Source: Desulfobacterales bacterium HSG17
Lineage (GTDB): Bacteria; Desulfobacterota; Desulfobacteria; Desulfobacterales; Desulfococcaceae
Length of the DNA: 10,870 nucleotides
NCBI GenBank assembly: GCA_030377945.1
Contig: JAUCGD010000100.1
Location: 1 to 10,870 of the forward strand
Direction of reading: 5' to 3'
Below, piece after piece: positions 1 to 10,870 of the stretch. Both the position numbers and the translations under genes were made by a program. The stretch's first letter is position 1. Each line of letters starts with the position of its first letter. The notes under the pieces were generated by a model. The model ran no database searches. It was not told the origin of the DNA and saw nothing but the letters and a program-made list of their open reading frames with translations.

Positions 1-20
1 TTTTATTAAATTATATAAAG

Positions 21-27
21 AAAGGAG
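21..27 (+). promoter_or_regulatory. Ribosome binding site of the TonB-dependent receptor
   Basis: AAAGGAG lies seven bases before the ATG at 35 and supports that start. The upstream promoter is not visible because only 34 bases precede the gene. Confidence 0.8.
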
Positions 28-34
28 AAATTTC

Positions 35-2074
35 ATGAGCAGAAAATCTCTATGTATGCACACAATTCTAAGTATTGCAGTCATACTTGTCTGCCATGCA
101 GCCCTTGTTTGTGCACAGACCTCTGTTGAAAAAAAACTAACAAAAGAAGAAAGTTTTACCAACCTGAGCCTTGAGGATCTGATGAGCATTCAGGTAACCT
201 CTGTCAGCAAGAAAGCACAGAATCTTTCAGACAGTGCTGCTGCCATTTTTGTTATTACTGACAGAGATATTATACGTTCCGGTGCCACCAGTATTCCTGA
301 TGCCCTGCGAATGGTTCCCGGACTTCATGTAGCCCGTATTGATTCCAATAAATGGGCTGTGAGCAGCCGGGGGTTCAACAGCCGTTTTACTGAAAAACTT
401 CTGGTTCTTATTGATGGGCGCAGCGTTTATTCTCCATACTTCTCAGGTGTATATTGGGAAGTGCAGGATGTGCTGCTGGAGGATGTGGATAGGATTGAAG
501 TCATTCGCGGTCCCGGGGCCTCATTATGGGGGGCCAACGCTGTAAACGGTGTGATTAACATCATCTCCAAACACTCGGCCGACACCCGCAGCGGTCTGGT
601 AAGTGCCGGAGGTGGAAATGCAGAACAGCTCTTCGGCGGTGCCCGTTACGGGGCTTCTTTGGGAAAAAGCACCTATGGGCGTATATATGCCAAGTATTTC
701 AAACGGGATGAGTTTGAATATAAAGCAGGAGGAAATGCCGGAGATGAGTGGGATACCTTTCGTACCGGATTCCGCATGGATTCAAAGCTGAGCGGGCCTG
801 ACAATTTTACTTTTCAGGGGGATATCTATACAGGGGATATTAACCAGAGACTTGTTGAAGTTCCGTTTTCGGAACCGCCTTATTCCTTAGTTGCAGAAGA
901 CGATATCAGGGTGTCGGGCGGAAATCTCCTCGTCCGCTGGCAGCGCATACTTTCGTCTGTTTCCGAATTCACGCTTCAGGCATACTATGACTGGACAAAA
1001 CGGGAAGACTTGTATGCACATGAGAAGCGGGACAGTTTTGATCTTGACTTTCAACATCGGTTTGCCCTGGCCGACAGCCATGACGTTATATGGGGTGTAC
1101 GATACCGATATACCTATGACGATTTCACCAATATGTTTATTGCAGAACTTGATCCGGACAGCCGCGGAGATAATCTTTTCAGTGCGTTTATCCAGGATGA
1201 GATTTCTATTGTGCAAGATAAATTGTGGTTTACTCTGGGAGCCAAAGTCGAACACAATGACTACAGCGGATATGAAATACAGCCGAGCGGGAGAGTGCTC
1301 TGGGCACCTCATTCAGATCACAGGTTCTGGACTGCCATATCACGCGCGGTGCGCACACCATCACGGTTGGAACATGACGGACGGATTCATACTGTTACGA
1401 TTCCTCCTTCCTCTCCTATGGTGCCTTTGCCCATAGCAATCAGTGTTGACGGAAATACTTCTTATGATTCCGAAGATCTGATGGCTTACGAAGCAGGCTA
1501 CCGTTTTGTGCCGAATCAGTCTTTTTCACTGGACTTCACTGGATTTTATAACGATTATGATAAGTTAAGAATACTTACACCATCGGAACCCATATTGAAG
1601 GATACATATATTGAGCAGGTATCAATTGCTAAAAACAATGCTTCAGGCGAGGTTTACGGGCTGGAAGTGAGCGGTGTATGGCAGGCGGCTGATTGGTTGA
1701 ACATGAATCTTGCATACAGTTTTTTAAATACCGACGTAATTGTGGGAGGAATTGGGGGAAAAGCACCTAAACACCAGATATCCCTGCGCACAAGTCTCAA
1801 TCCTTTAGATAACCTTGATATGGATTTCTGGCTTCGTTATGTGGATGATATAGAAGCAGACTATACAAAATCAGGGTCCTATGGACAATATGAGATTGAC
1901 GGCTATTTGACCGTTGATCTGCGAATGGCCTGGCATTTTACGGAAAATGCGGAATTCATCGCGGTCGGACAGAATCTCCTGGATGAAGGTCATATGGAAT
2001 TTGTTCAGGAAATTTTTCTTGTACCGACCGAAGTTCCCCGGAGTTTTTACGGACAGGTAAAATATTACTTTTAA
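35..2074 (+). CDS. TonB-dependent outer-membrane receptor, ligand unknown
   Basis: A complete 679-residue TonB-dependent receptor, expected to form a plugged beta-barrel in the outer membrane and import or sense a scarce ligand using TonB energy. Residues 1-27 are a signal peptide (basic start, hydrophobic core, cleavage after VCA). A TonB-box-like stretch, IQVTSVS at 52-58, leads into the plug domain (about 58-180), which has the family motifs SGATSIPDALRMVPGL, VLIDGRSVY, RIEVIRGPGASLWGANA and VNGVINIIS. The rest is alternating aromatic and polar barrel sequence ending in a C-terminal Phe, the usual barrel-assembly signal. The length is normal for the family. The ATG is chosen because an AAAGGAG ribosome binding site lies seven bases upstream. 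It is the first gene of an operon with a YfiR protein and a hybrid kinase, so a signalling role is plausible. Siderophore, cobalamin or other ligands cannot be told apart from sequence alone. Confidence 0.93.
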   Translation: MSRKSLCMHTILSIAVILVCHAALVCAQTSVEKKLTKEESFTNLSLEDLMSIQVTSVSKKAQNLSDSAAAIFVITDRDIIRSGATSIPDALRMVPGLHVARIDSNKWAVSSRGFNSRFTEKLLVLIDGRSVYSPYFSGVYWEVQDVLLEDVDRIEVIRGPGASLWGANAVNGVINIISKHSADTRSGLVSAGGGNAEQLFGGARYGASLGKSTYGRIYAKYFKRDEFEYKAGGNAGDEWDTFRTGFRMDSKLSGPDNFTFQGDIYTGDINQRLVEVPFSEPPYSLVAEDDIRVSGGNLLVRWQRILSSVSEFTLQAYYDWTKREDLYAHEKRDSFDLDFQHRFALADSHDVIWGVRYRYTYDDFTNMFIAELDPDSRGDNLFSAFIQDEISIVQDKLWFTLGAKVEHNDYSGYEIQPSGRVLWAPHSDHRFWTAISRAVRTPSRLEHDGRIHTVTIPPSSPMVPLPIAISVDGNTSYDSEDLMAYEAGYRFVPNQSFSLDFTGFYNDYDKLRILTPSEPILKDTYIEQVSIAKNNASGEVYGLEVSGVWQAADWLNMNLAYSFLNTDVIVGGIGGKAPKHQISLRTSLNPLDNLDMDFWLRYVDDIEADYTKSGSYGQYEIDGYLTVDLRMAWHFTENAEFIAVGQNLLDEGHMEFVQEIFLVPTEVPRSFYGQVKYYF

Positions 2075-2083
2075 GGAATTCAG

Positions 2084-2659
2084 ATGGAAAAACACGGATG
2101 CAGGGTAAACCTGTATAGCAGGATTCTTTGCTTTATTATTTTGATTTTAATGTTTTTTTTCCCCGTGCATAAAAGTGTCTTTGCTGACGATACCTTGAAA
2201 GAGTATTCTGTAAAAGCTGCATTTACACTCAATTTTGCCAGATATGCAAAATGGCCGGACGGGTCTTTTGCAGAGAAATCATCCCCCTGCCTCCTTCAAG
2301 TTGTGGGAGACAGGAGCATTGAACAGGTTTTCCAAACCGTTTCAGGAGAGAAAATCGGTTCCCGTAAACTCATGGTCAATCTTGGTGATAATTCACATGA
2401 TACAGGCATCTTTCATATGATTTTTATCTGCCGTTCTGTTAATCCCTCGGATGTGTCACAAATTCTTGCTTCTGTTAAAGGAAAGCCTGTTCTAACCATA
2501 GGTGAAAAAAAAGAATTCATCAAACAAGGCGGAATGATCAATTTTTTTACAAAAAACGAACGTCTCTATTTTGAAGTAAATATGGATATCCTCAGACAGC
2601 AAAATGTAAAGCTCAGCTCTCGTCTTTTAAAACTGGCAATACTGGTAGGTGACAAATGA
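2084..2659 (+). CDS. YfiR-family (DUF4154) periplasmic protein
   Basis: A complete 191-residue protein of the YfiR/DUF4154 family, close to the usual family length. Residues 1-34 form a signal peptide (long hydrophobic run at 14-27, cleavage after SVFA), so the mature protein should be periplasmic. Family hallmarks seen are [15 protein letters not shown] at 44-58, a VVGD turn, the core GKPVLTIGE and GGMINFF segments, and a C-terminal [12 protein letters not shown] helix. The mature part has only two cysteines (C69 and C116), which could form a disulfide. In Pseudomonas, YfiR is a periplasmic repressor of the diguanylate cyclase YfiN and is released by the outer-membrane lipoprotein YfiB. Here the gene lies nine bases after the receptor gene, with an AAGGA site overlapping the receptor stop, and overlaps the following CHASE8-like kinase gene. 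By inference it regulates that kinase. I do not assign the symbol because the partner is not a cyclase. Confidence 0.9.
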
Positions 2660-5565
2660 GAATAAAACGCATAAGATTACAAGCAGGTAATATTTCCATC
2701 AGAACAAAGCTTATTCTTTTATTAAGCCTGACAACCGTGCTGGCCTTGTCCCTGGTTTTTACTGCGCTGGTTATTCATGAAAAAAGAAGCGCCAGGAAAA
2801 ATCTTGTGGGAGAATTATGTTCAATGGCTGATGTTGTGGCCTTAAACAGCGGTGCTGCCATGTCGTTTAATGATGAAGATGCTGCCCGCGAAAATCTGGC
2901 ATCCCTGTCTGCAAAACCTGGAATTATTGTTGCCGTCCTGTATGATTTGGATGGAAATGAGTATAGTAAATTCAGCCGGGATGGAATCAATGCACAATCG
3001 CTGATTGCCGAGATACAAAATATCTATCCTGATCGAAAGCTAATGCTGAATGAATTGACCGGACTGAAAACAATCACCTGGCAGACCGATCAATATGTGC
3101 ATGTAATACGACCCGTCCTTATACAGGGAACCCTGATGGGGGGAATTCATCTGATTGATGATATGCAGCAATTAAATGTTAGACTTCACACATATTATAT
3201 GGTTGTATCAAGTATTATGGCGATTACACTCCTGATTGTATTCATCCTGTCTGCCTGGATGCAGAAGATTTTTACAAAGCCCTTATCTGATGTTATACAA
3301 TCCATGACCAGGGTGACACATGAAAAAAACTATGACGTAAGTGTGAAAAAGCAGAGTAATGATGAATTCGGCATGCTGGTTGACCACTTTAACAATATGA
3401 TAGGCGAGATTCATAACCGTGACCAGGAACTGAAATCATACAGCCTAAACCTTGAAAACATGATTGAGGTACGTACCATTGATCTTGAGAAAGCAAAAGA
3501 TGAAGCTGAAGAAGCAAGTCGGGCCAAATCCCAGTTTCTGGCAAATATGAGTCATGAAATCCGAACCCCAATGAACGGTGTACTGGGTATGGCTGAATTG
3601 TTGATTGACGCAGATCTGAATGATGAGCAGTTTCGGTTTGTCAGAACCATTCAGAATTCCGGAGAATCATTACTGGCCATTATCAATGATATTCTGGATT
3701 TTTCCAAAATCGAAGCAGGCAAACTTGAACTTGAAGTTATTGAATTCAATGTGCAGCTTCTTATTGAAGATGTTGTTCAACTGCTTGCAGCACGGGCATA
3801 TGCCAAAAAGATTGAATTATCCCTTATTATTCCCGAAAAAAATCATTATTATCTAAAAGGTGATCCCACGCGGATTCGGCAGGTTCTCGTCAATCTTATG
3901 GGTAATGCCATAAAGTTTACAGAGCAGGGTGAGGTTGTGGTTCGGGTTTCTATAACACCCCAGGGGTATAACCGTGTGCTGCTGCATGTATCCATCCGTG
4001 ATACCGGGGTTGGAATCAGCCCGGAAGATATGCAAAGGCTTTTCCAGCCTTTTTCCCAGGCTGACGGCTCCACAACCCGTAAATATGGAGGAACCGGACT
4101 GGGTCTGACAATATCAAGGAAAATCATATTGATGATGGGAGGAGAAATCAATTGTGAAAGCATTCCCGGTAAAGGTTCTGACTTTTTTTTCAATATACTT
4201 CTCGAAGTCGGTTCAAAAGAGCAAAACCAAAGCCGTCTGCCCGGTATAAGCGAGTTGAAAGGGCTTAAAGTTCTCATTATTGACGATAATTCAACCAATC
4301 AGAAAATTCTCGAAAAACAGACCGATTCATGGGGTGTGAAAAATGACACTGCGGCCAGCGGCCCGGAAGGGATAAAAAAACTTTTTTCAGCACAGGCAAA
4401 AGAAGAACCTTTTGATCTGGTTCTTCTTGATATGGATATGCCGAAAATGAACGGCATTGAGGTGGCAGAACAAATTCAGGCGGATACATCCTTATCCAAT
4501 ACAAAAATGATTCTGCTGACATCAATCGGATTACGCGGTGATTCCGTTCTCGCTAAAAAAGCCGGTTTCTCCGCATACCTGACCAAGCCGGTTCTCCAAT
4601 CCGACCTCCATGCTGCATTGTTGAAAGTAATTGATTACCCGTCAGAAAGCAAAACCCGGCAATTTGTCACCCGCCACAGCATTGCCGAAGAGAAGATGAG
4701 ATTCAACCGGCATATTCTAGTGGTGGAAGATAATCCTACGAACCAACTGGTTGCCGTTTCCATGCTCAGGGCACTGGGATGCCGAGCTGATATTGCCTCA
4801 AACGGTCAGGAAGCGGTAGATTCCTTATGGAATACCCAGTATGATCTGATCCTTATGGATTGTCAGATGCCTGTATTGGACGGATATCAAACTACTGCGG
4901 CCATCAGGCGACTGGAAAAGAAAAATGTCCTGGAAAAATATACCCCCATTGTAGCATTAACTGCAAATGCTCTTGAGGGTGACAGGGAAAAATGTCTGGC
5001 TGCGGGAATGGACGATTATATGAGCAAACCTTTTAAGCAATCCGGGATTCAGGCTGTCCTGGAACGATGGTTCAACGATAATACGCCAGCAAAGCCTGAA
5101 GTCGTGCCGGAAAAAATCAGAGCGGAAAAAGAAGATAAAAATTCGAAAGAGGATGCTTCCCATGAAGATCTAATGGACACAGAAAACAATGAAATAATTG
5201 ACTTTAAAGTACTCCGCTTACTGGAAGAACTCCAGATTGAAGGGGAACCAAGCATTGTAGCCTCAATAATCAATGCTTTCCTCAACTGTTCCATGTCTCA
5301 ACTTCCCCAATTGCAAAAATCGTTTTCGGAGAATGACATTAAAACCGTGCAGCAATTGGCGCACAGTTTCAAATCCAGTAGTGCCAATGTGGGAGCTGTC
5401 AGATTGTCTGAGATGAGCAGTGAACTTGAAATGAACTGTAAAAAGGGTTCTATGGAAAATATTGCTGATCTCATTTCAGCCATTGAAACGGAATTTGTGC
5501 GGGTGAAGGATGAATTAACAAAACAGAAAGGAAATCCTGGCAAAAGAAATACTATAATCCTATGA
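2656..5565 (+). CDS. CHASE8-like hybrid histidine kinase with two receivers and Hpt
   Basis: A 969-residue inner-membrane phosphorelay kinase. In order: transmembrane helix 18-40; periplasmic domain about 41-180, whose first part ([12 protein letters not shown] then an LYDLDG strand) resembles CHASE8, the sensor domain of YfiN; second helix 181-202; HAMP about 204-256; coiled coil; HisKA with the phospho-accepting His at H300 ([10 protein letters not shown]); HATPase with N-box N417, DTGVGIS at 449-455 and GGTGLGLT at 478-485; receiver 1 (D543, D544, acceptor D592, T622, K644); receiver 2 (E691, D692, acceptor D735, T769, K791); a charged linker; and Hpt with H903 ([14 protein letters not shown]). 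All key residues are present, so a full His-Asp-His relay is expected, as in ArcB- or BarA-type kinases. The start codon overlaps the yfiR-like stop as ATGA, implying translational coupling; its own Shine-Dalgarno (AGGTG) is weak. No cognate output regulator lies in the window. Confidence 0.93.
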
Positions 5566-5735
5566 ACACAAAATACAGTTGGATCTGATCCAGGCCGTCT
5601 AAAAACGTTATTATCTGCCGTAAATTTTTATCATTTTTTTGGACCTAAAAAATTTCTCTTGGTGTTTCTCAACAATTTAAGGATATTAGCATGGTTAACA
5701 TTCTCATGTATTGATTTTAAAAATTTGATATTTAT

Positions 5736-5741
5736 TATAAT
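5736..5741 (+). promoter_or_regulatory. Possible promoter -10 element for the exporter gene, in the 5566-5804 spacer
   Basis: The 239-base spacer between the kinase and exporter genes is very AT-rich. It holds a perfect TATAAT here, with TTGATT at 5711-5716 as a possible -35. The 19-base spacing is longer than ideal, and AT-rich DNA gives such matches by chance, so this is tentative. The location, about 64 bases before the TTG start and after a complete operon, fits an independent promoter. I saw no GC-rich stem followed by a T-run after the kinase stop, and no other supportable feature in the spacer. Confidence 0.35.
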
Positions 5742-5792
5742 ATAAGTTTAACAGATCGCTTAAAAAAAGCATTTAATTAACCTCAATTATAC

Positions 5793-5798
5793 AAGGAG
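5793..5798 (+). promoter_or_regulatory. Ribosome binding site that fixes the TTG start of the exporter
   Basis: AAGGAG lies six bases upstream of TTG at 5805. The first in-frame ATG is about sixty codons later and would remove the first two membrane helices, so the TTG is the best start. Confidence 0.8.
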
Positions 5799-5804
5799 AA
5801 AAAA

Positions 5805-6419
5805 TTGCCAGGTACAGAATTTTTTATAACATCATTGCTTGTTGTGTTAGTTCCCGGAACCGGGGTTATCTACACTGTTTCCACAGGTCTTTTTCTTGGA
5901 TGGCGGGCTGCAATTGCTGCGGCATTTGGCTGTACAGCCGGGATTATTCCCCATCTTCTTGCCAGTGTCCTGGGTCTTTCAATGCTTATTCACACAAGTG
6001 CTGTTGCATTTCAAATACTTAAATATGCAGGCGCTGCCTATCTTTTATTCATAGCCTGGTCAATGTGGCGTGAAACAGGTGTGCTTAAATTTGATTCCAG
6101 TCATAAAAAAACCGGTTTATGGAAGACAGCGCTCAGAGGTTTTCTGATAAATATTCTAAACCCAAAACTTTCAATTTTCTTTCTGGCTTTTCTGCCTCTT
6201 TTTGTACCGGCTGATTCTGTAAATCCAACCTTGCAGATGTCTTTTTTGAGCAGTTTTTTTATGGGATTAACTTTGGTTATATTTATACTTTACGGTATAT
6301 TTGCACATAATGTAAGCGCCTATCTAGTAAACTCACCCAAAGCTGTTGTCAGATCTCAGCGCACTTTTGCTGTTATCTTTGCTTTGCTTGGTGCAAAGCT
6401 TGCTGTTGCTGAGCAGTAG
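5805..6419 (+). CDS. LysE/RhtB-family amino-acid exporter
   Basis: A 204-residue integral inner-membrane protein, normal length for the LysE/RhtB family of amino-acid and small-metabolite exporters. About six hydrophobic segments are visible, near residues 6-28, 38-62, 68-88, 112-137, 146-168 and 181-202. Family features are the Pro-Gly near the N-terminus (P17-G18, here PGTGVIY where many members have PGP), the GCTAG small-residue stretch in helix 2, the KYAGAAYLLFIAWSMWR segment in helix 3, and the GFLINILNPK motif with FFLAFLPLF before the fourth loop. The exported substrate cannot be predicted; homoserine, threonine, lysine and other substrates are all known in the family. It starts with TTG behind AAGGAG. 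It stands alone, separated from the upstream operon by 239 bases and convergent with the downstream kinase at a distance of 16 bases, so a functional link to either signalling cassette is not supported. Confidence 0.88.
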   Translation: MPGTEFFITSLLVVLVPGTGVIYTVSTGLFLGWRAAIAAAFGCTAGIIPHLLASVLGLSMLIHTSAVAFQILKYAGAAYLLFIAWSMWRETGVLKFDSSHKKTGLWKTALRGFLINILNPKLSIFFLAFLPLFVPADSVNPTLQMSFLSSFFMGLTLVIFILYGIFAHNVSAYLVNSPKAVVRSQRTFAVIFALLGAKLAVAEQ

Positions 6420-6435
6420 ATATTCAGGGTCCGTG

Positions 6436-9075
6436 TTAAACCGAGATGCCGGAAGATTTGATTTTATCCACTATATCAGGAAAAACTTCCAAAACCTTTC
6501 CTATTTCATCAATATCCATGCTCTGGTTGCATGTGTATAATTCTTTCCCATATTCAATCAATAATTCAATATTGTATTTCAAGCCAAGCTCTTTTACATC
6601 CCTGGTAAAATCCGAAATTTCATCAAGGTAGAACATTTCGTTTATTGTGTTCCACCTGGGAATGAATTCATTCTCTAAAATACGGATAAGTTCAGGTGGC
6701 AGACTGGTTTTTACCGGTTCCCGGATGGTTGGAGGCTTTGATTTCCAGTTATCCTGTTCTTTTGCTTTGTTTTTGTATGGCAGAAATTTTTTTAATTCCT
6801 CAATAAGTTGACTCCTGCCAATGGGTTTTCTTAAATACCCGTCAAACAAGTCCTTAATCCGTTCTTCATCATCTTTCATTGCAGCAGCTGTGCAGGCAAT
6901 AACAGGTATATTTTTATATTTTTCATTATCCTTGATCTTTTTCGTTATTTCATAGCCGTCTTTGCCCGGCATTCTCAAGTCCATGAGAATCAGACGGGGT
7001 ATATGTCCCATCTGAAACATATCCAGGGCATATTGGCCGCAGTGTGCATCAATAATGCTAATTGAGGTGTCCTGCAAATATCCTTTGATAAGTTCCCTGT
7101 TGTAATCAATATCATCAACTATCATAATGTCTGCCGGATCAAAAATCACATATTTATAATCTGAAACAAGGTTAAAGATTTCTGTTTTCTTTTCATCCTT
7201 AAATTTAATATCTGAAAACTCAATCTTAAAGCAGCTTCCTTTTCCAAGCTCACTTTCAAGGGAAATTCTGCCGTTCATCATTTCAACCAGCCGGCTGCTA
7301 ATTGTCAAGCCCAGGCCCGTACCGCCGTATTCCTTTGTATTTTGTCCTTCCTGCTGCTTGAATCTTTTAAAAATGACAGACTGCTGCTCCTTGGGTATTC
7401 CTATGCCTGTGTCTTCAACCTCCAGCACAAGGTGTGACAGATTCGAATCATTTTCCCTGTCCTTTGTGTAACCTGCAAATATCTTCACATACCCCTTTGG
7501 TGTGAATTTCAGCGAATTTCCAACCAGGTTAACCAGGATCTGCCGAACCTTGACCTCATCCATGAACAGGATTTCCGGCATAAACCTCTCAATTTCTATT
7601 TTTAGTTCAATATTTTTTTCCAGGAATTTATTCATAAATATTGACCGGACCTCATCCAGCAAATCCATAATGATTATGGGTTCTATCAGTATATCCAGTT
7701 TACCGGCCTCTATTTTTGACAGGTCAAGAATATCATTAACAAGGGAAAGTAGACCTTTTCCGCTGGTATAAATGTTATTACAATAATTTTGATGCACAGG
7801 TTCTTTGATCTGATTCATCAAAATTTCACTAAAGCCCAGGATAGCGTTCATTGGGGTTCGGATTTCATGGCTCATATTTGCCAAAAACATGCTTTTTGCC
7901 TGATTAGCTTTTTCAGCAGCTTTTTGGGCCTTTTGCATTTCTATGGTAGCATATTCGCGCCTTACAACTTCCTGCTGCAATTGCTTGTTGGTCAGCAGGA
8001 GTTTCTCAGTGCGTTCCTTAACCAGGGATTCCAATTGATTCCGGTGCCGGTGTATGATATCAAGCATCTCGTTAAAAGCTGTGCCTAATTGTGCAATTTC
8101 ATCATTGTGTTTAAAAACAAATCTGGCCTGGTCGTCTCCAGCTTTGATCTGCGTTACTACCCCGGACATGTAGCGGATGGGATCAACCAAGTTTTTAGCA
8201 ATAAAATAAATAAGATAAATAAGAAATAAAAGAGTAATCCCGGCTGAAATATAAGATTGATACTGTATTCGGGTACGCAGTTTCTCACCTGTTTCAATGG
8301 CTATCCCGGACAGGGCTTCCATCATTCCTGACATATTTTCAAAAAGCATTGTCAACTCACCTGAAATATCATCAAACTGAAAATTGATCTCCTTTATCTT
8401 TTTTTCCAGGGTAAAATCATGTTGAATCAAGTCATCAAATTTCTTCATGTAGGACTCAATACGATTATCCATCATGGCAGATTTGGAAACCCGGGTTCGT
8501 ACAAATGCAAACACCATTTGAAGAGCCTGATATTCGGAATTATTGCGACTGTTGCTGTAACGATCTAAAAATATGTGCATGTTTAACAATGATTTTAAAA
8601 GCTCAGGTTCTTGACTGAACAGGATTGCAGAAGACAGCATTTGATAAGTGGAAGTTATCTGGGTCAGGTTCAGGCGCTGCTCTGTTTTAAACTGGATCAA
8701 CCGGTTGAAAAGTTCCTCGTATTGAGCAAGGAGTAAGGATATTTTCTGCATATCCAGGCATAATTCTTCTCCGAATAATATCGGATCAAAACCTTGGGCC
8801 CTATCCTGGATACTCTCAATTAACAGCCCGAAATGCTGTTCTGCATCAGGATGGCTTCGGGCCTGGACAACTTTTTCCCAGAACCTGATTTTCCAGAATT
8901 GCTTTCCCAGGCAAAGGATTTCCTGTTCAATAATTGCCGCAGCCTGAACCTTTTCCAGGCTGGCAGACAGTTTGCTCTGAAATCCTAAAAGAGCTGCATA
9001 GGAAAAACTAAACAGGATCAGCATCAGTGCTGCAATAAGGAAATAGCGCTGTCTTGCGGTTCTGATTGCCGGCAT
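6436..9075 (-). CDS. Hybrid histidine kinase with helical periplasmic sensor, receiver and His-less Hpt-like C-terminus
   Basis: An 879-residue inner-membrane hybrid kinase. In order: transmembrane helix 11-32; periplasmic region about 33-274, rich in predicted helix and not matching a sensor family I can name confidently; second helix 275-293; HAMP about 295-347 (DPIRYMSGVV start); coiled coil 350-395; HisKA with H403 ([10 protein letters not shown]); HATPase with N520, DTGIGIP starting at D555 and GGTGLGL; and one receiver with D654, D655, acceptor D699 and K750. Residues 792-879 form a helical domain resembling Hpt, but R825 sits where the phospho-histidine is expected and the region has no His. 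The gene starts four bases after the stop of the tandem binding-protein gene, so they are co-transcribed. By analogy with TorT-TorS, the kinase probably reads the state of that binding protein. A weak GGGA is the only Shine-Dalgarno seen. No cognate regulator is in the window. Confidence 0.92.
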   Translation of the reverse strand: MPAIRTARQRYFLIAALMLILFSFSYAALLGFQSKLSASLEKVQAAAIIEQEILCLGKQFWKIRFWEKVVQARSHPDAEQHFGLLIESIQDRAQGFDPILFGEELCLDMQKISLLLAQYEELFNRLIQFKTEQRLNLTQITSTYQMLSSAILFSQEPELLKSLLNMHIFLDRYSNSRNNSEYQALQMVFAFVRTRVSKSAMMDNRIESYMKKFDDLIQHDFTLEKKIKEINFQFDDISGELTMLFENMSGMMEALSGIAIETGEKLRTRIQYQSYISAGITLLFLIYLIYFIAKNLVDPIRYMSGVVTQIKAGDDQARFVFKHNDEIAQLGTAFNEMLDIIHRHRNQLESLVKERTEKLLLTNKQLQQEVVRREYATIEMQKAQKAAEKANQAKSMFLANMSHEIRTPMNAILGFSEILMNQIKEPVHQNYCNNIYTSGKGLLSLVNDILDLSKIEAGKLDILIEPIIIMDLLDEVRSIFMNKFLEKNIELKIEIERFMPEILFMDEVKVRQILVNLVGNSLKFTPKGYVKIFAGYTKDRENDSNLSHLVLEVEDTGIGIPKEQQSVIFKRFKQQEGQNTKEYGGTGLGLTISSRLVEMMNGRISLESELGKGSCFKIEFSDIKFKDEKKTEIFNLVSDYKYVIFDPADIMIVDDIDYNRELIKGYLQDTSISIIDAHCGQYALDMFQMGHIPRLILMDLRMPGKDGYEITKKIKDNEKYKNIPVIACTAAAMKDDEERIKDLFDGYLRKPIGRSQLIEELKKFLPYKNKAKEQDNWKSKPPTIREPVKTSLPPELIRILENEFIPRWNTINEMFYLDEISDFTRDVKELGLKYNIELLIEYGKELYTCNQSMDIDEIGKVLEVFPDIVDKIKSSGISV

Positions 9076-9079
9076 AATG

Positions 9080-10831
9080 CTATTTTCCCGTAATCAGTTT
9101 CAAATCAACAGGAATTCTCAAAGGCAATGTATCTCCCCTTAAAACTTTTGCAGCAGCCTGGACAGCTTTCCATCCCATTTCCGCAGGTTTTTGGGCAATC
9201 GTAGCTGTAAGCTGTTTTTTTTTTATTGCTTCAAGTGCTTTTGAAACAGCGTCAAAGCCCACAAGCACTTTTGGTAAAGGGGTTTCAGATGTTTCAAATG
9301 CCTGGATAACTCCAAGTATCATTTCATCATTATGTGCAAACACAGCATCCACCTCCAGATTGTTTGATAAAAGACGCGTTGTAATTTCCATAGCCCTGAC
9401 CTGCTTAAAATCAGCGATTTCCCGGATGCTTATTTTAATATCAGGATAGGCTGCCATAACTTTGTTAAAACCTGTTCCGCGTTCATGAGCAGCAGATGTT
9501 CCGGGAATCCCCTCAAACTCCATAACCCTTCCCCTGCCTTCCAATTGTTGAGCGATAAATTCAGCAGCCATTTGTCCCCCGGCAAGATTATCCGAAGCAA
9601 CATGTGAAACAATAAGATCATCCCTTGAAGACTTCCGGTCAACAGTTAAGATTTTTATGCCTTTTGTCTGGGCTATTTCCATGGCCGGAACAACAGATTC
9701 AGCATTGGTGGGATTCAGAATTATAATATCCACCTTATCATCAATAAATTTTTTTAAGCTGAGCAATTGCTTCACATCATCGTCCTGGGCATCCTCAGTG
9801 ATGAGTTGAAGTCCAAACAGTTTGGCAGCTTCTTTTGCACCGCTATGCAAAGCTGTAAAAAACGGATTTGAAAGGCGCGAGATGGAAAGCCCGATTTTTT
9901 TATCAAACCCTTCAAAAGTAATAAGATCCAGGGGAGTGGATTTGTAATCAGGAATCTTGTTTCTAATCAGGCCCATATCTGCAAGCTCAACTCCAAAGGC
10001 TCCCATCATCTCAGGATGCTGTTCAATAGTTGCGTGCATGAGCCTGTTTCTCATGGCTGCGCGGGCTTCGTCAATATTGTCATAAGCTCCAACCCATACC
10101 TTTCCCCCAAGACCGTTCAAATCAAGAGCTTGAATCACACCCATAGCCATGCTGTCATTTGCACAGAGAACAGCATCAACCTTCCCGTGCTTTTCAAGAA
10201 GGCGGGTCATCAGGGAAAAAGCTTCATCAGTGTGCCAGTTGGCTGTTTCACTGGCAATCACCTTGATTCGGGATTTGGATGTTAAAGATTCCATAAATCC
10301 CTGTTTTCTTAAATCAGCGTTTTCAACACCGCGTATGCCTTCTATGATGATGGCTTTTCCGGTTCCGTTTAATTGTTTTTTTATGTATTCCCCCACCATT
10401 GCAGCGCCGGCCCGGTTATCCGATCCAACAAAGGGGATGGATATTCTGTGTTCTTTCAGGGTTTCCTTGTGAAACGGATTGTCAATATTAATAACAACAA
10501 TGCCTTTTTCCAGTGCTTTTTTACAAACAGGGATCAATTTTTTTGAATCAGCAGGTGCAATCACAATGGCTCCGTAGCCCCTTGCCACAAGATTCTCCAT
10601 AATACCGATCTGCCTTTCAACCTCAGTCTCCCGTTCAATGCCAAACACCTCCAGTTGAGTCCCGCTTTTTTGTGCATAAGCTACTGCACCATCCCGCATC
10701 TTGATAAAAAACGGATTGGAAAGTGCTTTCATAACCAGGGCGGTTTTACCCTCATTTCCGGCTTGAACCGAACCGCAAAACAGAAAAAAAATTCCAAGAC
10801 AGATTAAAGCGGACAGGATTTTTTTAATCAT
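9080..10831 (-). CDS. Tandem ribose-binding-protein-like periplasmic protein (two type I domains fused)
   Basis: A 583-residue secreted protein, about twice the length of RbsB-type binding proteins because it holds two full copies. Residues 1-24 are a signal peptide cleaved after VQA; the nearby C19 lacks a lipobox. Domain 1 spans about 29-300 and domain 2 about 311-583. Both begin with an SNPFF motif (38-42 and 321-325) and both carry ND near a GVIQA helix. Compared with E. coli RbsB from memory, domain 2 keeps all the expected sugar contacts (F324, F325, N373, D398, R399, R451, F475, N501, D527, Q547) and ends PVDLKL like RbsB. Domain 1 keeps several (F41, F42, D117, R175, N225, D251, Q271) but has A92, N118 and W199 at three of them. 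Domain 2 may bind ribose or a similar sugar, while domain 1 probably has another ligand. The adjacent kinase and lack of transporter genes suggest sensing rather than uptake. The ATG follows a strong AAGGAGGA. Confidence 0.9.
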   Translation of the reverse strand: MIKKILSALICLGIFFLFCGSVQAGNEGKTALVMKALSNPFFIKMRDGAVAYAQKSGTQLEVFGIERETEVERQIGIMENLVARGYGAIVIAPADSKKLIPVCKKALEKGIVVINIDNPFHKETLKEHRISIPFVGSDNRAGAAMVGEYIKKQLNGTGKAIIIEGIRGVENADLRKQGFMESLTSKSRIKVIASETANWHTDEAFSLMTRLLEKHGKVDAVLCANDSMAMGVIQALDLNGLGGKVWVGAYDNIDEARAAMRNRLMHATIEQHPEMMGAFGVELADMGLIRNKIPDYKSTPLDLITFEGFDKKIGLSISRLSNPFFTALHSGAKEAAKLFGLQLITEDAQDDDVKQLLSLKKFIDDKVDIIILNPTNAESVVPAMEIAQTKGIKILTVDRKSSRDDLIVSHVASDNLAGGQMAAEFIAQQLEGRGRVMEFEGIPGTSAAHERGTGFNKVMAAYPDIKISIREIADFKQVRAMEITTRLLSNNLEVDAVFAHNDEMILGVIQAFETSETPLPKVLVGFDAVSKALEAIKKKQLTATIAQKPAEMGWKAVQAAAKVLRGDTLPLRIPVDLKLITGK

Positions 10832-10835
10832 GGTG

Positions 10836-10843
10836 TCCTCCTT
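10836..10843 (-). promoter_or_regulatory. Strong ribosome binding site of the tandem binding protein
   Basis: Read on the - strand, AAGGAGGA lies about four to five bases before the ATG at 10831 and is the strongest Shine-Dalgarno in the window. It fits high expression of a periplasmic protein relative to its kinase, whose own site is weak. Only 39 bases are visible upstream of the start, so the promoter is not seen. Confidence 0.75.
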
Positions 10844-10870
10844 TCTATTCTAACATTAGTAGAATTCCCT

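Follow-up and report, generated by a model that had tools for sequence, protein, structure and literature searches.

The window analysed here, by which we mean the whole stretch of 10,870 nucleotides, spans positions 1-10,870 on the forward strand of contig JAUCGD010000100.1 from Desulfobacterales bacterium HSG17 (GCA_030377945.1). It contains genes for a TonB-dependent receptor, a YfiR-like protein and a hybrid histidine kinase, the contiguity of which had been claimed in the original prediction together with a nine-base gap and an ATGA overlap, in exact agreement with the ORF coordinates. The features of the locus are the following:

35..2074, plus strand: TonB-dependent receptor, 679 aa, stop codon TAA (ORF with Pfam and NCBIfam profiles)
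155..184, plus strand: motif FTNLSLEDLM, receptor residues 41-50, which marks YfiR-linked receptors and is a candidate YfiR docking peptide
188..208, plus strand: TonB-box-like stretch IQVTSVS, receptor residues 52-58 (alignment), which we take to be a TonB box from its position and from general knowledge
2075..2083, plus strand: nine-base gap between the receptor and yfiR genes (ORF ends)
2084..2659, plus strand: YfiR-like secreted protein of the TOL_0243 family, 191 aa, ATG at 2084 (Pfam and NCBIfam profiles)
2564..2638, plus strand: C-terminal region of YfiR, LYFEVN...LLKLA, equivalent of the P. aeruginosa surface that binds YfiB and, as proposed, YfiN
2656..2659, plus strand: ATGA overlap of the yfiR stop TGA (2657-2659) with the kinase ATG (2656), read from the sequence
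2656..5565, plus strand: hybrid histidine kinase, CHASE8-HAMP-HisKA-HATPase-REC-REC-Hpt, 969 aa (Pfam, fold model and motifs)
2797..3012, plus strand: CHASE8 periplasmic sensor domain, kinase residues 48-119 (PF17152)
2854..2868, plus strand: AAMSF, kinase residues 67-71, which corresponds to AAVVF in YfiN

Among Pfam families the receptor matches only Plug (72.4 bits) and the TonB barrel (100.7 bits), with no STN domain found. The YfiR protein scores 131.9 bits with PF13689 (cut-off 24.9), which places it among YfiR/HmsC-like periplasmic proteins, and solved chains of YfiR are hit by the A1 profile with an E value of 3.5e-12. The same three families are described by a trio of NCBIfam models, the names of which give the neighbourhood and no mechanism; the window YfiR passes its model NF053591 (TOL_0243 YfiR-like; 126 bits, cut-off 125), whereas the receptor (NF053590, TOL_0244; 618.7 bits, cut-off 645) and the kinase (NF053592, HK near YfiR-like; 159.6 bits, cut-off 194) fall below theirs.

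The claimed CHASE8 nature of the kinase sensor is confirmed by the PF17152 profile (42.6 bits against a cut-off of 27), and the fold model of this region (pLDDT 89.5) resembles the extracellular sensor domains of kinases, among them WalK. Beyond CHASE8, Pfam recognises HAMP, HisKA, HATPase_c, two receiver stretches and Hpt in the window kinase and no GGDEF domain, hence no diguanylate cyclase of the YfiBNR kind. HisKA, REC and Hpt motifs hold phospho-acceptor residues, the candidates by motif being His300, Asp592, Asp735 and His903. The AAVVF motif of YfiN, to which AAMSF corresponds, has been proposed as a YfiR-binding site (PMC3375315), and the Phe71 of this motif is kept in 95% of 62 CHASE8 domains. 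On the other side of the putative contact, the C-terminal surface of P. aeruginosa YfiR receives YfiB in the published complexes, in which Phe57 or Met59 of YfiB is inserted into a pocket (PMC4655355, PMC4887326); the residues of this predicted interface are conserved, Phe163 being kept in 92% and Leu182 in 97% of 148 YfiRs.

Conservation of the trio, a check proposed with the original prediction, was found across several phyla. In the best 80 loci (L001-L080) the full trio is present at 62 of 83 YfiR ORFs, or 60 of the 80 loci, spanning seven named phyla plus four unplaced loci; the receptor is not always part of the operon, since 12 of the 83 ORFs have no receptor found adjacent (11 of these 12 have CHASE8). 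A draw of 198 Desulfobacterota genomes has the trio at 26 of 31 fetched YfiR places, or at 27 of 32 when L006 is counted. In the same genomes, matching by eye, 30 of 38 over-cut-off CHASE8 places adjoin YfiR, and 20 of the 26 receptor places scoring above 440 bits with NF053590 lie directly beside it, the remaining six comprising two outer tandem receptors at YfiR loci, one contig-end fragment and three orphans. Among 30 short loci from Pseudomonadota with flanks of 1.5 kb (L116-L145), the rule applied to the best 80 recognises 21 full trios. Four plasmid records contain relatives of 25.8-30.1% identity, and no relative was found in viral contigs. Judged by these neighbourhood counts, the association of the three genes is far above chance.

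The suggestion that the system is rewired is not supported as a general departure from c-di-GMP, because 22 of the 45 long CHASE8 kinases that could be assessed have a REC-GGDEF(-EAL) regulator after them and the pair of receptor and YfiR is found with CHASE8-GGDEF or GGDEF-EAL proteins as well (L050, L072, L153, L245, L255, L257 and L258). Of L001-L007, the seven loci that match best, six have a REC-PAS-GGDEF-EAL protein after the kinase, and in the other, L004, the contig ends. Since this protein is often encoded next, the relay of such relatives probably ends in c-di-GMP turnover. No REC-PAS-GGDEF-EAL gene lies nearby in the window, and its relay would have to use a regulator encoded elsewhere.

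The closest known systems are YfiBNR of P. aeruginosa and YfiR-DgcN-YfiB of E. coli, which have in common with the locus a periplasmic YfiR, a CHASE8 partner bearing AAxxF, the C-terminal surface of YfiR and a third partner in the outer membrane. In the window a TonB receptor occurs in place of the OmpA-like lipoprotein YfiB of YfiBNR, and the CHASE8 protein is a hybrid kinase, not a GGDEF cyclase. The window YfiR also scores below the cut-off of NF053586 (sequest_YfiR, regulatory sequestration protein; 40.4 bits, cut-off 85) and has neither of the known disulfides, with Gln72, Phe110, Ile146 and Asn153 at those positions and other cysteines at 69 and 116, plus two in the signal region. Among 148 YfiRs Cys72 is present in 65% and Cys110 in 82%, and Cys is not one of the four commonest residues at the positions of Cys145 and Cys152.

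A phmmer search with E. coli YfiB found no YfiB-like ORF in the window. The proposal that the receptor takes the place of YfiB is matched by their occurrence as alternative neighbours of YfiR in a census of 62 Pseudomonadota loci (short loci L116-L145 excluded), of which 38 have a receptor, eight YfiB, none both and 16 neither (Fisher p = 2e-4, uncorrected for relatedness); because the search used a profile for receptors but a single E. coli sequence for YfiB, the two detections differ in sensitivity. Outside the census, L040 combines a receptor with a weak YfiB-like OmpA protein (40.9 bits), encoded on the strand of YfiR at a distance of 2.7 kb. The position that YfiB holds in the Yfi system appears to be taken here by the receptor. 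As a whole, the original prediction is upheld in its CHASE8 sensor, the conserved trio and this alternation, and not in a general rewiring away from c-di-GMP. TonB receptors are known mainly for signalling via STN domains and sigma factors, and in FecA-FecR-FecI such a receptor reports across the envelope; the window receptor differs in that no STN was found in it and that YfiR and a kinase are its neighbours on the downstream side. Among the six main ORFs of the window, from base 1 onwards, there is no FecR-like anti-sigma or ECF sigma factor.

YfiR-linked receptors are marked by the motif that, in the alignment, stands directly N-terminal of the TonB-box-like stretch. Leu49 is present in all 101 YfiR-adjacent receptors and Glu47 in 88%. 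With a 13-column motif matrix, 28 of 32 test receptors score above all 37 unlinked receptors and four do not, in a comparison excluding the L260 receptor (no YfiR ORF was called there) and three orphans (L113-L115), and in which three of the 32 (L213, L224 and L241) come from genomes in which a different locus had contributed to the training rows. The control without YfiR consisted of 40 receptors from Desulfobacterota only, the 37 unlinked plus the three orphans; because the unlinked ones were hand-picked, as 38 places, from the top of the matches listed (L163 was dropped, its start being cut), this set is strict yet non-random. The matrix superseded a regular expression that missed 16 of the 101 adjacent receptors and, among Pseudomonadota, 12 of the 32 receptors, many of the misses being visibly degenerate forms of the motif and L147, L150, L216, L234 and L241 being weak or doubtful. 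Over the 198 genomes a looser DNA pattern of the motif gave 11 matches, three in non-receptor frames and eight inside receptors, of which six adjoin YfiR and two belong to tandem pairs at YfiR loci, as the outer member in each case; the reversed pattern used as control gave no match in these genomes, and a stricter pattern, superseded by the looser one, matched in two of the 198, both times in YfiR-linked receptors.

Structure modelling of YfiR with the receptor, also proposed earlier, gave no confident docking that would back the suggested titration of YfiR by the receptor: in a read-through fusion AlphaFold2 folded both proteins and left the motif at a mean pLDDT of 45, a result that, judged without coordinates or interface scores, neither proves nor excludes binding. 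The motif was not enriched in the mutual information of 96 receptor-YfiR pairs, the top couplings being scattered over the receptor. A coupling of receptor Met50 with YfiR Leu184, ranking ninth, was indistinguishable from noise and was discarded.

We consider the receptor, YfiR and kinase genes to be one trans-envelope signalling unit, with a well supported architecture and an unproven mechanism. Our best reading, to which we give a probability of about 0.55, is a variant of YfiBNR in which an N-terminal peptide of the receptor competes with CHASE8 for YfiR. By analogy with YfiBNR, the C-terminal surface of YfiR would bind the CHASE8 domain and lock the kinase in one state; the receptor would replace YfiB as the outer-membrane partner, and its LSLEELM-type periplasmic peptide before the TonB-box-like stretch would give this same surface another place to dock. 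Exposure of the peptide may change when the receptor captures its ligand or is pulled by TonB, and YfiR would shuttle between receptor and kinase, switching the phosphorelay His300-Asp592/Asp735-His903. What the data show in this scheme is the gene content, the identity of the domains, their conservation, the exclusion of YfiB by the receptor in one census and the specificity of the motif; we infer the binding of YfiR to CHASE8 and to the motif, the direction of control and the ligand.

The foremost alternative, which we regard as unlikely, has the receptor as an ordinary transporter of a small ligand that the YfiR pocket senses and reports to CHASE8, YfiR never touching the receptor. Such sensing would agree with the finding that the pocket in which P. 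aeruginosa YfiR receives YfiB also binds vitamin B6 and tryptophan (Kd in the tens of mmol/L; PMC4887326), and transport with the sevenfold rise of the named relative TOL_0244 during growth on n-C28 alkane (PMC6304351); yet a transporter needs no receptor motif, whereas a specific one goes with linkage to YfiR in several barrel lineages, and the absence of joint receptor and YfiB neighbours in the census is what would be expected of two proteins sharing one job. Ranking just behind, and likewise improbable, is the idea that certain receptor classes have the motif as an extended element for TonB binding or plug folding, linked to YfiR through shared descent only. Its place directly before the TonB-box-like stretch and the lack of motif docking on YfiR by AlphaFold2 are consistent with such an element, as are the orphan receptors, which retain the motif (matrix scores of 23-27) with no neighbouring YfiR, YfiR being elsewhere in their genomes; the motif may predate the YfiR link, or serve TonB. 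Against descent alone, a quick tree splits the linked receptors over more than one clade, with four linked/unlinked changes when near rows are left out and eight when these are counted as others, at least six being forced by starred branches, and all eight genome-wide motif matches in receptors are at YfiR loci. Clearly the least probable is that YfiR and the kinase sense envelope or redox state while the co-transcribed receptor is a separate, regulated output gene: a redox-sensing role of YfiR has been suggested for YfiBNR (PMC4655355) and some YfiR-CHASE8 pairs have no receptor, but the window YfiR lacks the disulfide positions, of which only Cys72 and Cys110 are common in the family, and the receptor accompanies YfiR across differing gene orders in the Pseudomonadota census.

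YfiR with kinase outputs is already known, as are the linked NCBIfam models: Malone et al. 2012 presented distant, YfiB-free YfiNR modules whose outputs are kinases, with Desulfobacterium autotrophicum HRM2 as one of the examples (PMC3375315). The word TonB is absent from the main text of that paper, and its accessible parts do not describe the receptor, the motif or the REC-GGDEF-EAL partner. In the literature searched we found no paper that connects YfiR with a TonB receptor, with subscription papers (e.g. on OmpS alkane sensing) lying outside it. New are the wide spread of the trio, the alternation of receptor and YfiB, the motif of YfiR-linked receptors and the REC-PAS-GGDEF-EAL gene that comes next in relatives. 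Extending the reading of a receptor peptide competing for YfiR, we tentatively suggest a second widespread class of TonB-receptor signalling, in which a peptide before the TonB box, not STN, would dock YfiR in competition with CHASE8 proteins, any CHASE8 output (kinase, cyclase or GGDEF-EAL) may come under receptor control, and YfiB would be the rarer form of partner. If receptors do signal through YfiR, many unassigned receptors in several phyla would gain a signalling role, CHASE8 would gain a general input, and a single peptide together with two soluble proteins would suffice to test which outer-membrane cue feeds YfiR.

The three open reading frames of the original prediction proved exact to the base in our ORF and boundary check of the window, the genes of which are arranged as follows:

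35-2074, plus strand: TonB-dependent receptor
2084-2659, plus strand: YfiR/HmsC-like protein
2656-5565, plus strand: CHASE8 hybrid kinase
5805-6419, plus strand: LysE-type exporter, between both kinase systems
6436-10831, minus strand: second signalling pair of adjacent genes; one product, of 583 aa, contains two RbsB-like binding domains in tandem, the other is a hybrid kinase of 879 aa with a TorS model match below cut-off

Pfam identifies the receptor, in which no STN domain was found, the YfiR/HmsC-like protein and a kinase composed of CHASE8 sensor, HAMP, HisKA, HATPase, two receivers and Hpt, so that the sensor region is indeed CHASE8, as the original prediction suggested; the expected phospho-acceptors are present (His300, Asp592, Asp735 and His903). 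The structure model of this sensor (285 aa, 32 sequences, pLDDT 89.5) has WalK-type extracellular sensors as Foldseek partners. Neither known disulfide position is present in the window YfiR, whose cysteines other than those of the signal region are Cys69 and Cys116.

Linked models for such proteins exist in NCBIfam, and the window YfiR scores just over that of TOL_0243 (126, cut-off 125), whereas the receptor falls under that of TOL_0244 (618.7, cut-off 645) and the kinase under that of the YfiR-associated kinase (159.6, cut-off 194). Distant YfiNR modules with kinases in place of GGDEF, D. autotrophicum being one example, were described by Malone et al. (2012; PMC3375315) as mostly missing YfiB; the word TonB is absent from the main text of that article. 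The sole experimental hint on the receptor that we found is a proteomic one, the sevenfold rise of TOL_0244 on n-C28 alkane (PMC6304351).

The trio, defined as YfiR preceded by a receptor and followed by a CHASE8 protein on the same strand, is conserved, and the observation behind the original prediction is confirmed. Of 474 relatives confirmed in a genome scan with the YfiR alignment, the 80 best were retained; they contain 83 YfiR ORFs above 30 bits, and 62 of these lie in full trios, six have the receptor upstream with no CHASE8 called (one at a contig end), two have it downstream, 12 have no receptor found beside them and one leaves no room to judge its neighbours. The 60 full-trio loci among these 80 span seven named phyla, four loci being unplaced. 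Since these loci were selected by similarity to the window, 198 Desulfobacterota genomes were drawn evenly. PF13689 occurs in 25 of them, at 32 places above cut-off, and the full trio is found at 26 of the 31 places fetched (27/32 with the remaining one, L006), the receptor lying downstream at two further fetched places. CHASE8 places above cut-off adjoin YfiR in 30 of 38 cases and do not in eight, as matched by eye. The receptor family is set sharply apart in these genomes, with 26 places above 440 bits and the next at 343: 20 directly beside YfiR, two outer receptors of tandem pairs at YfiR loci, one contig-end fragment and three orphans with YfiR elsewhere in the genome. Tandem receptors precede one YfiR at four fetched loci (L085, L090, L151 and L025), as though a single adaptor served two inputs.

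Other YfiR loci depart from this arrangement. L146 (1042-3636, minus strand) carries a natural fusion of a YfiR domain (residues 50-189) N-terminal to a HisKA-HATPase-REC kinase, with no CHASE8 match. At L051 (6993-9460) and L057 (6811-9278) the gene after the receptor-YfiR pair encodes a homocysteine S-methyltransferase/MTHFR protein, and a CHASE8 gene is absent. One genome (G310; loci L127, L146 and L151-L155) has seven YfiR-family places above cut-off; at L151, at L155 and at one of the L152 places, YfiR has a receptor beside it and no CHASE8 gene was found.

Receptor and YfiB appear to exclude each other. PF13689 occurs in 70 of 299 Pseudomonadota genomes, at 94 places above cut-off; wide flanks were obtained for 64, leaving out the 30 short loci L116-L145, and 62 of the 64 yielded a YfiR ORF. 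Counting TonB receptors within 3.3 kb on the same strand, 38 of these 62 loci have a receptor, eight a YfiB-like protein, none both and 16 neither, some of the latter lying at contig ends (Fisher p = 2e-4, relatedness ignored). A CHASE8-GGDEF protein is present at all eight loci with YfiB. CHASE8-GGDEF or CHASE8-GGDEF-EAL proteins also accompany the receptor-YfiR pair, at L050, L072, L153, L245, L255, L257 and L258; in these YfiNR systems the receptor occupies the place that YfiB would have. Besides the E. coli control, the window and L001-L145 gave two YfiB-like matches, both weak, L044 (40.6 bits, 6.7 kb away) and L040 (40.9 bits, 2.7 kb from YfiR, upstream of the receptor); because L040 has both under the 3.3-kb rule, the exclusion is imperfect outside the census, though intact within it. 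The order YfiR, CHASE8 kinase, receptor is seen at eleven Pseudomonadota loci (L212, L214, L215, L220, L221, L225, L227, L228, L239, L240 and L244).

Matches to the NF053590 profile start within its first five positions for YfiR-linked receptors and also for the three orphans, whereas other receptors among the matches listed start at about position 6 to 22; L112, a near but not adjacent receptor, starts at position 3. The extra N-terminal part corresponds to window residues 41-50, FTNLSLEDLM, immediately ahead of IQVTSVS. Among 101 full-length adjacent receptors, the window's included, Leu49 is invariant, followed by Glu47 (88%), Met50 (75%) and Ser45 (72%); in 40 receptors without YfiR nearby these pre-TonB-box columns are largely gaps or other residues, the only three matching the motif being the orphans. 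When these 101 were used to train a 13-column matrix, it scored 28 of 32 linked receptors taken from further Pseudomonadota loci higher than any of 37 unlinked receptors (AUC 0.94). As a DNA pattern over the 198 Desulfobacterota genomes, the motif gives 11 matches, eight within receptors (six directly beside YfiR, two outer receptors of tandem pairs at YfiR loci) and three in reading frames that encode no receptor; the reversed pattern gives none. In a plug and barrel tree built by a quick method from 88 rows of our choosing, linked receptors spread over several clades, with four changes against unlinked rows, so shared ancestry in one barrel lineage is not the explanation of the motif.

Regarding output, L001-L112 contain 51 long (>780 aa) CHASE8 kinases, of which six lie at contig ends and 45 can be assessed. 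A REC-PAS-GGDEF-EAL profile match lies downstream of 23 of the 45, or 22 after dropping L063, rejected because another profile score points to a REC-PAS kinase. The regulator begins between an 85-base overlap and 3 bases after the kinase in 21 of the 22, and 669 bases away in L036; three shorter CHASE8 kinases also have such a match within 1.2 kb. Ten downstream proteins scanned with Pfam all have REC, PAS (below cut-off in that of L005) and GGDEF, with EAL in nine, and REC-GerE or single REC proteins occur at other loci. Given these neighbours of many CHASE8 kinases, much of the family probably feeds into c-di-GMP signalling. The regulator gene follows the kinase in six of the seven best-matching loci; in the window, 239 bases without a listed ORF separate base 5565 from the LysE gene, and tblastn, with no hits other than the receivers of the window itself, found no such gene or remnant in 5566-5804.

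YfiB of P. aeruginosa is described as inserting Phe57 or Met59 of its unfolded N-terminal linker into a pocket built from the C-terminal part of YfiR, the same region being proposed for YfiN (PMC4655355; PMC4887326). Conservation across 148 YfiRs is among the highest at this C-terminal surface (Phe163 92%, Leu182 97%, Ala185 86%). The counterpart of the YfiN motif AAVVF is AAMSF, with Phe71 in 95% of 62; the sensor model places this residue in the loop that joins the first long helix (15-70) to the following one (74-86). With the insertion surface conserved and the YfiN motif kept, the receptor, with a hydrophobic peptide at its periplasmic end, could plausibly compete for YfiR. Against this reading, AlphaFold2 left the peptide unordered in a receptor-YfiR fusion, and receptor-YfiR covariation was uninformative. 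The proposal that the receptor stands in for YfiB gains support from exclusion, gene order and motif, but each binding step is one that we infer. We class the window system as a variant form of the YfiR-CHASE8 module and place it outside YfiBNR.
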